Below, one piece after another: positions 1 to 64,000 of a stretch of 64,000 nt of DNA; within the stretch, counting starts at the first letter, position 1; each line of letters begins with the position of its first letter. The notes beneath the pieces were generated by a model, which saw nothing but the letters and a program-made list of their open reading frames with translations, ran no database searches and was not told the DNA's origin. Source of the DNA: Alkalispirochaeta americana (GTDB lineage Bacteria > Spirochaetota > Spirochaetia > DSM-27196 > Alkalispirochaetaceae); contig NZ_FTMS01000008.1 of NCBI RefSeq assembly GCF_900156105.1, forward strand, positions 1-64,000. Direction: 5' to 3'. The translations under genes were made by a program, and so were the position numbers.

Positions 1-104
1 CTCAACTCATGGTTGGTTGCTCTCAGTCAGTGCACCGCATCACTGCCGTGCGAGGGTGAATCTATCAGCTCCCACTACTGCGCGTCAACTGCTTTTCCCG
101 CAGT

Positions 105-132
105 TTGTGAAAAAAAATTACTGTGCTACACT
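105..132 (+). promoter_or_regulatory. Promoter of the Xaa-Pro aminopeptidase gene, leaderless type
   Basis: TTGTGA at 105-110 and TACACT at 127-132 are separated by 16 bp. The expected transcription start falls at about 139, the A of the ATG. No Shine-Dalgarno sequence precedes that ATG, so a leaderless transcript is inferred. Confidence 0.55.
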
Positions 133-138
133 GCCCTC

Positions 139-1977
139 ATGACAATATCTGATTCACAATCCGATACCAGAGAGTCCGGAGACTCTCCTCTGGACGCCCT
201 CCGGTCCTGGATGGCTCGGGAAAATCTCTCTGCCTTCATTATCCCCAGCGCAGATCCGCACCAGGGGGAGTACGTTCCGGCGCGGTTCATGACCCGTGCT
301 TTTGTTAGCGGCTTTACCGGCTCTGCGGGAACTGTAGTCATAACCCGCGAAGACGCAGGACTCTGGACCGATTCCCGCTATTTCCTGGAAGCCGAGGAAT
401 CCCTGAAAGGAACGCCTTTTCGGCTCTTCCGCCTTCATTCCGGGAATACCCCCGATTATCCCCAGTGGCTGGCATCGGCTCTCTCCCCCCGTTCCCGGGT
501 TGCTGTGGATGGCCAGGTCGTTACCGTGGCCTGGCATCAACGGGTTTCCCCGATCCTCATGGAGGCACAGATTGAACTGGTCGCTGTGGAAGATCCTTTT
601 GATCAGATATGGCCCAACCGGCCCGACCTTCCTGCTGAACCCGTACACCCCCTCTCAGAAGAGATCGCAGGTGTCTCTGCTCTGGAAAAAATCCGCAGTC
701 TTCAAGACGTCCTGGACCTCCAGAAAGCAGCTTCTCACGTCATCTCGACCCTGGATGATATTGCCTGGACCTTGAACGTCCGTGGCAGCGATGTCCCTTA
801 TAACCCGGTTTTTCTTGCCTATCTGACAATCTCCCGTGACTCACCGCCGATTCTCTTCACCCGGACCGACCGCCTCAGCCCGGAAGCCCGGGACGCATTG
901 GCCCTGGCGGGGGTGGAGCTGCGACCCTACCAGGACTTTGAATCCCACCTTCAGGAGCTCCCCGAACCGATCCTGATCGATCCGGAGCGCACGAGCTGGG
1001 CCGTAGCTACAAAGCTCTTCCCCCGGGAGATACGGTTACAGCAGCAGCCATCAACGGGGATGAAGGCCCGGAAAAACGCAACCGAGTCCCGGCACCTGAG
1101 GGAGGCCCACCGCCGGGACGGGCTGGCCCTGGTTCGATTTCTGGCCTGGATGGAACGAGCCGTGGAAGGCGGGGAAGCCCTAAACGAGTATAGCCTCGCA
1201 AAAAAACTCCAGGAGTTCCGCCAGGTTGACCCGCACTACGTGAGCGATAGTTTCTCGACCATTTCCGGGATCAATGGAAACGGAGCGATCGTCCACTACA
1301 GCGTTACCCCTGAGACAGCTCGTCCCCTTACCCCTCCAGCGATCTACCTCATCGATTCAGGGGCCCAGTATCGGGACGGAACCACCGATATTACCCGGAC
1401 CGTGGCAATCAATCCTCCGCAGGGACCCGGAACGCTCCAGGCATTTCCAGGAGCACCGAGAGACTTTACGCTGGTCCTGAAGGGGCATATCGCCCTGGCT
1501 ACGCTCCTGTTTCCCGAAGGAACCCCGGGGCGTGAGATCGATGCGATCGCCCGAGCTCCGCTATGGAAAGAGTTAAGAAACTACGGTCACGGCACGGGCC
1601 ACGGGGTGGGCTTTTTTCTCAACGTCCACGAAGGACCTCAGCGGATTGCACCAGGCAGTTCCGATGCGCCCCTCCAGGAGGGTATGATCTGCTCAAACGA
1701 GCCGGGACTATACCGGCCCGGCCAATACGGAATACGAATAGAAAACCTGCTTCGCCTTGAAGCGGTTCCCGAAACTTCGCCTTTCGGCGCATTCCTGCGC
1801 TTCGAAACACTCTCTCTGTGTCCGATCGACCGAAATCTGATAGATCAGGATTTACTGACACCACTGGAGCGTGAGTGGCTTGATCAATACCATCATCGTG
1901 TGTACACAACACTCAGCGAAGACCTCTCCGGGGAGGATCTCCTCTGGCTCGAGAGGGCCACGGCGCCCCTCTCCTGA
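139..1977 (+). CDS. Xaa-Pro aminopeptidase, long three-domain M24B type
   Basis: This is a 612-residue metallopeptidase expected to remove N-terminal residues that precede proline, in the cytosol. Two creatinase-like N-terminal domains precede the pita-bread M24 domain. The metal ligands are visible: IDSGAQYRDGTTDITRT supplies two Asp, HGTGHGVGFF a His, NEPGLY and FETLSL two Glu. The length matches the eukaryotic XPNPEP1-like class rather than the roughly 440-residue E. coli PepP. An in-frame ATG lies at 13, but the first 42 codons have no family match. The ATG at 139 sits exactly where transcription from TACACT should begin, so it was chosen. It is a single gene converging on the glmS operon. 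Confidence 0.93.
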   Translation: MTISDSQSDTRESGDSPLDALRSWMARENLSAFIIPSADPHQGEYVPARFMTRAFVSGFTGSAGTVVITREDAGLWTDSRYFLEAEESLKGTPFRLFRLHSGNTPDYPQWLASALSPRSRVAVDGQVVTVAWHQRVSPILMEAQIELVAVEDPFDQIWPNRPDLPAEPVHPLSEEIAGVSALEKIRSLQDVLDLQKAASHVISTLDDIAWTLNVRGSDVPYNPVFLAYLTISRDSPPILFTRTDRLSPEARDALALAGVELRPYQDFESHLQELPEPILIDPERTSWAVATKLFPREIRLQQQPSTGMKARKNATESRHLREAHRRDGLALVRFLAWMERAVEGGEALNEYSLAKKLQEFRQVDPHYVSDSFSTISGINGNGAIVHYSVTPETARPLTPPAIYLIDSGAQYRDGTTDITRTVAINPPQGPGTLQAFPGAPRDFTLVLKGHIALATLLFPEGTPGREIDAIARAPLWKELRNYGHGTGHGVGFFLNVHEGPQRIAPGSSDAPLQEGMICSNEPGLYRPGQYGIRIENLLRLEAVPETSPFGAFLRFETLSLCPIDRNLIDQDLLTPLEREWLDQYHHRVYTTLSEDLSGEDLLWLERATAPLS

Positions 1978-2021
1978 CGATCTCGGGCGGGGGAGGATGA
2001 CTCCGGCAGGATACGCCCCGG

Positions 2022-2570
2022 TTATCCCAGTTCGAGGACCGCCGGGAATTCCGGGGGGCGCCGGAAGAATCCTTCGCCTCTTCGGTATCCCTCTCCCGGA
2101 GAAGCATCCAGAAAGAAAAGAAAGAGCTCCAGAAAGGACTGAAGAAACTCACAGTGCCCCGAAAACTCCCCGGGGGCTGTCAGGTAGAGCCGAAACCCCT
2201 CGTGGACGCTACGAACGATAAGACCCTTCTGCCGGGATGCGGAGAGCCTTTTCTCCGCACTCAAGGGGGGGCACAAAAAAACCTCCCAGGACGCTTCTGC
2301 TGTCGCAGATTCGGGAGGGGCGCCATGCCCCGGAGACGGGAGCCCTCCGAGCGGAGCCGGAACGAGGTACACCTCCAGGAGGAGATCCCCGTATCGGTAG
2401 GGAGCAGCGAGGTACCTCACAGTATTCGCCGGCAGAAAGGGGAGCCCCTCCCCCTCCCGGGGCTGGGACTGGAGCACAGCAGCGCCCTCCAGGCGGTTGC
2501 CCCAGGCACCTTCTGCCACCAGAAGGGTCAGCAGGAAGACGCCCAGAAGGGACACCCCGCTCCTACTCAA
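2022..2570 (-). CDS. Secreted hypothetical protein downstream of glmS
   Basis: The 182-residue product starts with a clear signal peptide (basic MSR, then a hydrophobic run LLGVFLLTLLVAEGAWG), so it is probably exported to the periplasm. No domain was recognised. The middle is rich in Gly, Pro and Leu, and near the C-terminus lies a hydrophobic stretch, FLQSFLELFLFFLD. Its ATG overlaps the last codons of glmS by 8 bp, so it is translationally coupled as the third gene of the cNMP-protein-glmS operon. The coupling and signal peptide support a real gene. Function is unknown. Confidence 0.62.
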   Translation of the reverse strand: MSRSGVSLLGVFLLTLLVAEGAWGNRLEGAAVLQSQPREGEGLPFLPANTVRYLAAPYRYGDLLLEVYLVPAPLGGLPSPGHGAPPESATAEASWEVFLCPPLSAEKRLSASRQKGLIVRSVHEGFRLYLTAPGEFSGHCEFLQSFLELFLFFLDASPGEGYRRGEGFFRRPPEFPAVLELG

Positions 2571-4428
2571 CGGTGACGCTCTTGGCCAGGTTTCTCGGCT
2601 GATCCACGTTGCAGCCCCGCGCCAGCGCGCAATAATAGGCGAAAAGTTGCGTGGGAACAGCCAGAAGGAAGGGGTACATCAAGGGATGCGCCTCGGGCAC
2701 AAAGAGCACCTCATCGGCGGTATCAGCAACTTCGCGGTCTCCCTCAACAGCCAGGGCGATGACCGGACCTCGTCGGGCTTTTACCTCTTTCATGCTGGTT
2801 ATTACCTTCTCCCGCAGCCCATCCCGGGGAACCAGAAAAAACGAGGGCGTCTCTTCGGTGATCAACGCAAGCGGTCCGTGTTTTATTTCGGCAGCGCTAT
2901 ACCCTTCGGCATGAATGTAACTCACCTCTTTCAGCTTCAAAGCAGCCTCCAGCGCCACAGGATAGTTGATTCCGCGCCCAAGAAAGAAGAAATGCTCACA
3001 CGAGGCGTAGCGCTTGGCCAGGGCCTGAATTGGCGCGGTATTGGCCAGGATCGTCTCTATTTGTTTTGGCACCGCCTCCAGAGCTTCGATAATGCGCGCC
3101 CCCTGATCGAAGGAGAGGTGCCGCATTCGCCCCATGAGAAGAGCAAAGACGTAGAACGCGGCCAACTGGCTGGTAAAGGCCTTGGTGGAAGCTACCGAGA
3201 TTTCCGGCCCCGAGTGGATATAGACCCCTCCGTCGGACTCCCGGGCAATGGTGGAGCCCACGACGTTACAAACACCGAGCACCCGCCCTCCCTTGCGCTG
3301 CACTTCTCGCATGGCGTAGAGGGTATCGGCGGTCTCACCGGACTGGCTTGCGGCGAAATAGAGAGCGTCCCGCTCTACCAGAGGGTTCCGGTAACGCAAC
3401 TCGCTGGCCAGTTCGGCTACAGCAGGCACTCGCACCAGTTCTTCCAGGGCGTAGGTGGCTACCATTCCGGCATGATAGCTGGTTCCGGCTGCCAGGAGCA
3501 CGATCCGTCCAACCTCCAGCAATTCACGGCTGCCAAGATTCAACCCTCCCAGGTGTCCCGTGGCGTATTCCCGATCAAGTCGACCTCGCAGGGCACGGCG
3601 GATCGCTTCGGGCTGTTCATGGATTTCTTTCTCCATGAAGTGGGAAAACCCCGTCTTCTCGATTGATTCCAGCTCCCACCCGATGTGATCGACTTCCTTG
3701 TGGATCTCCCGGTTTCTCAGATCCGAGGTGATGTACTCATCGGCCGTGACAGAGACCACTTCTCCGTCCTCCAGGTACACCACCTGCCGGGTGTGCCCCA
3801 GAATCGCCGTGGTATCACTGGCCAAAAACATTTCACCCTGACCGATACCCAAAACCAGAGGGGATCCGTTCCGAGCCCCCACAAGTCGCCCGGGCTCACC
3901 ACGATGCATCGCAACGATTCCATAGGTTCCCTTCAGGAGCGAAACCGTTGCCTTGAGCGCCGCAGCCAGATCTCCCTGGTAGGCCCGTGCCAGGAGGTGA
4001 ACGATCACCTCGGAATCTGTTTCAGAACGGAATTCTACCCCCTCAGCCATGAGGTGGTCCTTCAGTTGGTGAAAGTTCTCGATAACTCCGTTATGAACAA
4101 TGGCAAATGATTCGGTGCTGTCCAGATGGGGATGCGCGTTTTCATCGGTCACTTCTCCGTGGGTAGCCCAGCGGGTGTGGCCAATACCGGTAGTTTCCGG
4201 AAGATCGGCGGGGACAACGGCCCGCAGATCCTTGATCTTTCCCTTACACTTTATCACCCGCAGGGGGCCAGGCTCTTCTCCGGTTTCCGACGTTTCAGAG
4301 GCCTGTTGATCAACCCGGGCAAGGGCGATACCGGCCGAGTCGTACCCCCGATATTCAAGCCGTTTGAGGCCCTCCACCAGAACAGGCGCCGCCCTGCGCG
4401 GTCCGCAATAGCCAATAATACCGCACAT
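2563..4428 (-). CDS. glmS: Glutamine-fructose-6-phosphate aminotransferase (isomerizing)
   Basis: It makes glucosamine-6-phosphate from fructose-6-phosphate and glutamine, the first step of UDP-GlcNAc synthesis for peptidoglycan and lipid A. The 621-residue protein has an N-terminal class II amidotransferase domain starting MCGIIGYCG, whose Cys is the nucleophile after Met removal. Two SIS sugar-isomerase domains follow (SQSGETADTLYAM in the first), and the conserved C-terminal tail PRNLAKSVTVE. The reading frame is open 29 codons further upstream, but the family needs Cys at position 2, which fixes the start at 4428. It lies 5 nt after the cNMP-binding protein gene, whose promoter it presumably uses. 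Confidence 0.97.
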   Translation of the reverse strand: MCGIIGYCGPRRAAPVLVEGLKRLEYRGYDSAGIALARVDQQASETSETGEEPGPLRVIKCKGKIKDLRAVVPADLPETTGIGHTRWATHGEVTDENAHPHLDSTESFAIVHNGVIENFHQLKDHLMAEGVEFRSETDSEVIVHLLARAYQGDLAAALKATVSLLKGTYGIVAMHRGEPGRLVGARNGSPLVLGIGQGEMFLASDTTAILGHTRQVVYLEDGEVVSVTADEYITSDLRNREIHKEVDHIGWELESIEKTGFSHFMEKEIHEQPEAIRRALRGRLDREYATGHLGGLNLGSRELLEVGRIVLLAAGTSYHAGMVATYALEELVRVPAVAELASELRYRNPLVERDALYFAASQSGETADTLYAMREVQRKGGRVLGVCNVVGSTIARESDGGVYIHSGPEISVASTKAFTSQLAAFYVFALLMGRMRHLSFDQGARIIEALEAVPKQIETILANTAPIQALAKRYASCEHFFFLGRGINYPVALEAALKLKEVSYIHAEGYSAAEIKHGPLALITEETPSFFLVPRDGLREKVITSMKEVKARRGPVIALAVEGDREVADTADEVLFVPEAHPLMYPFLLAVPTQLFAYYCALARGCNVDQPRNLAKSVTVE

Positions 4429-4433
4429 GGGCT

Positions 4434-4841
4434 TTATTCTTTCTGCTCGTTCGATCCCGGCAACTGCTCTGCCAGGGACTGCATTTGCTGATTTGCGTTC
4501 TGGAGACGCCTGCACAGAGTATCAATCACCCGCATGGCTATCTTGGTGTTTTTTCCGATCATCGCCTCAAATCCTGGCCGATCAAAGGAAAGAAGCTCGG
4601 TGGTTCCCACAGCGATTGCTGTGGCTGTACGAGGCGTCTGAGAGACAATTGCCATCTCTCCGAAAAAATCACCCTTTCCCAGGCAGGCCAGCACATGCTC
4701 CTTGCCATTGATGGTCCTCATGATGCGAACCTCTCCAGACTGGATGATATACATGGTTTCTCCCGGCTCGTTTTCGCGAAACAACACAGCACCGTCTTCC
4801 ACGGTCTTTCCGTAGCGCTCGAATAATGGATTATCTGTCAC
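4434..4841 (-). CDS. Single-domain cyclic-nucleotide-binding protein
   Basis: The 135-residue protein is almost entirely one CRP-type cNMP-binding fold. Visible pieces are the glycine turns FRENEPGETMYIIQSGEVRI, the phosphate-binding cassette region GDFFGEMAIVSQTPRTATAIA with its Arg, and a C-terminal helix rich in Gln and Asn. There is no helix-turn-helix, so it is not a DNA-binding regulator. It more likely reports cAMP or cGMP levels to a partner protein. The GTG at 4841 was chosen because GGGGAGG precedes it at good spacing, whereas the longer reading has no ribosome site. It is the first gene of the operon with glmS. Confidence 0.85.
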   Translation of the reverse strand: MTDNPLFERYGKTVEDGAVLFRENEPGETMYIIQSGEVRIMRTINGKEHVLACLGKGDFFGEMAIVSQTPRTATAIAVGTTELLSFDRPGFEAMIGKNTKIAMRVIDTLCRRLQNANQQMQSLAEQLPGSNEQKE

Positions 4842-4860
4842 GGAACCTCCCCTGGAAAAA

Positions 4861-4890
4861 AGTATACCCGTCCATTCCGGAGCGCCGCAA
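4861..4890 (-). promoter_or_regulatory. Sigma70-type promoter of the cNMP protein-glmS operon
   Basis: Reading leftward, TTGCGG (4885-4890) and TATACT (4861-4866) are separated by 18 bp. The start site would fall near 4854, leaving a short leader that contains the GGGGAGG ribosome site. Confidence 0.55.
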
Positions 4891-4977
4891 GGTTTCCCGG
4901 CCTCGCCTGGCCAATCTTGCAAAACCTGCCAAGCACCAGAAGCCTCCTGGCCTTCCTGAAGGATGAAACCCGGACGA

Positions 4978-5007
4978 TTATCTCATGGGCTATTACCTCA
5001 TGGGAAA
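4978..5007 (+). repeat. 15-bp tandem repeat just upstream of the lipoprotein gene
   Basis: Two 15-bp units, TTATCTCATGGGCTA and TTACCTCATGGGAAA, follow each other directly. A third degenerate unit (TGAAGTCATGAAGAG) runs to 5022. Each unit contains an ATG, but only the ATG at 5039 has a strong ribosome site. Confidence 0.6.
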
Positions 5008-5038
5008 TGAAGTCATGAAGAGCAGAGAGGAGATTACC

Positions 5039-6124
5039 ATGACCGCCACATCCCGCCCCCTCCTGATTGCACCGATTTTTGCACGAACAAGCGTGCAAAT
5101 TTTCCAAAAATTTATCGTTTTTTCGCTCACCGCCATTGCAGCCGCCCTCACCTACCCAGGCTGCAGCGCCTTGCCGGAACTTCCTGACATGATCGACCAG
5201 AGCTGGGACCCTCCGGTGCTGAAAACGAGCCGCTCCCTGGACCGGAATACACTGGAACTAACCTTCAACAGATCGGTGAATCTGACCCGGGCCTTTTTTG
5301 ATCCTCCTCTGGAAACTCTTGAGATCCGCCAGGAGGATAACCATCTGTTCATTCGTGTTGAAGAACGGCTGAAACCAGGTTCAGAATACTGGATAGACGC
5401 TCTTATTCAGGATGACCAGGGGAATACCGCCTCTATTCTGGCGAGCTTCTACGGCCATAATCCGGATATCCCGCGAGTACTGATAAATGAGATCGCAGTG
5501 AACAACTCAACGAATAATCCCGAGTTTGTCGAGCTGAGGGTTTTCGAGGCGGGAAATTTGGGAGGGCTTACCCTGTACAACGGAAGCCCCCGGCGATGGA
5601 CCACACGCAAGATTCTCCCCGAGATCCAGGCAGAAGCCGAGGACTACGTGATTGTTCACTTTCGCCCCCAGAACATACCCGATGAGGTGGACGAGATAAC
5701 CGACAAGAGCGCCAGCGGAGGGAGGCGGAGCCACCCCGAGGCGTGGGATCTTTGGGTCTGGGACGGTGACGGGCTACCCACCACCAGCGGGGGAATAACC
5801 CTCACAGCCCACCCCGATGGCCCGATCCTGGACGCGTTCCTCTACAGCAACCGCACCTACGATCCCGCCTGTCCCCGAAGAGGATTTGGAACTTTGGCTC
5901 AGTTTGAGATTTTCCAGGACGTGGTTGCCCGGGGCGGGTGGGAGATAGCGGGAGCTTTTGTTGTTCCCGATGACGGCGTCGACCCCTCGCCGAGCACCGC
6001 CACCCGATCGATCAACCGGGACCGGAGTGGTATCAACACCCGGAGCAAGGCGGACTGGCACATCGTTCCCACCCGGGGCGCCACACCGGGAACCCCGAAT
6101 AGCGAAGATGTTTTTCAACCTTAG
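5039..6124 (+). CDS. Lipoprotein with Ig-like and lamin-tail-like domains
   Basis: The 361-residue product begins with a signal sequence ending in the lipobox LTYPGC, so it should be a lipid-anchored envelope protein. Residues from about 60 to 150 resemble an SbsA-type Ig-like domain (LELTFNRSVNL, GSEYWIDALIQDDQGNTAS). The next part opens VLINEIAVNNSTNNPEFVEL and the protein closes with TPGTPN, as in lamin-tail domains of secreted bacterial proteins. The ATG at 5039 follows AGAGGAG at ideal spacing, so it was preferred to 4985. It is a single gene divergent from the cNMP protein-glmS operon. Binding partner unknown; an adhesive or structural surface role is possible. Confidence 0.78.
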   Translation: MTATSRPLLIAPIFARTSVQIFQKFIVFSLTAIAAALTYPGCSALPELPDMIDQSWDPPVLKTSRSLDRNTLELTFNRSVNLTRAFFDPPLETLEIRQEDNHLFIRVEERLKPGSEYWIDALIQDDQGNTASILASFYGHNPDIPRVLINEIAVNNSTNNPEFVELRVFEAGNLGGLTLYNGSPRRWTTRKILPEIQAEAEDYVIVHFRPQNIPDEVDEITDKSASGGRRSHPEAWDLWVWDGDGLPTTSGGITLTAHPDGPILDAFLYSNRTYDPACPRRGFGTLAQFEIFQDVVARGGWEIAGAFVVPDDGVDPSPSTATRSINRDRSGINTRSKADWHIVPTRGATPGTPNSEDVFQP

Positions 6125-6163
6125 CCAAGCCCTGCCGTGAGGGAAGGGAACCCGGTCCAGGGG

Positions 6164-6484
6164 TTATCCCAGGTGCTTCTTCACCAACTCCAGCAGAAGC
6201 TCCTTGGGAGCAGCCCCTACATGGCGATCCACTACCTCTCCGCCCTTGAAGAGAAGCAAGGCCGGTATACTCACAATCTCGTAGCGGCCGGGCAAATCAC
6301 CGGCGGTGTCTACGTTCACCCGGGCGATAACGGCATCACCCTCCAGGTCAGAAGCGAGTTCGGCAAGAACCGGCTCGATCATCTTGCAGGGCATGCACCA
6401 CTCGGCCCAGAAATCAACCAGCACGGGAACCGGAGACTCCAGCACTTCAGCGTTAAAGTTTTCTGCCGTTACATCAATTTCCAT
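6164..6484 (-). CDS. trxA: Thioredoxin
   Basis: The 106-residue protein is a full-length thioredoxin, a cytosolic dithiol reductant. The redox centre is WCMPC with Cys30 and Cys33. The usual Gly in WCGPC is replaced by Met, which may shift its redox potential. The cis-proline region is VSIPALLLFKGGEVV. A GGAG ribosome site precedes the ATG. It lies 48 bp after trpA on the same strand and may be read through from the trp operon, though no link to tryptophan synthesis is known. Confidence 0.93.
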   Translation of the reverse strand: MEIDVTAENFNAEVLESPVPVLVDFWAEWCMPCKMIEPVLAELASDLEGDAVIARVNVDTAGDLPGRYEIVSIPALLLFKGGEVVDRHVGAAPKELLLELVKKHLG

Positions 6485-6532
6485 GAAAAAAACACTCCAT
6501 AAGGGGACACTACGACAGCGAACGGAACTGCG

Positions 6533-7300
6533 TCAACGCATTTCCGGCGCATCCTCGCCAACAAGACAGGACGCCAGGGCGTGGACCCTTTCGAAGGGGT
6601 CCTCTTCCTCGTTGTGAAGGCTTTCCTCCACGGCCCGGACAAAGGCAGATCCCACCACCGCTGCGTGGGCCTGGGCCGTCACCGCCCGAACCTGTTCCGC
6701 CGTGGAGACTCCAAACCCTGCCAGAACCTTTGCGCCAGAGCTACCCAGCTCCTGGAGGAAGGCGATCGTCTCCGGGCCGATCAGAGTTTCAGACCCGGTG
6801 ATTCCCCGGCGAATCGCGGCATAGACGTAGGAGCTGCGGCTTCGGTGAACCAGGCCTATCCTCTCGGGAGTCGCCCCGAAGGCGATCACGGGAACCACAT
6901 CGACCCCGTGGCGTCTTCCTGCATCGAGCAATCCCTCATCGCTGTCCAGGGGAAGATCGGGTACGATCACACCTGCAACACCACGGCGAGCCGCTTCCCG
7001 AACAAAGCGGTCAACACCGCGGGCAAAGACCAGCCCGGCGTAGCTCATGACAAAGACCGGAGGAGTCCTCTCCTGGCTTGTGAGGCTTTCCACAAAATCC
7101 CAGCCCGCGTCGGGAGAAAAGCCCTGACGCAAAGCCTCGGCTGTAGCTGCCTGGATAACAGGACCATCGGCAGCGGGATCACTATAGGGAAACTGCACCT
7201 CCAGATAGGCTACTCCCCCGGCTATGAGCGCCTGCGCGACACGCCGGGACCGGGCCAGGTCCGGATAATAGGGAATCATGTGAGCCATGACCGCCGGCAT
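6533..7300 (-). CDS. trpA: Tryptophan synthase alpha chain
   Basis: It cleaves indole-3-glycerol phosphate to indole and glyceraldehyde-3-phosphate, passing indole to TrpB. The catalytic Glu and Asp are in YLEVQFPYSDPAADGP; the Gln after EV replaces the more common Gly. The phosphate-binding region GFGVSTAEQV is present. At 255 residues it is slightly short at the N-terminus compared with E. coli. Its ATG shares one base with the trpB stop codon (TAATG), so the two subunits are translationally coupled. It is the last trp gene. Confidence 0.95.
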   Translation of the reverse strand: MPAVMAHMIPYYPDLARSRRVAQALIAGGVAYLEVQFPYSDPAADGPVIQAATAEALRQGFSPDAGWDFVESLTSQERTPPVFVMSYAGLVFARGVDRFVREAARRGVAGVIVPDLPLDSDEGLLDAGRRHGVDVVPVIAFGATPERIGLVHRSRSSYVYAAIRRGITGSETLIGPETIAFLQELGSSGAKVLAGFGVSTAEQVRAVTAQAHAAVVGSAFVRAVEESLHNEEEDPFERVHALASCLVGEDAPEMR

Positions 7301-8583
7301 TATTCTTCCTCCCGGGAAATCGCGGCAGCTTCATCGAGGAGATATTTTCTCCAGGGACCGGGAGTCATGGCCCGGGCCGTGATGAAGAGGTCCTTGTCGC
7401 CCCGGCCGCTCATGTTCACCACAACCACATCCTCCGGCGAGAGCTCCCGAGCGCACTGGATCGCCTGATGTCCGGCGTGAGCCGACTCCAGGGCAAAGAC
7501 CACCCCCTCGTGACGAGCAAAAAACCGCACTGCCTCGAGAGCCTCCTCGTCGGTGGTGCTTCGAAACTCCAGCCGCCCTGTCACACCCAGATGAGCCAGT
7601 TCGGGACCGATACCGGGATAGTCGAGGCCCGCAGAAATGGAGTGTGTCTCCTGAACCTGCCCGTCGGAATCCAGAAGGAAGTAGGACTTGTAGCCATGAA
7701 CAACCCCGGGGACGCCCTGACCTCCCATTCTGGCTGCATGCTCTCCCGGTGAGGTTCCCCGCCCCCCTGCTTCGACCCCAATCAACCGGGGCGCTGACCG
7801 CTCGAGATAGGGTGAAAAGAAGCCGATCGCATTCGATCCCCCTCCGATGCAAGCCACCAGCACTGTGGGCGTGACGCCGCGTTTGAGGAGCTGTTCTTCC
7901 GTCTCGGCCCCTACCACCGACTGAAACTCCCGCACCATATCGGGGTACGGGAAGGGGCCCAGCGCGGACCCTATGATATAGTGGGTATCCTCATAGGTTG
8001 CGGCCCAATCCCGGAGCGCCTCGTTCACAGCATCCTTCAGCGTTCGGGAGCCGGAACGAACGGGCACAACCGATGCTCCGAACATCTCCATCATGAAGAC
8101 ATTGGGCCGTTGCCGAGCGATGTCGACCTCGCCCATGTAGATGGTGCACTCCAACCCCATTTTTGCACAGACTGCAGCTGTTGCCAGGCCGTGTTGCCCC
8201 GCTCCGGTCTCGGCGATGATTCGCTTCTTTCCCATGCGTCGCGCCAGAAGGGCCTGCCCCACGGCATTGTTGATTTTGTGAGCCCCCGTGTTCGCCAGCC
8301 CCTCGAGCTTGATATAAATCTGCGCTCCGCCCAGGGCACGGGTGGCATTTTCCGCAAAGAGCAGTGGCGTGGGCCTTCCGATATATTGTTCCCGGATAGC
8401 CTCCAGCTCCTGCCAGAAACAGGAATCCTGCCGGGCGGCCGCGAAGGCCCGGGCCAGGTCATCCAGAGGCCCCCGGAGAACCTCGGCAACGTACATCCCG
8501 CCGAACTGGCCAAAATAGCCGGGGCGATCCCCCCCGGGAGAGGTCTGATCGGCCGCTTCCATCGTTTCCAGGGTCTTTTCCAT
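7300..8583 (-). CDS. trpB: Tryptophan synthase beta chain
   Basis: This PLP enzyme joins indole to serine. The 427-residue protein carries the PLP lysine in HKINNAVGQALL, the AETGAGQHG substrate loop and the phosphate-binding GGGSNAIG, all typical of TrpB1 that pairs with TrpA. The frame is open 11 codons further upstream, but GAGGAG stands just before the ATG at 8583, so that start was chosen. A 92-bp spacer containing a 15-bp tandem repeat separates it from trpCF, the only sizeable gap in the operon. Confidence 0.96.
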   Translation of the reverse strand: MEKTLETMEAADQTSPGGDRPGYFGQFGGMYVAEVLRGPLDDLARAFAAARQDSCFWQELEAIREQYIGRPTPLLFAENATRALGGAQIYIKLEGLANTGAHKINNAVGQALLARRMGKKRIIAETGAGQHGLATAAVCAKMGLECTIYMGEVDIARQRPNVFMMEMFGASVVPVRSGSRTLKDAVNEALRDWAATYEDTHYIIGSALGPFPYPDMVREFQSVVGAETEEQLLKRGVTPTVLVACIGGGSNAIGFFSPYLERSAPRLIGVEAGGRGTSPGEHAARMGGQGVPGVVHGYKSYFLLDSDGQVQETHSISAGLDYPGIGPELAHLGVTGRLEFRSTTDEEALEAVRFFARHEGVVFALESAHAGHQAIQCARELSPEDVVVVNMSGRGDKDLFITARAMTPGPWRKYLLDEAAAISREEE

Positions 8584-8596
8584 ATTCTTTCTCCTC

Positions 8597-8641
8597 TTCA
8601 CGTATTGATCCTTCACCTATTGGTTCTTCACGTACTGATTC
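8597..8641 (-). repeat. Three 15-bp tandem repeats before trpB
   Basis: On the + strand the units are TTCACGTATTGATCC, TTCACCTATTGGTTC and TTCACGTACTGATTC. They fill the trpCF-trpB spacer and end against the trpB ribosome site. Read on the mRNA strand each unit contains GTGAAG, a weak ribosome-site-like stretch. Confidence 0.75.
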
Positions 8642-8675
8642 TCTTCAATGTCGTCCCGGACGTTTGATGCCGGGT

Positions 8676-10220
8676 TCAACCGGTTTCCAGAGCCCTGAAA
8701 AATGATTCCAGAAGTTGCCCGCTCTTTTTGCCAACCCGTTCCTCCAGACGGCTCGAGGCATCGATCAGTTCTGGATGCCATCGTTCAATCACAGCCCCTA
8801 CCGTATCCGGTGAAAGCCCACCCGCAAGCCACAACGCACCGCGGAACCGTTCCCCGAAGAGATCGCACACCGCTGCAAGAACCTCTTCCGATACGGCCGT
8901 TCCCGTTCCTCCCGACCTGTGGCGATCATAGGCATCTACCAGGACCCGGGGCCCCGCGCAACGGGAGAGCAGGTGACGGGCATCCTGGGGAGAGGACGGG
9001 CGCACCGCCTTGAACGCAGGCCAGGCCAGGGAAGAGATATTCTCTCCCGAAGATTGGCCGTGGAACTGGATCGCCGCCAGCGCCCCCTCTTCCAGATCCT
9101 TCCGGGCTTGTTCCAGTCCCCTGGCGTTGGCCGGGTTTGCCCCAAAACCAGCCGGCTCGGGACCTTCCACGACAACCCCCACCAGGGGCACCGAGAGAAG
9201 CCCCGCCATTTCCCGGGCGAGGCCCTCCGGAGCCCGCCGGGGGGACTCGGCATAGACCAATCCCAGGATATCTGCCCCCAGATCCTGCGCCAGCAGGGCA
9301 TCTTCCCCGTTGGTAATCCCGCAAATCTTCACCAGCGGCCGAGCTCGCCCTGGCCCGGCCGCTACCACACGATGCGCCCGACGTCGGGCGCAGTACCGCC
9401 AGAAAGGGACGGGCCTGGCCCCTCGATCCGAAGATGCCTTGCTCATCACTGCTGCCAGAGCAGGAATACAATGAGGATCCCGAACGGCAGCCTCTCCCAC
9501 CAGAAGGGATGAGCAGCCGCTCTCCCGGGCCACGAGAGCATCCTCTCTGGTAAAAATTCCTGACTCGAAAACGATCTTCGCGGGCCAGTCCACATAATCC
9601 ATGAGTTCGGCCGGGCGAAGAAGATCGACCTGGAACGTACGCAAATCGCGACAGTTAATGCCCACCAGAGCCGGTGCCAGGGGTCGAATCTTTTCCACCT
9701 CCTCCCGGGTGTGAACTTCCACCAGGGCGGCAAGACCAAAGCGTCGAGCCTCTTCCATCAACCGGGCCAGAGCATCGAAGGAGAGGACCCCGGCGATCAA
9801 CAGAACCGCATCGGCCCCGAGGTTCCAGGAGACGGCCACATCCTCCGGTTCCAGGAGAAAATCTTTCCGGAGAATGGGCAGATCAGGTAACGCCCGGCGC
9901 ACCGACACGATATCCGCCAGGGCTCCGCCAAAGTGATCCTGCTCTGTGAGAACACTCACCGCCGAAGCCCCTTTCCGAAAATAGGTTTTCGCCTGCTCCA
10001 AAGGATTCAGATTCGCCTTGATGTCGCCCCGGGAAGGGCTGCGACGTTTTACCTCGCAGATGAGAGGCCCCGGAAAAGCGCGTATCTGGTCTCCCCCCAG
10101 CCGTCCCCGGGCGTAGAGTTCCCGATCCAGGCCCTGAAGAGGTCCGTCGTCGGGACCGGTCCCCCGAAGCCGCTCCCGTCGGCGCGCCACAATGCGGGAA
10201 AGAATATCCCCGCCCGTCAC
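8676..10220 (-). CDS. trpCF: Fused indole-3-glycerol-phosphate synthase / phosphoribosylanthranilate isomerase
   Basis: One 514-residue chain catalyses two consecutive steps of tryptophan synthesis. The N-terminal TrpC half (about 1-265) shows [15 protein letters not shown] and [13 protein letters not shown], typical of IGP synthase. The C-terminal TrpF half (from about 290) has [16 protein letters not shown] with the catalytic Cys and [15 protein letters not shown] with the catalytic Asp. The fusion order is as in E. coli. The ATG overlaps the trpGD stop by 4 nt (ATGA), indicating coupled translation. Confidence 0.96.
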
Positions 10221-11893
10221 GTGGTTGCCTCGATAACGGAGGCCAGTGTTTTCTCAGCCTGGCCCTCTTTCAGGGCCTTCGATGCCAGCCGAACTCCCTC
10301 GTCGATAGTCTGGACGATCCCGTAGACCATGAGCGCTGCCCCGGCGTTCAGTGCAACTGCATCGTGCAGGGCATCCAGGACCGGGCCAGACTCACCCTGA
10401 AGCAGGCGAAGTGCCATTTCGGCGTTTTCCTGGGGATCTCCCCCGACAAGCAACTCCGGCTTGTGGGTTTTCAGACCGTAATTGTCCGCCTGAATCACAA
10501 ACTCTTCGAAGGTGGTCCGTTCCAGAAGCTTCTGCCCGTCACGATCTTCTCCGGCAGAGGAGCTGTCGGCAGAGCCCCCGTCGGGCTCTCCTCCTTCCAC
10601 AGAGAAAGAAACGATCCGCGTGGGGGCGCATACGCTGATCTCGTCCTGCCCGTCCAGGCCGTGAACCACCATGCCCCGACGCCCCCCCAGCAGAACCGCC
10701 GCCCGTGCAACAGGATGGAGATATTCCTCGGAGAAAACCCCGATGAGTTGATACCGGGCCCCCGCCGGATTCACCAGAGGCCCCAGGAGATTCATGATCG
10801 TCTTGATCCCCAGCTGTTTTCGTGCCGGCCCGGCAAAACGCATTCCTCCGTGGTACAACGGCGCATAGAGGAAGGCAAAGCCTGCTGTTTCCAGGGCCTG
10901 GCGGGCCTGGTCCGGCGTTATTTCCACTCCGATCCCCAGGGCACGGTAGAAATCGGCGCTTCCGCTGCGGGAACTCACCGCTCTGTTCCCGTGTTTTGCC
11001 ACTATAGCACCGCAGGAGGCGGCCACCAGGGCGGTGAGAGAACTAATGTTGAAGGTACCCAGACCGTCACCGCCGGTTCCACAGGTGTCCAAAAGAGGCC
11101 GGTCCATCGAAAGAGGAACCCGCTTGCGCTGTAAAACCCGGGCACACCCGGCGATCTCTTCAGGGGTAATTCCCTTGGCGTTCAACGCCACCAGAAAGCC
11201 TGCAATTTGGGCATCCCCCAGATTTCCGTCGGTGACCTCCTCCATGAACTCCTCGGCTTCCCCAAGGGAAAGATTCTCTCCGGCGATCACCCGCTCCAGG
11301 GTTTTGCGAGGTTTGAAGGGCTCCCTGCGGTAGTTCAGGAAGTTGGCCAACACCTTGAGCCCACTCTCGCTGCCAATCGACTCGGGGTGGAACTGAACCC
11401 CCTCCAGAAGGTACTCCCGGTGACGAATCCCCATGATTTCACCATCTTCTGACCAGGCCGTCACCTCCAGCTCCGGAGGCAGCGTCTCGGGATCGATCGC
11501 CAGGGAATGATAGCGGACAAACTCGGCCGGGGAATCGATAGAGCGGAAAAGCCCCTTTCCGTCGACCCGAATTCGATCGGTCTTTCCGTGGACGATCCGG
11601 CGAGCACTGATGGTACGTCCCCCGAAGGCCTCCCCGATGGCCTGGTGTCCCAGACAGACCCCCAGAAGCGGTATTACCCCTCCGTAACGGCGGATTACCT
11701 CCACAGAGATACCCGCCTGGGCGGGGCGTCCCGGCCCTGGCGAGATCACGATCCGTGAGGGGTTTCGCCGGGAGATTTCTTCCAGAGTAATCTGATCGTT
11801 TCGAACCACCTGAAGGGGTTCCTCGGTGAGTTGCGCCAGATACTGGTAAAGATTGTGCGTAAAGGAATCATAGTTATCGATTATGAGAATCAT
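10217..11893 (-). CDS. trpGD: Fused anthranilate synthase glutaminase / anthranilate phosphoribosyltransferase
   Basis: The 558-residue protein joins TrpG and TrpD. Residues 1 to about 190 are a class I amidotransferase beginning [15 protein letters not shown], with the nucleophile Cys80 in [15 protein letters not shown]. From about 200 the phosphoribosyltransferase domain follows, with [16 protein letters not shown] and [15 protein letters not shown]. The glutaminase supplies ammonia to TrpE; the TrpD part makes phosphoribosylanthranilate. Its start overlaps the trpE stop by 4 nt. A similar fusion exists in E. coli, here combined with a trpCF fusion in the same operon. Confidence 0.96.
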
Positions 11894-13302
11894 AGGTTGC
11901 CCTCCAGACCTACGGCCTTCATCAGGGCCGATAATTTTTCCCGGGTCTCTTCAAACTCCCGCTCCGGCCGGGAATCGTAGACAACTCCCGCCCCGGCCTG
12001 CAAGACAAGTTCGTCTCGTATGCGAAGCCCTGCCCGGATGGTGATGCAACTGTCCAGGTTTCCACCCGGTTCCAGATAGGCCACCACGCCCGCGTAGAAC
12101 CCCCGGGGCACCGGCTCGGTCTGACTCACCGTCTCGATAGCCCGGATCTTCGGAGCACCGCTCACTGTTCCTGCAGGGAAGGTGGCGCGCAGAGCGTCAA
12201 CGCCAGTCTTTCCCGGGGCCAGATCCCCTTCCACCTGGCTCACGATGTGCATGACCCGGGAGTAGCGTTCCACCTTGTGATAGGCGGTCACCTCCACCGA
12301 GCCAGGCTGGCAGACTCGACCCAGATCGTTCCGGCTCAGATCAACCAGCATCAGATGCTCGGCAAGCTCCTTGGGATCTCCCAGAAGCTCTCTCTCAAGA
12401 TCACGATCTTCCTGATCGGAGGAGCCTCTCCGGCGAGTTCCCGCGATGGGTCGCATCAGGGCCTTTCCCTTTTTGACCCCCACGTGCGTTTCCGGGGAGG
12501 CCGCAAAAAGCTGAAACTGATCAAAATCGAGAAAGACCAGATACGGCGCGGGATTGGAGGAGCGCAGCCTCCGGTACGCCTCCAGGGCTGGCATATCCGT
12601 GCGCACCCGGCACCGCCTGGAAAGAACTCCCTGGAGAAGGTTCCCCGCGACAATCTCACCCTGGATTTTCTCCACGCCCTGCTCGAAGCGGCTTTGATCC
12701 TGGGAGTCAAAGATCGGTTCTGCCGTGTAGTCTGCCTGCTGATCCTGAAGATAGTTAAAGTCAAAATCCTGAATTTTCCGCTCCGTCTCCCGGAGGGCTT
12801 CTTCCAGATTGATTCCCCTTTCGCGATAATTCAGGCCAATTAAATAGAGAAGATCGCTGTAATGATCAAAGACCAGCAGAACGTGGCCAAAGAGAAAGGC
12901 TGCATCGGGTATCCCCAAAGGATCGGGCAGGTCAGGAAAGGAGATGGAATCGCAGAAACGGGAGAACTCATAGGAAAGATACCCGATCCCCCCCGCAGGA
13001 AAGGGAAAATCCTGCTGTGGTCCCCGATGCTGATCGGCAAAGTAGGAGAGTACGTCAAGAATGTCTCGAGCGTTACTGCGAATCTGATACCGCCGCGAAC
13101 CATCGTCAAAGTAGATCCCCCCACCCCGCTGATACACCCGGAAGGCCTCCTGCACGACCAGCAGTGAATAGCGGGCACGGCCACCCTCAAAGGTGGCAGA
13201 TTCCAGAATGACCCGGGCCTTGAGCTTGCACGCCAGCCCGTAGGGGGTGAATCGTTCCCCTGAAAGAACCTTGATAATCTGGTTATCGCCTTGATGTTCC
13301 AT
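11890..13302 (-). CDS. trpE: Anthranilate synthase component I
   Basis: It converts chorismate to anthranilate with ammonia from TrpG, the committed and normally tryptophan-inhibited step. The chorismate-binding C-terminal domain shows PIAGTRRRG and [18 protein letters not shown]. The N-terminal part has [11 protein letters not shown], corresponding to the inhibitor-binding ESA region. Two ATGs 18 bp apart (13302 and 13320) each have the same GGGAGGAACG ribosome site because of a perfect duplication, so six-residue longer and shorter forms could both be made. The shorter is listed. Expression should be set by the attenuator immediately upstream. Confidence 0.96.
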
Positions 13303-13335
13303 CGTTCCTCCCGTTGGCATCGTTCCTCCCGTTGG
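13300..13335 (-). repeat. Perfect 18-bp duplication of the trpE ribosome site and start codon
   Basis: CCAACGGGAGGAACGATG occurs twice in direct succession on the coding strand (13335-13318 and 13317-13300). Each copy contains a GGGAGG Shine-Dalgarno sequence and an ATG, and 18 bp keeps the two starts in frame. Confidence 0.95.
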
Positions 13336-13338
13336 AAT

Positions 13339-13364
13339 AAAAAAAAGCCGCGTTCTCACGCGGC
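13339..13364 (-). terminator. Intrinsic terminator of the trp attenuator
   Basis: On the coding strand GCCGCG (13364-13359), loop TGAGAA, and CGCGGC (13352-13347) are followed by eight T (13346-13339). Flanking AAAA pairs with the first T residues, giving a stem of up to 10 bp. It ends just before the duplicated trpE ribosome sites. Confidence 0.93.
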
Positions 13365-13371
13365 TTTTCTA

Positions 13372-13420
13372 CCGCGGACCAGTGAGCACCGGTCCGCATA
13401 ACATGTTTCAGGAGCGGACC
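13372..13420 (-). promoter_or_regulatory. Competing stem segments of the trp attenuator
   Basis: Segment A, GGTCCGC (13420-13414), can pair with segment B, GCGGACC (13397-13391). B can instead pair with C, GGTCCGC (13380-13374), forming an 11-bp stem GCGGACCGGTG/CACTGGTCCGC with one G-T pair. The end of C, CGCGG (13376-13372), can pair with CCGCG (13363-13359), the 5' arm of the terminator. If a ribosome stalls at the Trp codons, A:B plus C:D form and transcription continues. If it reaches the stop codon it covers A, so B:C forms and the terminator folds. The pairings are seen; the switching is inferred. Confidence 0.82.
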
Positions 13421-13423
13421 TGT

Positions 13424-13495
13424 TTACACGGCCCACCACCACTGAAGAGATGTCTGGTTGAGATATCCTGCTGAAGGGGTTGCTTCCTTCTTCAT
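13424..13495 (-). CDS. trpL: trp leader peptide with three consecutive Trp codons
   Basis: A 23-residue ORF starts MKKEATPSAGY and ends SLQWWWAV, then TAA. Three adjacent TGG codons (13441-13433) lie just before the stop, as in classical trp leaders. The following RNA contains mutually exclusive hairpins and an intrinsic terminator. No Shine-Dalgarno sequence is present; the ATG lies 7 nt after the TAAAGT -10 element, so it is probably translated from a leaderless mRNA. Stalling at Trp codons when charged tRNA-Trp is scarce should relieve termination before trpE. Confidence 0.9.
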   Translation of the reverse strand: MKKEATPSAGYLNQTSLQWWWAV

Positions 13496-13502
13496 GGAAT
13501 AA

Positions 13503-13532
13503 ACTTTACCCCCATCAGGAATACAAGGTCAA
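13503..13532 (-). promoter_or_regulatory. trp operon promoter
   Basis: Leftward, TTGACC (13532-13527) and TAAAGT (13508-13503) are 18 bp apart; GTAAAG at 17 bp is an alternative -10. The predicted start coincides with the leader peptide ATG at 13495. The promoter lies between the ssb terminator and trpL, so the trp operon is an independent unit. Confidence 0.7.
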
Positions 13533-13553
13533 GCAAAAATCAGGCATCCGGGG

Positions 13554-13614
13554 AAAAAAGGGAGGGAGAACCCCGCCGAGGGGACGCTGCGACAGGACTT
13601 GCACCTTCCCTCCC
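13554..13614 (-). terminator. Terminator after ssb
   Basis: On the coding strand GGGAGGG (13614-13608) can pair with CCCTCCC (13566-13560), followed by TTTTTT. An inner CCCC/GGGG hairpin lies in the loop. It separates ssb from the trp promoter. Confidence 0.65.
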
Positions 13615-13624
13615 TGGTATGTCT

Positions 13625-14074
13625 CTACAGAACGTTAACCTCGGCCTCCATGTCCCGGGCAGAAATTATATCGCTGTAATCATTATGCTCCTCCGCCGGA
13701 TCCTCCTGATCGTTCCCAAGACCGGGGCCCTCCGAAGAGGCCCTCTTGGGAAGAGATCGAAATTCTACATGCTCGGCAACAATTTTGACCCGGGACCGGG
13801 ACTGTCCTTCGGCATCTTTCCAGCGATCCTGTTTGAGTCGGCCCACTACCCGGACCCCTCTTCCCTTTTTGAGGTATTCGGCACAGTTTTCCGCCAGGCG
13901 GGCCCAGGCCTCGACATCAAAAAAGGAGGTTTCATCCTGGGGCTCGTCGTTTTTCTTGTAGCGATAGTGCGTTCCCAGGGCGAAATTGCAGACCGAAGTC
14001 CCCGAGGGGGTGCTGCTCAGAACAGGGTCCCTCGTGAGATTTCCCTCCATGAGGATGGAGTTAAGATCATTCAT
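13625..14074 (-). CDS. ssb: Single-stranded DNA-binding protein
   Basis: The 149-residue protein has an OB fold beginning MNDLNSILMEGNLTRDP, with FFDVEAWARLAENCAEYLKKGRGVRVVGRLKQDRW typical of bacterial SSB. It protects single-stranded DNA and recruits repair and replication proteins. AAAGGAG precedes the ATG. The C-terminal tail is acidic but ends EAEVNVL instead of the usual DDDIPF tip that binds partner proteins. It is monocistronic, with its own terminator. Confidence 0.93.
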   Translation of the reverse strand: MNDLNSILMEGNLTRDPVLSSTPSGTSVCNFALGTHYRYKKNDEPQDETSFFDVEAWARLAENCAEYLKKGRGVRVVGRLKQDRWKDAEGQSRSRVKIVAEHVEFRSLPKRASSEGPGLGNDQEDPAEEHNDYSDIISARDMEAEVNVL

Positions 14075-14226
14075 GCGATACTCCTTTGCGTTGTGTTTTC
14101 ATGTATCAAGAGGAGTTCTGGAGCATTACTGCTTGAATGAATTGATTTTTTTTGAAAAATAATTCCACTGCCTGATTCTTCCTGAAAGGCGATCACTTCA
14201 GGGTGAATTTTGACTATACTGATCGT

Positions 14227-15195
14227 ATGAACAGCCTCGATCGTGCCCGTGAAGGAACATGGCGGGCCGCCCGGGATCGGCTGCGCCGTCCCCGGGATCT
14301 GCTGGCCCTCTATTTTCAGGAACCTCTCCAGGAAGAGCCCCGAAAAGCCCTTCAGGAAACAGCCAGAGAGCTTCAGAACGCCGCCGAAGGGGGCATGCTC
14401 GAGGTAAAACGGAGGCGATTCTCTCAGCTGTACCAGGAACTTGCCGAGGCTCAGTTCTCCAACTCCCCCCTCAGGCATCTCCCCGAACTTGCCTCCAGGG
14501 GAGCGCTCCTGGTGGTAGTCGTGGGGCTTCAGGGAGCAATTCTGCGAGACCAGTCGGCCTGGGGTGAGCAGACGCTTCCGGCTCACGGCCATAACCCGCC
14601 CCGTTCTGAAGAGGCCGCCGGCGAGCCCGGTGCGGCCGAAGAGATGCGCCTCATCGTCGCCGATGTGAAAGATATCATGGCAAAAGACCCCTCGGCACGG
14701 ATGGATGGGGCGATCAAGAATATCCTGCTCCAGCTCCAAAAGTACAAGAAGGAAGCAGCCACCTTCCAGAAACTGAAAGAGCAAGCATCAGAATACCGTC
14801 TGGAAATGTACACCCGAACTTTTTCTGCCTCCTTTCAAGAGATTTTTTCCAGCATTCGCCGCAACTACCAGGAATACCAGGCCCGAAAGACAGGAACCCC
14901 CCTCATGGATACCTCTAAATGGTCAGCAGTTGTGGTGGACCAGATGGAAGAAGCCCACCGGATTCACGCGACAGCGCTCTTCCTGACGAAGGAACAGAGC
15001 AATCTCCGGGAACCTCTGGTTACCCTGGCCCGGCGGGCAGAAACAGCGGGCGCCCTCCTGGACAGGGATCAGGAAGCAGCCCGCGCCTGCGCAGGAGGAG
15101 ATCAGGAAGCCTGGCGCCTTAACAGGGCTATAGCCCAGGAGGCAGCTCGAAGGCTTCTGGACTGGACAGATTCACCACACCCGGAAGAATCCTGA
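14227..15195 (+). CDS. Hypothetical protein, helical and Gln/Glu/Arg rich
   Basis: No family was recognised. The 322-residue sequence is strongly charged and mostly helix-forming (EPLQEEPRKALQETARELQNAAEGG, IKNILLQLQKYKKEAATFQKLKEQ), with a hydrophobic strand ALLVVVVGLQGAIL near residue 100. There is no signal peptide, so it should be cytosolic. A GTG at 14203 opens the same frame, but TATACT at 14215-14220 would start transcription at the ATG of 14227, which was therefore preferred. It is a single gene between ssb (divergent) and the pilus operon (convergent). Confidence 0.72.
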   Translation: MNSLDRAREGTWRAARDRLRRPRDLLALYFQEPLQEEPRKALQETARELQNAAEGGMLEVKRRRFSQLYQELAEAQFSNSPLRHLPELASRGALLVVVVGLQGAILRDQSAWGEQTLPAHGHNPPRSEEAAGEPGAAEEMRLIVADVKDIMAKDPSARMDGAIKNILLQLQKYKKEAATFQKLKEQASEYRLEMYTRTFSASFQEIFSSIRRNYQEYQARKTGTPLMDTSKWSAVVVDQMEEAHRIHATALFLTKEQSNLREPLVTLARRAETAGALLDRDQEAARACAGGDQEAWRLNRAIAQEAARRLLDWTDSPHPEES

Positions 15196-15221
15196 CAGGT
15201 CCACCGGCGCGAGCCCGAAGT

Positions 15222-16178
15222 TCAGAAAGAGGAGATGGTGAAGGTAATGACATCTTCAAATCGCCCTGGCGTAACTTGCCCGAAGGAGCCTATCGTCACG
15301 TCCAGGGGTATCGTTTCGAACTCCTGGCTCGTGCCAAAAATCAGGTTTAATTCCACCAGACCGGGCCGGGATAGATTCACCGGCACCCCCCTGAGACGCA
15401 GCTGGTAGGGAATAGGCTCTCCCGATGGAACCGTCTGATTTGCCAGAACTCCGCCGTTCTGACTCGCCGCCTCGATCCTGAACCCCACGTTGGCCCGGTA
15501 TTCAAGGACGGCCGAACGCCGTTGCCCCGGAGAAAGCTGGTAGAAGTTCATCTCGTAGGCATCCTGCCCCGAGATTCTGATCTGAGCCACCGTGGGCGTA
15601 ACAGACTGAACAGAAACGGTGCGGCGCGCTACCAGCTCCAGCTCTTCCAGACGCGGACTTCGTCCCCGATAAAGCGAGAAAACCACGCGATCCTGATAGG
15701 CCCCTCGACGGACGAATTGCCCTGAGGGAATCTCCACTCTCACCGTTCTGGTCTGGGTGGAGAGGGTGTTCCCCGAGTTCCCGAAGCTCCCCCACAACAC
15801 CTCTTGCCGGGAAAGCGACCCCGGAAAGTCGCGGAGAATCTCGTTGTCAGGGGTATAGAGGTTATAATCCAGACCAGGAAAGAAGACCCCCAGAATACCC
15901 TGGAAGGGCATGATTCGGGGATCAAAGGATCCGCTCCTGCCGGGGGAGGCCGTCACCACATATCCCGTTGGCCCACCCCTGTGCCCGATGGTGACCTCCA
16001 TCGTTCCCTGGGCAGGACTGAAGATCTGGTTATCCACCGTGACCGGGGAGGGAATCGAGACAAACTCAAGCCGGGGCGGGCCCGGAGGACCGGCAAAGAG
16101 GACGCGGGGGAGGCAAAAAAACACGAGGGTCGCCACGGCAAGGGCCATCATCGGATGTCTGGCTGCAAAACTCTTCAT
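15222..16178 (-). CDS. Putative pilus tip protein, spore-coat-U-like
   Basis: It is the last gene of the chaperone-usher operon. The 318-residue form starts MKSFAARHPMMALAV with a good signal peptide ending near LFAG. The protein ends with TPGRFEDVITFTISSF, the donor-strand-like motif seen at the end of spore coat U pilins, and its size fits a two-domain tip adhesin such as CsuE. An ATG at 16253, 4 nt after the usher stop, would add 25 residues and allow coupling. The start is therefore uncertain. Role as tip adhesin is inferred from position and fold. Confidence 0.72.
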   Translation of the reverse strand: MKSFAARHPMMALAVATLVFFCLPRVLFAGPPGPPRLEFVSIPSPVTVDNQIFSPAQGTMEVTIGHRGGPTGYVVTASPGRSGSFDPRIMPFQGILGVFFPGLDYNLYTPDNEILRDFPGSLSRQEVLWGSFGNSGNTLSTQTRTVRVEIPSGQFVRRGAYQDRVVFSLYRGRSPRLEELELVARRTVSVQSVTPTVAQIRISGQDAYEMNFYQLSPGQRRSAVLEYRANVGFRIEAASQNGGVLANQTVPSGEPIPYQLRLRGVPVNLSRPGLVELNLIFGTSQEFETIPLDVTIGSFGQVTPGRFEDVITFTISSF

Positions 16179-16257
16179 CGTTTCCCGGGCCTCCTCTCTG
16201 TTGTTCCGTCCCCCCAGAGGTTTCTCTGGTGTGGTCCGGCTGGATTGTTCCATTGTA

Positions 16258-18774
16258 TCATTGGGTTTCCTTCTCCAGAATCACCGGAAGATCGCCCAGA
16301 TCGTACCGTCCCCGACCTTCGGGAGAAATCAGAAAGAGTTCTTCCGTTTCGGGGTACGCCATCAGGAAAAGACGGTACCGGCCCGGGGCCAGGTGGGGTA
16401 TCTCAAATCTCCCCTGGCGGTTGGTAAAAAAGAGGTGGCGTTCTCCCGCCGAGGAGACCACTTCTCCCGCCTCCAGCTCCAGAGGAGTTCCCTGGATGTC
16501 CACCAGTCGTCCCACGGCGTATACCGTGGCCTCGCTTCCCACCACTACACGGTACCCCTGGCGGTATCCCGGAAAGAAGGCCGGATCCCGTTCTCCCACG
16601 GACAACCCCTCGGGCAACTCCGCTCCGTCTATCCTGATAGTGCTTCGTTTCCAGGAAGGCAGGTCAGGGACGACAGCTCGTCGCCCCTGGAGGACTGCCG
16701 ATACAGCACCTCCTCCGGGGCGCAACGCGATCGGATACTCTGCAACTTCCTCATGAGCTTCAAAGAGAACGAAACTCTCGCTAATGGGCCTGGTCACCGC
16801 TACCGACGAGCCTGCCCAGGCAAGGGCGGTAGAAAACTCGCTTTGCAGGGAGAGTTCCTGATCTGAATCTTCGCTGAACCGGGCCTTGGGCTGGGCCTGG
16901 AGGCTGCCCTGAAAGGTATCGTAGCGGAGGCTCCCCCCCAGAGAGTGGACCTCTCCCGGAGCATTACCGCTTCGTTCATAGTCGGCCCGCCAGTTTATCG
17001 CGTCGAAGGCCCGGTCGGGGACGTTTGACACCTGGAGAGCTGACCGGTCCCTGGCTAGATCGTAGCTGGAGGAGATGGCCCTGCGCTGATCGGGAGAACC
17101 CAGGCGAATAAAGATGCTTCCCTGCCATCGAACCCCCTGATCGGAGACGGAAGGAGCAATCTGGCCGTTCAGGGAGTAGCCCCGGGAAGAGAACTGCGAA
17201 AAGGCCAGGCGAAGGGTTGTTTCCCGATCCCGGGGGAAATCGAAGGGTTGATCGTGAACTACCCCCAGGGAGAGGTGTATTCCCCGGGAGAAACGCTGCG
17301 TCAGAACAAGGCCGCCCCGAAGGCGCCCTCCCGATGCGACATCTGCCGAGACAGGGCGGTATTCCGACGATTCCAGGGAGAGAGACCCCTCCAGCGTGGG
17401 AAGATCTCGCCGCGAGAGCGACGCTATCAGGTGAGAAATCTCACCGGCTGCACCTCTTTCACCATCGGCAGCGGCGAAAAGACCGCCTTCCAGGCGGGTT
17501 ATTCCCCAGGAAGAAGCCACCAGACTGTGGAATCCCAGGGAGAGAGCATCCTCTGCCGCCTGCAGCGATCCACCAGCGGTCCAATCGGGGGTCATTCCCC
17601 GCTGGTGAAACCCGCTGATGAAGGGCCCCTGATGCTCAAAGTTCTCCCGCAAAACCCCCAGGACCCAGGAATACTCGTGGCGCCCCGAACGGAGGAGGTG
17701 TGGCGAGAACGGGATGACCTCCTGCATGAGCAGAGTCGGGGGGGCATCCCCCCGGGAAGCCTGCTCGACCCGAACCTCGTTCACGCCCCGTCCCAGCGGA
17801 ATGTCAGACACCCGATACGGCCCCGGGGCAACCCGGACCCGGCGGTAGAGACGATCATTTATCACGATATCCACGGGAGCATCGGAAGGAGCAATAAAAC
17901 GCAGATCAGCCGATCGATACAGGGGGTCATCGGGACCAATATCGTCATGACGAGTGAGCGAGATCCCCGCCACCTCGGGAGCATGAAAGAGGCGACCCGT
18001 CCGGTAGCGAACAATTCCCGCCTCGGCACGGGCTTTCCAGGGCAGATAATCCCGGACAACCCGGGTATAACGAAGCGTCACGGGATCGTCCTTGCGCCGC
18101 TCACCTTCCGAGTCCTTGCGGAAGGGCTCCGACGAAAACCCCAGGGACGATTCCCAGACCCACCCCTGGTAGTTGAAAACAGGCTCAAGGGAAAGAAGAA
18201 GATCTCCGGGCTGATTCCCGGAGGAGAGATTGCCCCGGGCAATCAGGTTTGTGTAGCCCGAGAAGGGGATCGGCTCAAGAAACGGACCATCGGCGGGTTG
18301 CCGGGACTCATCCAGGCGCTGCTCCCGCAGGACCCGCGGATCCAGGGAGAGTTCCAGCAGGAGTCGCTCGGGACGGTACGTGAGGTAAACCCCCGCCGGA
18401 GAGAGCCTTTCCAGCGGGATCAGAGTTTCTCCTCCGGCAGTTTCTGTCCGAACAAGCCGCAAAAGTTCATCCTGGTCCGAGGTGTTCAGGAGAGGTTCGA
18501 TCATCGTGGCCAGTGATATTCCTCCCACCAGGACCTGTTCATCGTCAAGACGGGCCTGGACCTCACCCAGAAAATGGCCGCTGCGAAAAACGGGTAGAAC
18601 AAGATCCTGGGACGGTGTTTTTCCGAAGACCGTCGCAAAGAGGTCCTCTGTGGAGTCTGCCTGCAAGGATACTCCCGAGGCGGCCAGAAGCAGTACCACC
18701 GTTACCAAAGGCCTCCTGATCAGATGCGCCCTGATCATCCGACGCCTTCGGGCCAGGGACCGTCCCATGATCAC
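16258..18774 (-). CDS. Chaperone-usher outer-membrane usher protein
   Basis: The 838-residue protein has a signal peptide (LVTVVLLLAASGVSLQAD) and the features of PapC/Csu-type ushers. There is an N-terminal periplasmic domain, then a long beta-barrel with alternating aromatic strands. A C-terminal domain contains GRYRLFLMAYPETEELFLISPEG. It would translocate pilin-chaperone complexes across the outer membrane. Motifs such as PVDIVINDRLYRRVRVAPGPYRVSDIPL match usher plug and middle regions. It overlaps the chaperone stop by 4 nt (ATGA). Confidence 0.86.
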   Translation of the reverse strand: MIMGRSLARRRRMIRAHLIRRPLVTVVLLLAASGVSLQADSTEDLFATVFGKTPSQDLVLPVFRSGHFLGEVQARLDDEQVLVGGISLATMIEPLLNTSDQDELLRLVRTETAGGETLIPLERLSPAGVYLTYRPERLLLELSLDPRVLREQRLDESRQPADGPFLEPIPFSGYTNLIARGNLSSGNQPGDLLLSLEPVFNYQGWVWESSLGFSSEPFRKDSEGERRKDDPVTLRYTRVVRDYLPWKARAEAGIVRYRTGRLFHAPEVAGISLTRHDDIGPDDPLYRSADLRFIAPSDAPVDIVINDRLYRRVRVAPGPYRVSDIPLGRGVNEVRVEQASRGDAPPTLLMQEVIPFSPHLLRSGRHEYSWVLGVLRENFEHQGPFISGFHQRGMTPDWTAGGSLQAAEDALSLGFHSLVASSWGITRLEGGLFAAADGERGAAGEISHLIASLSRRDLPTLEGSLSLESSEYRPVSADVASGGRLRGGLVLTQRFSRGIHLSLGVVHDQPFDFPRDRETTLRLAFSQFSSRGYSLNGQIAPSVSDQGVRWQGSIFIRLGSPDQRRAISSSYDLARDRSALQVSNVPDRAFDAINWRADYERSGNAPGEVHSLGGSLRYDTFQGSLQAQPKARFSEDSDQELSLQSEFSTALAWAGSSVAVTRPISESFVLFEAHEEVAEYPIALRPGGGAVSAVLQGRRAVVPDLPSWKRSTIRIDGAELPEGLSVGERDPAFFPGYRQGYRVVVGSEATVYAVGRLVDIQGTPLELEAGEVVSSAGERHLFFTNRQGRFEIPHLAPGRYRLFLMAYPETEELFLISPEGRGRYDLGDLPVILEKETQ

Positions 18775-19496
18775 TCGAAGAGAAAGGACACGTCCCGGGG
18801 TTCAAAGGGAAACTGATCCCGGGGAACACGAACCAGCCGCGAAGCACCAGGAAGAAGATTGACGCCCTGAAAGGCGGGAAGGTCTTCGATCCGCAGGGTT
18901 TCTTCACGTCCTGCTGCCCCGGTGACTATCACGGAGCCCCTGGAAAAGAGTTGGTGCCGGGTTCCTTCGTTTTTCAGGAGAAGCTCCGTCCCTTCTTCGG
19001 GGTCTTTTGACAGGCTCACCACCCGGACCTCCGGAGCTGTTCCGGGAGGACGGACGTAGAGAGAGGCCCGGTAACGGAGCATGAACTGCACCCCCGACCC
19101 TTCCTGAGCGTCCCTTCCCAACCTCACCGGAAGCTGTTCCGCCACCAGGCGAAAGGCCTGCTCCTGTCCGGGTGCGGCCTCCCCGATCCAGCGAACACGC
19201 ACCGTCTGGGAGATGCCCGGCCTGAGGATAATTTGCGAAGGAAAGACTTGAAAGAGGTGCGAGGCGTCGTCGTTAAACTCCGTGCCCCTCTGATCGATAC
19301 GGCGGGTGGAGACTCGCAGTTCGATCGCGGCAGCCTCGCTTCCTGAATTGGTCAGCTCGAAGGAGGTTGCCGGAGTACCTGCGGTGAGATCGATCACCGC
19401 CGACATGGGAACCAGTTGAAAGGCCTGGAGCCCGGAAACCATGCATAGGGAGAAAAGGAACACCGAGCACAGGGACAAGCCGTCACGAACGCGCAT
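18771..19496 (-). CDS. Periplasmic pilus chaperone, PapD-like
   Basis: The 241-residue protein starts with a signal peptide and shows the two-domain PapD fold signature: FQLVPMSAVIDLTAGTPATSFELTNSG at the N-terminus, the FQVFPSQIILRPGISQTVRVRW G1-strand region, and RLVAEQLPV. It would bind pilin subunits by donor-strand complementation and deliver them to the usher. GGAGG precedes its ATG. An intrinsic terminator separates it from the pilin gene, so it probably receives only part of the pilin transcription. Confidence 0.9.
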   Translation of the reverse strand: MRVRDGLSLCSVFLFSLCMVSGLQAFQLVPMSAVIDLTAGTPATSFELTNSGSEAAAIELRVSTRRIDQRGTEFNDDASHLFQVFPSQIILRPGISQTVRVRWIGEAAPGQEQAFRLVAEQLPVRLGRDAQEGSGVQFMLRYRASLYVRPPGTAPEVRVVSLSKDPEEGTELLLKNEGTRHQLFSRGSVIVTGAAGREETLRIEDLPAFQGVNLLPGASRLVRVPRDQFPFEPRDVSFLFE

Positions 19497-19538
19497 AATC
19501 AGCCTCCAGGAGGATGGGGGCCCTGCCGGGCGTACTAT

Positions 19539-19574
19539 AAAAAACGCCCGGCAGGATACCGCCAGGCGTTTTTT
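19539..19574 (-). terminator. Hairpin terminator between pilin and chaperone genes
   Basis: On the coding strand AACGCCTGGC and GCCGGGCGTT form a stem around an 8-nt loop, flanked by A6 and T6, so it can act in both directions. Partial read-through would give a high pilin to chaperone/usher ratio. Confidence 0.85.
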
Positions 19575-19596
19575 GCTCTTCCGAATCAGGGGCTTG

Positions 19597-20052
19597 TCAA
19601 CTATTTGACTCGATGGTGAAGGTCACCGTATCCGTGTACGTGCCTGCCTGAAGGGTTCCGGCGCTGTCGTAGGTGATACCCACGGTTCGGGTCACGTGAT
19701 TTGCAAAGCCTCCCGTCGAGACCTGGCCACCCTCGGGAAAGGCAGTCCCTCCGTAATACAGGATGTAGTCATGGGTGTGGTCTCCGTTGCTGAAGGCGAA
19801 ATTGTTGACCGAGGAGACGCTCACTGTGTAGCTCTCGTTACTCACCTCGACAACCTCGGCCACCGTCACGGGGGAACCCTGGGCGATGTTCAGAAGCAGG
19901 TTTGTTGCGTTCGCTGTGGGGGTAACCTCAATGTTTACGTAGGGTCCAACCACCCCACTCAGAAAGAGAGACGCGCTGTCTGTTGTCTGTGCCGAGAGTG
20001 CTCCGGCTGTAAGGAGAATGGCCCCTGCCAATGCGATGAGTCGTTTCTTCAT
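19597..20052 (-). CDS. Major pilin subunit, spore-coat-U-like
   Basis: The 151-residue protein has a signal peptide (MKKRLIALAGAILLTAGALSAQ) and ends with AGTYTDTVTFTIESNS, the typical end of SCPU/archaic pilins. The mature protein is rich in Thr, Ser, Asn and Val and has no cysteine. As the first gene of the pilus operon with its own strong promoter, it should be the main shaft subunit. A GAGGT ribosome site precedes the ATG. Confidence 0.85.
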   Translation of the reverse strand: MKKRLIALAGAILLTAGALSAQTTDSASLFLSGVVGPYVNIEVTPTANATNLLLNIAQGSPVTVAEVVEVSNESYTVSVSSVNNFAFSNGDHTHDYILYYGGTAFPEGGQVSTGGFANHVTRTVGITYDSAGTLQAGTYTDTVTFTIESNS

Positions 20053-20079
20053 AGTCTTTTACCTCACTTGTTTTACTTG

Positions 20080-20105
20080 TTCTGCGGTTTTCCGCAGAAT
20101 TTTTT
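20080..20105 (+). terminator. Stem-loop in the pilin 5' UTR, terminator-like on the opposite strand
   Basis: TTCTGCGG, loop TTTT, CCGCAGAA form a perfect 8-bp stem followed by T6 on the + strand. On the pilin mRNA the same stem lies within the first 30 nt, where 5' stem-loops stabilise mRNAs. On the + strand it looks like an intrinsic terminator that would stop antisense transcription. Confidence 0.7.
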
Positions 20106-20114
20106 ACTTTCTTC

Positions 20115-20143
20115 AATATAGGCCCTTCCTGATAGACCGTCAA
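20115..20143 (-). promoter_or_regulatory. Strong promoter of the pilus operon
   Basis: Leftward, TTGACG (20143-20138) and TATATT (20120-20115) are separated by exactly 17 bp, close to the sigma70 consensus. Transcription should start near 20108. Confidence 0.85.
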
Positions 20144-20149
20144 TATTAT

Positions 20150-20171
20150 CTGAGTAATTCCTGAGTAATTT
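20150..20171 (-). repeat. 11-bp direct repeat upstream of the pilus promoter
   Basis: CTGAGTAATTC and CTGAGTAATTT follow each other directly (10 of 11 bases identical), starting 7 bp upstream of the -35 element. One repeat per helical turn beside a promoter suggests a regulator-binding site. Confidence 0.6.
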
Positions 20172-20191
20172 TCCTCCGAAAAACCTGGATC

Positions 20192-20887
20192 CTAGATCGC
20201 GCGGAGAAACTCCCCCGCTTCACGGGCGATCTCGGGAGGGATTCCGTGGTCGCCGGAAAAGCTCCGCCACTTCAGCGAACACCCGGTTTTCTGAAGAATA
20301 TCCCGCAGGGCTCGGCCCTCGGACTCAGGCAGAATTCTGTCCTGATCCCCGTGGGACTGAAAGACCGCAGCCCCCTTCGACAATGTTCCCGTATCCGCCC
20401 GGGAGAGAAGGTCCTCCCACCAGCTGCGGGCAATAAGAGCCCCCGAAAAGAGAATTGCTCCGGCGGGCATGGGACTATCTCCGCTCATGGCCTGTCGCAA
20501 AAGCTCGGCTGCCACCATGGCACCCTGGCTGAAACCCACCAGGACCAGCCCGGACCAATCGAGCCCAGCCTCATCCACGGCGGTTCTCACCACCTGAGCT
20601 GCTTCCAGCAACCCTGGAGGCTCGAGGTCGCGCAAACTCTGGAAATAGGTTCCCGTGAGAGCGTCTTGCTGCTCCCGGGTGTCCCGGGGAAACCAGGCGT
20701 TTCCCCAGACCGTTCCATTGACTTCCAGTGGAACCGGAGCCCTAGGGGCGATCCACTGGAGGTGCGGCCCCAGGACGGACCTCAGGGGAAGCAAATCCTC
20801 TGGGCCTGCACCAAATCCGTGGAGCAGACACCCGGCGGTCACAGTCTGGCCTGTTGTGCTCTGTCCTGCTGCATTCTGTATCGTCAT
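20192..20887 (-). CDS. Serine esterase / phospholipase-carboxylesterase family
   Basis: The 231-residue protein is an alpha/beta hydrolase. The nucleophile elbow is GFSQGAM, the acid is the Asp in HGDQDRILP and the His is in SGDHGIPPEI. LLHGFGAGPEDLLPL forms the oxyanion region. It would hydrolyse small esters in the cytosol; the natural substrate is unknown. Two ATGs exist; the second (20887) has GGAG 6 nt upstream and was chosen. It begins just after the MoCF-domain gene and is probably cotranscribed with it. Confidence 0.88.
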   Translation of the reverse strand: MTIQNAAGQSTTGQTVTAGCLLHGFGAGPEDLLPLRSVLGPHLQWIAPRAPVPLEVNGTVWGNAWFPRDTREQQDALTGTYFQSLRDLEPPGLLEAAQVVRTAVDEAGLDWSGLVLVGFSQGAMVAAELLRQAMSGDSPMPAGAILFSGALIARSWWEDLLSRADTGTLSKGAAVFQSHGDQDRILPESEGRALRDILQKTGCSLKWRSFSGDHGIPPEIAREAGEFLRAI

Positions 20888-20896
20888 AGCCATCTC

Positions 20897-21667
20897 CTAT
20901 ATACCGTCAGCTAAACCGTCAACCATGATCTCTCCGACACTCCCCCCCGTTCGGACAAGCCATCCCTGCTGTTGCATCCAGCAGGCGATCTCCCGGGCTT
21001 CCTTGAGAACATCATCCCGGAGGAGTCCCCGGAGGACCAGCCGAACCCGATAATCCTGATTCTCTGCCACGGGATAGCTCCCTATGGTAACAGCCGGGCA
21101 GTGACTCTGTCGGGCCGCAAGCCACCGGGCAAAGAGGCTCTCGTCGGCCCGGAGAAAGATCTCTGCCGTCCACAGCCGGTCTCGAGGTGGCAGAAGCGCC
21201 AGCAGACGCTCGATCTTGTCCTCCAGAGCCCGGGGCAGACCGGGAAGAACAAAGAGATTGCCCCGCCGGATAAGCGGCCACCACCCTTGATCGCAGCCGA
21301 GCACTTCCGATCCCTGGGGAAGCAGGGCCATTTTTGCCACGGTGGGAGAAAAGCGATCCTGATAGCGCTCTTTCAGAAAGGCCGTCATCACAGGGTCCTC
21401 CTCCAGAGGAACCGAGAACGCAACGGCAAGGGCCTCCAGTGTTATGTCATCGTGGGTGGGCCCCACACCTCCTGCCGTTATCAGGTACTCCGAACGGGCC
21501 CAGAGATCGCGCACGGCCCCGGCGATCGCGGCGATCGTGTCAGGAACAATGCGTACTTCCCGGACCTCGTAGCCGATCCTGCCAAACCCGGATAGAAGAG
21601 GGTACAGGTTGCGTTCCTGTACTTCGGCCGAGAGGATTTCATCGCCGATAAGAACAATAGATACCAT
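20897..21667 (-). CDS. MoCF-domain protein related to the CinA N-terminal domain
   Basis: The 256-residue protein begins MVSIVLIGDEIL and contains ITAGGVGPTHDDITLEALA, the signature of the molybdopterin-binding-like domain in CinA. The C-terminal nicotinamide deamidase domain of CinA is absent, so it is the short form. In CinA relatives this domain has ADP-ribose pyrophosphatase activity; here the substrate is not known. No ribosome site is seen; TATACT ends 8 nt before the ATG, so a leaderless transcript is likely. Confidence 0.85.
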   Translation of the reverse strand: MVSIVLIGDEILSAEVQERNLYPLLSGFGRIGYEVREVRIVPDTIAAIAGAVRDLWARSEYLITAGGVGPTHDDITLEALAVAFSVPLEEDPVMTAFLKERYQDRFSPTVAKMALLPQGSEVLGCDQGWWPLIRRGNLFVLPGLPRALEDKIERLLALLPPRDRLWTAEIFLRADESLFARWLAARQSHCPAVTIGSYPVAENQDYRVRLVLRGLLRDDVLKEAREIACWMQQQGWLVRTGGSVGEIMVDGLADGI

Positions 21668-21675
21668 GAAAAGCC

Positions 21676-21705
21676 AGTATAGGACAGGAGAGCTTCAGGG
21701 AACAA
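21676..21705 (-). promoter_or_regulatory. Promoter of the MoCF-domain gene, leaderless type
   Basis: Leftward TTGTTC (21705-21700), 18 bp, TATACT (21681-21676), then 8 nt to the ATG. It is back to back with the TPR gene promoter starting at 21708. Confidence 0.6.
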
Positions 21706-21707
21706 GA

Positions 21708-21736
21708 TTGACGATTTTTCCCTGGCTCCGTACATT
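21708..21736 (+). promoter_or_regulatory. Promoter of the TPR gene, leaderless type
   Basis: TTGACG (21708-21713), exactly 17 bp, TACATT (21731-21736), then 6 nt to the ATG at 21743. This is the clearest leaderless promoter in the window; no ribosome site could fit. Confidence 0.8.
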
Positions 21737-21742
21737 CATTTC

Positions 21743-22318
21743 ATGGATCTGAAGAATCTGATCGAAGAATCGGAATCGCTCATTCGGTCGGGGGAGTACG
21801 GGGAAGCCATAGAGACCCTCACCGAGGTGCTGGCCGAAGAGCCCGACAGCCTGCCGGCGCTCCTTGCCCTGGGCATTGCCTATACCGAGAGCGGAGCCAA
21901 CGAGAAAGCTCTCAGGACGCTCCAGTTCTACCTGACCCGCGATCAGGAAAGCGATCTTGCCTGGGAGGCCCTGGGATGCACCTTTCTCAGACTGAACCGG
22001 AACCGCGATGCCGAAGAGGCTCTTCTGAGGGCGCGGGAGCTGAACCCCCAGAACGCCACGGTCCTGCGTAACCTGAGCGTTCTCATGAGCAAGACCAACC
22101 GGGGTCATGAGGCCTACCGACTTTTGAAGCAAGCCTACGAGATCGATAACGAGGACTATCTCACCATGTACGCCATGGCCTGCGCTTACCGTCAGCTGGG
22201 CCGCTTTGACAAGGCCGTGGCTCTTTTTGAAACCCTCCGGGCGATTCCCTCTCTTCCGGGGGAGCTCCGGGAGGATTCCGCCCTGCAGCACCTTGAGCTC
22301 TCCCTGGGCTGGGGATAG
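21743..22318 (+). CDS. TPR-repeat protein
   Basis: The 191-residue protein is built of about four to five tetratricopeptide repeats (for example EYGEAIETLTEVLAEEPDSLPALLALGIAYTESG and RDAEEALLRARELNPQNATVLRNLSVLMS). There is no signal peptide, so it is a cytosolic scaffold for protein-protein contacts. Its partner is not indicated by the neighbours. It starts on a leaderless transcript from a near-consensus promoter and is divergent from the MoCF gene. Confidence 0.88.
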   Translation: MDLKNLIEESESLIRSGEYGEAIETLTEVLAEEPDSLPALLALGIAYTESGANEKALRTLQFYLTRDQESDLAWEALGCTFLRLNRNRDAEEALLRARELNPQNATVLRNLSVLMSKTNRGHEAYRLLKQAYEIDNEDYLTMYAMACAYRQLGRFDKAVALFETLRAIPSLPGELREDSALQHLELSLGWG

Positions 22319-22459
22319 ACCCAAGCCAACTCCCCGATCCGGCTCCCGATCCGGCCTGGCACCTGCTCCCCAAGGGGGCCTCGGCGGCAACAACTCGATA
22401 TCTCTATATCGGGAAGTGCAAAAAGTGGAAAAACGGGCTCCGACCGGATACATTGTAGT

Positions 22460-24670
22460 ATGGAGGGCCGGCCATTGAAAAAAACACGCGTTTCCAGCGG
22501 TGTCTTCTGGATAGAGATACCCGAGCATGATCTTCGCATCCTCTGCGGATGCCCTGCTGATACTGTGAAGCACCTGATGCAACGCGGCTTCATCAACACC
22601 CTGGAAGAAGGCGGAATTTCCTATGAATCAGGCCCAAACGCGATTCTTCTCTCCGATGTGAGCGTACAAAACGGGGAGTTTGCCAACCTTTCGGAGTTCC
22701 CCGTATTGCAGATGCTCTACCGCCAGGGAATGATCATCCAGGGGCACCCCAATAACACGGGGCAAAAACCGCTGATCCTGGGCACGGCCGAGCAGGTCGC
22801 GGCCCAGCGAGAGTATATCTACCGGGGAAATTACGGTCTTGTATCGGAAGACGAGATGATCGCTGCAGGGCTTGATGCCAACACCGCCGCCGAGTATATG
22901 CGTATCAAGAAGCTCTTCGCCTTCGGGACGATCAAAAGCCCCGAGGAACTGATCGACTTTCGCGTCATCCGAAACGAGCCCACAACGATCGTGGAGGGGG
23001 TGGAAATAGAGCGGGTGAACACGAATTCCTACCGGGTCTCCTGCAACGGAGAATCTCTGGAGGTTTCACTAAACCTGGGGCGGTCGGATCAGTACACACC
23101 ACCCTACCTTCTTAGCCCCCACAAGATAAAGCCGGCTTATTTTTCTGTGGTCCATACCGGTGAGGGCGACGGATGGGATCCCAGCCGCCCCTGCATGGCC
23201 AGCATCATCACCTTCCAAAGGCAAATCTACCTGATTGATGCCGGCCCCGGGGTGTTGCACTCCCTGAACGCCCTGGGAATCAGCGTGAACGAGATTGCCG
23301 GTATATTTCATACTCACGCCCATGACGATCATTTTGCAGGGCTCACCTCGCTTGTCCGGGCGGATCACCGGTTGCGTTACTATGCAACGCCTCTGGTCCG
23401 TGCCTCGGTCACAAAAAAGCTGGCCGCCCTGATGTCCTTCCCGGAGGAGCAGTTCGGCGATTACTTCGAACCCTGCGACCTTCGGGAGGGCGAATGGAAC
23501 TCTATCGGGGGCCTTGAGGTCCGGCCGGTCTTCTCGCCCCACCCCGTGGAAACCACGGTCATGTTCTTTCGAGCCCTCTGGGAAGAGGGTTACCGCAGCT
23601 ACGCCCATTTTGCCGATATCTGCTCCATGAAACGGCTGGAGGCGTTCCTGGAAGGAGCATCACCCGAAGGAACCACCCTGGCCGAGCGTGTAAAGAGGGA
23701 ATACTTCACCCCGGTGAACGTGAAAAAACTGGATATTGGGGGCGGGCTCATCCATGGCGAGGCCGAAGACTTTCGGAATGACCTCTCGGAACGGCTCGTC
23801 CTGGCCCACAAAACGGGGCCCCTGACGGATCGGGAAAAAGAGATCGGCACCGATACATCCTTCGGGATGCAGGACATCCTGATTCCGGCCTCGGAGAACG
23901 CCGACGAACGGCGCATCAGAAAACACTTGCGCCATAATTTCCCCGGTGCCTGCGAACACGATCTGGCAATGCTTGCCAATTGCCCCGCCCGAACCTTGAG
24001 TATCGGATCCGTTCTCTACCGCAAGGAAAACCATCCCGAACAGGTCTATCTTCTGCTGGATGGGCTGGTCGAGATTCTTGGACCCGAGGACCAACCCAAC
24101 AATATTCTTACCCCGGGGTCCATGATCGGCGAGATCCACTGCCTCACCAACACCTGCCTGGAACAGACCTATCGCGCGGCCAGTTTCATCTACGTCCTGG
24201 AAATTCGTCCTGCCATGTACCTCCATGTGATCGAACAGAACAACCTCCGCCATTCCATACGGGATTATCTGGAACGAAAACAATTTCTCATGCGGACCGA
24301 TCTTCTGGGGGACCGCATATCGGGAGTCACATTGAATGAAATAGCCCGAACCATGAAAGAGGTCCATCTGTCGCGCGGCGAGGCAGCGAGCCTGGACCAG
24401 GCGATGCTTTTGGTGGCTGCGGGAGAACTCGAGGTTCGTTGCGGAGACCGTATCATCGACCGGGTCACGCCGGGTGGTCCGGCGGTCTCCTTTGCTTCTC
24501 CCTTGACCGATGAACATTCTCTGGAGTACGTTGCCGCCAGCGATGTGGTGGCCTACCGGATTCCCCGGGACATCATAGACGGCATCCCCATTGCGCGCTG
24601 GAAGCTGCTGGAGCGGTTCAACCGCCTGTGCAGGAACTGTTGCACCTTTTCTCAGGAGGATTCCCCGTGA
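22460..24670 (+). CDS. Putative cAMP/cGMP-regulated phosphodiesterase: MBL fold plus cNMP-binding domains
   Basis: The 736-residue protein has three recognisable parts. An N-terminal region of about 220 residues has no assigned domain. A metallo-beta-lactamase hydrolase domain follows with DAGPGVLHSL and the metal site HTHAHDDHFAGL. At least one C-terminal CRP-type nucleotide-binding domain covers about 510-630 (VLYRKENHPEQVYLLLDGLVEI), with a second degenerate one after it. It probably hydrolyses cyclic nucleotides or a related phosphoester under allosteric control. The ATG at 22460 is 5 nt after TACATT; a TTG at 22475 has a GGAGGG ribosome site and may be the true start. Confidence 0.82.
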   Translation: MEGRPLKKTRVSSGVFWIEIPEHDLRILCGCPADTVKHLMQRGFINTLEEGGISYESGPNAILLSDVSVQNGEFANLSEFPVLQMLYRQGMIIQGHPNNTGQKPLILGTAEQVAAQREYIYRGNYGLVSEDEMIAAGLDANTAAEYMRIKKLFAFGTIKSPEELIDFRVIRNEPTTIVEGVEIERVNTNSYRVSCNGESLEVSLNLGRSDQYTPPYLLSPHKIKPAYFSVVHTGEGDGWDPSRPCMASIITFQRQIYLIDAGPGVLHSLNALGISVNEIAGIFHTHAHDDHFAGLTSLVRADHRLRYYATPLVRASVTKKLAALMSFPEEQFGDYFEPCDLREGEWNSIGGLEVRPVFSPHPVETTVMFFRALWEEGYRSYAHFADICSMKRLEAFLEGASPEGTTLAERVKREYFTPVNVKKLDIGGGLIHGEAEDFRNDLSERLVLAHKTGPLTDREKEIGTDTSFGMQDILIPASENADERRIRKHLRHNFPGACEHDLAMLANCPARTLSIGSVLYRKENHPEQVYLLLDGLVEILGPEDQPNNILTPGSMIGEIHCLTNTCLEQTYRAASFIYVLEIRPAMYLHVIEQNNLRHSIRDYLERKQFLMRTDLLGDRISGVTLNEIARTMKEVHLSRGEAASLDQAMLLVAAGELEVRCGDRIIDRVTPGGPAVSFASPLTDEHSLEYVAASDVVAYRIPRDIIDGIPIARWKLLERFNRLCRNCCTFSQEDSP

Positions 24671-25206
24671 GCCCCCATACCGGAACAACCATCCGACCCT
24701 ACCGGGATAAACATCCCCACATCGACCGGAGCGCTATCGTTCTGGACGGGGTGCGCATCATCGGCGATGTCACTCTTGGTCCGGGGGTTTCCCTCTGGTA
24801 TAACACGGTTGTGCGGGGCGACGTTCACTGGGTGCGAATCGGCAGCGATACCAACATTCAGGACGGATCCATTCTTCACGTGACCCGCGAAGACCATCCC
24901 CTCTCCATAGGATGCCGGGTTACCGTGGGCCACGGCGTCTGCCTTCACGGGTGCACCATCCACGATGAGGCCTTGATCGGCATGGGCTCCACCGTCCTGG
25001 ACGGGGCGGTCGTTGAGTCCCGGTCGATGGTGGCGGCCGGTGCACTGGTTCCTCCCGGCATGGTGGTGCAGGAGGGCACCCTCGTGGGAGGCGTCCCGGC
25101 CAGGGTTCTCCGCACCCTGCGGGATGAGGAGCTCCTGGATCTGCCCGAGAGCGCCCGCCGCTACTGCGGCTACGCCCGGGACCACGCAGCGGTTATGCCC
25201 TGGTAG
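24667..25206 (+). CDS. Gamma-class carbonic anhydrase family protein
   Basis: The 179-residue protein is a left-handed beta-helix (hexapeptide repeats such as RIIGDVTLGPGVSLWYNTVVRGD). The metal-binding histidines of gamma-carbonic anhydrases are in ILHV, VGHG and LHGCTI. It may hydrate CO2 in the cytosol, although many YrdA-type members show no activity. The GTG at 24667 has AGGAGG and overlaps the stop of the preceding phosphodiesterase-like gene by 4 nt, so the two are cotranslated. The 3' end overlaps the convergent methyltransferase gene by 14 bp. Confidence 0.9.
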   Translation: MSPHTGTTIRPYRDKHPHIDRSAIVLDGVRIIGDVTLGPGVSLWYNTVVRGDVHWVRIGSDTNIQDGSILHVTREDHPLSIGCRVTVGHGVCLHGCTIHDEALIGMGSTVLDGAVVESRSMVAAGALVPPGMVVQEGTLVGGVPARVLRTLRDEELLDLPESARRYCGYARDHAAVMPW

Positions 25207-25918
25207 CAACTACGATCTGGGTCCCGCTCCCGCCAGTGAGGGGGCTGCGGTCGTACCAGCCAAACCGTTCCCGTATCTGAAACCCCGCTCCTTCCAGAAG
25301 AATCACCAGTTCCTCGGGGAAAAACATCCGCAAGGAAAAATCGAAGGGTTCCAGAGTGTCCTCTCCTTCGGCCCACCATCGCACCGACAGAACCTGCGCA
25401 AGCGCATCATAGCGGCTGCTCTCGAAGATCGGCACCTCCTCACCGGCCATGGTCACCGGGAAGAGCCCCTCGGGTTCCCTGGCGAGAAGCTCCATATCAG
25501 GGTTATGCACTGCCAGTGCCAGCACCCCCCCCGGAGAGAGCCCTCGGTGGATATTCTCCAGACACCGACGAACCCGGGCCGTTCCCGTGAGATGGGAGAG
25601 GCTATGCAAAGGAACGATCACCAGAGAGAAGGCCCCCGGCAGGGGATCGCTCATGTCCCCCACACAAAAGGAGGGATTCTCCGGACCGAGGCCGGCCCGG
25701 GCAGCACGGAGACGGGCAGCATCCACCATGGGAGGGCTTAAATCGATCCCGGTGACAGGAATACCCTCCGCCGCCAAGGGAACCGTGACCCGGCCGCTCC
25801 CGCAGGCAAGCTCGCAGACCGGACCGGTCGACTCACGGGCCAGAGCCTGGTAGAAGGGAATATCCTCAGTAAAATTGTCGTATAATTCATCGTATATCCG
25901 GGGATGGTTGTATAACAT
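25193..25918 (-). CDS. SAM-dependent methyltransferase, class I
   Basis: The 241-residue protein has the SAM-binding motif CELACGSGRVTVPLAAEGIPVTGIDLS (motifs I and II) and SLVIVPLHSLSHL (motif IV region). The substrate cannot be read from sequence. The frame continues upstream into the zwf region, but the ATG at 25918 has GAGGTG in front and starts the conserved domain. It is divergent from zwf-pgl with only 40 bp between the starts. Confidence 0.88.
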   Translation of the reverse strand: MLYNHPRIYDELYDNFTEDIPFYQALARESTGPVCELACGSGRVTVPLAAEGIPVTGIDLSPPMVDAARLRAARAGLGPENPSFCVGDMSDPLPGAFSLVIVPLHSLSHLTGTARVRRCLENIHRGLSPGGVLALAVHNPDMELLAREPEGLFPVTMAGEEVPIFESSRYDALAQVLSVRWWAEGEDTLEPFDFSLRMFFPEELVILLEGAGFQIRERFGWYDRSPLTGGSGTQIVVATRA

Positions 25919-25921
25919 TGG

Positions 25922-25951
25922 TTCACCTCGCTCTCTACCCCGTGATATGAT
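25922..25951 (+). promoter_or_regulatory. Promoter of zwf-pgl, leaderless type
   Basis: TTCACC (25922-25927), 18 bp, TATGAT (25946-25951), then 7 nt to the GTG start codon at 25959. No ribosome site is present. Confidence 0.6.
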
Positions 25952-25958
25952 TGGTGCT

Positions 25959-28172
25959 GTGAATAGACCAACCACACCTACGAGCATCGTAATCATAGGC
26001 GCCTCGGGAGACCTGGCGCGCAAGAAGTTGATCCCGGCGCTTTTCCACCTGTTCTGTAACGGCTTTCTGCCGGAACGGTTCCGGGTGGTGGGTTTTGCCA
26101 GAACCCCTCTGGATGATGAAAGCTTCCGCCAGGAGGTAGCCGAGACCCTTACCACCCGCTTTCAGCCCGAACCGGGCGAATGCGCCCTCGCCGTGGGGCA
26201 CTTTCTCAAGCGGTGCCACTATCACCAGGGCCAGTATACCAGGGCCGACGATTTTCGGACACTGGGCCGGCGAATAGAGGGACTCGCGGGCCCGCGCTCG
26301 GGCCTGCTCCTCTACATGGCAATTCCACCGGATGTGTTCCTTGATACGGCCCGCTCCATCCGGGCAGCCGGACTGGCCGACGAGGAAGAACGTCCCTGGT
26401 CCAGGGTGGTGATCGAGAAACCCTTCGGCCGTGACACCGCCAGCAGCAGTGAACTCACCCGGGCGCTGGGCAAGATATTCTCCGAAAACCAGACCTACCG
26501 AATCGACCATTACCTGGGAAAGGAGGCGATCCAGAATCTTCTGGCACTTCGCTTCGGCAACCGCATTCTGGAACCGCTCTGGAACCGGGAGCACATCGAA
26601 TCGGTGGAGATCTGCTTTTCCGAAGATATCGGCACCCAGGGGCGAGCCGGGTATTTTGACCGCTTCGGCATCATTCGTGACGTGGTCCAGAATCATCTCC
26701 TCCAGGCCCTGGCCCTGGTGGCGATGGAGCAGCCCATTCGACTCACCCCCGGGGAGATAGCCCGGGAGAAGGACCGGGTTCTGCGAGCAACCCGGCCCAT
26801 GAACGCTGCATCCACCCTGGTGGGGCAATATGAGGGGTATCGGCAGGAACCTGGCGTCCCGGAAGATTCCATCACTGAAACCTTCGTCCGGACAACCCTT
26901 CACGTAGACACGCCCCGCTGGTACGGCGTTCCCTTCGAGATCACCGCCGGAAAAGCTCTGGCAGAACGAAAAACCGAGATTCTTGTTCGCTTCCGTGATC
27001 TTCCCGTTGCTTTTTTTCCAGGAGCGGCGACAAACACCCTGCGGATCCGGATACAGCCCGATGAGGAAATTGAGCTCCAGCTGAACAACAAGGTTCCCGG
27101 GATGAACATGACCGTTACCCCCGTGGGACTGAATATGCTCTATCAGCAAGAGTTCGCAACGGCCCTCCCCGAAGCCTACGAGCGGTTGCTTCTGGACGTA
27201 CTAAGGGGAGACCGATCGCTTTTTATTCAGCAAGAGGAACTGGCTGCCGCCTGGGAGGTGGTTACACCCTACCTTCAGGAGCGGGAACGGCTCCTGAAGC
27301 GCCCCCCCGAATACCCCTACGGGTGTCAGGCTCCCCATATCTTTCTCCGCTCCGACGAGACCCCCTATCCCGGAGAGGAGGCTCCCGAAGCGACGCCTCC
27401 CGGGACGCGACCTCTCCGAAAAGAGCGGATCCGCTCCTTTCCTACAAAGGAATCGGCCAGGACAGAGCTGCAGGCAGAACTCCACTGCGCCCTGGTTCGC
27501 AAAAATCCGCAGGTCATTATGCTGGCCGGGGGTTCCACACCCCTGGAAATCTACACGGCCCTGGCTGAGGCATCTCCCCGGGGAGAGCTGGAGACAACAG
27601 GCTTTATCCTCTCCGATGACCGCCACGTTCCCCGGAACGATGAGAGGTCCAACGTTGGGGCGATCTTCCCCCTGATCTCCCGGTGGGGCCCGGCGCGTCC
27701 TCAGCTCCTTCACCCTGATCCGAACCTCCCGCCGGAGGAGGCAGCCCTGACCTTGAGTCGCCACATTGCCGATCTGGCCCGGGGCAGCTCCTCTTTTGAG
27801 CTGGGGATACTGGGAATCGGCAGCGACGGTCATACGGCAAGTCTCTTCGACCCCGCCCTGGTCCCGTTGCTCTCTCCTGAAGAGATCGGCCTTGGGCGGA
27901 TACCGCTTCGCTTTCTGGAGGAGGAAACCCCTCTGGCTCTGGCGGCAGGAATCCGCCTGGGGGTGGAGCGAGTCTCCCTGACGGCTCCAGTCCTCCTGGC
28001 CTTCCGCCGCCTTATCTTTCTTGTTCTGGGCGAAGAAAAACGGGATATCATTACCCGGATCGTCCAGGCACCCCGGGAGACCCCGGCGGGGCGGGTTTTA
28101 ATGCAGCATCCCCAGGCCCAAATCTGGACAGATATAACTCTCACCGATGGAGGATCCCATGGCTCACACTAA
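25959..28172 (+). CDS. zwf-pgl: Fused glucose-6-phosphate dehydrogenase / 6-phosphogluconolactonase
   Basis: The 737-residue chain joins the first two enzymes of the oxidative pentose-phosphate pathway. The dehydrogenase part (about 1-475) has the coenzyme motif GASGDLARKKL and the substrate/catalytic RIDHYLGKEAIQNLLALRFGN. A linker rich in Pro and Glu follows. The lactonase part (from about 490) shows MLAGGSTPLEIYTAL, DDRHVPRNDERSN and LGIGSDGHTASLF. Channelling of the unstable lactone is a likely benefit. The GTG start is fixed by the leaderless promoter and by the Rossmann fold beginning shortly after. The 3' end overlaps the malic enzyme start by 14 bp. Confidence 0.93.
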   Translation: MNRPTTPTSIVIIGASGDLARKKLIPALFHLFCNGFLPERFRVVGFARTPLDDESFRQEVAETLTTRFQPEPGECALAVGHFLKRCHYHQGQYTRADDFRTLGRRIEGLAGPRSGLLLYMAIPPDVFLDTARSIRAAGLADEEERPWSRVVIEKPFGRDTASSSELTRALGKIFSENQTYRIDHYLGKEAIQNLLALRFGNRILEPLWNREHIESVEICFSEDIGTQGRAGYFDRFGIIRDVVQNHLLQALALVAMEQPIRLTPGEIAREKDRVLRATRPMNAASTLVGQYEGYRQEPGVPEDSITETFVRTTLHVDTPRWYGVPFEITAGKALAERKTEILVRFRDLPVAFFPGAATNTLRIRIQPDEEIELQLNNKVPGMNMTVTPVGLNMLYQQEFATALPEAYERLLLDVLRGDRSLFIQQEELAAAWEVVTPYLQERERLLKRPPEYPYGCQAPHIFLRSDETPYPGEEAPEATPPGTRPLRKERIRSFPTKESARTELQAELHCALVRKNPQVIMLAGGSTPLEIYTALAEASPRGELETTGFILSDDRHVPRNDERSNVGAIFPLISRWGPARPQLLHPDPNLPPEEAALTLSRHIADLARGSSSFELGILGIGSDGHTASLFDPALVPLLSPEEIGLGRIPLRFLEEETPLALAAGIRLGVERVSLTAPVLLAFRRLIFLVLGEEKRDIITRIVQAPRETPAGRVLMQHPQAQIWTDITLTDGGSHGSH

Positions 28173-29544
28173 AAATCCCGGCGAAGACCGGAAAGACCGG
28201 GAAGACCGGGAAGCCCAGGCAAACCGCTGGGACCAGCTCGCTGTACCCTGGCACCGCCACTACCTTGGAAAGATGGAAACCGTTCCTCGCTGCGTGGTGC
28301 GCGGTATGGATGATTTCTCGGTCTGGTATTCACCAGGCGTGGCTGAGGCCTGCCAGGCGATCGCCCGGGAACCAGGCCTGGTGGATGAACTCACCAGCCG
28401 GGGAAACACCGTGGCAGTTGTATCCGATGGCTCCCGGGTTCTGGGCCTCGGAGATATCGGCCCCAAGGCAGGATTCCCCGTGATGGAGGGCAAAGCCCTG
28501 CTCTACAAATATCTGGGAGGCGTGGATAGTGTCCCCATCATGCTGAATGACCCCGATCCGGACAGCATTATCAAGACGGTTCTGAATCTGCAATCCAGCT
28601 TTGGTGGCATCAACCTGGAGGATATCGCCCAGCCCAAGTGTTTCCGCATCCTCGACACCCTGCGGAAAGAAGCGGAGATTCCCGTCTGGCACGACGACCA
28701 GCAGGGAACAGCTACGGTTACCCTGGCAGGCCTGCTCAACGCCCTGGACCTGGTGGGAAAGAAGATCGAAGACGTGCGAATCGCCTTCATCGGTGCGGGG
28801 GCAGCCAACGTAGCCTGCGCCCGCCTTATCTTCGGACGGGGCGCAGACCCCGGTCGCTGCACCATGAACGACCGCCACGGCATTCTCACCCCGGACCGGA
28901 GCGATCTCAAGGAGAATCGCCTGGAGTATCCCGAGAAGTGGGAACTCGCCGAGATGACCAACCGCGAGAGACGCACTGGCGGAACTCCCCAGGCCATGGA
29001 AGGGGCCGATGTGGTGATCGCCCTCTCCCAGCCGGGACCGGGGGTAATTCTTCCCGAATGGGTGCGCACCATGGCCGACAAGCCCATCGTCTTTCCCGAG
29101 GCAAACCCCGTTCCGGAGATTTGGCCCTGGGAAGCCCAGGAAGCAGGCGCAGCCGTGGTTGCCACGGGCCGCAGCGACTTTCCCAACCAGGTGAACAACT
29201 CGCTCTGCTTCCCCGGAATCTTCCGGGGCGCCCTGGACGTACGGGCCTCCACGATCAGCGACGGCATGTGCTTCGCCGCCGCCGAAGCCATAGCCCGACG
29301 CGCGCGAGACCACCGGGACTATGGCCCCCAGCGGATCATGCCCACCATGGAGGAGTGGGATCTCTTTGGTGATATCGCTGCCTCCGTGGGGATCACGGCG
29401 CAAAAAGAGGGGCTGGCCCGACTGACACGATCGGAGGATGAGCTCCGGGAGATGGCCCTGACCCGGATTACCCGAAGCCGGCGCATCACGGAGGTGATGA
29501 TGGAACAGGGCCTTATTCCTCCGCCGCCGGAACCAGCTACCTGA
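28159..29544 (+). CDS. Malic enzyme (malate dehydrogenase, decarboxylating)
   Basis: The 461-residue protein converts malate to pyruvate and CO2 with reduction of NAD(P). Conserved pieces are [13 protein letters not shown] with the catalytic Tyr, [17 protein letters not shown] with the Lys, [15 protein letters not shown] and [10 protein letters not shown] with metal ligands, and the dinucleotide fold [12 protein letters not shown]. It is the short bacterial form without a phosphotransacetylase domain. Its start overlaps zwf-pgl by 14 bp and has GGAGG, so the two genes form an operon dedicated to reducing power. Coenzyme preference (NADP expected) is inferred. The N-terminus contains a 9-bp repeat coding EDR/KDR/EDR. 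Confidence 0.92.
28183..28209 (+). repeat. Three 9-bp tandem repeats at the malic enzyme N-terminus
   Basis: GAAGACCGG, AAAGACCGG and GAAGACCGG are adjacent and encode the charged stretch EDRKDREDR before the conserved domain. Confidence 0.8.
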
Positions 29545-29607
29545 ACCAGGCAGCCACCTGAGCCAGACAGCCCGGGGGAGATTCTGCGCCCCAAAGCAGC
29601 TCCGGGG

Positions 29608-30999
29608 CTATCTCCTGCGCTCCGGGGTCGGGAGCTCCACCGTGAAGGTGGTCCCCCGGCCCCGGTCCGATTCCGCCCGAACCCGACCCCCGTGGGCAGT
29701 TACCACAGCCCGGACCAGGCTGAGGCCCAGCCCCAGACCGGTCTGTTCGGGCTGGACGGGGCCTCGGTACATCCGGTCCCAGACCCGCTCGAGCTCCTCT
29801 TTGGCCAGGCCAATCCCTGTGTCGGCCACACACAACCGCACCACCAGAGACGCCGGATCCGCCGTTCCGGTGATTCGAACCTCGCCCTGACGGCGACAAT
29901 ACTTGACAGCGTTATCCACCAGGTTTGCCACTACCTGCCGCAACCGCACAGGATCACCTGAAACAATCAGATCTTCGGGACAATCAGCCACCAGAGAAAC
30001 CTCTCTCTCCTCGGCAGCCAGTTCATAGAGATCAACCACATCGTCGATCAGGGACCGAAGCGAGAGAGCTTCCTTTTTCAGCGGCATCACCCCGCTTTCA
30101 GCCTCGGTTATATCCAGAAGGGTATTCACCAAACGAAGAATCTCGTCACTCTGCTCCACCGTTTCCACCAGAGCCTGCTCGGCCTGATCGGAGCCTCCTT
30201 CACGCAACGCCAGCTCCGCCCGGGCCCGGAGCCTCGTCAGGGGCGTCCTCAGATCGTGGGCCACGGTGTCAACGGTATTGCGAAGGCCATCAACGAGCCG
30301 TGCAATTCGGGTGAGCATGGCGTTGATCACCCCCACCAGATCCTCCAGCTCCCGCCCCCGGGCGCGTTCCTCCACCCGGCCTTCAAGCTTCCCGGTCTCC
30401 ACAATCTGCCGCGCCACGGCCGTAACCCGGTCAATGGGACGAAGCGTTCGATCGGCGATAAAAAGCCCCACCAGGAACCCCAAACCCGCCACGGCGATGG
30501 CAATTCCCAGAAAACTGCGCTCGAAAACCCGCAGAAGCCGAACCCGGTTGCGCGTGGAGACCCCCAGCTGCAAGTGATAGTCATCGGAAAGCCAGATGCC
30601 CGCCACGTCAAGCTCGTAGTTGTGGTTCGGTGACTGGAGGGTGTAGATCGTCCGGGCATCCAGGGGCAGAACCTCCAGACGCCCTACCTCAAAACCACCC
30701 CAGGTATCGGGCCAGGAAAAAAGAAGGGTATTATTTAACCGGTCCGCCACCCGGACCACTGCCAGGCGTTCTCCCACCAGAAAGGTTTCGCGGTTAATAT
30801 CCTCCTCCAGAGCCTCGAATCCCCCCGTCTGAAACTGGGCCCAATAGCCCAGCATGCGATTCTGCATATCCCGCAAATCGTCTTGCTGGAGTGTCCGATA
30901 GAGCGTAAAAAAGGTGAACCCGAAGATTCCCGCCACGCCCACCACCGTTACCAGGGTATACAAGAGCGTTACCCGAACCCGGGCCGAAAGATGTCTCAT
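29608..30999 (-). CDS. Sensor histidine kinase of a two-component system
   Basis: The 463-residue kinase has a first membrane helix near residues 10-30 and a periplasmic domain of about 130 residues. A second helix (FLGIAIAVAGLGFLVGLFIA) and a HAMP linker follow. The phosphoacceptor His is in VAHDLRTPLTRLRAR and the ATPase shows N box NLVDNAVKYC, DTGIGLAKEEL and GLGLGLSLVRAV. It is similar in layout to CusS/BaeS-type kinases. It overlaps the response regulator by 4 nt. The stimulus is unknown. Confidence 0.93.
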   Translation of the reverse strand: MRHLSARVRVTLLYTLVTVVGVAGIFGFTFFTLYRTLQQDDLRDMQNRMLGYWAQFQTGGFEALEEDINRETFLVGERLAVVRVADRLNNTLLFSWPDTWGGFEVGRLEVLPLDARTIYTLQSPNHNYELDVAGIWLSDDYHLQLGVSTRNRVRLLRVFERSFLGIAIAVAGLGFLVGLFIADRTLRPIDRVTAVARQIVETGKLEGRVEERARGRELEDLVGVINAMLTRIARLVDGLRNTVDTVAHDLRTPLTRLRARAELALREGGSDQAEQALVETVEQSDEILRLVNTLLDITEAESGVMPLKKEALSLRSLIDDVVDLYELAAEEREVSLVADCPEDLIVSGDPVRLRQVVANLVDNAVKYCRRQGEVRITGTADPASLVVRLCVADTGIGLAKEELERVWDRMYRGPVQPEQTGLGLGLSLVRAVVTAHGGRVRAESDRGRGTTFTVELPTPERRR

Positions 31000-31706
31000 G
31001 AGCGACCTCCTCCTGCGGATGCGGGCCGGCAGGAGTAGCCCACGCCCCGCACGGTATGAATCACCTTGGGATCAAAATCCCTGTCAACTTTGGCCCGGAG
31101 CCGGGAAACCAGCACATCCACCACGTTGGTCTGGGGATCAAAATCGTAGCTCCAGACGTGCTCCAGGATCATGGTCTTGGTGAGAACCTGACCGGGATGA
31201 CGAAGAAACAGCTCCAGGAGGGAGAACTCCCGAGGCTGGAGATCCAGAGGCTGGCCCTGACGGGAGACATCCCGGGAAAGAAGGTCCATGGTGATGTCGC
31301 CCTGACTCAGGGTGGTTGCCTGACCGCCGCTGGACGCTCCTGCCATGCGCGACCTCCTGATCAGAGCCTCCACCCGCACATGGAGCTCGCTGAACGAGAA
31401 GGGCTTGGTAAGATAATCGTCCCCACCGGCCCGAATCCCTGCCACCCTGTCATCCACGGTCTGGCGGGCGCTCAGAATGAGGATCGGCGTGGTCACACCT
31501 CGCCCCCGGAGCTCGCCGATCAGCCAGAGCCCGTCCTTGCCGGGAAGCATCAAATCCACCACCAGGACATCGTACTCGTTGAGACTGGCCGCCCCCAGGG
31601 CGTGTTCTGCCGACTCCAGGTGATCTACCCGGTACCCTGCCTCGCCCAACCCCTTGCGGAGATACTGGGCAATTTTTGCATCATCTTCCACTACCAATAT
31701 TCGCAC
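30996..31706 (-). CDS. OmpR-family response regulator
   Basis: The 236-residue regulator has a receiver domain beginning MRILVVEDDAKIA, with the phosphorylation Asp in VVDLMLPG and the Lys in LTKPFS. A winged-helix DNA-binding domain follows (SLLELFLRHPGQVLTKTMILEHVW, VSRLRAKVD). The GTG at 31706 was chosen because the receiver starts there and TATACT lies 7 nt upstream. The longer open frame has no support. Its promoter overlaps that of the divergent peroxiredoxin gene, which may be its target. Confidence 0.94.
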   Translation of the reverse strand: MRILVVEDDAKIAQYLRKGLGEAGYRVDHLESAEHALGAASLNEYDVLVVDLMLPGKDGLWLIGELRGRGVTTPILILSARQTVDDRVAGIRAGGDDYLTKPFSFSELHVRVEALIRRSRMAGASSGGQATTLSQGDITMDLLSRDVSRQGQPLDLQPREFSLLELFLRHPGQVLTKTMILEHVWSYDFDPQTNVVDVLVSRLRAKVDRDFDPKVIHTVRGVGYSCRPASAGGGRS

Positions 31707-31713
31707 GATCCCC

Positions 31714-31721
31714 AGTATAGT
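31714..31721. promoter_or_regulatory. Overlapping divergent -10 elements of the response regulator and peroxiredoxin genes
   Basis: AGTATAGT reads TATAGT rightward (31716-31721, 9 nt before the bcp ATG) and TATACT leftward (31719-31714, 7 nt before the regulator GTG). RNA polymerase could not occupy both at once. Confidence 0.6.
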
Positions 31722-31730
31722 ACAGAGATC

Positions 31731-32198
31731 ATGATCGATACAGGACAGACAGCACCGGATTTTACCCTTCCCGACGCTCAGGGAAATCCCGTAACACTTT
31801 CCCAATTCCGGGGAACCCCCGTGGTGGTCTATTTTTATCCCAAGGACGCCACTCCGGGATGCACCAGGGAAGCCTGCAGCTTCCGCGATAACTGGGAGGC
31901 CCTTCAGGCAGCGGGCATTCAGGTGCTGGGTATCAGCGCCGACACCCGGGAAAGCCACCAGGCCTTCGCAGAAGCCCACAACCTGCCCTTTCCCCTCCTG
32001 GCAGACCCGGAGAAAACTGTGATCATTCCCTGGGGCGCCTGGGGTACCAAGGCGATGTTTGGCAAGAAATATCAGGGCATCCTGCGCTATACCTTCATCA
32101 TTGATCGGGAGGGCCAGGTCAGAAAGATCTTCAAGAAGGTAAAGACAGCCCTCCACGCCCAGGAAATCCTGGAAGCGATACAGACACTGAATCTGTAG
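31731..32198 (+). CDS. bcp: Peroxiredoxin of the BCP/PrxQ type
   Basis: The 155-residue thiol peroxidase reduces hydrogen peroxide and organic peroxides, using thioredoxin-like reductants. The active site DATPGCTREAC carries the peroxidatic Cys44 and the resolving Cys49, as in two-Cys PrxQ proteins. The start is the ATG at 31731 directly after the -10 element, where the conserved fold begins. The old yellow enzyme gene follows 13 nt downstream with its own ribosome site, so they are likely cotranscribed as an oxidative-stress or detoxification pair. Confidence 0.94.
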   Translation: MIDTGQTAPDFTLPDAQGNPVTLSQFRGTPVVVYFYPKDATPGCTREACSFRDNWEALQAAGIQVLGISADTRESHQAFAEAHNLPFPLLADPEKTVIIPWGAWGTKAMFGKKYQGILRYTFIIDREGQVRKIFKKVKTALHAQEILEAIQTLNL

Positions 32199-32211
32199 AA
32201 CAGGAGGCTCC

Positions 32212-33336
32212 ATGGCGGGTACCAGCATCCACTCTTCTCTTGATCTTCCCCGGGGACGGGTCGTACAGAACCGTCTGGTGATGCCACCCCTGGTTATCTG
32301 GAAGGCTGGCCAGGAAGGAGTGGTTACGGAGGCTCATCTGCGCCACTACGGCGAGACTGCTCCTGGCTGCGGTCTGGTGATTGTGGAAGCCACCGCGGTG
32401 AGCCCCGAAGGGCGCCTGGCGGCAACGCAGCTGGGGCTCTTTTCGGATCACCAGATTCCGGGAATGCGCCGCCTGGCCAGGACGATCCGCCAGGCCGGAG
32501 CTCTGCCGGGAATCCAGCTCCACCACGCAGGCGCGCGGACAAACCTCGAAAAAACCTGGGGTGCCACCCCCGTGGCTCCCTCGCCGGTGGACGGCCGGGA
32601 GGATCTTCGCACCCTGGACGAAGAAGAGATCCACCGTATCCTGGAAGATTTCAGGAAAGCCTCGGAACGGGCTCTGGAGGCGGGCTTCGAGGTCCTGGAG
32701 GTTCACGGGGCCCACGGGTTCCTGGGCTCCCAGTTTCTCTCGCCCCGGACAAACCGTCGCACCGACGCCTGGGGAGGATCCCCCGATGGCAGGCTCCGCT
32801 TCCTGGGAGAAGTCCTGGCGAACCTTCGCGCCACCGCCGGAGATGATGCCCTGGTCTCCTGCCGCCTGGGCGTTGCCGAGGCCGATCCCGGTGACGGTCC
32901 GTTTCTGACGCTTTCCCAGGGGGTGGCCGCAGCGCGAGAACTTGCCCGACAGGGGCTGGAGATGATCCACGTCTCCCACGGGGGAAGCCTGCCTCGCTCT
33001 CCCTCTTCGGAAGCTCCGGGGATGGACCCGGAACTGGCCGACCCCCTGTTGCATCTGGCAAAGCCCGTGAAAGAGGCCCTGAATATTCCCGTGATCGCTA
33101 TTGGCGGAATTACCACTCCCGGAGGTGCCCAAAAAGCCCTTGACGGGGGCTACGGCGACATGATTGCCGCGGGCCGGGCCATGCTGGCCGATCCTGGCTG
33201 GGCGCGCACAAGCCGGGACGGAGACGGGCGATCCCTTCAGGTGTGCCGAAAATGCCTGCCCCGCTGTTTTCACTACACCGATCCTCCCCGGTGCCCCGCC
33301 CGAGGCGCAGCAGGAATTGCACCTCCCGGTGAGTAA
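32212..33336 (+). CDS. Old yellow enzyme family NADH:flavin oxidoreductase
   Basis: The 374-residue protein is an FMN TIM barrel. It shows NRLVMPPLV, the substrate His region GIQLHHAGART, HGAHGFLGSQFLSPRTNRRTDAWGG and the phosphate-binding IAIGGIT plus AAGRAMLADPGW. The tail has CRKCLPRCFHY and another Cys in PRCPA, but no Fe-S/FAD extension, so it is the short form that reduces electrophilic alkenes. The ribosome site AGGAGG is ideal. It is downstream of bcp. Confidence 0.9.
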   Translation: MAGTSIHSSLDLPRGRVVQNRLVMPPLVIWKAGQEGVVTEAHLRHYGETAPGCGLVIVEATAVSPEGRLAATQLGLFSDHQIPGMRRLARTIRQAGALPGIQLHHAGARTNLEKTWGATPVAPSPVDGREDLRTLDEEEIHRILEDFRKASERALEAGFEVLEVHGAHGFLGSQFLSPRTNRRTDAWGGSPDGRLRFLGEVLANLRATAGDDALVSCRLGVAEADPGDGPFLTLSQGVAAARELARQGLEMIHVSHGGSLPRSPSSEAPGMDPELADPLLHLAKPVKEALNIPVIAIGGITTPGGAQKALDGGYGDMIAAGRAMLADPGWARTSRDGDGRSLQVCRKCLPRCFHYTDPPRCPARGAAGIAPPGE

Positions 33337-33386
33337 CATCCCGGAAAACAGCTCCGGGGGGGGGAATAGCCGAGACGCAGTTCCTG

Positions 33387-33395
33387 TGGTAGCTT
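33387..33395 (+). promoter_or_regulatory. Extended -10 promoter of uup, leaderless type
   Basis: TGGTAGCTT is a TGn-extended -10 element with 7 nt to the GTG start at 33403. No good -35 or ribosome site was seen. Confidence 0.45.
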
Positions 33396-33402
33396 CTGCG
33401 GC

Positions 33403-35244
33403 GTGGCGATACTGAGTATACATAATCTGGACCTGAGCTTTGGCGGCGATTCTCTCCTCAAAGACGTGCACCTCCACGTGAACCCCGGGGATCGAATCTG
33501 CCTCATGGGACGCAACGGGACGGGAAAATCCACCTTGCTCAAGATAGTCGCCGGGGATCTTCTTCCCGACCGGGGCACAGTTCGCCGTGATCAGGAGGCA
33601 AAAACGACCTTCCTGAGCCAGGATCTCCCCGCCGATCTCACCGGCAGCGCTCTCTCCGTGGCCAGCCGGAACGATCCCTCCCGGGAGCAGGGAGCCCGTC
33701 AGCTTCTTACACGCCTGGCCGTGTCGCCCGAGGCATCCGTGGAAACCCTCTCGGGGGGTGCCCTGCGGCGAGTGCTCCTGGCACAAACCCTGGCAACCCC
33801 GGCAGAAATCCTTCTTCTGGACGAACCCACGAACCATCTGGATCTGGACACGGTACTCTGGCTTGAAACCTACCTGGAAAGACTGTGCAAAAGCCATTCC
33901 ACAGCGATAATCTTTGTCACCCACGACCGGGCCTTTGCACGCCGACTTGCCCAAACCGTGGGAGAACTGGACCGGGGAACCCTCTACCACCACGACTGCG
34001 GATACGATGAGTTCCTCAGCCGCCGCGACAAGCGCCTCTCCGATGAGGAAGCTCAGTGGGAGCAGTTCAACAAGGACCTGGCCAAGGAAGAGGCCTGGCT
34101 CCGGCGCGGCGTAAAAGCGCGCCGCACCCGCGATGAAGGCCGGGTGCGGCGGCTCCTGGAAATGCGGAACCTCTATCAGAAGCGCCGGGAACAGATTGGT
34201 TCCGTTGAGATCTCCCTGGAAGCAGCCCAGCGATCGGGCGATCTGGTGATCACCACCAAGGACCTGTCCTTCTCCTACGATTCCGTCGCCCGGGACACCG
34301 GCGAGCCCCCCCTTATCAAGAACCTTTCGACCCTGATCATGCGGGGCGACCGGGTGGGAATCGTCGGCCCCAACGGATCGGGCAAAACAACCCTGATCAA
34401 ACTGCTCCTGGGGGAGCTCACCCCCCAAACAGGAAGCGTTCGCCGGGGGGCGAACCTGCAGCCACTCTATTTTGATCAACTCCGCAGTTCCCTGGACCCG
34501 GAAAAAACCCTCTGGGAGAACCTGGGGGACGGCTACGATACGGTAACAATCAACGGGAAAACCCGGCACCTGCTGGCCTATATGGAAGATTTCCTCTTTT
34601 CCCGTGAAGAGGTAAACAAACCGGTGAGCATCCTCTCGGGGGGTGAGCGGAACCGCCTGCTCCTGGCCAAATTTTTTGCCCGCCCCTCGAACCTGCTGAT
34701 CCTGGACGAACCCACAAATGACCTGGATGGAGAAACCCTGGAACTGCTGGAGCAGATCCTCCTGGATTACCAGGGCACGATTCTGCTGGTAAGCCATGAC
34801 AGGGCGTTCCTCGATAACGTGGTCACCGACTGTCTGGTGCTTTCCGGTGACGGGACCGTTCAGGAATACGCCGGAGGCTATGGAGACTGGAGGGATCGCC
34901 AGAACCAGGACAAAACGCCCCGGAATAACACCGATGAAACAAAAAACACCTCGCCTACCAGGGAGCGGAACAAACCACGTCGCAACGAGACACGACTAAG
35001 CTACAAGGAAAAGCAAGAACTGGAGGAGCTTCCCCAGGCGATCTCGGCTCTGGAAGAGGAGGAAGCAGAGATCCACCGGAAACTCTCCGACCCGGACCTT
35101 TACCGCACCATGGCCCGCCAGGAATCGGGCAGCGGGACAGAACACGACCCTGGCCAACTCTCTCGAAGGCTCGACGAGGTCGGCCAGGAACTGGCACGGG
35201 CCTATGAACGATGGGAAGAGCTTGAGGGGCGGCGGGAAGATTAG
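33403..35244 (+). CDS. uup: ABC-F family ATPase, Uup-like
   Basis: The 613-residue protein has two ABC domains and no membrane segment. Walker A sequences are GRNGTGKSTLL and GPNGSGKTTLI. Signatures are SGGALRRVLLAQ and SGGERNRLLLAK, each followed by LDEPTN-type Walker B motifs. A charged C-terminal coiled-coil region (about 520-610) matches Uup, which acts on ribosomes or branched DNA. Translation starts with GTG on a probable leaderless transcript. The 3' end overlaps the convergent regulator gene by 4 bp. Confidence 0.92.
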   Translation: MAILSIHNLDLSFGGDSLLKDVHLHVNPGDRICLMGRNGTGKSTLLKIVAGDLLPDRGTVRRDQEAKTTFLSQDLPADLTGSALSVASRNDPSREQGARQLLTRLAVSPEASVETLSGGALRRVLLAQTLATPAEILLLDEPTNHLDLDTVLWLETYLERLCKSHSTAIIFVTHDRAFARRLAQTVGELDRGTLYHHDCGYDEFLSRRDKRLSDEEAQWEQFNKDLAKEEAWLRRGVKARRTRDEGRVRRLLEMRNLYQKRREQIGSVEISLEAAQRSGDLVITTKDLSFSYDSVARDTGEPPLIKNLSTLIMRGDRVGIVGPNGSGKTTLIKLLLGELTPQTGSVRRGANLQPLYFDQLRSSLDPEKTLWENLGDGYDTVTINGKTRHLLAYMEDFLFSREEVNKPVSILSGGERNRLLLAKFFARPSNLLILDEPTNDLDGETLELLEQILLDYQGTILLVSHDRAFLDNVVTDCLVLSGDGTVQEYAGGYGDWRDRQNQDKTPRNNTDETKNTSPTRERNKPRRNETRLSYKEKQELEELPQAISALEEEEAEIHRKLSDPDLYRTMARQESGSGTEHDPGQLSRRLDEVGQELARAYERWEELEGRRED

Positions 35245-35624
35245 CCCCGACATGGAGAATGGCTGGCGTGAGCCACGGCCCCCTGCACAAGCTGCAGCAC
35301 GTGGTCATCTTCCAGAGAATAAACCATGTGCCGCCCCCGTCGCTGGGCAGACACAAGCCTGAGTTCCCGGAGCAGACGCAACTGGTGCGATACGGCAGAC
35401 TGTTCCATGGAAAGAAGAATGCAGAGATCCCCCACGCAGGTTGATTCCTGAGCCAGCGCCACCAGTATCCGCAGACGGGTCGGATCCGCCATGCCCCGAA
35501 AAAACCGGGCTGCCCTGGCTGTTACCTCCTTCGGGGGCAATCGCTGCCGCCGGTCCCGCAGGACCATCGTCTCCTGATGCTCCTGCCCGTTCCCTCTTTC
35601 CCCGGGATTCTCCATCACTGTCAT
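35241..35624 (-). CDS. ArsR/SmtB-family metal-sensing repressor
   Basis: The 127-residue protein has the winged-helix core ADPTRLRILVALAQ...LLSMEQSAVSHQLRLLRELRLV. The C-terminal helix carries D106, H108, H119 and H122, the exact D-x-H-x10-H-x2-H arrangement of the alpha5 zinc site in CzrA/SmtB. Two Cys near CVGDLC recall the alpha3 site. It should be a Zn(II)- or Co(II)-responsive repressor. The ATG at 35624 was chosen because TAGGCT ends 8 nt upstream. No metal transporter gene is adjacent. Confidence 0.88.
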   Translation of the reverse strand: MTVMENPGERGNGQEHQETMVLRDRRQRLPPKEVTARAARFFRGMADPTRLRILVALAQESTCVGDLCILLSMEQSAVSHQLRLLRELRLVSAQRRGRHMVYSLEDDHVLQLVQGAVAHASHSPCRG

Positions 35625-35632
35625 AGAGACCC

Positions 35633-35662
35633 AGCCTAGCCCGAAGCCACGGACCGGGACAA
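35633..35662 (-). promoter_or_regulatory. Promoter of the SmtB-like gene, leaderless type
   Basis: Leftward TTGTCC (35662-35657), 18 bp, TAGGCT (35638-35633), then 8 nt to the ATG. No ribosome site is present. Confidence 0.5.
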
Positions 35663-35694
35663 GTTCCCCGGCTTTCAGGTCCGGCCCTTCGCCG

Positions 35695-36318
35695 CTAGAT
35701 ATCTTTCCAGAATCGGGGGTCCACGGTGATGGTCTTGCCGGACCAGCCCAGGAGGCCCTCATCTTTCAGGGCGGCCAGGGCACGGGAGAGCGTCTCGGGC
35801 CGCACCGAGATCGCTGCAGCGGTTTCCTGTTTGTTCAAATCCAGAGTGATCAACGGGACCTGACCGAACCGGACCGCCAGAAACCGGGCCAGGCGCTGCC
35901 GCACGTCCATGGTAGCCAGAACGTAGAGCTGCTGCGAAAGAAACCTCATCTTGCCCACCAGATTTCTGATGAACTCCTCCCGCAAAGGCGCCTCGGACAA
36001 AAGGCCCAGAAGCCGCTCCCGGGGGATTGCCCTGATCGAGCAATCCTCGACAGCCACAGCACTGGCCGGATAGGTGTCCCGCTCAAACAAAACAATCTCG
36101 GCAAAGAGATCCCCCGCTTCCACCATATGAAGCGTCACCTCCCGACCATCACCGGTGGACCGAAAGAGCCGAACCTGCCCCCGCAGGAGACAAAAGAAGT
36201 GATCCCCCTCCTGCCCCTCCATGAAGATAATCGTTCCCCGGGCAATATTCTTCGAAGGAAGACCATCTCCCAGACGTTCCATGAAATCCTCACCAAGATG
36301 AGTAAAAAGATCTGCCAT
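35695..36318 (-). CDS. Crp/Fnr-family regulator divergent from hcp
   Basis: The 207-residue protein has an N-terminal sensor domain of the cNMP-binding fold ([43 protein letters not shown]) and a C-terminal helix-turn-helix ([32 protein letters not shown]). It has no N-terminal Cys cluster, so it is not an Fe-S Fnr. Its position suggests an HcpR/NnrR-like nitric-oxide-responsive regulator, possibly haem-dependent. Its GGAGG ribosome site lies inside the palindrome TTGAC-N4-GTCAA, which would give autorepression. Confidence 0.9.
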
Positions 36319-36320
36319 TC

Positions 36321-36334
36321 TTGACCTCCGTCAA
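36321..36334. promoter_or_regulatory. Fnr-type operator between regulator and hcp
   Basis: TTGACCTCCGTCAA is a perfect TTGAC-N4-GTCAA palindrome. Its centre (36327.5) is 41.5 bp before the predicted hcp transcription start at 36369, the class II activation distance for Crp/Fnr proteins. It also covers the ribosome site of the regulator gene. Confidence 0.8.
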
Positions 36335-36356
36335 TTACCGTCGGCTCCAGGGGGCC

Positions 36357-36362
36357 TATCCT
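36357..36362 (+). promoter_or_regulatory. -10 element of hcp
   Basis: TATCCT stands 22 bp after the Fnr-type palindrome with no recognisable -35, as expected for an activator-dependent promoter. The start near 36369 leaves a 75-nt leader containing AGGAGG before the hcp ATG. Confidence 0.55.
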
Positions 36363-36443
36363 GTACCCGTGATGCCACAGGAAGAATCCTCGCGGAATTG
36401 CGCTGGATTCGTGTACCACAGATCATATCAGGAGGACCGGTTC

Positions 36444-38111
36444 ATGAGTATGTATTGTTTTCAATGTCAGGAAGCAGCGGGGAACACAGGGTGCACCGTC
36501 AGAGGTGTCTGCGGGAAAACCGGAGAAACAGCAGTCCTCCAGGACCTGCTGGTCTACGCAGCCCGGGGCCTTGCCACCGTCGCCGATGCCATCCCCCAAG
36601 CCGAAAAAAAACGGGACGATCAGCCCCTCCTTGAGACGGGCCGACTGATTCTGGAGGCTCTCTTCACGACGGTCACCAACGTCAGTTTTGACGACACCCG
36701 GATAACACAGACCATCCTTGAGGTGCTGCGGCACAAGGAAGGCCTTCTGGCTGCTTCCCTTCAGGCAGGAACGGTGAAGGACACCGATTTGACCGAAGCG
36801 GCACGGTGGAACGCCGCGACCCCGAGCGAACTCCTCGCCCGGGCAAGCCAGGCCTCGGTGATGGCTGAAGAAGATCCCGACAAACGGGCCCTGGGAGAAC
36901 TCGCCATCTACGGTCTCAAGGGAATCGCCGCCTACGCCGACCATGCCCGGGTTCTGGGGTATGAGGACACCGATCTGTACCGGGAAATCCTGCGTCTCCT
37001 GGCAGCAATTGACCGAGGAGAGGCCTCGCCAGAGATCGTGATCGCCACGGGCCACGCAGCAGTCACGGCCATGGCGCTCCTTGACCGGGCCAACACCGAA
37101 ACCTACGGAAACCCCGAGATCACCCAGGTGGAGCTGGGAGTTCGGGGAAATCCCGGAATACTCATCTCCGGCCACGACCTTAAGGACCTTCAGGAACTGC
37201 TTGAACAGACCCGGGGAACCGGTGTGGATGTCTATACCCACGGGGAGATGCTGCCCGCCCATTACTACCCGGCCTTCAAAAAATACTCCCATTTCGTGGG
37301 CAACTACGGCAGCTCCTGGTGGGCCCAGGACCGGGAATTTGAATCCTTTCACGGACCCATTGTGATGACCACCAACTGCCTTACCCCTCCCAAGGCAAGC
37401 TACAAAGACCGGATCTTTACCACGGGTCTCGTGGCGTTTCCCCAGGTGGCCCATATTCCCGATCGTAGCGCCAGCTCCCCGGCGAAGGATTTCTCCCGGG
37501 TCATCGAACTCGCCAGAACCTGCGATCCCCCTCGAGAACTTGAAACAGGATCAATCACCGGGGGCTTTGCCCACGCCCAGGTGACGGCCCTGGCCGACAA
37601 GGTGGTGGAGGCGGTCAAGTCGGGGGCTATCAGCAAGTTCATCGTTATGGGAGGTTGCGACGGACGCCAGAAGGGACGTAGTTATTTCACGGACATGGCC
37701 AAAGCACTTCCGCCCGACACGGTGATCCTCACGGCAGGCTGTGCAAAATACCGGTACAACAAACTTGACCTGGGAAGCATCGGGGGGATTCCCCGTGTCC
37801 TGGACGCGGGCCAGTGCAACGACAGCTATTCCCTGGCAGTGATAGCCTTGAAACTGAAAGAGGCCTTTGGTCTGGAGAGCCTGGAAGATCTCCCCCTGGA
37901 TTTTGACATCGCCTGGTACGAGCAGAAGGCGATCACCGTACTCCTGGCGCTTCTGGCTCTGGGGTTCAAGGGGGTCAGGATCGGGCCTACCCTGCCGGCC
38001 TTCCTGAGTCCTGCCGTAGCAGAAGTTCTCGTCTCAACCTTCGGGCTGAAAGTGACCACCACGGTGGAGGCGGACCTGGCCGAAATTATGGGCGCTGCAG
38101 CCGGGGCCTGA
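36444..38111 (+). CDS. hcp: Hybrid cluster protein (hydroxylamine reductase / NO reductase)
   Basis: The 555-residue cytosolic protein carries an N-terminal cluster motif, Cys5-x2-Cys8-x8-Cys17-x5-Cys23 ([19 protein letters not shown]). That is the class I pattern of anaerobes, holding a [4Fe-4S] cluster. Ligands of the hybrid Fe-S-O cluster are seen in [28 protein letters not shown] and [10 protein letters not shown]. The family reduces nitric oxide or hydroxylamine. No hcr reductase is adjacent. The ATG at 36444 follows AGGAGG. Control by the divergent Crp/Fnr regulator is inferred from the operator. Confidence 0.96.
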
Positions 38112-38132
38112 GCCCCCTGCTGGAGGACCCGT

Positions 38133-38165
38133 GGCTCGTCCTGGAGTATTCTCTCAGGGCGAGCC
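38133..38165. terminator. Hairpin between convergent hcp and sugar permease genes
   Basis: GGCTCGTCCTG and CAGGGCGAGCC form an 11-bp stem with one wobble pair around an 11-nt loop. There is no T-tract, but its position between two gene ends suggests a two-way terminator or mRNA end. Confidence 0.5.
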
Positions 38166-38205
38166 ATCGCGCCGCGCACCCCCGGACTTCAATCACCCCC
38201 GAGGA

Positions 38206-39402
38206 TCAGGCGAGCCCTGCCTTGCGCCGTGTATAGATGTCATAGAAAACAGCAAGGAGGAGGACCAGGGCCTTCACCACGTACTGCCAGTCGGCACCAA
38301 TGTTCATGAGAGACATCCCGTTGTTGATAACTCCCATGACAAGCCCGCCGATGATCGCACCCACAATGGTACCGATACCACCCGATGCCGAAGCACCGCC
38401 GATAAAACAGGCCGCTATCGCATCAAGCTCGAAGAGCTGTCCCGCCTGGGGGAGTGCCGAGTTCATATACCCGGCGAAAACCAGTCCGGCTAACCCCGAG
38501 AGCATCCCCATAATGGTGTGGACCACAAAGATAACCATCTCGGAGTTTATTCCCGAAAGTTTCGCTGATTTTGCGTTGCCTCCCACGGCGTAGATGTACC
38601 GGCCAATCACCGTTCGCTTGGTGATGAAGGTGAAAACCCCCACAACCACAGCAAGGACAACCACGATCACAGGAACCCCCCGAAACTCGGCGAACTTCCA
38701 GGAGAGAAGTAAGATCATTCCCACAACAAAGAGGCTTTTCAAAAGAAAAGCGGGCAGAGGAAGGATCTCGAAGCCCTTTTTCATCTTTCCTCGTCGCTCC
38801 TGAAGAGCCATCAGAACCCAGACCAGCGAGCAGAGGCCACCCAGAAGCCAGGCAAAATAATGAACCCGCCCTATGTGCAATGCCTCCAGAGTGATGAAAC
38901 CCGAAGTAATCTGGCGGAATCCGTCATCGCGCAAAGCGATGGGGCTCACGTTGGTTATCACGTAGGTGAGACCACGGAAAAGCAACATCCCTGCCAGGGT
39001 GACAATAAAAGCGGGAATTTTCGCAAAGGCGATCCAGAAACCCTGGAAAAAGCCGATCCCCACACCGGCCGCCATGGTAAACACAACCGTGAGGGGAAGG
39101 CCTACGCCGGTATTATAGATCATGGCAGAAATCGCCCCGGTAAAGGCGGCGATAGACCCCACCGAAAGATCGATGTTTCCCACAATGATAACAAGCACCA
39201 TCCCCGCCGCCAGAATGAGGATGTAGCTGTTTTGCATGAAAATATTCGAGATGTTCCGGGGGGAGAAGTTTACACCTCCCGTAAAAACCGAAAAGACAAC
39301 AAAAATCAGACCAAGCATGATGAACATGGAGTAACTTCGAATGTTCTCCTTTATCAGCTGGTGCAGGGAAACTGTTGGCGATGTATTCCTGGTATCCGAC
39401 AT
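38206..39402 (-). CDS. Sugar ABC transporter permease, XylH/GguB-like
   Basis: The 398-residue inner-membrane protein has about ten hydrophobic segments. It contains IVGNIDLSVGSIAAFTGAISAM and ISGINSEMVIFVVHTIMGMLSGLAGLVFAGYMNSALPQAG, typical of ribose/xylose-type permeases. It forms the channel of a monosaccharide importer with the ATPase upstream (31 bp gap) and the binding protein. It is the last gene of the operon. Substrate is most likely xylose or another aldose by similarity, not proven. Confidence 0.92.
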   Translation of the reverse strand: MSDTRNTSPTVSLHQLIKENIRSYSMFIMLGLIFVVFSVFTGGVNFSPRNISNIFMQNSYILILAAGMVLVIIVGNIDLSVGSIAAFTGAISAMIYNTGVGLPLTVVFTMAAGVGIGFFQGFWIAFAKIPAFIVTLAGMLLFRGLTYVITNVSPIALRDDGFRQITSGFITLEALHIGRVHYFAWLLGGLCSLVWVLMALQERRGKMKKGFEILPLPAFLLKSLFVVGMILLLSWKFAEFRGVPVIVVVLAVVVGVFTFITKRTVIGRYIYAVGGNAKSAKLSGINSEMVIFVVHTIMGMLSGLAGLVFAGYMNSALPQAGQLFELDAIAACFIGGASASGGIGTIVGAIIGGLVMGVINNGMSLMNIGADWQYVVKALVLLLAVFYDIYTRRKAGLA

Positions 39403-39433
39403 ATCTCTATTTCTCCGCTGATTCGGCCACTGA

Positions 39434-40957
39434 TCAGGTCAAGGCCATGTGCATAATTTTTTCTTGCGTTGCTTCGTCCCGACCGAGGCAACCCTTTATC
39501 CGACCCTCGTTCATGACATAGATCCTGTCGGCCATCCCGATTGCCTCGGGAAGCTCCGACGTAACCATGATGATGCTCTTGCCGGCGGCGGCCAGTTCAT
39601 TGAGGATCGTGTAGATCTCGAACTTTGCCCCCACATCGATCCCCCGGGTGGGCTCATCGACAATGAAGATCTCGGGCTCCGCCAGAAGGCACCGGCTCAG
39701 AACCACCTTCTGCTGGTTTCCACCGCTCAGGTTCCTCACAAGCTGGGTGATTGAGGGAGTCTTTATATTCAGCGATCGACGATATCGCTCGGCAGATTCC
39801 ACTTCGGCATCGCCATCGACCACTCCCCAGCGCGAAATCCTGTTCAAGCTCGAGTTCGAAATATTTGTCTTGACATCCTGAATCAGAATCAGGCCCAGGC
39901 TTTTTCTGTCCTCCGAGACGTACCCCAGGCCGTTCCGGATCGCCTCACGGGGTGAGGAAAAATCGACGGACTCGCCCCTGATGAAGGCCTTGCCCCTGCA
40001 ACTGGATCCGTAGGATTTCCCGAAGAGACTCATCATGAGTTCCGTTCGACCCGCTCCCATGGGGCCGCAAAAAGCGAGAATCTCGCCCTCTTTCAGCTCG
40101 AACGAGGCGTTGTCCACCACCTTCATGTGATGATATTCCGGATGAAAGACGGTCCAGTCCTTCACCTCAAAGACCACATCTCCGGGGCGGGCTGTTTTTT
40201 CAGGGTACATATGGGTCATATCCCGGCCCACCATGCCGGAAATAATCATCGCCTGAGTCACCTGATCGGCTTTGGTGTCGTAGGTTTGTATTGATTTTCC
40301 ATCACGCATAACTGTGATGGAATCGGCTACTCTCAGAACCTCGTTCAATTTGTGAGAGATGATAATGCAGGTGAGCCCCTCCCGCTTGAGTTCCAGGATC
40401 AGTTCCAGGAGCTTCTCGCTCTCGTCGTCGTTCAAAGAGGCCGTGGGCTCATCAAGAATGAGAATATCGGTATTCTTTGAGAGCGCCCGGGCAATCTCCA
40501 CGAGCTGCTGTTTTCCCACCCCCATCTTGCTCACAACCGTTTCAGGACGGTCCTTAAGACCCACCCGCTCAAGAAATGGCTTTGAACGACTCAGGAGATC
40601 ATCCCAGTCGATGATGCCCCATTTTGTCTCGGCGTGGCCGAGAAAGATGTTTTCATAGATCGATAAATAAGGGCTCAGGGCAAGTTCCTGGTGCATAATG
40701 GCGAGCCCGACCTTCTCGCTGTCGCGAACGCTGCGGAAGCTGGTTTCTTTTCCCTTGACACGCACCGTGCCCTGATAACTTCCCCGGGGATGAACACCGC
40801 TCACTACCCCCATGAGTGTTGATTTTCCGGCACCGTTTTCACCGCAGATGCCGTGAATCTCTCCCCGTTTCACGCGAATCGAAACATCGTCCAAGGCGCG
40901 CACGCCGGGGAACTCCTTGGTTACGTTTCTCACTTCTAGGATATAATCGCTATTCAT
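39434..40957 (-). CDS. Sugar ABC transporter ATP-binding protein, XylG/GguA-like
   Basis: The 507-residue protein has two ABC domains, the RbsA/XylG layout. The first has CGENGAGKSTLMGVVSG and VGKQQLVEIARALS; the second has FCGPMGAGRTELMMSLFG and NLSGGNQQKVVLSRCL. ILDEPTASL and VDEPTRGID are the Walker B regions. The ATG at 40957 begins the conserved domain and has AGGA upstream; the open frame further up is not supported. It energises the adjacent permease. Confidence 0.93.
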   Translation of the reverse strand: MNSDYILEVRNVTKEFPGVRALDDVSIRVKRGEIHGICGENGAGKSTLMGVVSGVHPRGSYQGTVRVKGKETSFRSVRDSEKVGLAIMHQELALSPYLSIYENIFLGHAETKWGIIDWDDLLSRSKPFLERVGLKDRPETVVSKMGVGKQQLVEIARALSKNTDILILDEPTASLNDDESEKLLELILELKREGLTCIIISHKLNEVLRVADSITVMRDGKSIQTYDTKADQVTQAMIISGMVGRDMTHMYPEKTARPGDVVFEVKDWTVFHPEYHHMKVVDNASFELKEGEILAFCGPMGAGRTELMMSLFGKSYGSSCRGKAFIRGESVDFSSPREAIRNGLGYVSEDRKSLGLILIQDVKTNISNSSLNRISRWGVVDGDAEVESAERYRRSLNIKTPSITQLVRNLSGGNQQKVVLSRCLLAEPEIFIVDEPTRGIDVGAKFEIYTILNELAAAGKSIIMVTSELPEAIGMADRIYVMNEGRIKGCLGRDEATQEKIMHMALT

Positions 40958-41076
40958 TTGTACATCCTGGACGTTTCTGTGTTCGACGAATCCCGAAGAA
41001 TCGGGCTGAAACCAGCCGGAGTTCTGGCGGGACACCGGAAGGAGGAAAACCGTATCCCCGCCATCGTCGGGAGAGC

Positions 41077-41100
41077 CCCCTTCCATCACCGGAAGGGGGT
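41077..41100 (-). other. mRNA hairpin between binding-protein and ATPase genes
   Basis: CCCCCTTCC, a 6-nt loop and GGAAGGGGG form a 9-bp stem in the 230-bp spacer. There is no T-tract, so it is more likely to protect the upstream binding-protein mRNA than to stop transcription. No gene was seen in the rest of the spacer. Confidence 0.6.
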
Positions 41101-41187
41101 CCACCCATCGGGACTATTCAACGGTTTCCTGTCTGATTTACACCTTCGGGGTTACACCTCAGGCGTGTGCCCCCGGTGGATGCATTC

Positions 41188-42288
41188 CTAGCGAAGAGCA
41201 CTCTCAGAGTAGTATCCGCTGTCGATCAAAACCTCCCGGTAGTTCTCGCGGGTCACGTTGATCGGCTCCAACAGGTAGGAACGAACAACCTTCATTCCCG
41301 TGTCGTAGGTTTCGGTATCCAGGCGGGCACCGGGAATCGAGGGGCTCCGGTCCGAGAGAAGCGCGTCGGCCAGCTTGATGGCTCCCTCAGCAAGCAGCCG
41401 GGTATCCTTGAAGACAGTCATGTACTGTCGACCGTCGCGAATAGACTGAACTGACGCGAGTTCGGCGTCCTGACCGGTTACAACAGGAAGCTTCTCCGTG
41501 GTGTCGTACTTTGCATCGGCCGCGAGAGCTTCGATAATTGCCCGAGCCAAGGTGTCGTTGGGAGCAAGAACGGCATCGAGAGTAACATCACGAGCATCGT
41601 TGCTCAGAAGGTTTTCCATGCGGGACTTGGCAACTTCAGCGCGCCAGTTTTCCGTGGCGATCCGTGTAAAAGCTCCATCGGAGGATCTTAGAGGGGCGGG
41701 TCCAACCACGTTCAGGGCACCCCGTTCGATGTGAGGCCGCAGAATCGACATGGCTCCATCGAAGAAAAAGTTCGCGTTGTTGTCCGTGGGAGATCCGGCA
41801 AAGAGGGTAATGTGCTTGGGATTATCAGCCCCCACCGCATCCAGATCCAGTTTGTCCACGATCGCCTGCCCCTGGAACTGACCAACTTTGAAGTTATCAA
41901 AAGTGATGTAGTAGTCGTAGGCATCGGAGCCGGTGATCAGCCGGTCATAGGCGATGACGATGATATCTTCGTAGGCAGCTTCCCGCACCACGGCGTTCAC
42001 ACCTTCGTTGATGTTTCCCACAATCAGAAGGCGGGCACCCTTGGTAATGAAATCCTGAATCTGCTGGTTCTGACGCCCCTGATCGGCGTCACCGTAGGCA
42101 ACTTCGGCGGAATATCCCAGTTCCTGGGCCCCGGCGAGAAGGGCCGCTCCATCCTGCTGCCATCGCTCCACGTGGGTTTCAGGCATGGCGATTCCGATAT
42201 CAAGACCACCTCTTTCCCCCTGCCCTCCGGCAAAAGAAACCGCTGCCACCAGGGCCAGCGCCGAAAGTATAAGACCAATCCGTTTCAT
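41188..42288 (-). CDS. Monosaccharide-binding protein of the ABC transporter, XylF/ChvE-like
   Basis: The 366-residue protein has a signal peptide (MKRIGLILSALALVAAVSFAGG) and the two-lobe periplasmic sugar-binding fold: IGIAMPETHVERWQQDG, VIAYDRLITGSDAYDYYITFDNFKVG and VVTGQDAELASVQSIRDGRQYMTVFKDT. The motif with DRL and FDN is shared with xylose- and multi-sugar-binding proteins. The ATG at 42288 has AAAGGAG at good spacing. It begins the transport part of the operon and is preceded by its own regulatory region. Confidence 0.93.
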   Translation of the reverse strand: MKRIGLILSALALVAAVSFAGGQGERGGLDIGIAMPETHVERWQQDGAALLAGAQELGYSAEVAYGDADQGRQNQQIQDFITKGARLLIVGNINEGVNAVVREAAYEDIIVIAYDRLITGSDAYDYYITFDNFKVGQFQGQAIVDKLDLDAVGADNPKHITLFAGSPTDNNANFFFDGAMSILRPHIERGALNVVGPAPLRSSDGAFTRIATENWRAEVAKSRMENLLSNDARDVTLDAVLAPNDTLARAIIEALAADAKYDTTEKLPVVTGQDAELASVQSIRDGRQYMTVFKDTRLLAEGAIKLADALLSDRSPSIPGARLDTETYDTGMKVVRSYLLEPINVTRENYREVLIDSGYYSESALR

Positions 42289-42329
42289 ACACACTCCTTT
42301 GTGTTGAGATTGATCCTATTGTGGAGGTG

Positions 42330-42343
42330 GCGAAGACCTTCGC
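42330..42343. promoter_or_regulatory. 14-bp palindrome before the sugar transporter genes
   Basis: GCGAAGACCTTCGC is a perfect inverted repeat with a 2-bp centre. It overlaps the expected -35 region of a weak promoter whose -10 would be TAGGAT (42317-42312, leftward). It may be an operator or a short hairpin. Confidence 0.5.
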
Positions 42344-42346
42344 GCT

Positions 42347-42420
42347 ATCGGAAAAAAGACTCATCCATCGGACAAAAACCGCACCGTGTCACGGGGATTC
42401 TCCAAATCAAGACAAAAAGC
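42347..42420 (-). repeat. Three phased direct repeats, candidate regulator sites
   Basis: On the + strand ATCGGAAAAAAGA (42347), ATCGGACAAAAAC (42367) and ATCAAGACAAAAAG (42406) are similar. The GAC/GAA cores start at 351, 371 and 411, giving spacings of 20 and 40 bp, close to whole helical turns. AraC-type activators commonly use such direct repeats. They lie just upstream of the sugar-binding protein gene. Confidence 0.6.
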
Positions 42421-42423
42421 GCA

Positions 42424-43566
42424 TCAATTTTGTCCTGCTGTGGTGCGGTACACCGCTTCCTTACTGTGAAAGCCATCACGGATGACCGTCTCGTCCATGT
42501 TGTGACGGAAGACGGCCTGGGGCATCTCCACAAAAAAGGGGATCTCCTGACCACTTCCGTTATCCATATAGCGGTCCGGTTCAGGAAGCGTCCCTTCGGC
42601 AAGATCCACCGCCAGAGCAGCAGCCCGTGTAGCGAGTTGCTGTATCGGTTTATAGACAGTCATGAGCTGGATTCCCTCAACGACCCGCTGGCACGAAAGC
42701 AGATCGGCGTCCTGCCCGACCACGGCTACGCGGCCCGCCATACGCCGCTCCGCCAGAAGCTGGATTGCGGCGTTGGCGATCTGATCGTTTCCCGCTGCGA
42801 TGGCATCGATATCGGTGGTACGGTCCAGAACCCGGCGAATCCGTTCTGTAGCCTCGTCGGAACTCCAGGCCTGAAGCCATATCTCGTCCACTACAGAGAT
42901 ATCCCCCGATGCCAAGGGCGCCTTCAGCACCTGAAAGAGCCCCTGGTTCAGAAGGTAGCTGTTATTGTCCGTCTCGGCACCGTTCACGACCAGATAGTTT
43001 CCCCGGGGAACGGCCTCTATCAGAGCTCTGCCGAAGAGCCGCCCCACCTCCTCGTTATCGAAGGATACATAGGCGCTCACGGGAACTCCCTGAATCAGCC
43101 GGTCGTAAGAGATAACCGGTATCCGCCGATCATTGGCGGTCCGCACCACCCCGGCCAGCATGGCCGTGTCGTGGGGGAGTACCACCAGAACATCGATGTC
43201 CTGGTCCAGGAGATACCGGATCTGATTAATCTGGGCCTGGGCACCGCCTGCAGAGGTTTGGAGCAGGACCTCGGCCCCGAGACGCCCGGCGGCGCTGGAA
43301 AAAATCTTTATATCCTTGTTCCACCGTTCGATAACAAAGGTGTCGGTGGCGACGGAGAAGCCGATGGTAACGCCCTTCCCGACAGGGGACCCCTCTTCCT
43401 CCTGCGCAATACCGCAGCCGCTCAGGAAGGTCATCGGCACAACGAGGAGGAGCAGAAAGAACAGGCAGGACAGGGAACCCCCGGAAACAGCTCTTCTGGC
43501 GGCCTTACCGCTGATCATGGCCCTGGTCATACCGTTGGTCATACCGTTGGTCACATCGTTGGTCAT
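42424..43566 (-). CDS. Second sugar-binding lipoprotein in the sensing operon
   Basis: The 380-residue product has a hydrophobic signal and lipobox MTFLSGC, then a periplasmic sugar-binding fold: IGFSVATDTFVIERWNKD, VISYDRLIQGVPVSAYVSFDNEEVG, VVGQDADLLSCQRVVEGIQLMTVYKP. It resembles the XylF-like protein downstream. Its start lies within four 12-bp repeats, each restoring an in-frame ATG or GTG. The first ATG overlaps the YesN-type regulator stop by 4 nt. It may feed the ABC transporter or modulate the sensor. Confidence 0.9.
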   Translation of the reverse strand: MTNDVTNGMTNGMTRAMISGKAARRAVSGGSLSCLFFLLLLVVPMTFLSGCGIAQEEEGSPVGKGVTIGFSVATDTFVIERWNKDIKIFSSAAGRLGAEVLLQTSAGGAQAQINQIRYLLDQDIDVLVVLPHDTAMLAGVVRTANDRRIPVISYDRLIQGVPVSAYVSFDNEEVGRLFGRALIEAVPRGNYLVVNGAETDNNSYLLNQGLFQVLKAPLASGDISVVDEIWLQAWSSDEATERIRRVLDRTTDIDAIAAGNDQIANAAIQLLAERRMAGRVAVVGQDADLLSCQRVVEGIQLMTVYKPIQQLATRAAALAVDLAEGTLPEPDRYMDNGSGQEIPFFVEMPQAVFRHNMDETVIRDGFHSKEAVYRTTAGQN

Positions 43567-43570
43567 ATCG
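43523..43570 (-). repeat. Four 12-bp tandem repeats over the lipoprotein start codon
   Basis: Units CTGGTCATACCG, TTGGTCATACCG, TTGGTCACATCG and TTGGTCATATCG are adjacent. On the coding strand they give MTN/VTN/MTN/MTR, that is, several possible in-frame starts. Confidence 0.9.
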
Positions 43571-45092
43571 TCCCCCCGGAAGATCCGTAGGCGGAGGGCG
43601 AAACACCCTTGTAGCGTTTGAACGTTCGCCCGAAATAGTTTGGATCCTGATACCCCACAGTAAAGGCAATTTCTTTCACCGACAAGCGATTTTCACGCAG
43701 GAGGCCCTCGGCGGCGGTCAGGCGACAGCGGTTCAGATAATCGTTGAAGGTTGTCCCCAGCCACTCCGAGAAGAGCCGGCTCAGATGGCCCGTGGAGACC
43801 CCCGAGAGCTCTGCCAGCTGGGCCAGGTGAAGCGGCCGGGCGTACTCTGCATTAATGTATTGGACGGCCCGCTGCAGCGGCTGGGGGAGGTTCTGCAAGG
43901 AGGCATCCCTCCCCAGGGTGATGATCAGCCCCAGGGTTCGGGCCGCCCAGGCATCCCACTCCTGACGGGTCTCGATTGAAAGAATTTGCTCTGCCGGATC
44001 TCCTGCCTGTCTGGCGGCCTCCTGATTTCCGACACGACGCTCCAGATCATCCAGCAGAAGGGTGAAGAATCCCACCAGGCGGGCCTTTGCCAGGGGGAAG
44101 GGGAAGAGGGAAAATTCCTGATCCCAGCATCGGCAGGCCTGATGATAAATATCATCCAGCGAATGGGCCCGAGCGGCCATCCTCCGCAACTTCCGAAGCT
44201 CCTGATCCTGAACCACGAAAGAATCATTGATTCCGCCCTCGTCCTGCAGACACCCTCGCCTGGCCTCGTCGCAGGAGATAAAGAGCCGATCAAAGGGTTG
44301 AACACTCCCCCGACCAACCTGAAACCCCGTCTCCGGGGGAAGTTCCTCCTGGAGGATCTTCCGGAGATACCCCTCGGATGACCCCTGTCCTGCGCATTCC
44401 GGAACAAAGAGGAGAAACAGTCCCGTGTACTCCGTCCACAGACACCGGCAACGGCGTTCGAACTTCCCAGCCACCCGAAGCAACTCGTTCCTCCCAGGCC
44501 GCTGACGTTCTCCTCCTCCCCCGATGCGGTTTCCAAAGCGGACTGCCAGGACGTAGCCCGAGTCCGACTGGAACCGGAAGAGCTGCTTGTATTTTTCCCA
44601 TTGAGTCCGATCGATCGATTTCCAGGTCAGCAAGAGGAGGAAATTCTGCTCTTCCCGGGCCAGAGCTTCGGCGCTGATCTGAACCGCCTCGAGGCGTTGT
44701 TCCAGCGAGTGGCTGCGAACCTCCAGATGAGCCCGGGCGTCTTCGAGGGTTTGCAGAAAGGTTTTCTTCGAGACGGGCTTCACAAGGTAGGCAAAGACGT
44801 GAAGAGGGATCGCCCGTTGGGCCAGGTCAAACCGCTCGTAGGCTGTGGAAAGAATGTAGACGCTCTCGGGCAGGAGGCGCTGCATCTCACGAATCGTATC
44901 GAGGCCGTCTATGCCCGGCATGGCGATGTCCATGACGACAATATCGGGGGGAGTCTTTTGTGCCAGCGCCAGGGCCTCCGCCCCCGACTGGACGGCTCCG
45001 CAGAGCAAGAACTCCTCGTTGCGCTGGGAAATCATATAGGAGTAACTCTCAAGGACCGGAGCCTCGTCGTCTACCACTAGGACGGAATACAT
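43563..45092 (-). CDS. YesN-type response regulator with AraC DNA-binding domain
   Basis: The 509-residue protein has a receiver domain (MYSVLVVDDEAPVLESY, phospho-Asp in VVMDIAMPGIDG, Lys in LVKPVSKK). A middle region of about 270 residues follows. The C-terminal AraC-type double helix-turn-helix reads LAELSGVSTGHLSRLFSEWLG and IAFTVGYQDPNYFGRTFKRYKGVSPSAY. It is the partner of the overlapping LytS-type kinase and would activate the sugar transport genes, probably at the phased repeats upstream of the binding-protein gene. Confidence 0.94.
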   Translation of the reverse strand: MYSVLVVDDEAPVLESYSYMISQRNEEFLLCGAVQSGAEALALAQKTPPDIVVMDIAMPGIDGLDTIREMQRLLPESVYILSTAYERFDLAQRAIPLHVFAYLVKPVSKKTFLQTLEDARAHLEVRSHSLEQRLEAVQISAEALAREEQNFLLLLTWKSIDRTQWEKYKQLFRFQSDSGYVLAVRFGNRIGGGGERQRPGRNELLRVAGKFERRCRCLWTEYTGLFLLFVPECAGQGSSEGYLRKILQEELPPETGFQVGRGSVQPFDRLFISCDEARRGCLQDEGGINDSFVVQDQELRKLRRMAARAHSLDDIYHQACRCWDQEFSLFPFPLAKARLVGFFTLLLDDLERRVGNQEAARQAGDPAEQILSIETRQEWDAWAARTLGLIITLGRDASLQNLPQPLQRAVQYINAEYARPLHLAQLAELSGVSTGHLSRLFSEWLGTTFNDYLNRCRLTAAEGLLRENRLSVKEIAFTVGYQDPNYFGRTFKRYKGVSPSAYGSSGGTI

Positions 45093-46567
45093 GGTTCCTC
45101 CCGGGGGTCAATCCGGATGCGGATCGCCGTGCCCTCTTCGGGGACGCTTTCCAGAGAGATCACATCCTGCCGGTTTGGGTAAAAGAAATAAAGCCGCTGA
45201 ATGACATTCTCCAGCCCCATGACCCGGGAACGGCGGTCTCGATCCTGGGGTTTCCGCTGAAGCAGCTCCTCTGCCACACCGGGAGGAATACCCACCCCGT
45301 TGTCCTCCACGGAGATCTCCAGAATATCTCCATCCTCGCGGGCGCGGATCGCCACAAGGCCCTGCCGGGAAATTCCCTTAAAGGCATGGATCACCGAGTT
45401 CTCCACCAGGGGTTGCAAAATCAAGGCCGGCACGCGGCTGCAATCGGCAAGATGATCGGGGATATCCACCTGAAAGGATATGACCGCTCCAAAACGGATT
45501 CGCAGTATGTACAAGTAGGAATCAAGACCCGCCACCTCTTGGCGGAGGGGAATAATCAGGTTGCGATCACGCACGTTGTTCCGGAAAAACCGGGCCAGAT
45601 GTTCCATATAATCGGCGGTGCGCTCGGCATTTTCCGTGATGGCCAACTGAACACCGGTATTCAGGGTGTTGAAGAGAAAGTGGGGGTTCATCTGGGCCTG
45701 CATGGTATAGAGTTCCATCCGTTTCAGAAGTTCTTCCATCTTCATGTTCCGAAGCTTTTCTGCCAAATAGCCCTGCTCGATCTGCTTCTGCTTGTTGATC
45801 TCGGCGATATACCGGCGTATATCGTGCTTCATGGTGTTGAAGGCCTTCACCACAACGGCAACTTCCCGGACTGCAGGGACAGAGATATCCTCACCCTCGA
45901 AGTTTCCCGAGGATATCTCACCAGCCATGAAGGCCAGGCGGTCCATGGGCTCGGTCACCCGCTGAATCACCGAGAGTATCCAGAAGAGGGAACCCAGAAA
46001 GGCGAAGGTGATCACCAGGAGGTTCCAGAAGAGGAGTCTTCGCGATGTGGCGATCACCACCTCGTAGTTGGCAAGTTCCCGTCGCAAGCCGAAGAGACTG
46101 ATCTTGTCGATCTGATCGGAAATGTGTTCATTCAGCTCCTCCATGGTCTCGTACAACTCGGTGTACTGCTCAATCACCCGTCCCCGTTTCAGGAAGATGA
46201 TCTCCTGGATCAGGGCGATATACGTTTCGAGATGAGAGAAGAGTTCCCGCAACTCTATATCCAGAGGATCATCGGTCAGGGGCAGGTCCTCAGGGAGCAT
46301 CTCCCGCAACCGTTGTTCCTCCACCAGAAGCGCCGCAAGAGCCTGGGAAGAGCGGCTCGAAAGGTAATCCAGCAGGGGCTGACGGGAACCCACAACCTGC
46401 TGTTGAAGTTCCTGGAAGGAGATCTCCCGCTGAAACTGGTCGTTGACAATATGCTGAAGCCGCAGGGTAACACCCAGAACGTAGGTCATGGAAAGGATGA
46501 TAAAGGCCAGCCCCGCAAAAACAGATACCACCAGATGCGTTCGGAGGGAATTCCTGATCAAACTCAT
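45077..46567 (-). CDS. LytS/YesM-type sensor histidine kinase
   Basis: The 496-residue kinase has two membrane helices (VVSVFAGLAFIILSMTYVLG near the N-terminus and LLFWNLLVITFAFLGSLFWI near 180) flanking a helical periplasmic domain. HAMP and coiled-coil follow. The phospho-His is in MQAQMNPHFLFNTLNT and the ATPase has VEDNGVGIPPG and RVMGLENVIQRL. It overlaps the binding-protein gene before it by 4 nt and the regulator after it by 16 nt. The sugar signal is probably sensed through the upstream binding protein. Confidence 0.94.
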   Translation of the reverse strand: MSLIRNSLRTHLVVSVFAGLAFIILSMTYVLGVTLRLQHIVNDQFQREISFQELQQQVVGSRQPLLDYLSSRSSQALAALLVEEQRLREMLPEDLPLTDDPLDIELRELFSHLETYIALIQEIIFLKRGRVIEQYTELYETMEELNEHISDQIDKISLFGLRRELANYEVVIATSRRLLFWNLLVITFAFLGSLFWILSVIQRVTEPMDRLAFMAGEISSGNFEGEDISVPAVREVAVVVKAFNTMKHDIRRYIAEINKQKQIEQGYLAEKLRNMKMEELLKRMELYTMQAQMNPHFLFNTLNTGVQLAITENAERTADYMEHLARFFRNNVRDRNLIIPLRQEVAGLDSYLYILRIRFGAVISFQVDIPDHLADCSRVPALILQPLVENSVIHAFKGISRQGLVAIRAREDGDILEISVEDNGVGIPPGVAEELLQRKPQDRDRRSRVMGLENVIQRLYFFYPNRQDVISLESVPEEGTAIRIRIDPREEPCIPS

Positions 46568-47517
46568 GGGGTTCCCCTGATCATCTCGACACCGGTATCA
46601 ACATATCCGGCAGAATAGCCCTCCCTGAGGTGGCTCAGAAGCACCCGGACGGCGTCAAAGCCAATCCGGTAGGGGTTCACCACGATCACCCCTGCCAGAA
46701 TACCCCGGTCAAGATAATCCGAGATCGCCTTGTTCATACCCATTCCAATGATCTGGACACTCCCGACCAGGTTCAGATCGATCACCACCTGCACCGCCGC
46801 CAGGGTATCGTTGGTATCGGTGAAGACCAGCAGGTCCACCTCCGGCCCCTTGTGGAGCAGATTATAGACCAGATGCTCCGCGTCCAGGGGGTTCAGACCG
46901 GTGCGCTTTCTGATTATTGGCAAGATCAGGTGATCGGCCAGAGACGTATTGATTCCAAGCTCTACCAGGTCTTTTTCCGATTCGATTCCCGGGGATTTCT
47001 CGCTGTACACCAGGGCCATCCGCAAGGGCTCATCGGTCAGATCCTGCGCCAGCTCCCCGATCTTTCGCCCCACGTCAAACGTGTTGGTTCCTACCAGAGG
47101 CCAGGGAAGATCATCGGTCACACCGTGCTCAATAAGGACCAGAGGGATTTCCGCCCGTTTCAGCCGATCCAGGGAGGCCCTCATCTCATCCAGGTTGGAA
47201 CCGGGATAGATGATCGCCCCGTCGATACCGGAATATTGCGCCAGCCGGTAGGATCTGCTCTCGGTTCCTCCCCGGTGGACCGAGAGAGCAGCCCCCAGGG
47301 AGCGGGCTGCGCGAGAGGCCCCGTTGAGAACCTCTTCGAAAAACCGGGAAGGGGAATCAGGAATAAAGAGCGCCAGGTGATACTCCTGCGGTGCGGCGGA
47401 GCTCCCCGCCCGGGAAACCGTCCCCGAAAGGGAAACGATGGTGCTAACGGAAAAATAAAGGGCAATGGAGAAGAGAAGCCCGAAGAGAAGCGTCAAAAGG
47501 CGTGGGTAGCGTTGCAT
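46564..47517 (-). CDS. Membrane-anchored sugar-binding protein of a three-component sensor
   Basis: The 317-residue protein has one N-terminal hydrophobic helix (LLTLLFGLLFSIALYFSVSTIV) without a clear cleavage site, then a periplasmic type I binding fold (YHLALFIPDSPSRFFEEVLNGASRAARSLGA, DGAIIYPGSNLDEMRASLDRL, FTDTNDTLAAVQVVIDL). It is the first gene before the LytS kinase and YesN regulator. This order matches the XylFII-LytS/YesN xylose-sensing system of clostridia, in which the anchored binding protein docks on the kinase. The ligand is not known. Confidence 0.87.
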   Translation of the reverse strand: MQRYPRLLTLLFGLLFSIALYFSVSTIVSLSGTVSRAGSSAAPQEYHLALFIPDSPSRFFEEVLNGASRAARSLGAALSVHRGGTESRSYRLAQYSGIDGAIIYPGSNLDEMRASLDRLKRAEIPLVLIEHGVTDDLPWPLVGTNTFDVGRKIGELAQDLTDEPLRMALVYSEKSPGIESEKDLVELGINTSLADHLILPIIRKRTGLNPLDAEHLVYNLLHKGPEVDLLVFTDTNDTLAAVQVVIDLNLVGSVQIIGMGMNKAISDYLDRGILAGVIVVNPYRIGFDAVRVLLSHLREGYSAGYVDTGVEMIRGTP

Positions 47518-47601
47518 AGAAAGATTCCGCCGGGAACTGTAGCATATTTTCCGTTTACTGGCGACAGCCTCTTTCCCGAAGGTCTCCCTGCCCTCAGGTT
47601 G

Positions 47602-47630
47602 TTGACGGAATCATGGGGGGGACCTATATT
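47602..47630 (+). promoter_or_regulatory. Promoter of the thiamine transport operon
   Basis: TTGACG (47602-47607), exactly 17 bp, TATATT (47625-47630). Transcription should begin near 47637, immediately before the TPP aptamer. Confidence 0.85.
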
Positions 47631-47640
47631 TAGCACGTAA

Positions 47641-47735
47641 TTTCGGAGGGGTGCTGTTGCACCGGTCTCGTTGAGACGGGCAGCGGCTGAGATCACACCC
47701 AGAGAACCTGATCCAGGTAATGCTGGCGGAGGGAA
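47641..47735 (+). ncRNA. TPP riboswitch (THI element)
   Basis: The aptamer shows the conserved pieces in order: GGAGGGGTGC, CTGAGATCACACCC, GAACCTGATCCAGGTAATGC and GCGGAGGGAA. It binds thiamine pyrophosphate and should lower expression of the following thi transport genes. No strong terminator follows it, so control may act on translation. The 3' conserved GGAGGG also looks like the ribosome site of a short ORF that begins at 47737. Confidence 0.96.
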
Positions 47736-47736
47736 C

Positions 47737-47856
47737 ATGTCCAGAGTAAAACAATCGATCCATTACCCTGAGCTGCGCCTCTCCAGCCCTGCACACCCTG
47801 CCAGGGTTTCTCCGGGTCTGCCTCCGGCACGGCACGACAAAGGAAGGACCCCATGA
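47737..47856 (+). CDS. Short ORF linking the TPP aptamer to thiB
   Basis: A 39-codon ORF starts MSRVKQSIHYPELRL and stops with TGA overlapping the thiB ATG (ATGA). Its ribosome site GGAGGG is the 3' conserved part of the TPP aptamer. It may be translated only when the riboswitch is free, carrying ribosomes to thiB. The product has no known family and is rich in Pro, Arg and Ser. It could be chance; the overlap and ribosome site are the evidence. Confidence 0.4.
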   Translation: MSRVKQSIHYPELRLSSPAHPARVSPGLPPARHDKGRTP

Positions 47857-48953
47857 CCATGAAACGACTCGCCCTGGTTCTGACAGCTCTGGCGATTGCA
47901 GGATTCACGTTCCCCGGAACAGCTCTCGCCCGAGGGCGGCAGGAGCAGCCCCTGGAACCCATAGAAGAACGGCGTCAGGAAACGGATTCCCTGGTGATCT
48001 ATAGCTATGATTCCCTCCCGGGAACCCTGCGGAGGGCTATCACGAGCTATTTCGAGGAAGAATACGGAGTCCAGGTTGATCTGCAGCGGCTGGGTGACAC
48101 CGGAGCGGTCTATACCCAGCTTTTCCTGGAACGGGAGGCACCCCGGGCAGACGCAGTAATAGGCCTCGACGCCACCTTTCTGCCCCGGTTGCACCGGGAC
48201 CGCCTCCTGGAACCCTACAGACCGGAAAACCTGGAGAAGATCCCCCGGGATCTGCTGATAGACCCGGAACACTACCTTATTCCCTACGATTTCGGGTATA
48301 TCAGCCTGAACTACGATAGTGCATCTCCCCTGGCTCCCCCCGAGAGCTGGAACGATCTGCTGGACTCACGCTTTGCCCGGCAAATCATCATGCTCAATCC
48401 CGCCACAAGCTCGCCGGGTCGCAACTTTCTGCTCCTGACGGTGGCGGAGTTTGGCGACAATGAAGCGGGCATAGCCGGGCAGAACAGCTCCTTCCCGGGG
48501 GACTACCGCGATTTCTGGGAGGCCCTGCGCCCCAATATCCTTACCGTCACGGGAGGCTGGTCCGATGGGTACGGCCTCTATACCCAGGGGGAAGCGCCCC
48601 TGGTGGTAAGCTACGAGACAAGTCCCGCCTACCACCGCCACTTCGAGGAGACCCACCGCTACGAGAGCGTCCTCCTCGAGGGGGGCGCGTATATGCAGAT
48701 AGAGGCGGCAGGGATCGTCCGGGGAGCCCGAAACCGGCTGAACGCCGAACGACTCCTGGAGTTTCTCCTGTCCCGGCCTTTCCAGGAGCTGATCCCCCTC
48801 TCGCAGATCATGTATCCCGTGCACCCCGAGGCGGAGCTTCCCGAGGCCTTTACCGCCGGAGATCCCGTGGAACGGCCCCTCTCCCTGGAGAACCACCTCA
48901 TCGAGGCCCATTTCGACCGCTGGCTTGAGACATGGGAAGACGTCCTGCGCTAG
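47853..48953 (+). CDS. thiB: Thiamine ABC transporter substrate-binding protein
   Basis: The 366-residue protein has a signal peptide (LALVLTALAIAGFTFPGTALA) and the TbpA/ThiB fold: SLVIYSYDSLPGTL, DAVIGLDATFLPRL, IPYDFGYISLNYD, GAYMQIEAAGIV and IMYPVHPEAELPEAF. It captures thiamine or its phosphates in the periplasm. AAGGAAGGA precedes the ATG at 47853; a second ATG is at 47859. Control by the TPP riboswitch upstream fits the function. It overlaps thiP by 22 nt. Confidence 0.94.
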   Translation: MTMKRLALVLTALAIAGFTFPGTALARGRQEQPLEPIEERRQETDSLVIYSYDSLPGTLRRAITSYFEEEYGVQVDLQRLGDTGAVYTQLFLEREAPRADAVIGLDATFLPRLHRDRLLEPYRPENLEKIPRDLLIDPEHYLIPYDFGYISLNYDSASPLAPPESWNDLLDSRFARQIIMLNPATSSPGRNFLLLTVAEFGDNEAGIAGQNSSFPGDYRDFWEALRPNILTVTGGWSDGYGLYTQGEAPLVVSYETSPAYHRHFEETHRYESVLLEGGAYMQIEAAGIVRGARNRLNAERLLEFLLSRPFQELIPLSQIMYPVHPEAELPEAFTAGDPVERPLSLENHLIEAHFDRWLETWEDVLR

Positions 48954-50563
48954 CCCTTCTGATCTTCCTGGCCCTCCTGGTTCCGCCCGTGGTGGCGGTC
49001 CTGGGGGCGGGAGTTCTCGACCAGGGCTTCTCCTCCTGGACCGGGGAGGCCCTGCGAGTACTCTCCCGGCCTTCAACCTGGCGAAGCGTCCGGTTTGGCT
49101 TCGTCCAGGCGGCGCTCTCGGCAACGCTGTCCCTGGGCTTGGCCCTTCCCGGGGCCTATTTTCTGGCAAACCTGCGCTTTCCCGGCCGAAGGATCGCCGA
49201 AAGCCTCACGCTTCTTCCTTTTGTTCTTCCCAGCCTGGTGGTAATCCTGGCAGTGATCAGCTTCTACGGACGCCAGGGGGTGGCGAATCGAATCCTCGGG
49301 ACAGATATCACCCTGGTCTACAGCGCGGCGGGGATCATCATCGCCCATGTGATGTTCAACTACGCCGTGGCCCTCAGGACAGTAGCTGGTGGATGGCGCC
49401 GCCTGGACGACCGGCTGAGGGAGGTCTCGCTCAGTCTGGGAGAATCCTCCCCCGGAAGAAGCTGCCGCCTCTACGCACCACTCCTGGCCCCCTCGCTGTT
49501 CTCGGCCTGGGCTGTGGTCTTTCTCTACTGCTTTGTGAGTTTCGGCGTGGTCCTGGTCTTTGGAGGAGTCCGCTACGCGACGCTGGAAGTGAGGATCTTC
49601 CAGGAGATGTTCACCAACCTGAACCTGGGAGCTGCCGGTGTCCTGGCTTTCCTGCAGCTTCTTCTGTGTGCTGCCGTGGTTCTCCTGCTTCAACTTCTGG
49701 CCGACCGTCATGTCCGCCCTCCCCGGGAAGGACAGGTACGAACCATCGCTTTGTGGAAGGACGCCTCCCGGACCCGGCGGCTGGTCTGCTCTCTCTATTG
49801 GGGAACCCTGGGGCTCTTTCTCTTTGGTCCCCTGGCGGCAATTCTCGTGCGGTCTCTCCGCCCCGGAGGAATCTCCTCCGCCTGGTCACTTGCGGCCTTC
49901 CGGGCGCTCCGAACAGGGAAAATCGGCGAGCGGGAAGTCTATGAGATTATTCGGGCCACCTTTCCCGAGGTGGTGGCCACCAGCCTGGGTATCGCTGCGC
50001 TCTCGGCACTGATTACGGTTCTGCTTTCCCTGGCAGCGGCCCGCAGTCTGCGCGGTCTCCGAACCCCCTGGGTGGACACCATGACGAAGATGCCTCTGGC
50101 AGTATCGAGCGTCACCTTCAGCCTGGGCATGCGCCTTCTCTGGCGCGGGGTGATTCCTTCGGGACCGCTCATTGTGATCACCCAGGCGGTGATGGCCTTT
50201 CCCCTGGTTTTTGCAACGGTTCGCTCGGCCCTGGAGGCGATCCCCCTGAGGTATCTGGAAACGGCCCGAAGCCTGGGAGCCTCCCGGTGGACCAGGATCA
50301 CCACGGTGGAACTTCCCCTGTTGCGGCGGGGGCTGGTCAACGCCTACACCTTCGCCTTTGCCCTGAGCCTGGCCGATTTCACGGCCGTACTCACGATCGG
50401 CCGCGGTGAGATTGTCACCTTTCCCGTGGCAATGTACCGCCTGATCGGGTTTCAGAGCTTCGATGTAGCACTCGCTCTGGGGGTCTGGTATATTCTCGTC
50501 GTGGCAGCGGCCTTTCTTGTGATCGACGCCACCTCTACAACCCGATCCAAGGAGTGGCTGTGA
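48932..50563 (+). CDS. thiP: Thiamine ABC transporter permease
   Basis: The 543-residue protein has about twelve membrane helices in two similar halves, each with an EAA-type loop (one is ARSLGASRWTRITTVELPLLRRGL). This double permease layout is that of ThiP. It starts inside the thiB 3' end (22-nt overlap) and shares GTGA with thiQ, so the three genes are translationally coupled. Confidence 0.92.
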   Translation: MGRRPALALLIFLALLVPPVVAVLGAGVLDQGFSSWTGEALRVLSRPSTWRSVRFGFVQAALSATLSLGLALPGAYFLANLRFPGRRIAESLTLLPFVLPSLVVILAVISFYGRQGVANRILGTDITLVYSAAGIIIAHVMFNYAVALRTVAGGWRRLDDRLREVSLSLGESSPGRSCRLYAPLLAPSLFSAWAVVFLYCFVSFGVVLVFGGVRYATLEVRIFQEMFTNLNLGAAGVLAFLQLLLCAAVVLLLQLLADRHVRPPREGQVRTIALWKDASRTRRLVCSLYWGTLGLFLFGPLAAILVRSLRPGGISSAWSLAAFRALRTGKIGEREVYEIIRATFPEVVATSLGIAALSALITVLLSLAAARSLRGLRTPWVDTMTKMPLAVSSVTFSLGMRLLWRGVIPSGPLIVITQAVMAFPLVFATVRSALEAIPLRYLETARSLGASRWTRITTVELPLLRRGLVNAYTFAFALSLADFTAVLTIGRGEIVTFPVAMYRLIGFQSFDVALALGVWYILVVAAAFLVIDATSTTRSKEWL

Positions 50564-51534
50564 TTCATTTGTCGGACATCGTCCGGGAGTATCCCGATTT
50601 CCGCCTTGCCCTCGATCTCTCGGTGACCCGGGAGGAGCTGGTTACCCTGCTCGGTCATAGCGGGAGCGGGAAGACCACCACCTTGCGAATCCTGGCGGGG
50701 TTCGAGAAAGCCCACCGGGGTTCGATCATCCTGAACGGTCGGGACGTAACCAATCTCCCGCCGGAGGAGCGGGGCCTGGGCTACGTTTTTCAGGACTATA
50801 CCCTGTTCCCCCACCTCGATGTGAGCCAGAATATCGCCTACGGTCTCAGGGTTCAAGGACGGCCCCGCCCGGAGCAACGCCACCGCGTGGAGGAACTTCT
50901 GGAGCTGGTGGGACTCGGAGGGTTCGGGAAGCGCCCCGTGCACACCCTCTCCGGCGGAGAACAGCAGCGCGTGGCCGTTGCCCGGGCCCTTGCTCCGGGG
51001 CCGGAAGCGTTGCTCCTGGACGAACCCTTCTCGGCGATTGATCCGGAACGTCGGGCCTCTCTGCGGCGGCATCTCCTGAGGGTGCAGCGGGAGTTGCGCA
51101 TTCCCACAGTTTTTGTCACCCACAGCAGGACCGAGGCACTCTACCTCTCGGACCGGATTTTCCTGCTCCGCCAGGGGATCCTGGAGGATCAGGGAACTCC
51201 CCTGGAACTCTACGAGCGGCCCCGCACAGAGTACGCCGCCCGCTTTCTGGGGGCTGCCAATATTATCCCCGGCATGTTCAACGCTCCCGGATCGGCCACG
51301 GATAAACGCCCCCACATGATTCGCCCCGAGCACCTGCGCCTGGACAGCCGGGGCCCCCTGTCGGGCCGCGTAACCGAAGAAGGCTACTACGGTTCCTGGT
51401 GGGAGTACAAAGTGGAAACTTCTCTGGGAGAGTTAACCCTGACGACACGGCAGAACCTCTCCCGGGGGGAGCTTATCCGGCTCGATCTTCCCCGGGAACA
51501 CCAGATCCCTCTTGAGCCTTCGCCCGGGACCTGA
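50560..51534 (+). CDS. thiQ: Thiamine ABC transporter ATP-binding protein
   Basis: The 324-residue ATPase has Walker A GHSGSGKTTTL, Q-loop VFQDYTLFPHL, signature LSGGEQQRVAVARAL, Walker B LLLDEPFSAID and the switch His in FVTHSRTEAL. A C-terminal extension of about 90 residues, probably an OB-like regulatory domain, makes it longer than E. coli ThiQ and closer to FbpC-type ATPases. The GTG at 50560 has AAGGAG and overlaps the thiP stop. Its 3' end overlaps the convergent aat-like gene by about 60 bp. Confidence 0.9.
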   Translation: MIHLSDIVREYPDFRLALDLSVTREELVTLLGHSGSGKTTTLRILAGFEKAHRGSIILNGRDVTNLPPEERGLGYVFQDYTLFPHLDVSQNIAYGLRVQGRPRPEQRHRVEELLELVGLGGFGKRPVHTLSGGEQQRVAVARALAPGPEALLLDEPFSAIDPERRASLRRHLLRVQRELRIPTVFVTHSRTEALYLSDRIFLLRQGILEDQGTPLELYERPRTEYAARFLGAANIIPGMFNAPGSATDKRPHMIRPEHLRLDSRGPLSGRVTEEGYYGSWWEYKVETSLGELTLTTRQNLSRGELIRLDLPREHQIPLEPSPGT

Positions 51535-52354
51535 TCCGGCCGTCCTCTCCGGAAAGATCGGGAGCACCCCGTTCCAGCAGGAGCCGGGCAGCCTCTGTCG
51601 CCCGGGGGAGGGGCGCCGGCATCTGCCGGGCAGCCGCCCGGTATCTCCGGAGAAACTCCTGCCTGCCCAGTGGATGCCCACCCAGGCGATATTTGTAATC
51701 CACCTCCATCCCCAGATCCCAGAAACAGAAACCCTGGCGCTCGAGAAGCCGGGCCAGGGAACCCATCTGGACCGAGCCGGCTCCATCGCGACTGTGAAAC
51801 CCCGAGAGACTTGTATACACCGCGCCGCAGCGATACCCTACCTCGCCGGCCACAACCTGACCCTCGCCGGTACGGAGCGCCACCCCATGAACCGAGACGC
51901 CTCGCAGGGGAACCCGGTGAAGGGCCAGCAATGCTTCCTGGAAGGCCGGAAGCAGCCAGTTCTCCCGATGTTGCCGGGCAATCCCCCGGAAAATATCGGG
52001 AATATCCTGGTCAACCGAGAGGAAGAGATCCTCTCGTCGCCCCCGTCGCCGGGTGCTCCGCGAGACATGGAGATTCCCGAAGTCCAGGACCATTCGGCGA
52101 TGGTGGCACTTTATCAGAAGCAGGGATTTCCCTCCCGAGCTGACAGCCATGGGAAGATATCCCCGGGAGCAGCAGGCAGCGATCATTTCGGGGTCCATGC
52201 GGGAGGAGAGGCAAAACTCCCCTCCCTCCGAGGCCAGGAGCCGGGGAATCCGGGAGAGGAGTTCTTCCTGATCGAGCAAAAACAGTGGTACCACGGCGAT
52301 ACTATAGAAACGAAACCGGTCTGTGGCCAGCCGATGTGGTATATTTATCTCCAT
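51473..52354 (-). CDS. Leucyl/phenylalanyl-tRNA-protein transferase-like protein
   Basis: The 293-residue protein resembles Aat, which adds Leu or Phe to protein N-termini for degradation. Matching pieces are FCLSSRMDPEMIAACCSRGYLPMAV, LDFGNLHVSRSTRRRGRREDLFLSVDQD and AVYTSLSGFHSRDGAGSVQMGSLARLLERQGFCFWDLGM. It is longer than usual at the C-terminus, with a basic tail. The start at 52354 is uncertain: no ribosome site or -10 was found. This ATG overlaps the ATG of the divergent gene in a single CATG. Confidence 0.75.
   Translation of the reverse strand: MEINIPHRLATDRFRFYSIAVVPLFLLDQEELLSRIPRLLASEGGEFCLSSRMDPEMIAACCSRGYLPMAVSSGGKSLLLIKCHHRRMVLDFGNLHVSRSTRRRGRREDLFLSVDQDIPDIFRGIARQHRENWLLPAFQEALLALHRVPLRGVSVHGVALRTGEGQVVAGEVGYRCGAVYTSLSGFHSRDGAGSVQMGSLARLLERQGFCFWDLGMEVDYKYRLGGHPLGRQEFLRRYRAAARQMPAPLPRATEAARLLLERGAPDLSGEDGRIRSRAKAQEGSGVPGEDRAG
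52337..52345 (+). promoter_or_regulatory. Extended -10 promoter of the PrcB-domain gene, leaderless type
   Basis: TGGTATATT carries a TGn extension and TATATT, with 7 nt to the ATG at 52353. No ribosome site is present. Confidence 0.6.
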
Positions 52355-52838
52355 GAAAGACGTCAGAAACTGCAGAATCGCTCCGGTGATGGCACTGGTT
52401 CCGGGTATCCTTCTCCTGGCAGGGATCTTTTTCCTCCCCTGGCCTGCCCATGCAGGAGGGGAACGGGAAAACGCTGCTTCCGAGCGGGTTCTCTCTGCCG
52501 GTAACGACGGGGGACGGCGTGCTGCCATTCACATCATCCGGTCCCGGGAGGACCTGGACAAGGCCGACCTGTCGCCGGAAATGATCCGCAAGATATCCCG
52601 ATCCCTGGACTTCTCCAATGAGGCGGCAATCGTCTTTTTCGCGGGAACCCGCACCACCGGAGGGTACCAGCTTGAGCTGGAACGAGTCTCCCGCACCTCC
52701 CGGGAATTGACAATCCATATCGCCGAGAAAGGGCCCGATCCGGACCAGGTGGTGACCCAGGCGCTCACCTTTCCCCACATCGTCATTGTTGTGAAAGATC
52801 CGCCTCCTGCCATAGCCGTCCAAGGTCCCCAGCGGTAA
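52353..52838 (+). CDS. Secreted PrcB_C-domain protein
   Basis: The 161-residue product has a signal peptide (VMALVPGILLLAGIFFLPWPAHAGG). The mature part contains AIVFFAGTRTTGGYQLELERV and VTQALTFPHIVIVVKD, the pattern of the PrcB C-terminal domain, named after a subunit of the Treponema denticola dentilisin protease complex. No protease gene is adjacent. It is a single gene with its own promoter and terminator; periplasmic or surface location is expected. Confidence 0.82.
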   Translation: MKDVRNCRIAPVMALVPGILLLAGIFFLPWPAHAGGERENAASERVLSAGNDGGRRAAIHIIRSREDLDKADLSPEMIRKISRSLDFSNEAAIVFFAGTRTTGGYQLELERVSRTSRELTIHIAEKGPDPDQVVTQALTFPHIVIVVKDPPPAIAVQGPQR

Positions 52839-52851
52839 CCATCACCTGAAG

Positions 52852-52873
52852 AGCCCCGAAGGGTGCTTTTTGC
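52852..52873 (+). terminator. Terminator of the PrcB-domain gene
   Basis: AGCCCC, loop GAA, GGGTGCT (one bulged T) form a short stem followed by TTTT. Confidence 0.6.
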
Positions 52874-52918
52874 TGGCGCCCCTGTGGAAAGAGGTCTATA
52901 CTTGATAACACACCCGCC

Positions 52919-52957
52919 ATAGGGGTCCCTGAGCCGCACCTGGTTCACGGGGCCCCT
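52919..52957. other. Long imperfect hairpin in the prcB-mgtE spacer
   Basis: AGGGGTCCCTGAGCC pairs with GGTTCACGGGGCCCCT with one bulge and wobble pairs. It lies upstream of the mgtE promoter. Its role is unknown; it may be part of a terminator region. Confidence 0.4.
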
Positions 52958-53012
52958 CACCCTGCCCCCCTTGTCAAGCCATATTTCAGGGCATTTTTTC
53001 TTCCCTTCCCTC

Positions 53013-53042
53013 GTGACAGACCGGGCAGGTGTGTATTATTAT
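53013..53042 (+). promoter_or_regulatory. Probable mgtE promoter
   Basis: GTGACA (53013-53018), 18 bp, TATTAT (53037-53042). A start near 53049 would give a leader of about 215 nt before mgtE, containing the short ORF at 53096. Confidence 0.5.
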
Positions 53043-53095
53043 TTTCTGCAATCCTGCCGTCGGCAGAAACCCATCTCGTACCCTGAGGAGAACCC

Positions 53096-53170
53096 GTGAG
53101 CGATAGTGAAGGCGATCCTGGACCTTTGCGAGCGGCAGGAGGATACGAGAGGGAAAAAGCCCGGCGCTGA
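53096..53170 (+). CDS. Candidate MgtL-like leader peptide upstream of mgtE
   Basis: A GTG with a perfect GAGGAG ribosome site 5 nt upstream opens a 24-codon ORF beginning MSDSEGDPGPLR and ending in a basic tail (EKARR). The acidic residues and prolines near its start resemble E. coli MgtL (MEPDPTPLPRRR...), whose acidic/proline start destabilises the ribosome at low Mg2+ and so raises mgtA expression. The arm CTCGTACCCT (53075-53084), touching the ribosome site, can pair with AGGATACGAG (53140-53149) inside the ORF with one mismatch. Translation could thus reshape the leader. Function is inferred from position and composition. Confidence 0.55.
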   Translation: MSDSEGDPGPLRAAGGYEREKARR

Positions 53171-53264
53171 TTCATCCCTCGCCTCCTGGTCTTCAACAGC
53201 CCCGTTGTGTGTGCTTCTTTATTTTTGTTTCTCCGTTCTATTTCTTCGTTTCTGGAGGTGAATC

Positions 53265-54647
53265 ATGACAGCAGAAGAGTTGGAAACCCTGGACATCGCT
53301 GAGCTCCTTTCAACAGGGGACGAAACAACCCTGCGCCAGTTCTGCGTCGGGACGCAGCCTGTAATCATCGCTGACCATGTCTCGAATCTGCCGTCCGAAG
53401 ACCTGCGGTTCGTCCTGCGCCATGCCTCACCAGAAACCCGCGCCGAGGTCTTCAGCCATCTCCACCCCGAGACACAGCTGGATCTGGTGGATCTCCTTTC
53501 CCGGGACGAGATGATCAGCCTCTTCACCCACCTCCCTCCCGACGACAGGGCCGATCTCTACAAGCGCCTCCCCGACGAGCGGACCGACGCAATCCTTCCT
53601 GCCCTGGCTCAGGCAGAACGGGAGGATATACGCCGCCTTACCTCCTACGAGGAAGGAACTGCCGGTTCCGTCATGACGTCCGATTACGCCTCGATTCCAC
53701 CGAATCTCACGGCGGAACAATCCATTGAGTATCTGCGTACCATCGCCCCCGACCGGGAAACGATCTACTACGCCTACGTTGTGGACGACCAGCGGCGGCT
53801 CATGGGGTTTGTCTCGCTGAAAGATATCATCCTGGCGCCCCGGCACCGAAAGATCTCGGAAATCATGCACCAGGACATGATCTCCATATCGGTGGAGGAA
53901 GATCAGGAGAAGGCCGCCCGCAAGATTCAGAAGTACGACCTCCTGGCGCTTCCCGTGATCGATCAGAGCGAAGCTCTGGTGGGGATCATTACTCACGACG
54001 ACGCGATCGACGTTATCACGCAGGAACAGACCGAGGATATGGAAAAACTCATGGCTATCGCCGGACGCCATGAGGCAGGAGTCTATATGAGAACCTCCGC
54101 CTGGGGGCACTTCCGAAACCGCTCTGTCTGGGTTGCCGGACTGGCAGTGCTGGGCCTTGCGTCGGGGTTCATCGTGCAGAACTTCGAGGGCTTTCTGCTC
54201 CAGTTTGCAATTTTTGCCGCCTTTATGCCCATGCTGGCCGACACGGGAGGAAACACCGGAAGTCAGTCTGCGTCCCTGGTGATTCGGGCTCTGGCACTGA
54301 ACGAGATAACCCCCAGGGACGCTTTTCGGGTAATCCTCAAGGAGGTGCACGTCGGGGTCTACCTGGGGATACTTCTGGCGGCCCTTGCGTTTGGACGGGT
54401 CATGCTCATGGGAGCCGGATCAACTATTCCCGAAGAATACATGCTTATCCAGATTGCTGTGGCAATAGCTGCTGCCCTGGGGTTTCAGGTGGTATCGGCA
54501 ACCCTGATCGGAGCGATGCTTCCCCTGGTTGTGGCCCGCTTCAATAAAGACCCGGCAGTAATCGCCAGCCCCGCCCTGACAACTATCGTTGACATCACGG
54601 GTCTTTTGATATATTTCTATACTGCCCAGTTTATATTAAAGGTTTAG
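53265..54647 (+). CDS. mgtE: Magnesium transporter MgtE
   Basis: The 460-residue protein has the cytosolic N domain (ELLSTGDETTLRQF, FSHLHPETQLDLVDLLSRDEM, FTHLPPDDRADLYKRLP). A pair of CBS domains follows (about 135-255) and five C-terminal membrane helices. The pore motif is ADTGGNTGSQSASLVIRALAL. It imports Mg2+ into the cell and closes when Mg2+ binds the N and CBS domains. GGAGGTG precedes the ATG. The long leader with a short ORF suggests an added RNA- or peptide-based control. Confidence 0.96.
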   Translation: MTAEELETLDIAELLSTGDETTLRQFCVGTQPVIIADHVSNLPSEDLRFVLRHASPETRAEVFSHLHPETQLDLVDLLSRDEMISLFTHLPPDDRADLYKRLPDERTDAILPALAQAEREDIRRLTSYEEGTAGSVMTSDYASIPPNLTAEQSIEYLRTIAPDRETIYYAYVVDDQRRLMGFVSLKDIILAPRHRKISEIMHQDMISISVEEDQEKAARKIQKYDLLALPVIDQSEALVGIITHDDAIDVITQEQTEDMEKLMAIAGRHEAGVYMRTSAWGHFRNRSVWVAGLAVLGLASGFIVQNFEGFLLQFAIFAAFMPMLADTGGNTGSQSASLVIRALALNEITPRDAFRVILKEVHVGVYLGILLAALAFGRVMLMGAGSTIPEEYMLIQIAVAIAAALGFQVVSATLIGAMLPLVVARFNKDPAVIASPALTTIVDITGLLIYFYTAQFILKV

Positions 54648-54759
54648 CGCTCACCGGGCACTCATCACAGCGCGCGCACCCACACAACGGGCTCCAAGAG
54701 GCACTCTGTAATCACGACATGACAGATATGGCACGACGCAGACAGCATAAAACACACCC

Positions 54760-56346
54760 ATGAAACAAACAGACGAAATACAACGACGACGAACCTTTGC
54801 GATCATCAGCCACCCCGATGCAGGAAAGACCACCCTCACGGAAAAGCTTCTGCTTTTCGGAGGTGGCATCCGCACTGCCGGAGCGGTGAAATCCAACAAG
54901 ATCACCCAGACCGCTGCCTCAGACTTCATGGAAATCGAGAAGCAACGGGGAATCTCCGTGGCAACAGCGGTGATGAGTTTCCCCTACCAGGGAAAACTCA
55001 TAAACATTCTCGATACACCGGGTCACAAGGACTTTTCCGAAGACACCTATCGGACCCTCACAGCTGTGGACAGCGTGATCCTCGTGGTGGACAGCGTGAA
55101 GGGGGTTGAGGAGCAGACGGAAAAACTGATGAAGGTCTGCCGAATGCGGGACACGCCGGTGATGATCTTCATCAACAAGATGGACCGGGAAGGCCGCCCC
55201 CCCTTTGAACTCCTGGACGAACTGGAAGAGAAACTGCAGATCAGCCTGAGGCCCCTTTCCTGGCCGATCAGCGCCGGCAAGGATTTTCGCGGGGTCTACA
55301 ACCTCCACGAAAAAAACCTCCACCTGTTCCGACCGGGAAAAACTGTCGTGGAAGAGGAACGTCTCCTGGTGAAAGACCTGGACGATCCGGTCCTGGATCA
55401 GCAGGTAGGGAGTAATGCCCGGCGGCTCCGCGAGGATGTGGCGCTTATTGAAGGGGTCTACGATTCATTCTCCCGGGAGGACTATCTGGCGGGAGCCCTT
55501 GCCCCGGTCTTTTTCGGTAGCGCCCTCAACAACTTTGGCGTCCGGGAGCTTCTGGAAACCTTTGTGGAGATCGCCCCCCCTCCCTTGCATCGGGAGACCA
55601 ATCTTCGAACGGTGGAACCCGATGAACCCTCTTTCAGCGGCTTTGTCTTCAAGATTCATGCAAATCTTGATCCTCGCCACCGCGACCGGATCGCCTTTCT
55701 CAGGATCTGTTCCGGGACCTTCGAGCGGTCCAAAGCGTTTCTCCATGTTCGCCAGGGCAAACAGGTACGGTTTACCAGCCCCTACAGCTTCATGGCAGAG
55801 AAAAAACAGGTCGTCGATCAGGCCTTTCCCGGTGATGTGGTGGGTCTCTACGACCGGGGTGATCTCAAGATCGGGGATACCCTCACCGAGGGAGAGCTCC
55901 TGGAGTTTCAGGGGATTCCCAGCTTCTCGCCGGCTATCTTCAAGGAAGTGGTGAACGCCGATCCCATGCGATCAAAGCAGTTCCATAAAGGTATCAGCCA
56001 GCTCACCGAAGAAGGGGTGGCCCAGATGTTCACCCAGGGAAAGAACAAGCTTATCGTGGGAACCGTGGGAGAACTGCAATACGAGGTCATCTCCTACCGG
56101 CTGGAGCATGAGTACGGCGCAGCCTGCAGGTTCGAGCCCCTCCCCTACAGCCAGGCCCGCTGGATCAGCTCGGAAGATCCCCAGGCCCTGGAGGAGTTCC
56201 TCCGCTTCCGGGACAGGAATATCGTCCACGACAAAGACGAGAAGCCCGTTTATCTTGCCGAATCAGAATGGGTCCTGAACTCGAATATGGAGAAACACCC
56301 CAAGGTGGCGTTCCACACCAACTCCGATTTCAAACTGGTTCAATAA
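54760..56346 (+). CDS. prfC: Peptide chain release factor 3
   Basis: The 528-residue GTPase removes RF1/RF2 from the ribosome after termination. G motifs are [26 protein letters not shown] and [11 protein letters not shown]. Domain II and III sequences ([43 protein letters not shown]) match PrfC. No ribosome site is present; a weak TAAAAC lies 6 nt before the ATG, so a leaderless transcript is possible. The 112-bp gap from mgtE holds nothing else recognisable. Confidence 0.96.
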
Positions 56347-56348
56347 CC

Positions 56349-56420
56349 GCCCGGCCCGGGGCCAGCCCGGCCAGGGGCCAGCCCACCGGGAGCCAGCCCG
56401 GCCCGGGGCCAGCCCGCCGG
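56349..56420. repeat. GC-rich 16-bp tandem repeat after prfC
   Basis: About 4.5 copies of GCCCGGCCCGGGGCCA-like units lie between the ends of the convergent prfC and ABC ATPase genes. Units 1, 2 and 4 are 16 bp and unit 3 is 15 bp. The sequence is self-complementary and could form strong RNA stems. Confidence 0.9.
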
Positions 56421-56436
56421 AAGATCCCTCAAAGGG

Positions 56437-57297
56437 TTACTCCGAGGGATCATCGGGATCGGCATCACCCAGACTGGCCTGGTTCAGCATATCCCGGTAG
56501 AGGGTCTGGCGCTGGTAGAGCGTGTCCCAGGGAGCTTTGAAGGCAACCTCCAGACGTTCCCTGCTCAAAAGCTCCTGGGGGTCACCGGCCTCTACAACAC
56601 CATCGGTGTGAAAGAGAACAACCCCCTGGGCAAACTTTCGAGCCAGGTGCACATCGTGAACGCTGGCACAGATCGTGACCCCTTTCCCGGCGCAGTATTC
56701 CCGGAGATAGGCAAAGATTCGCTCCGCCCTCTCGGGCTCCACCGCAAAAACCGGTTCGTCCATCATGAGCACGGGAGACCCGTAGAGAAGCCCCATGGCG
56801 ATGATCGCCCGCTGCATCTCTCCCTTGCTGAGCTCCTGCATGCGCGATCCCAGAAGAGGTTCTACCCCCGTTGCATCGAGCACCTCCTGACGGTGCAAGG
56901 CTGCCGAAGCAGGATCTGCGCTATTGGACGACACGGCATCAAGGAGCTCGCCCAGGGAACCCTCTGTCTCGAACTCCATGTTCTGGTAGATAAAGGAAAC
57001 CTGCTGGTTTCGCCGTTCCTCGCAATCGGGGTCTGCTTCGGCCTCAAGAAAATCCTCCGTTGAGGTTCCCAGAAGAGTTATCTCTCCCTGACAGGGGAAC
57101 AGCCGGGCCGCTCCCAAAAGCATAAGGGTGGTCTTCCCGATTCCGTTGGGACCTACCAGAAAGGTTAGTCCCCTGGGCATGGCCAGAGAGAGATCGGTGA
57201 AGACCATCTCCTGATCGGGGGCGTAGGAGAAGGAAACACCATGAAACGCGATCGGTGCGTTCCCGTCTTTGTTGTTCGATGTTGCGTGATTCGCCAT
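56437..57297 (-). CDS. Orphan ABC transporter ATP-binding protein
   Basis: The 286-residue ATPase has Walker A GPNGIGKTTLM, an unusual signature ELSKGEMQRAIIAMGL, Walker B VLMMDEPVFAVE (Val-Phe instead of the usual polar residues after Pro) and the His in SVHDVHLA. No permease is adjacent, so its transported substrate cannot be told. The product ends with a short acidic tail. TATGGT lies 6 nt before the ATG with no ribosome site, so it may be leaderless. It is divergent from the DHOD-like gene. Confidence 0.85.
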   Translation of the reverse strand: MANHATSNNKDGNAPIAFHGVSFSYAPDQEMVFTDLSLAMPRGLTFLVGPNGIGKTTLMLLGAARLFPCQGEITLLGTSTEDFLEAEADPDCEERRNQQVSFIYQNMEFETEGSLGELLDAVSSNSADPASAALHRQEVLDATGVEPLLGSRMQELSKGEMQRAIIAMGLLYGSPVLMMDEPVFAVEPERAERIFAYLREYCAGKGVTICASVHDVHLARKFAQGVVLFHTDGVVEAGDPQELLSRERLEVAFKAPWDTLYQRQTLYRDMLNQASLGDADPDDPSE

Positions 57298-57356
57298 GGC
57301 GGAACCATACCCTGTAAAAACACCTTCTTACCAGTCCGGATCGTACGAGAAAAAGA

Positions 57357-57378
57357 GAGAATCCTCGGAATGATTCTC
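57357..57378. promoter_or_regulatory. Inverted repeat upstream of the DHOD-like gene
   Basis: GAGAATC and GATTCTC form perfect 7-bp arms around 8 bp, ending one base before the -35 element at 57380. It could be an operator for this gene or for the divergent ABC gene. Confidence 0.5.
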
Positions 57379-57379
57379 G

Positions 57380-57408
57380 TTGACCTTGTGAACCCTGGGA
57401 ACTACACT
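57380..57408 (+). promoter_or_regulatory. Promoter of the DHOD-like gene
   Basis: TTGACC (57380-57385), exactly 17 bp, TACACT (57403-57408). Transcription should begin near 57415, giving a 44-nt leader with AAGGAG. Confidence 0.8.
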
Positions 57409-57458
57409 TAGTGAAGCGGTTTCCCGCTACATAATGCAATGATTTGAAGGAGAACGGT

Positions 57459-58469
57459 ATGGCAAATCTGAAATCTACGTATATGGGGTTGCCCCTGAAA
57501 AACCCCCTTGTCGTTGGTGCCTGCAGCATGACCGCACACATGGATTCCATAAAACGGATCGCCGACGCCGGCGCAGCAGCAATCGTTATCCAGTCGCTCT
57601 TTGAGGAACAGATTCAGCTCCAGAAGGCCCGCCTTGAGGAGGAGCTGACGATCAGCGACAACCTGGATGCGGAAATACAGGATCTCTTCCCCGATATCAA
57701 GCACAGCGGCCCCGACGAACACCTCATGTGGGTTCGGAAGGCCAAGGAAGCCGTGGATATCCCCGTTATCGGAAGTCTGAACTGTGTAAACCCCGAGACC
57801 TGGTCAGAGTGGGCGGTCAAACTGGCAGAGACCGGCGTGGACGCTCTGGAACTGAACCTCTTCGCCATTCCCCTGGATTCATCCAGAAGCGCCGCAGCCA
57901 TAGAAGAGGAGCAGCTGGACACCCTTCGCCAGGTAAAGCAAAAGGTATCGATCCCCGTCTCGGTCAAGCTGAGTCCCTTCTATACCAGCCCCCTGGAGCT
58001 GATCCACCGCATGGACAAGGCTGGCGTGGACGGGTTCGTTCTCTTCAACAGGCTCTTTCACCCCAGCTTCAATATCGAGAAAGAAACAGGGAAATACCCC
58101 TTCAACCTGAGCTCCTCCAACGATCACCGTCTGGCTCTGCGCTTTGCGGGGCTCCTCCACGGCGAGCTGAAGGGGTCAATCTGCGCCTCCAACGGTATCC
58201 ATACGGGCGAGGACGCGATCGAAGTTCTTCTTGCCGGGGCTGATGTCTTCCAGGCTGTAAGCACCCTCTACAAGAACCGCATCACCGCCATCGAGAGCAT
58301 TCTGGGAGAGATCTCCACCTGGATGGATCGCAAGGGTTATTCCTCGCTTGATGATTTCCGGGGCAAGCTCAGCGTCAAGAAGACCCCTGACCAATGGACC
58401 TACCGCCGGGCCCAGTATGTGAAGATGCTTCTGAAGGCCGACGACTACGTGGCCCGCCCCTCCGTATGA
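57459..58469 (+). CDS. Dihydroorotate dehydrogenase-like protein
   Basis: The 336-residue protein is an FMN-type TIM barrel (TYMGLPLKNPLVVGACSMT, IPVIGSLNCVNPETWSEWAVKLAETGVDALELN, IPVSVKLSPFYTSPLELIHRMDKAGVDGFVLFNR, and the phosphate site ASNGIHTGEDAIEVLLAGADVFQAVS). It belongs to the DHOD-like group whose members are often annotated as dihydroorotate dehydrogenase without proof. No pyr gene is nearby, so a role in pyrimidine synthesis is not supported here. AAGGAG fixes the ATG at 57459. galM follows after 10 nt. Confidence 0.87.
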   Translation: MANLKSTYMGLPLKNPLVVGACSMTAHMDSIKRIADAGAAAIVIQSLFEEQIQLQKARLEEELTISDNLDAEIQDLFPDIKHSGPDEHLMWVRKAKEAVDIPVIGSLNCVNPETWSEWAVKLAETGVDALELNLFAIPLDSSRSAAAIEEEQLDTLRQVKQKVSIPVSVKLSPFYTSPLELIHRMDKAGVDGFVLFNRLFHPSFNIEKETGKYPFNLSSSNDHRLALRFAGLLHGELKGSICASNGIHTGEDAIEVLLAGADVFQAVSTLYKNRITAIESILGEISTWMDRKGYSSLDDFRGKLSVKKTPDQWTYRRAQYVKMLLKADDYVARPSV

Positions 58470-58479
58470 GGTTCTGCTG

Positions 58480-59541
58480 ATGAATGTATCAATCACCGAG
58501 AGTGATTTCGGCCGCCTTCCCGACGGGAGGGCGGTCTCTCTTTTTACACTTCGCAATGCCGCTGGCATGAGCGTCTCCCTTTCCTCCTGGGGGGCCCTGG
58601 TGACCAGTGTAACCGCCCCGGATCGCCTGGGCCGAAGCGGGGAGATAACCCTGGCCCGCAACACCCTGGAGGAGTATCTCGAGGGGCACCCCTACTACGG
58701 GGCCCTGGTGGGCCGGGTGTGCAACCGCATCTCTTCGGGGGGATTCTCCCTGGAAGGGATCCGCCACAACCTGCCCTCCAATCTTGGGAAGATCCATCTC
58801 CACGGGGGTATCCGGGGGTTCGACAAGCATCTCTACGAGACCGGGACGGTTCAGGACGAATCCTGGAGCAAGGTCATCTTTCGCCGACTCAGCCCCTCCG
58901 GCGAGGAAGGGTACCCGGGCAATCTGGAGGTCTGTCACACCATAACCCTTACAGAGGACAATCAGCTTGTCTTTGATTTCGAGGCGGAAACCGACGCGCC
59001 CACGGTGGTGAACATGACCAACCACTGTTACTGGAACCTCTCGGGGGAGCCCGCTATCATGGATCACGAGGTCCAGGTGATGGCCGAGGCAATCATGGAG
59101 GTAGATGAAAACTATATCCCCACGGGCCGACTTCTGCCCCTGGAGGGAACAGCCTTTGACCTGAACCATCCCCGGACGGTCCGGCAGGGTTTCCAGGAGC
59201 TTCAGACTGCGGGGATAAAGGGCTACGACCACTCCCTGGCAATACGGGGGTGGAATCCGGGAGAGCCCCTTCTGCGGAAGGCGGCAGTACTGCGCGCTCC
59301 CGCAACGGGCAGGGCCATGGAAATAGCCACCACCTATCCAGCGGTGCACGTCTATTCAGGAAACAACCTGACGGGAGAAACAGGAAGGGCAGGCGAGACC
59401 CTCTCGGGACAGGAGGCTATCTGCTTTGAGTGCCAGTTCTTTCCGGATTCGCCCAACCGGCCGGAGTTTCCTCCGATCACCCTGGTGCCGGGAGAACGCT
59501 ACCGGCACCAGACGGTGCATCGGTTTTCGACCTTTTCATAG
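58480..59541 (+). CDS. galM: Aldose 1-epimerase
   Basis: The 353-residue protein interconverts alpha and beta anomers of aldoses such as galactose and glucose. Family motifs are GRVCNRISSGGFSLEG, HLHGGIRGFDKHLYE, NMTNHCYWNLSG with the catalytic His, AVHVYSGNNL and the general-base region ICFECQFFPDSPN. It has no signal peptide. A GAGG site precedes the ATG; it is cotranscribed with the DHOD-like gene. Confidence 0.95.
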   Translation: MNVSITESDFGRLPDGRAVSLFTLRNAAGMSVSLSSWGALVTSVTAPDRLGRSGEITLARNTLEEYLEGHPYYGALVGRVCNRISSGGFSLEGIRHNLPSNLGKIHLHGGIRGFDKHLYETGTVQDESWSKVIFRRLSPSGEEGYPGNLEVCHTITLTEDNQLVFDFEAETDAPTVVNMTNHCYWNLSGEPAIMDHEVQVMAEAIMEVDENYIPTGRLLPLEGTAFDLNHPRTVRQGFQELQTAGIKGYDHSLAIRGWNPGEPLLRKAAVLRAPATGRAMEIATTYPAVHVYSGNNLTGETGRAGETLSGQEAICFECQFFPDSPNRPEFPPITLVPGERYRHQTVHRFSTFS

Positions 59542-59610
59542 AAGGGGGGCGCCCCCCTTCCCCGAACTCTCTCCGGAGCCTCGCCAGGCTTCGGAGAGGC
59601 CTTCAGGCCT
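59541..59610. terminator. Cluster of strong hairpins after galM
   Basis: GAAGGGGGGCGCCCCCCTTC (59541-59560) is a perfect 20-bp palindrome starting in the galM stop codon. Next comes CTCTCCGGAGCCT paired with AGGCTTCGGAGAG, then GAGGCCT paired with AGGCCTC. They lie between two convergent genes and probably terminate both. Confidence 0.7.
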
Positions 59611-60094
59611 CCGGGCCGGAAGGCTCCGAACCAGGCACCCCGGGGAGAACAGCCTCAGCCAGATGATCCAGCAGGGACGAGCCTTTTTGCTCTACCGAGA
59701 AGACAAAGGGCCGATCCTGTCCTGTGATATCCGTGAGGCAACAGGGGCTCCCCTGAGAACCAAGAAGACGCGCCAGGGGCCCCGGCTCTTCCCCCCGATC
59801 CAGCAGGAGATCCTCCGAAAGCGGAACCTCGAGCACCACCTCTCCCGACGAGGACGCGCCGCCCCCGACTGAGGCCCCTCCTCCGAGAGCAGAAATCCAG
59901 TTCTGCTGGGGGAAGTGGTGGAAAAAGAAGCTTTCCTCCGTGAGGTAGAGCAACCCCCAGAGGGGACCCGAGACCTCCCTTCCTGAAAGGTATCGACCCA
60001 GTGCGTAGGATCGAACAGGGCACCCCAGCTCTTCCTCCCGGGTGCGCCAGAAGTCATGCCGCTCCTGGCCGGTCTCGTCGATAAAATCAGTCAT
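59603..60094 (-). CDS. Hypothetical cytosolic protein downstream of the chemotaxis receptor
   Basis: The 163-residue protein has no recognised family and no signal peptide. It contains GPLWGLLYLTEESFFFHHFPQQNWISALGG, a strand-rich stretch, then a Gly-rich linker and ARLLGSQGSPCCLTDITGQDRPFVFSVEQ. GAGGAGG precedes the ATG at 60094, and the gene starts only 9 nt after the receptor gene, so it is cotranscribed with it. A role near chemotaxis signalling is possible but unsupported by sequence. Confidence 0.68.
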   Translation of the reverse strand: MTDFIDETGQERHDFWRTREEELGCPVRSYALGRYLSGREVSGPLWGLLYLTEESFFFHHFPQQNWISALGGGASVGGGASSSGEVVLEVPLSEDLLLDRGEEPGPLARLLGSQGSPCCLTDITGQDRPFVFSVEQKGSSLLDHLAEAVLPGVPGSEPSGPEA

Positions 60095-60103
60095 CACCCC
60101 TCC

Positions 60104-62104
60104 TCAGGACGAAGGGAGAGGCGCTTCTTCGGGCTTGAGGGCAACACCCGTTTCATGATCTTCCTCTCGTTTTCCATTTTTGCCTGTACCGCCCCGTCCG
60201 CCCGTACTGCCTGCGCTGAGGTTCTCCCCGGACGAGGCTTCTCCTTCTTCTTCGGACGAATCCTGGGATCCTATCCTGAACGTCTCCACCAGCTCCGAGA
60301 GCACCTGGGTGCGCCCCCGGCTCTCGTCGGACAGGCGGGAGATGTCCGTAAGCGAGCCCAGGACCTCCCGCGCTCCATGATCTATCTCCTCCAGCCCGTT
60401 GGCAATGGTTCCGGACATCGCCTCGGCCTGATCCATAACAGCGGCGATCTCCCGGGTGTTATCGGCGATCGTCCCGGCCGAGTCATTCACCGCTTCGGTT
60501 ATTCCGGCAATCTCCCGGGTGGTTTCCACGATGGACTCGCTTCCGCTACTGAGCTGCACCATGTTGGAGCTGATCTCCTCCAGGGCGGTACGGAAGAGGT
60601 TTACATCCTTGCTGATAACATCAAAGGTTTCAGCACCGACCTGACTGGCCTCAAGGGCATTTCTGATCTTGCCGGTGATCGATTTCAGCAAGGAATCGAT
60701 CTGGTACGCGTTATCACTGGTGCTTTCCGCAAGTTTCCGGATCTCTTCGGCCACAACGGCAAAGCCCCGTCCTGCGTCCCCGGCGTGGGCACTCTCAATC
60801 GCGGCGTTCATGGAGAGGAGGTTTGTCTGCTCCGCCACGGCGTTGATGATCTCGATGATTTCCAGGATATCGTCGATCTCGGCCGTAACAGACCCGATGA
60901 TATCCTTGGTGTTGTTTATTTTCTCCCCGCCTTCGAGGATGACCTGGACCAGCTTCTCGGCGGCGTCCTTGCGATCCTGGGAAAGGCGCGTCACATCCTG
61001 GATGGAACCGTTCATGACGTCTATGGCGGTGCTGCTGCGCTGAACGCTCTCGGCCTGGCGCTGGATGCTCTCTCGCAGGGACTGAATCCGCTGGTCTATA
61101 TCGCTGACAGCGGTTGTGCTGTTGTCGATACCGGTATCGAGGTTGCGAAACTGCGCCGTCAGGGAGGCGATGTTCTGACTGATCTCGTGAAGCGCCGAGG
61201 CGCTTTGGGATGAACCCGCCGCAAGGCCGTCGGTGAGCTCCTCCGTGGCATCCACGGCCTCACGGACGGAGATGATAAATTGCTCGATCACCTCCAGGGT
61301 CTGGTTGAGGTTCCCCCCCAGACGCGAAAGCTCGTCGTTTCCCGAGAGGGTGGAGCGAACGGTCACATCCCGGGTAGCAACCCGGCTCATGGCCGTCTCC
61401 AGGCTGTAGACCCGGCGGGTGATCCCCCGGGTGAAATAATAGACCGCCACCACCGAGACGATGGTAACCACCGTGGCAAGGATCGCGATGGCCCGGTGGA
61501 TGATCAACCGGATCGCGTCGGCCTGGCGTTCCACCGCTCCGGCAACGTTCAGGAGGTTGCCCTCCACCAGATCCCGCGCGGCCAGGTCAAAGGAACGCAG
61601 TTCCGAAATCAGGCGGCTCAGCTGAAACTGGATGAAAGGGTACGACCCATCCTCCATGAGGTACTGATTCAGCAAAAGAAGCCCCCGCTTGCGGAACATG
61701 GGGATCGTCTCGTCGTCGAGGATTTCCTGAAGCTGATTCCGGGCTCCGGCAAAGCGCTCCCGCGAACCGGCCCAGACAAACTGGGTTCGTTCCAGGGAAT
61801 CCGCCAGAGCACGAGGCACATAGGCCAGGGCCGAGTGTTCTCCCAGCTCCGCCAGGGCCTGATCAAACTGCTGGAACCGGCTGTCCCACTGCTCTACCAT
61901 GCGGTCCACCGTGCGCTCCGAGACCAGAAGTTCCTTGTTGATATCCGTGAGCCGATAGACATGGCGCAGAACGATGTTTGTTTGCAAGTTGAAATCGTCA
62001 ATCTGGTTGACGATCCGGTAGGCCACCAGAATCCCCCCTGCCACCAGGGCAAAGGCTACCAGGAGAGAAATAACGATAATGTTTATTTGCGATCGAATTT
62101 TCAC
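60104..62104 (-). CDS. Methyl-accepting chemotaxis protein
   Basis: The 666-residue transmembrane receptor has a first helix INIIVISLLVAFALVAGGILVAY and a helical periplasmic domain of about 190 residues. The second helix is AILATVVTIVSVVAVYYF; a HAMP domain and a long cytosolic coiled coil follow. The hairpin tip reads INAVAEQTNLLSMNAAIESAHAGDAGRGFAVVAEEIRKLA. The C-terminal 40 residues are low-complexity and charged. It would signal to CheA/CheW. The GTG at 62104 lies 7 nt after TACACT without a ribosome site, so a leaderless start was chosen over the longer frame. Confidence 0.94.
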   Translation of the reverse strand: MKIRSQINIIVISLLVAFALVAGGILVAYRIVNQIDDFNLQTNIVLRHVYRLTDINKELLVSERTVDRMVEQWDSRFQQFDQALAELGEHSALAYVPRALADSLERTQFVWAGSRERFAGARNQLQEILDDETIPMFRKRGLLLLNQYLMEDGSYPFIQFQLSRLISELRSFDLAARDLVEGNLLNVAGAVERQADAIRLIIHRAIAILATVVTIVSVVAVYYFTRGITRRVYSLETAMSRVATRDVTVRSTLSGNDELSRLGGNLNQTLEVIEQFIISVREAVDATEELTDGLAAGSSQSASALHEISQNIASLTAQFRNLDTGIDNSTTAVSDIDQRIQSLRESIQRQAESVQRSSTAIDVMNGSIQDVTRLSQDRKDAAEKLVQVILEGGEKINNTKDIIGSVTAEIDDILEIIEIINAVAEQTNLLSMNAAIESAHAGDAGRGFAVVAEEIRKLAESTSDNAYQIDSLLKSITGKIRNALEASQVGAETFDVISKDVNLFRTALEEISSNMVQLSSGSESIVETTREIAGITEAVNDSAGTIADNTREIAAVMDQAEAMSGTIANGLEEIDHGAREVLGSLTDISRLSDESRGRTQVLSELVETFRIGSQDSSEEEGEASSGENLSAGSTGGRGGTGKNGKREEDHETGVALKPEEAPLPSS

Positions 62105-62111
62105 AGTTGCT

Positions 62112-62140
62112 AGTGTAGTACGACCATCTGTATCAGGCAA
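62112..62140 (-). promoter_or_regulatory. Promoter of the chemotaxis receptor gene, leaderless type
   Basis: Leftward TTGCCT (62140-62135), 17 bp, TACACT (62117-62112), then 7 nt to the GTG. The -35 element overlaps the end of dusA. Confidence 0.65.
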
Positions 62141-63122
62141 GGGATTCTTTTTGAACATCCCGGGGCACTGAGGCCAGAGCGTGTCCGAGGAGCTGCTCCG
62201 GAGGGAGGTCGGGCAAGGCGCCACTCAGACCCCGTTTCCAGCTGCGGGCCCCGGGCCGTCCGGCGAAGAGCCCCAGCATGGGCGTGAAGACCCAGCGGGG
62301 GGAGCCCCCCCGGGAACAAAGATCCTCCAGATAGGGGATCATCTGCTCTACCACCTTCTCCCGGGTCAGCCCCTCGGCCTGTAGCCGGAAATCTCCAAAA
62401 ACCGCCCCATCCAGGCGCGCCAGCAGCGCCGGATCAGCAAAGGCGGCCCGTCCTATCATGACTGCGTCCAGATGCTTCAGGTGGTCCTGAACGTCCTGGA
62501 GGGACCGCACCTGGCCGTTTATCTCGATCTTCAGATGGGGGCGATCTTCCTTGAGCCGGTAGACATCATCATACCGCAGGGGCGGCACCGATCGGTTCTG
62601 CTTCGGCGAGAGCCCCCGGAGGACCGCGATTCTGGCGTGAACGGTAAAGCGCCGAACACCCGTGGCTGCCAGGGTGTCCACAAAGGAGAGCATATCCTCG
62701 TAGCGGGGGGTCTCTTCCAGACCGATCCGGTGCTTCACCGTCACCGGTTTGTCCGTGGCCGAACGCATTGCCTGGAGAAGGCGCGCAACCAGAGGAGGGT
62801 CTGCCATCAGGCAGGCCCCAAAGTTCCCCTTCTGGACCCGTTCGCTGGGACATCCCGCGTTGAGGTTATACTCGTCGTACCCGAAAGGCTCGGCCAGCTC
62901 CACGGCCCGGGCCAGCTCATCGGGATCGTCCCCGGCGAGTTGAAGGCTCAGGGGGTGCTCGTCGGGATGGAAGGCCAGGAGCCCCTCCCGATTACCGTGG
63001 ACCACCGCCGCCGAGGTGACCATCTCGGTATACAGAAGCGTTCGCCGGGTAAGCCGCCGGGCAAAGTAGCGGTAGTGCCGATTGGTCCAGTCCAGCATGG
63101 GAGCCACGCTTACGGGGATCAC
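62133..63122 (-). CDS. dusA: tRNA-dihydrouridine synthase, DusA-like
   Basis: The 329-residue flavoprotein reduces specific uridines of tRNA to dihydrouridine. It has VAPMLDWTNRHYRYFARRL, the catalytic Cys in NLNAGCPSERVQKGNFGACLM, VKHRIGLEE and the DusA-typical HARIAVLRGLSPKQNRSVPPL. The GTG at 63122 has GGGAGG upstream and overlaps the mnmA stop by 4 nt (GTGA); the open frame further upstream lies inside mnmA. Two tRNA-modifying genes are thus coupled. Confidence 0.94.
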   Translation of the reverse strand: MIPVSVAPMLDWTNRHYRYFARRLTRRTLLYTEMVTSAAVVHGNREGLLAFHPDEHPLSLQLAGDDPDELARAVELAEPFGYDEYNLNAGCPSERVQKGNFGACLMADPPLVARLLQAMRSATDKPVTVKHRIGLEETPRYEDMLSFVDTLAATGVRRFTVHARIAVLRGLSPKQNRSVPPLRYDDVYRLKEDRPHLKIEINGQVRSLQDVQDHLKHLDAVMIGRAAFADPALLARLDGAVFGDFRLQAEGLTREKVVEQMIPYLEDLCSRGGSPRWVFTPMLGLFAGRPGARSWKRGLSGALPDLPPEQLLGHALASVPRDVQKESLA

Positions 63123-64000
63123 GGGTAATCCTCCCGGGGCAGAATCATTCCCGAGCCGAGACACTCCAGGGATCGGTAGAAGACTGCAAACTGGCCCGGA
63201 GCAACGCCCCGGTCGGCCCGCTCCATGGTGACTTGAAATCCCCGGGCCGAGGGTTCAAGACGACAGGGAATGAGATCCGGCCCGTGGCGAAGTTTCAGCT
63301 GCAACGATGATGATCCCGCCCATTCCCCGGGCGGGTCGGCCAGGGCGTTCACGGAGCCGACCTCGAAGGTATCCCGCGCCTGATGAGCCACCCGTTCGGC
63401 GTGGGAGACCCTGACCAGGTTGGTATCGATGTTCCGGTCCGTTACGTACCAGGGGCCGTTGCCGAGGCCCAGCCCCTGACGCTGACCCACGGTGAAGAAC
63501 CAGGCTCCCCGGTGACGGCCCAGCTCGCGGCCCGTCTCGTGCTCCACAATGAGGCCCTCCTGCTCACCCAGGTAGTGGCGGACAAAATCGCTGTAGCGAA
63601 TTTTCCCCAGAAAGCAGATCCCCTGGCTGTCGGGGCGATCCTGGTTGGAGAGATTCAGCCCCACGGCCCGCTCGCGGACCTGCGCCTTTGTGAGCTCCCC
63701 CAGGGGAAACTCCGCCCGGGCAAGCTGCTCCTGGGAGAGATGGGAGAGGAAATAGGTCTGATCCTTCACGGGATCCGGTGCCATTGCCAGACGGGCGAGC
63801 CCCCCACCTTCATCCCGGTATACCCGGGCGTAGTGGCCCGTGACGACACGATCGGCCTCCTCCTGGAGGGCATCAAAAAACGCTCCGAACTTGATTCGCT
63901 GGTTGCAGAAAATGTCCGGCGAGGGGGTGCGACCCGCCCGGAGTTCATCCAGGGTGTAACTCACCACCCGCTGGTAATACTCCTCCTGGAGGGGAACCAC
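63119..64000 (-). CDS. mnmA: tRNA-specific 2-thiouridylase MnmA, C-terminal part
   Basis: The gene runs off the right edge of the window, so its N-terminus with the ATP-binding loop is missing. The visible 293 residues include TPSPDIFCNQRIKFG with the catalytic Cys, VTGHYARV, PVKDQTYFLSHL and DSQGICFLGKIRYSDFV with the second Cys. A C-terminal OB-like domain follows. It makes 2-thiouridine at position 34 of Lys, Glu and Gln tRNAs. The stop codon overlaps the dusA GTG. Confidence 0.95.
   Translation of the reverse strand: MVPLQEEYYQRVVSYTLDELRAGRTPSPDIFCNQRIKFGAFFDALQEEADRVVTGHYARVYRDEGGGLARLAMAPDPVKDQTYFLSHLSQEQLARAEFPLGELTKAQVRERAVGLNLSNQDRPDSQGICFLGKIRYSDFVRHYLGEQEGLIVEHETGRELGRHRGAWFFTVGQRQGLGLGNGPWYVTDRNIDTNLVRVSHAERVAHQARDTFEVGSVNALADPPGEWAGSSSLQLKLRHGPDLIPCRLEPSARGFQVTMERADRGVAPGQFAVFYRSLECLGSGMILPREDYP

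Follow-up and report, generated by a model that had tools for sequence, protein, structure and literature searches.

A likely ribosome-mediated trp attenuator with six pairing segments on a predicted leaderless mRNA in Alkalispirochaeta americana

Introduction

How does the spirochaete Alkalispirochaeta americana adjust the transcription of its tryptophan genes? The window analysed here, a stretch of 64,000 nucleotides, carries on its minus strand the cluster trpE-trpGD-trpCF-trpB-trpA. Its first gene, trpE (11890..13320), was identified by homology search, and trpGD, trpCF, trpB and trpA, downstream of it, were assigned from their translations. An earlier note, made from the sequence alone, had proposed for the region preceding trpE a ribosome-mediated trp attenuator of five RNA segments on a leaderless mRNA. 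The core of this proposal is supported by the present analysis, with a transcription start predicted from promoter distance, and the number of segments and the default state are revised. The locus is very likely a ribosome-mediated trp attenuator with six pairing segments, built on the three-hairpin design of his attenuators, and with an mRNA starting at the leader AUG. The basis for this is the sequence itself, the conservation of both sets of pairings, the geometry of the leader, its predicted folds, and the lack of TrpR matches in the genus.

Results

Elements of the trp leader

All elements given below are on the minus strand. The promoter, of the sigma-70 type, consists of a -35 box TTGACC (13527..13532), read in the sequence and of which TTGAC is kept in 6/6 congeneric leaders, and of a -10 box TAAAGT (13503..13508), recognized from the sequence and the congeneric leaders, with an 18-nt spacer between them. 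The trpL leader ORF (13424..13495) has 23 codons and encodes MKKEATPSAGYLNQTSLQWWWAV. Its ATG (13495-13493), 7 nt past the -10 box, is at the predicted transcription start and has no Shine-Dalgarno sequence. Three adjacent Trp codons (WWW, 13441-13433) precede the stop codon (13426-13424). Segments A (GGUCCGC, 13414..13420), B (GCGGACC, 13391..13397) and C (GGUCCGCGG, 13372..13380) were delimited from the sequence and from pairing in six species. Segment D (GCCGCG, 13359..13364) is both the 5' arm of the terminator and the 3' arm of the antiterminator. The 3' arm of the intrinsic terminator is segment E plus its T-run (13339..13352), with E, CGCGGC, at 13352-13347 and T8 at 13346-13339. The whole terminator (13364-13339), a GC-rich hairpin followed by T8, is thus placed between trpL and trpE. 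A sixth segment, Z (GUGGGCC, 13430..13436), overlaps Trp codons 2 and 3 of trpL; it was recognized in MFE folds and in the six-species alignment, and pairs with A.

Folding of the leader RNA of the window, which had been suggested as a check, gave -67.3 kcal/mol, compared to -46.7 +/- 3.95 for shuffled sequences (z -5.2; 0/200 shuffles), and it is this fold that revealed the extra helix Z:A. A generic promoter and terminator scan returned 1 promoter for 0.9 expected and missed the terminator; alone, it is no evidence. Rfam was searched with the leader at gathering and permissive thresholds: Trp_leader was unmatched even at E up to 10, and only sub-threshold matches, to other leaders and sRNAs, were obtained.

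Conservation in the genus

We compared six congeneric trpE leaders, that is all those that could be read, window included. We excluded the L005 region (G001), a probable misassembly: at a contig end, the frame preceding its trpE match opens with a sequence resembling an ABC-transporter ATPase. The promoter, the leader with its terminal WWW[A/T]V and stop, the segments and the T-run are also present in the five other genomes. Leader length is 23-24 codons, with a variable N-terminal part and a constant WWW[A/T]V-stop end. The distances from the first Trp codon to A (21 nt) and from the stop codon to A (6 nt) are invariant in 6/6 species; loop lengths vary, from 14 to 19 nt between A and B, and from 6 to 11 nt between C and D. 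Among the helices of the terminator state (Z:A, B:C and D:E), 99.2% of the alignment cells are paired, vs 28-47% when one side is slid. For the read-through helices A:B and C:D, these values are 100% and 25-46%. Much of these percentages is plain conservation, and the argument from spacing is the stronger one.

Several points of the earlier note can be judged on these data. Promoter, leader peptide, WWW, segments A to E and T8 were all found where it had placed them. The geometry it described, with A just outside a ribosome sitting on the Trp codons and covered by a ribosome at the stop codon, is borne out by the two invariant spacings. The attenuator reading would have been refuted had WWW or the alternative stems been lost in close relatives, and both are kept in the six species. 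The search upstream of trpE in relatives for covarying stems had a mixed outcome: the stems are conserved in six species, but covariation is weak, as most stem columns are invariant and a single double change is found, a number also reached by shuffles. In one of these genomes (L006, G005), an in-frame insertion of ~70 bases splits the trpE match at residue 67.

Predicted leaderless starts

We next read the upstream regions of ~100 trpE genes across the class Spirochaetia. A leader with at least two closely placed Trp codons was present in 39 of them, and in 37 of these 39 the start codon is 6-10 nt behind the -10 box, without a ribosome site (automatic search window of 3 to 44 nt; L147 was read by eye). 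The exceptions, L176 and L182, belong to one family and have a normal ribosome site. In the genome of the window itself, 51 sites show the arrangement TTGAC-TANNNT-ATG with a distance of 6-9 nt before the ATG. Controls gave 21 (five being copies of one repeat) and 23 sites at two other distances, and 25 sites when GAT replaced ATG. Reading 49 of the leaderless-type sites (G000, L195-L243), we found 41 open frames of at least ~100 codons, and two further sites encoding proteins of 92 and 94 residues, so that judging by the sequence, at least 43/49 appear to open real-looking genes. By eye, we take some of the products to resemble serine hydroxymethyltransferase, SecA, and leucyl- and alanyl-tRNA synthetases. 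From the excess over controls and this proportion of genes, leaderless starts seem ordinary, and leaderless mRNAs common, in this genome, which suggests that leaderless initiation is a normal mode of translation in this group. The leaderlessness of trpL is, as a prediction, well supported.

An attenuator functioning as described below, but transcribed from some nucleotides further upstream, would have a short 5' UTR and an mRNA that is not truly leaderless. Across the class, the distance of 6 to 10 nt from -10 box to start codon would indeed leave room for a UTR of 0-4 nt in some leaders. The recurrence of the same close promoter distance without ribosome site in nearly all leaders of the class, and the 51 genomic sites vs 21-25 in controls, most of them opening genes, argue against such a UTR, which we consider rather unlikely. 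None of the 49 sites read in this genome was a further amino-acid attenuator. A trpB-like gene (L222) is among these leaderless-type starts.

A sixth segment and the predicted default state

With five segments, the earlier note expected an untranslated leader to read through, the opposite of E. coli. Both points have to be amended. The count is one short, as Z, at the Trp codons, pairs with A in 6/6 species, and the MFE fold of the free RNA contains Z:A, B:C and D:E, i.e. the terminator state, in 6/6 species. Folds and alignment together give a six-segment layout, with hairpins 1:2, 3:4 and 5:6 vs 2:3 and 4:5. Standard pairs occupy 100% of the Z:A cells in the six-species alignment: Z contains GGGCC in the window and in L007, and GGACC in the other species, both of which pair with GGUCC, and the helix is longer in L003 (GGACCG:CGGUCC) and L004 (GGACCGU:ACGGUCC). 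Since Z pairs with A in every species, the free RNA adopts the terminator state, and the predicted default of an untranslated leader is termination, as in E. coli.

Helix energies differ clearly for B:C (-15.6 to -20.6 kcal/mol) vs C:D (-8.5 to -10.9 kcal/mol), and are almost equal in some species for Z:A vs A:B (-13.0 vs -13.8 kcal/mol in L001). Because of this small margin, the default of the untranslated leader is not equally secure in all species, and we keep a low probability for the inverted scheme, in which the region before A stays unpaired, A:B and C:D form on the untranslated leader, and transcription reads through. This scheme draws on the stability of A:B, which in isolation matches that of Z:A in several species, and on the free RNAs of L002 and L007, which prefer A:B at equilibrium when they end right after B. 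It is contradicted by the MFE folds, where A is not free, by the maintenance of Z:A in six species, with a perfect complementarity that extends further in L003 and L004, and by the short loop of Z:A, which lets this helix form before B exists. Altogether, we find the inverted scheme improbable. The closeness in energy of Z:A and A:B also leaves a slim chance that the leader may read through when its 5'-end AUG is loaded too late by a ribosome, in which case it would report on leaderless initiation as well as on tryptophan.

Folding around the ribosome

Returning to the six-segment attenuator, we folded the leader with a ribosome at various positions. Briefly, the ribosome was assumed to cover nucleotides up to +16, counting from the first position of the P-site codon; these were removed, and the remainder was folded up to the base before E. 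In the free RNA of the same extent, Z:A and B:C were favoured (0.99 and 0.95 in L001), clearly so in five species, and about half of the time in L002. With a ribosome at the stop codon, B:C formed in 6/6 species. With a ribosome on the Trp codons, the pair A:B and C:D was clear in L002 and L006, mostly present in L007, and only partial in L001 and L003; at equilibrium, B:C was still ahead in this stalled state in the window sequence (0.78-0.96) and in L004. When the RNA of the stalled complex ended just after B, before C, A:B reached 0.92-1.00 in 6/6 species. As the stalled equilibrium favours B:C in the window sequence, read-through would require A:B to be in place by the time C is transcribed, as is commonly the case for attenuators.

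From these structures, we infer how the leader might be translated, fold in real time and respond to tryptophan. Without a ribosome, Z:A would form first, having a short loop and being complete before B is transcribed, then B:C would form, and D would be left for E, leading to a stop. When charged tRNA-Trp is short, a ribosome would stall on WWW, covering Z and sparing A, so that A:B could pair; C, thus freed, would hold D, E would have no partner, and trpE would be transcribed. When tryptophan is ample, a ribosome at the stop codon would cover both Z and A; B:C would form, followed by D:E, and transcription would stop.

TrpR and a candidate operator

TrpR (PF01371) was detected in 274/395 genomes of the class, and no match was found in 7/7 genomes of the genus. 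In a set of 106 regions preceding trpE, GTTTCT-N6-AGAAAC, a palindrome counted when 11/12 or more of its positions matched, was present in 60/65 TrpR-positive vs 6/41 TrpR-negative genomes (Fisher ~1e-16), and a Trp leader in 28/41 TrpR-negative vs 11/65 TrpR-positive genomes (Fisher ~1e-7), these tests being uncorrected for relatedness and some assemblies being incomplete. No palindrome at this threshold precedes trpE in the genus. G007, from another genus of the same family, encodes TrpR, carries operator-like palindromes and lacks a Trp leader. Judging from this distribution, GTTTCT-N6-AGAAAC is a good candidate for the spirochaete TrpR operator. The palindrome is near the trp promoter in L012, L025, L155, L162 and ~60 other trpE upstream regions (L111-L190). 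In L023, L117 and L120, whose leader ORFs start at positions 82, 282 and 248 of the oriented upstream region, it is inside the first leader codons (VSINRN); in these three, the operator candidate overlaps the leader peptide, suggesting an apparent dual control.

Alternatively, the operon might have a plain intrinsic terminator next to a chance Trp-rich ORF and, like that of other spirochaetes, be regulated by a DNA-binding protein. This notion is in keeping with the TrpR-type operator candidate found before trpE in most TrpR-positive spirochaetes, but neither TrpR nor such a palindrome was found in the genus, and eight families of the order have leaders in which competing stems accompany Trp codons that are adjacent or nearly so, which makes it highly improbable. 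In this genus, where TrpR was not found, tryptophan control of the operon is probably exerted mainly by the leader attenuator, which seems to stand in for the tryptophan repressor of most related spirochaetes. Three hairpins were present in the MFE folds of 21/25 TrpR-negative and 5/11 TrpR-positive leaders, families not being independent; that three hairpins accompany TrpR loss is only suggestive.

Relation to known attenuators

The E. coli trp attenuator has four segments and a Shine-Dalgarno sequence before trpL, and TrpR acts in addition. The present leader shares with it tandem Trp codons, competing stems, a terminator before trpE and, as we infer, the direction of the response; it differs by its six segments, the absence of a ribosome site, and TrpR not being found. 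In the his operon of Salmonella, which has no repressor, an extra hairpin follows the pause hairpin and precedes the terminator, and in a model this hairpin ensures a low basal read-through (PMC1183508). The extra hairpin and attenuation without a repressor are common to the his attenuator of Salmonella and E. coli (PMC1183508) and to the leader described here, which concerns tryptophan, a predicted leaderless mRNA and a spirochaete; no sequence relation is claimed. The trpL (rnTrpL) transcript of Sinorhizobium meliloti starts at the trpL AUG, in an operon without transcription repression (PMC7298713), and thus resembles the start predicted here and the lack of a repressor. There, the leader has 14 amino acids, and the attenuated RNA and the peptide also act in trans (PMC7298713). 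Streptomyces lividans trpL1, MFAHSTRNWWWTAHPAAH, is on a leaderless mRNA and contains WWW (PMC8079986). Both traits, the former as a prediction, and a terminator before trpE are found here as well; S. lividans is an actinobacterium with a monocistronic trpE, for which two hairpins are described (PMC8079986).

As far as the sequence can tell, the attenuator is real and conserved, looks functional, and belongs to a known kind. Each of its features is already known. In the literature searched, which was mostly without subscription papers, we came across neither an account of spirochaete trp attenuators nor one of this combination in spirochaetes. The class offers a natural experiment, with genomes having TrpR and operator, genomes having both TrpR control and a leader, and genomes having the leaderless attenuator only. 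It makes testable the idea that attenuation-only operons need an extra hairpin for low basal expression (PMC1183508).

Other observations at the locus

Two further features flank the leader. A terminator-like hairpin, GGGAGGGAA...TTCTCCCTCCC followed by T6, lies at 13617-13550 (minus strand), between the trp promoter and ssb (13625-14074). On the other side, trpE has two in-frame ATG (13320 and 13302), each preceded by GGGAGGAACG. They are part of a perfect 18-bp tandem duplication, CCAACGGGAGGAACGATG (13335-13300, minus strand), which results in two trpE starts, each with a ribosome site, and is absent from the closest relative, L002.
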